Below are positions 1-5,101 of a DNA stretch of 5,101 nucleotides, one piece after another; positions within the stretch are counted from its first letter, which is position 1, and each line of letters opens with the position of its first letter. The notes beneath the pieces were generated by a model. The model was not told the origin of the DNA and ran no database searches. It saw only the letters and a program-made list of their open reading frames with translations. Source of the stretch: Methanobrevibacter sp. UBA586 (GTDB lineage Archaea; Methanobacteriota; Methanobacteria; Methanobacteriales; Methanobacteriaceae). The stretch is from NCBI GenBank assembly GCA_002496065.1, contig DAII01000048.1, forward strand, positions 12,395-17,495, given 5' to 3'. The position numbers and the translations under genes were made by a program.

Positions 1-710
1 TCCACAATACGTTTTCCTGTTTCAAAAGCCATTTCCTTGTTTGCCTCATCCTTTGCATGAGTGGTTGCACATAATGGAAGTGACAATCCCAATGTTTCGG
101 TAACACAAGCCATAGTGTTGGCTGTAAATAAACCTGAACAGCTTCCAGCCCCAGGACATGCACATCTTTCAAGTTCTTCTACTTCATCTTTTGTGATTTT
201 TCCAGCAGAATATTCTCCAACAGCCTCATAAACACTAATTAAATCAACATTTCTATCATTATAACGGCCTGCTTCCATTGGACCTCCGGTCATGACGATG
301 GTTGGGATATTAACACGGCTTGCTCCCATTATCATTCCCGGAACAATTTTATCACAGCTTGGAATCAATACCAATCCGTCAAAACTGTGTCCCTTAGCCA
401 TGCTTTCAACGGTTGCTGCTATGATTTCCCTTGATGGAAGGGAATATTTCATTCCTTCATGGTTCATTGCAATACCATCACAAACCGCCATGGTATCAAA
501 TTCAAATGGAATACCTCCAGCAGCTATAATTCCCTCTTTTACAAATTCCACCAATTCTTTGAGATGAATATGACCAGGTACAATATCTGTAAAACTATTG
601 GCTATTCCAATAAAAGGTTTTTCGAAATCATTATCCTTAAGACCACAGGCCCTTAATAAAGACCTGTGAGGAGCTCTTTGAAGTCCTTTTTTAATATTAT
701 CACTTTTCAT
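1..710 (-). CDS. ilvD: Dihydroxy-acid dehydratase, N-terminal part (gene cut by left window edge)
   Basis: This enzyme dehydrates 2,3-dihydroxy-isovalerate and 2,3-dihydroxy-3-methylvalerate to the 2-keto acids in cytosolic valine/isoleucine (and leucine) synthesis, using an Fe-S cluster and Mg. The 236 readable codons begin at the ATG at 710 and stay open to the window edge; full-length members have about 550 residues, so more than half lies outside. Recognisable family blocks in order: [13 protein letters not shown] (12-24), [18 protein letters not shown] (33-50), [18 protein letters not shown] (78-95), [12 protein letters not shown] (118-129) with the cluster-ligand-type Cys119 and the Lys121 of the active site, VMTGGPM (139-145), and [16 protein letters not shown] (185-200) with Cys191 at the second cluster-ligand position. 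The start is set by the family N-terminus and by an AGGTGAT Shine-Dalgarno just upstream. The common DGIAMGHEGM block has Asn83 in place of Gly, a minor variation. No damage is seen in the visible part. Identity is close to certain from these blocks. Confidence 0.97.
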
Positions 711-713
711 TAA

Positions 714-758
714 ATCACCTATAATAATATAATTTTAGTAAAACATTACATATAATAA
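714..758 (-). promoter_or_regulatory. Promoter and Shine-Dalgarno of ilvD
   Basis: Read on the minus strand, AGGTGAT (720-714) lies three bases before the ilvD ATG and is complementary to the archaeal 16S 3' end, so this gene has a leader with a real SD. Further upstream, TTATTATATG (758-749) is a TATA-like box. A start about 25 bases downstream would fall near 728 and leave a leader of roughly 18 bases that includes the SD. The SD is clear; the TATA assignment is a guess in very AT-rich DNA. Confidence 0.45.
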
Positions 759-814
759 TTATTAAAACGAATCTGATTTTATAAAATCATTACAGTTAAT
801 CTAAAAATTAAAAA

Positions 815-1110
815 TTATCCAAATTCATAAATATTAGATACAAATAGCCCTAAAATTAATTCAATACCTTCACCGATAGATGCTAGAAGCTCTACATCAC
901 TAACTTTGAGTCATCTCCACCAATATAAATAATCTTATACAATTGGATGAACAACATTACTGAAGCTGCAATCCATTATATTGGGATTTTTTTATTTGAT
1001 GTTATTGTCTAGTACAATATTGTCCATTCTAACATCATATATATTAAAGATACTTTTTCAGCTACAAAATCCATACCAGCCAATTATTCATAACATCTTA
1101 GATATGATAT
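815..1110 (-). pseudogene. Decayed 3' part of an unidentified protein gene
   Basis: The minus strand holds protein-like pieces that do not share one open frame. From about 1068 a frame reads AGMDFVAEKVSLIY-like sequence. A second frame reads IYDVRMDNIVLDNNIK, then a TAA, then KNPNIMDCSFSNVVHPIV. A one-base shift gives KIIYIGGDDSK, and another shift gives SDVELLASIGEGIELILG followed by a short tail and TAA at 817-815. The pieces are collinear and carry ordinary protein composition, unlike the surrounding AT-rich DNA, which suggests a gene broken by at least two frameshifts and one or two stops. The piece GGDDSKxSDVELL followed by a Gly-containing helix faintly recalls the HAD phosphatase motif IV region, but I cannot assign a family. 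Left boundary is the last stop; the right boundary is approximate. It could also be random AT-rich sequence, though the last 25 codons look too protein-like for that. Confidence 0.5.
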
Positions 1111-1499
1111 ATTGTTGATTGTATTGTATGACATTATAAACTCAGATTTCTCTATTCACCAGTAAAATAAAATAATACCCTTGATTTTAGGAAATATTGA
1201 ACTTATCAAGGAGAATCTCAAACCATAAGAGATTAGATCTTCCTAGCTAATTATCGAATATATTGTCAAGGATATAAAAGTATAGTGCACTTAATTTAAT
1301 GAGTTCGCTTATTTTGCCACTTTAAAGACTGCAAATCCCATAAGGCAATTAAATACCTATTTTAATCTATATTCACTGAACATTCTGAACAATAATAAAT
1401 TATTTAGCACAATGTAAATGAGTAAGAATCAAATAGAAACTTCCAAACGATGACTAAGAATCTGCGAAAATAAAACATATTCTTTGTAAATAGCCAATG
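1111..1499. other. Gene-free AT-rich stretch, possibly the rest of the decayed gene
   Basis: No open frame of useful length, tRNA-like cloverleaf or tandem repeat was seen on either strand. Short minus-strand frames such as SGKISELIKLSALYFYILDN (about 1325-1266) could be worn remains of the 5' part of the neighbouring pseudogene, but they match nothing I recognise. A weak 6-bp stem (AATCTC at 1214-1219 with GAGATT at 1229-1234) is present and is probably chance. Confidence 0.4.
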
Positions 1500-1525
1500 A
1501 AAAAATAAAAAAATCAAATAGAAAA
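1500..1525 (-). terminator. T-run transcription terminator of thyA
   Basis: Immediately after the thyA stop the minus strand reads TTTTC, then a run of seven T (1513-1507) and a run of six T (1505-1500), with no hairpin. Archaeal RNA polymerase terminates at such oligo-T tracts in the non-template strand, so this is a typical archaeal intrinsic terminator. Its position right behind the stop codon supports thyA being the last gene of its transcript. Confidence 0.65.
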
Positions 1526-2221
1526 TTAGTGTTTGGAAATTAATTTTTTAGCACTTTTCAAATCATTACTGTAGATATGAGCTGATGAGGAGTAATAATG
1601 AACGCCACCGAAGTTTAGCTTTTCCCCTATGATTTCCTTATTTATCTCATCCTTAAGCTTTATTCCAATGTAGGCTATAAAAAACATGTTGGAATAGAAT
1701 GCTCCATATATGTCATTTGATCTAAAAAAGCAGTGAATTGTCAATTCACCATCACGCACTACTGCTTGCAATATCTGCAAACAAGGAATATCCTCACGAT
1801 TGCAATCAAGGGCCGGATCGTAGGTTACGGCCACCGCACGGTTACTTCCAGTAGAATTTAAAATTCTATCTTTCATAACATCAAACTGATTGACATCAAA
1901 ATGTGCTAAAATTCTATTGGGATAACTATATACAAATCCCTGATCGGAGTCATCGTCAAAGGATTTGACATATTCATAAAGGGCATCGCTTTTTATTGGA
2001 CAGCCTTCCATGTCAAACTTTCCTGATTTTATCATGTCAAGCATCATAGAGGGAGTCATATTTTGATACTTTGCCTTGAATTTTAAATTTAAAGGATCAT
2101 CAATAAAATAATAATTCCCCAGATTTTCCTTTAAATGATGATTGCTATCCTTATATGTTTCCTTTCCATCATTGAGGATTTTTTTAACAAAATCTAAATA
2201 GCATTGATTTATGGTTAACAT
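1526..2221 (-). CDS. thyA: Thymidylate synthase, methanogen type
   Basis: The enzyme methylates dUMP to dTMP in the cytoplasm with a one-carbon-bearing pterin. At 231 residues it is shorter than the bacterial enzyme (about 264) and fits the methanogen-type family. Landmarks: FVYSYPNRI (96-104), where bacterial enzymes have the YGxQWR block; NRAVAVTYDPALDCNREDIPC (128-147), ending in the catalytic Cys147; the dUMP-binding block FFRSNDIYGAFYSNMF (165-180), matching RSNDxxLGxPFN; and SSSAHIYSND (211-220), matching DAHIY.NH near the C-terminus. The catalytic Cys is followed by Leu-Gln rather than the common His, and the PFN segment is replaced by FYSN, both expected of the archaeal branch. The ATG at 2221 has no Shine-Dalgarno, so translation may be leaderless. 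A T-run terminator follows. The gene diverges from the radical SAM gene. Methanogens carry tetrahydromethanopterin, so the actual one-carbon donor is not evident from sequence. Confidence 0.9.
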   Translation of the reverse strand: MLTINQCYLDFVKKILNDGKETYKDSNHHLKENLGNYYFIDDPLNLKFKAKYQNMTPSMMLDMIKSGKFDMEGCPIKSDALYEYVKSFDDDSDQGFVYSYPNRILAHFDVNQFDVMKDRILNSTGSNRAVAVTYDPALDCNREDIPCLQILQAVVRDGELTIHCFFRSNDIYGAFYSNMFFIAYIGIKLKDEINKEIIGEKLNFGGVHYYSSSAHIYSNDLKSAKKLISKH

Positions 2222-2312
2222 TAATATTATTTTAGTTTTTATAATATTAAAATATTTATTGACATGTGCTCACTCACAAGATTATTTAAGTAAAATTAAT
2301 ATAATATCTACT
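2222..2312. promoter_or_regulatory. Divergent promoter region, thyA / radical SAM gene
   Basis: Ninety-one bases separate the two start codons and must hold both promoters. Neither ATG has a convincing Shine-Dalgarno, which suits leaderless archaeal mRNAs. For thyA, a TATA-like AAATATTTTAATA lies on the minus strand at about 2257-2245, some 25-30 bases ahead of the ATG. For the plus-strand gene, TTATTTAA at about 2282-2289 lies about 25 bases ahead of its ATG. The GC-richer middle (GACATGTGCTCACTCACAAG, 2261-2280), which contains a short ACATGT palindrome, stands out and might be a regulator site. Exact boxes are uncertain in such AT-rich DNA. Confidence 0.4.
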
Positions 2313-3428
2313 ATGTCAGTTTTAGAAAAAATGAAAGTTCTTACGGATTCCGCCCAATATGATTTATGTGATTATGTAAATCATCAAAAAAGCTCCCAAA
2401 AGAACCTACCTGGAATATATCATGCAACCGGTGCAAACGGCTGTGAAATTCCACTTTTTAAAACTTTACTTACAAACAAATGTAAAAATGACTGCAAATA
2501 TTGTATAAACCAGTCAAAAAGGAACTTTACAAGACTTGAACTTGAGCCCGATTTATTGGCCAGAGTTTTTCTTGACTATTACAACAAAGGCCTTGTAAAC
2601 GGATTGTTTTTAAGTTCCGGCATTGATGTGGATGAGGACACCACCATGGAAAAGACAATAGAAACCATTAGAATCCTTAGGAAAAACTATAGTTACAATG
2701 ATTATATTCATCTGAAAATTGTTCCAGGAGCTTCCAGAGATTCTATTAAACGTGCCATGAGCTTGGCAAATAGAGTCAGTATAAACATTGAAGCTGCCAC
2801 CTCAAGTGGTTTGGCCGAATTGTCCTCTACAAAAGATTACAATAAGGATATACTGAAACGTTTAAATTGGATTAATTCTATTGGAAAACATAAAAGCACC
2901 TATCCAAATTCTACACATACAACCCAGCTAATCGTAGGTGCAAACAATGAAACGGACAAGGAAATACTTACCAGAATGAGTAAAATCTATAAAAAATCAG
3001 ATTTGAAGCGTACATATTTCTCCGCATTTTCTCCAGTAGAAGGCACTGAATTTAAAAATAGGGAAGCATGTGATGTAGGCAGGACAAACAAGTTATACAA
3101 TGCAGACAGTCTGATTAACAGCTATAGATATAATGTAAAAGAACTTGTCTTTGACAATGACGATAGGTTGGAGTTGAGCGAAGATCCGAAAATCTTAGCT
3201 GCAAAAAAAATGGATATATTTCCTGTAGAAATAAATAAGTCACCTTTTACAGAACTCATAAGAGTTCCTGGAATCGGGACAAAATCAGCTAGAAAAATAA
3301 TCAATATAAGAAAAAAACAACCGTTCTCAAGTAAAGAAGATTTAAGAAAGCTTGGGGTGGCTGTAAATAGGGCTGAACCTTATATTAAGATAAAGGGAGA
3401 ATATCAATCTGGTCTTGATAATTTTTAA
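2313..3428 (+). CDS. Radical SAM protein with C-terminal helix-hairpin-helix (UDG-linked family, putative DNA modification/repair)
   Basis: A 371-residue radical SAM protein of the family described as a putative DNA modification/repair protein linked to a uracil-DNA-glycosylase-like partner (TIGR03916 type, from memory). No reaction is established for it. The N-terminus MSVLEKMKVLTDSAQYD is typical. LLTNKCKNDCKYC (52-64) gives the CxxxCxxC cluster motif with Cys57, Cys61 and Cys64. GLFLSSGI (97-104), HLKIVPGASRDSIKRA (133-148), RVSINIEAAT (154-163) and TQLIVGANNETDKEIL (204-219) follow as barrel strands of the family, then KRTYFSAFSPVEGTE (232-246). The end (313-360) is a helix-hairpin-helix with RVPGIGTKSARKI, a non-specific DNA-binding fold like that of ComEA. 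An in-frame ATG at 2211 would add 34 hydrophobic residues and overlap the divergent thyA start; I reject it because the family begins at MSVLEK. The usual partner gene is not adjacent: downstream is a convergent gene whose stop shares the TTAA at 3425-3428. Confidence 0.9.
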   Translation: MSVLEKMKVLTDSAQYDLCDYVNHQKSSQKNLPGIYHATGANGCEIPLFKTLLTNKCKNDCKYCINQSKRNFTRLELEPDLLARVFLDYYNKGLVNGLFLSSGIDVDEDTTMEKTIETIRILRKNYSYNDYIHLKIVPGASRDSIKRAMSLANRVSINIEAATSSGLAELSSTKDYNKDILKRLNWINSIGKHKSTYPNSTHTTQLIVGANNETDKEILTRMSKIYKKSDLKRTYFSAFSPVEGTEFKNREACDVGRTNKLYNADSLINSYRYNVKELVFDNDDRLELSEDPKILAAKKMDIFPVEINKSPFTELIRVPGIGTKSARKIINIRKKQPFSSKEDLRKLGVAVNRAEPYIKIKGEYQSGLDNF

Positions 3429-4096
3429 TTTTCATCAAAAAGTTTCCAGATATTTGGATATTTTTCACGAACCGCATCTTCTATCAGTATTGAAGCTTCC
3501 TTACTTATACTGAACTCTGGTTCTGTCTTACGTAAATATCTAAATACAGCTGCAGATTGGGCAGACCATAAGGTAATTCTTGGATTTTTCTCGACAATCT
3601 CTTTGACTTCCTCAATGTTTTTGATTTCTTTTTCAGTTAATTCAATCTCTTCCTCGACAACTTCATCTTCAGGAAATTCATTCTCTTGAAATTCATCTTC
3701 GTTGTCTTCAACATCTTCAACTGCATCCTCGACAATTGTTTCGACAATTATTTCTTCGACTGTATCTTCAGTGTTTTCCTTTTCTTCATCAACAGTCTCT
3801 TCATCAGGGACAGATTCTTCTTCGGTTTCAATTTCTTCAACTGAATTGTCCTCTTCTATCTCATTGGAAGATTCTTCTTCATCAATTACTTCCTCTTCAG
3901 TTTCAATAGATTCAATGTCTTCCTCAATTATATCCTCTTTATCAGATGTTTCATCCAAAAGAGCACCTATATCATCCTCTTCATTAAGCATGTCTTCCAA
4001 AGACAATGAATTATTACTGTCAAAATCTTCATTGTAAAAATCTGGGATTAGTGAATCTAGCCCCTTTCCCAATCCAGATTGTTTCTTTTTAGCCAT
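3425..4096 (-). CDS. Acidic ParA-partner protein with a ParB-like N-terminal peptide
   Basis: A 223-residue protein encoded directly behind parA. Residues 2-18 (AKKKQSGLGKGLDSLIP) match the extreme N-terminus of bacterial ParB/Spo0J, the short basic peptide known to contact ParA and stimulate its ATPase. Nothing else of ParB is present: no GExR-type CTP-binding motifs and no helix-turn-helix. Residues 20-160 are low-complexity and extremely acidic; residues 51-150 hold 54 Asp/Glu and only two Lys, so this part is probably a disordered linker. Residues 160-223 look like a small helical domain (LWSAQSAAVFRYLRK, then SISKEASILIEDAVREKYP, then NIWKLF) of unknown fold, which may dimerise or bind DNA or another cargo. 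I chose the ATG at 4096, giving MAKKK as in ParB; a GTG at 4105 overlapping the parA stop would add only three residues. The five-base gap to parA suggests translational coupling. The role as ParA adaptor is inference from the peptide and the operon. Confidence 0.8.
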   Translation of the reverse strand: MAKKKQSGLGKGLDSLIPDFYNEDFDSNNSLSLEDMLNEEDDIGALLDETSDKEDIIEEDIESIETEEEVIDEEESSNEIEEDNSVEEIETEEESVPDEETVDEEKENTEDTVEEIIVETIVEDAVEDVEDNEDEFQENEFPEDEVVEEEIELTEKEIKNIEEVKEIVEKNPRITLWSAQSAAVFRYLRKTEPEFSISKEASILIEDAVREKYPNIWKLFDEN

Positions 4097-4101
4097 TATT
4101 C

Positions 4102-4875
4102 TCACAACTCATCTTTTTTTATGATTTCCCTAGCCAAGCTCAAATAGGCCTTGGTACCTGTACTGTCAGGATCATGAATCAGACAAGGTTTTCCATGACT
4201 TGGAGCTTCAGCTAATTTAATATTTCTTGGAATTATTGTTTTAAATAATAAATTATTGTCTGAGAAGTAATTTTTAAGCTCTTTATGAACATCTCTACTT
4301 AATCTTGTTCTTTTATCGTATAAAGTTAAAAGAATTCCTTTAATAGGAGTTGGGCTTCTAAGTCTGGTTTCCACTAAATTAATGGTATTAATCAAGTCAG
4401 CTACACCTTCCAATGCATAGTATTCCGCTTGAATTGGTATTAAAACGCTATCGGATGCAACTAATGCGTTAACTGTCAAAACACCTAATGAAGGAGGCAA
4501 ATCAATGAATATATAATCAAATAATGGAACAACATCTGCCAGTGTATTTTTTAGTTTAATATGATAATTTTCCTCATTGCTCAATTCAACGCTAGCTCCA
4601 CTTAGGGATACATTGCTTGGAATAATGAACAGATTCTTAATAAATGTTGGGATAGTTGCTTTTTTAACGTTTATATTACCAACGAGAGCATCATAAATCG
4701 TATTTTCCAATTCTGTTTTTAATAACCCAAAACTAGTTGTTGCATTAGCTTGAGGATCCATATCAACTATCAATACAGATTTGCCCATTACGGCTAGGGA
4801 TGTTGCAGTATTTACAACGGTTGTTGTCTTTCCACAACCTCCTTTTTGATTCATTACAGCTATCACTTCGCCCAT
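4102..4875 (-). CDS. parA: ParA/Soj-family partition ATPase
   Basis: A deviant-Walker-A ATPase of 257 residues, the usual length for chromosomal-type ParA/Soj without an N-terminal helix-turn-helix. Such proteins dimerise with ATP, bind DNA non-specifically, and are released when a partner protein stimulates hydrolysis, which moves the partner's cargo. Motifs: MNQKGGCGKTTTVVN (8-22) with the signature Lys11 and P-loop Lys16; VLIVDMDPQANAT (34-46) with Asp40; FDYIFIDLPPSLG (119-131) with Asp125 as Walker B; LTLYDKRTRLSRDV (183-196), the basic region linked to DNA binding; and IIPRNIKLAEAPSHGKP (214-230), typical of the ParA/Soj branch rather than of MinD (no C-terminal amphipathic membrane helix is seen). 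The ATG at 4875 is supported by a strong AAAGGAGA. It is the first gene of a two-gene unit with the acidic adaptor. Cargo could be the chromosome or another large assembly. Family assignment is secure; the cargo is not known. Confidence 0.96.
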   Translation of the reverse strand: MGEVIAVMNQKGGCGKTTTVVNTATSLAVMGKSVLIVDMDPQANATTSFGLLKTELENTIYDALVGNINVKKATIPTFIKNLFIIPSNVSLSGASVELSNEENYHIKLKNTLADVVPLFDYIFIDLPPSLGVLTVNALVASDSVLIPIQAEYYALEGVADLINTINLVETRLRSPTPIKGILLTLYDKRTRLSRDVHKELKNYFSDNNLLFKTIIPRNIKLAEAPSHGKPCLIHDPDSTGTKAYLSLAREIIKKDEL

Positions 4876-4882
4876 TAATTAA

Positions 4883-4890
4883 TCTCCTTT
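4883..4890 (-). promoter_or_regulatory. Strong Shine-Dalgarno of parA
   Basis: On the minus strand AAAGGAGA ends eight bases before the parA ATG, the strongest ribosome binding site in the window. It fixes the parA start and shows that the parA mRNA has a leader. That leader must begin inside the adjoining heptad array, so the parA promoter itself must lie within the repeats. Confidence 0.85.
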
Positions 4891-5101
4891 AATTCTAAGT
4901 TAAAACTTCTCAGTTAAAAGAAATAAATTTTCAGTTAAAACAAATAACTTAAAATTTCTAACTTTTTAGTTAAAAGAAATAAGTTCTAAACTATAACATT
5001 TAAGTTAAATCATATAAGTTAAAATTTCTAACTTTTAATATTTAAGTTTTAATTTAGACTGTTTAACTTAAAATTTCTAACTTTTAATATTTAAGTTTTA
5101 A
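4891..5101. repeat. Heptad-phased iterated array upstream of parA (candidate centromere/operator)
   Basis: From 4891 to the window edge the DNA falls on a strict 7-base lattice. Cut into 30 heptads from 4891, 28 begin with A and 27 end with A. The dominant forms are AGTTAAA, ACTTAAA, ACTTTTA, AGTTTTA and ATTTCTA. Words of the form A(G/C)TT start at 4898, 4912, 4933, 4947, 4961, 4968, 4982, 5003, 5017, 5031, 5045, 5066, 5080 and 5094, with spacings of 14, 21, 14, 14, 7, 14, 21, 14, 14, 14, 21, 14 and 14, all multiples of seven. Three heptads equal 21 bp, about two helical turns. The period is not a multiple of three and no frame is open, so the array is not coding. Its place directly before parA suggests a parS-like centromere, an operator for the operon, or both; this is inference. 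The array probably continues beyond the window. Confidence 0.85.
5019..5101. repeat. Exact 34-base direct repeat, period 49, within the parA-upstream array
   Basis: The 34 bases at 5019-5052 recur without a mismatch at 5068-5101, where the window ends, so the match may be longer. The shared unit begins TTAAAATTTCTAACTTTT and ends AAGTTTTAA. Its first 18 bases also occur at 4949-4966. The 49-base period is seven heptads, so the higher-order repeat keeps the 7-base phase. This points to recent duplication of seven-heptad blocks. Confidence 0.9.

Follow-up and report, generated by a model that had tools for sequence, protein, structure and literature searches.

The 223-residue gene that follows parA in the DNA analysed here (a stretch of 5,101 bp from Methanobrevibacter sp. 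UBA586, referred to as the window and numbered from its first base) encodes a protein of the SegB family that bears near its N-terminus the tip motif of bacterial ParB, and upstream of the ATPase gene lies an array of contiguous 7-bp repeats. Tip and gene order are conserved among related archaea, similar arrays precede most of their segA genes, and further copies of the repeat cluster near segAB. The protein is predicted to bind the 7-bp array and to stimulate the ParA-type ATPase via its tip, and we consider it probable that the system segregates the chromosome. The features of the window on which this reading is based are the following:

3425..4096, minus strand: segB-like gene, 223 aa, with an ATG at 4096, beginning 5 bp behind the parA/segA stop
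4043..4078, minus strand: ParB-type tip SGLGKGLDSLIP, residues 7-18, from motif comparison
3617..4042, minus strand: acidic linker, residues 19-160, from composition and low AF2 confidence
3428..3616, minus strand: SegB-type domain, residues 161-223, predicted ribbon-helix-helix (RHH), from profile and hhalign homology
4102..4875, minus strand: parA/segA, Walker ATPase whose nearest solved structures are bacterial ParA/Soj
4886..5095, minus strand: 30 contiguous 7-bp repeats, consensus TTATAA(G/C), degenerate here, from the heptad profile score

An alternative GTG start at 4105 would extend the segB-like ORF to 226 aa. The Pfam scan of the 223-aa ORF gave no match at E<=1, including none to a ParB/Srx CTPase or HTH domain, and nothing usable came from NCBIfam for the ORF or from Pfam for three homologues. 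The presence of SGLGKGLDSLIP at the N-terminus and the lack of the ParB CTPase and HTH domains had both been noted in a previous interpretation made from the letters alone (the sequence-only reading) and are borne out. The same reading described about 140 acidic residues; the linker is indeed acidic and of about that length, but only 69 of its 142 residues are D or E (with 4 K or R). Its length is very variable among the homologues compared, which were all except L001 (masked) and L030 and L061 (truncated). Elsewhere in the window, the gene at 2211-3428 encodes a radical SAM protein of the UDG-linked DNA modification/repair type, with 298 bits to TIGR03916 (cut-off 343.5, not reached), and probably starts at an ATG near 2314 rather than at 2211. 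The AT-rich 814 bp at 712-1525, flanked by ilvD and a gene resembling thymidylate synthase, contain no ORF of 60 aa and may hold a decayed gene.

Sequence comparison identifies the C-terminus as a homologue of SegB, which in the archaeal SegAB segregation system is the half that binds DNA. L076, a homologue of 105 aa, matched the solved SegB structures 7duv (2.6e-8) and 7dv2 (8.5e-8), and profile A1, built from 25 homologues (the window protein and 24 of the 68 ORFs described below), matched 7duv at 5.9e-14. With hhalign, residues 163-223 aligned to eight Sulfolobales SegBs at 97.6% and an E-value of 3.3e-12. Structure prediction, proposed for this domain with the sequence-only reading, gave AF2 models of low confidence for A1 and A3 (mean pLDDT 59 and 70), and Foldseek with the A3 model found no match at E<=0.001, SegB being absent among its 27 weak matches, so the fold assignment rests on sequence homology. 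What had been taken for a small helical cargo domain lacking DNA-binding homology, in a protein compared with McdB-like cargo adaptors, is thus the SegB domain. Nor is the family an undescribed one, as had been suggested: SegAB is already known in Euryarchaea, and SegB orthologues from this group are in print (PMC5120986; PMC12284271). Profile A2 (16 sequences including Sulfolobales) matched in 120 of 132 genomes of the phylum (those at least 80% complete plus the genome of the window), covering 20 of 20 genera and 4 families, and in 4 of 61 genomes from the class of 'Thermococcales archaeon 44_46' (hereafter the Thermococci class). A second, weaker SegB-like match was seen in G017 (G017:C1:478487-478738).

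The tip, as LGxG(L/I)xx(L/I)(I/F/L), was found in all 68 archaeal ORFs behind parA, which come from 70 archaeal loci (at L054 and L055 the interval searched contained no ORF, and L016, labelled as a Bacilli MAG, was counted as archaeal from its sequence). The same motif was present in 60/60 SegB genes of a second set of loci, where segA lies upstream of segB in 59/60, the remaining locus having just 566 bases upstream. With this recurrence the tip is not a product of chance. Of ten bacterial ParBs behind parA, nine have LGxG and the tenth reads LSRGLESLI. None of the eight Sulfolobales SegBs compared has LGxG; their N-termini are MSELD or MNELD in seven and MDSVE in one. The segB-like protein is very likely the partner of the neighbouring ParA, because its N-terminal peptide has the ParB tip motif and the gene sits behind parA in 59 of the 60 loci, and we infer that the methanogen tip acts on ParA as the ParB tip does. 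The ParA partnership claimed by the sequence-only reading is thus supported.

The ATPase itself matches bacterial ParA (243 bits) and Soj (207 and 204 bits) among solved structures better than Sulfolobus SegA (7dut, 66 bits). The possibility raised previously that a full ParB encoded elsewhere is the true partner finds no match to ParB_N in the genome of the window (66% complete), while 21 of 96 genomes of the phylum do contain ParB_N matches at E<=0.001, above cut-off in six and strong in two. From these searches, a full ParB is mostly absent in the phylum and is not the usual partner of ParA. The two strong matches (G062:C57:4630, 121 bits, and G107:C30:11328, 114 bits) may represent contamination, a plasmid or a real replacement, and G062 has no SegB match.

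The array at 4886-5095, missed in the sequence-only reading, had a score of 91.5, reached by none of 3000 Markov shuffles (1000 each for orders 1-3; largest 28.6), and the intergenic control at 712-1525 (814 bp, 75% AT against 85%) scored 5.8. It continues past the window, the 600 bp preceding parA containing 31 + 11 scored heptads. The register is best seen in the half-site AASTT (AAGTT or AACTT), counted upstream of parA/segA. In 35 upstream regions, pairs of half-sites occurred 99, 188, 105 and 127 times at spacings of 7, 14, 21 and 28 bp, and spacings outside the 7-bp series gave 0-17 pairs each over the range up to 60 bp. These counts ruled out an 8-bp register, the one tried first. The in-phase count exceeded all 200 Markov shuffles in 59 of 68 archaeal loci; by the same count no array stood out from the shuffles at L058, L060, L061, L066, L067, L068 and L070, and L042 and L063 were borderline. 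In other parts of the loci examined the AASTT count rose to 1-7, and at L062 to 7 against 6 upstream of segA. None of the ten bacterial parAB loci has an array.

The heptad TTATAA(G/C) was learned from 2822 heptads in 66 loci; the training set of the profile comprised 66 upstream regions (without L025, L041 and L042, which were too short, and without L070 and L076), so scores of the training loci are circular, those of families f2 and f3 (f1 to f4 are arbitrary labels) and of the Thermococci class lie outside the training, and L112-L141 partly repeat training genomes. Two of 59 loci (L165 and L169) scored under the 95% point of the null, in a comparison that favours weak loci, as locus scores were summed over arrays and each shuffle contributed its best single array. 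Loci of the Methanobrevibacter type mostly have 30-60 heptads upstream of segA, all ten loci examined in the sister families f2 and f3 have 7-12 contiguous heptads there, and two of the four Thermococci-class loci have 5; directly upstream of segA in G099 no array was found. Longer SegBs went with longer arrays (rho 0.65) in 44 of the 60 loci L112-L171, with phylogeny uncontrolled. At L195 (G139), also of the Thermococci class, a repeat with the same step and other letters (CTAAAGG/CTTTAGC-like) lies upstream of segA at about 380-548, with lag z of 4.0, 4.4 and 4.7 at 7, 14 and 35, and also 4.0 at lag 15, which makes a related lattice suggestive only. The L195 SegB is the weakest match of the four from this class and has repeated KGLDLKDKGLN-type segments, with no LGxGL tip in the stretch examined.

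In a search of 16 genomes, each in one or two contigs, a site was defined as three near-perfect heptads with at most one mismatch, neighbouring matches being merged by hand and contigs taken as circular (lengths rounded for G002, G020, G024, G026, G033 and G048). Of 61 merged sites, 40 are no farther than 100 kb from segB, against 6.4 expected, though the binomial p values overstate independence as the species are related. Among the 47 sites not within 3 kb of segB 26 are still within 100 kb. Clustering is complete in family f3 (four genomes), with 18/18 sites within 100 kb of segB (2.1 expected) and all of them even within 50 kb; the counts are 8/10 in f2 and f4 and 4/4 in g10 and g16. It is weak in genus g3 (5/19), and in the genus of the window it falls from 5/10 to 1/6 once the segA-upstream sites are removed. 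In the 1.24-Mb genome G099, six perfect cores of four heptads lie at distances of 31-94 kb from segB, and the rest of the genome has no site at up to two mismatches.

The reversed pattern, run as a control in nine of the 16 genomes, matched once at up to one mismatch. Among 99 genomes the three-heptad pattern was found in 67 and its reverse in 18. At up to two mismatches the reverse was more frequent than the pattern in G024 (16 against 10) and close to it in G046 (9 against 14) and G055 (16 against 24), for which reason only the lists with up to one mismatch were used for the counts. In the genome of the window the strict pattern gave no match (the reversed control gave four, two per strand, at up to one mismatch) because the array there is degenerate; it is the profile score that detects it.

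With the exception of one at L208, all scored distal sites lie between ORFs (defined mechanically as at least 80 aa, with 25 bp overlap allowed), and one L189 array sits within an ORF. Some sites share their neighbours: in G129, G124 and G131 the adjoining gene carries MSC(E/K)AS at its start or close to it, and in G129 and G101 it carries (R/A)TEE(R/K)MYDGE close to the start. In four of eight f1 genomes (G084, G073, G086 and G077) 4-14 heptads form a second array some 10 kb away from segA, adjoining one gene that begins with MK(K/R)AVVFDNSGTLIERYR (L184:339-437, L185:8690-8739, L186:12894-12971 and L188:13645-13673); no second array was found within the scanned stretches around segAB of G046 and G040. 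A heptad array near the MK(K/R)AVVFDNSGTLIERYR gene was also seen in G055 (L212).

The most serious alternative is that the array is an operator only, at which SegB or another regulator autoregulates segAB, with the centromere elsewhere. Autoregulation is common among RHH partition proteins, TTATAA is similar to the TATA box of archaea, and the largest arrays, directly upstream of segA, probably overlap its promoter, which makes a role in regulation alone possible. On the other hand, 30-60 heptads far exceed what an operator needs, and copies of about four heptads occur next to unrelated genes at distances of tens of kb, still clustered near segAB. Taking both together, we regard an exclusive operator as unlikely. 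A role for another factor, such as Orc1/Cdc6, a histone or another chromatin protein, with the adjacency to segAB reflecting a nearby origin, appears less probable still. It would fit the location of segB, which in 11 of the 16 genomes is no more than 45 kb away from the best orc1/cdc6 match, and one distal site of G101 (5.0 kb) that goes with cdc6 and not with segAB. But in that same genome an array abuts segA even though segAB is 309 kb from cdc6, and the G099 sites cluster around segAB, none of them within 100 kb of cdc6. Moreover, a contiguous 7-bp lattice is the geometry described in PMC9499535 for the RHH protein omega.

That the protein is an adaptor by which ParA positions a cargo other than DNA, as the sequence-only reading had it, we find scarcely credible. 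A tip on a disordered arm does resemble in its logic the cargo-positioning adaptors, but here the C-terminal domain is a homologue of SegB, which binds DNA, and the repeat arrays are located at the locus itself. The cargo is most likely the chromosome, we infer.

In the mechanism that we propose for the SegB-family protein, one SegB dimer would occupy each heptad and neighbouring dimers would wrap the DNA in the manner published for pSM19035 omega and Sulfolobus SegB. Once coated, the array would be the centromere and also an operator repressing segAB. Its flexible acidic arms would present many ParB-type tips to the nucleoid-bound ParA, the tips would trigger ATP hydrolysis by ParA, and the origin region would then follow the ParA gradient along the nucleoid. 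We also lean, with less assurance, towards a more general form of this reading, according to which the SegB-coated centromere of the Methanobacteria and some Thermococci would be a contiguous 7-bp lattice (a 6-bp palindrome plus 1 bp) present at several sites around segAB, near the origin in several lineages. The 7-bp step would be kept while the letters drift (TTATAA-S here, CTAAAGG-like at L195, and TCTAGA-W in our own reading of a printed motif), and the system would be a chimera in which a bacterial-type ParA is driven by a ParB tip transplanted onto SegB.

Like SegAB of Sulfolobus/Saccharolobus, the system places the gene for a SegB homologue immediately after that for a ParA-type ATPase and has sites clustered near segAB, an N-terminal disordered arm and a variable SegB length (94-300 aa in the published range; PMC12284271/PMC5120986). 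It differs from Sulfolobus SegAB in the LGxGLxxLI tip, in an ATPase nearer to bacterial ParA and in its contiguous 7-bp arrays, where Sulfolobus has 13-bp palindromes with the core AGA(g/c)TCT. This core does not occur in the 5101-bp window (0.43 expected by chance). Sulfolobus SegB is described as an RHH protein that wraps DNA in a left-handed helix like pSM19035 omega (PMC9178275), and omega is stated to need at least four contiguous heptads for full activation of its ParA (PMC9499535), a number well exceeded by the 30 in the window. Contiguous 7-bp repeats with a small ParA partner (whose binding is predicted here) are thus common to the delta-omega-parS system of pSM19035 and to ours, although the former is plasmid-borne and bacterial and the latter chromosomal, with up to about 60 heptads of another sequence. 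A double heptad of WATCACW, which we take to be the parS heptad of pSM19035, gave two matches in the window at two mismatches, the level of chance, and none in the array. With the chromosomal ParABS of bacteria the methanogen system shares the ParA/Soj-type ATPase, the LG(K/R)GLxxLI tip and, in several genomes, sites near the origin gene orc1/cdc6, whereas the partner domain and the site are different and the CTPase and HTH domains had no match.

Two elements are apparently new, the LGxGLxxLI tip on archaeal SegBs behind parA and the TTATAA(G/C) arrays upstream of segA: neither is described among the matches listed when the main texts of the literature on archaeal SegAB, heptad centromeres and Methanobacteriales ParA were searched. 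The SegB-site survey in PMC12284271 reports degenerate sites in Thermococcus and none near segAB in Thermococcus sibiricus, and what the centromere of an archaeal chromosome looks like is among the open questions listed in PMC5120986. The 7-bp arrays provide exact and testable candidate centromeres in methanogens, and if the array serves as a centromere, as is likely, DNA segregation in archaea would become directly testable.
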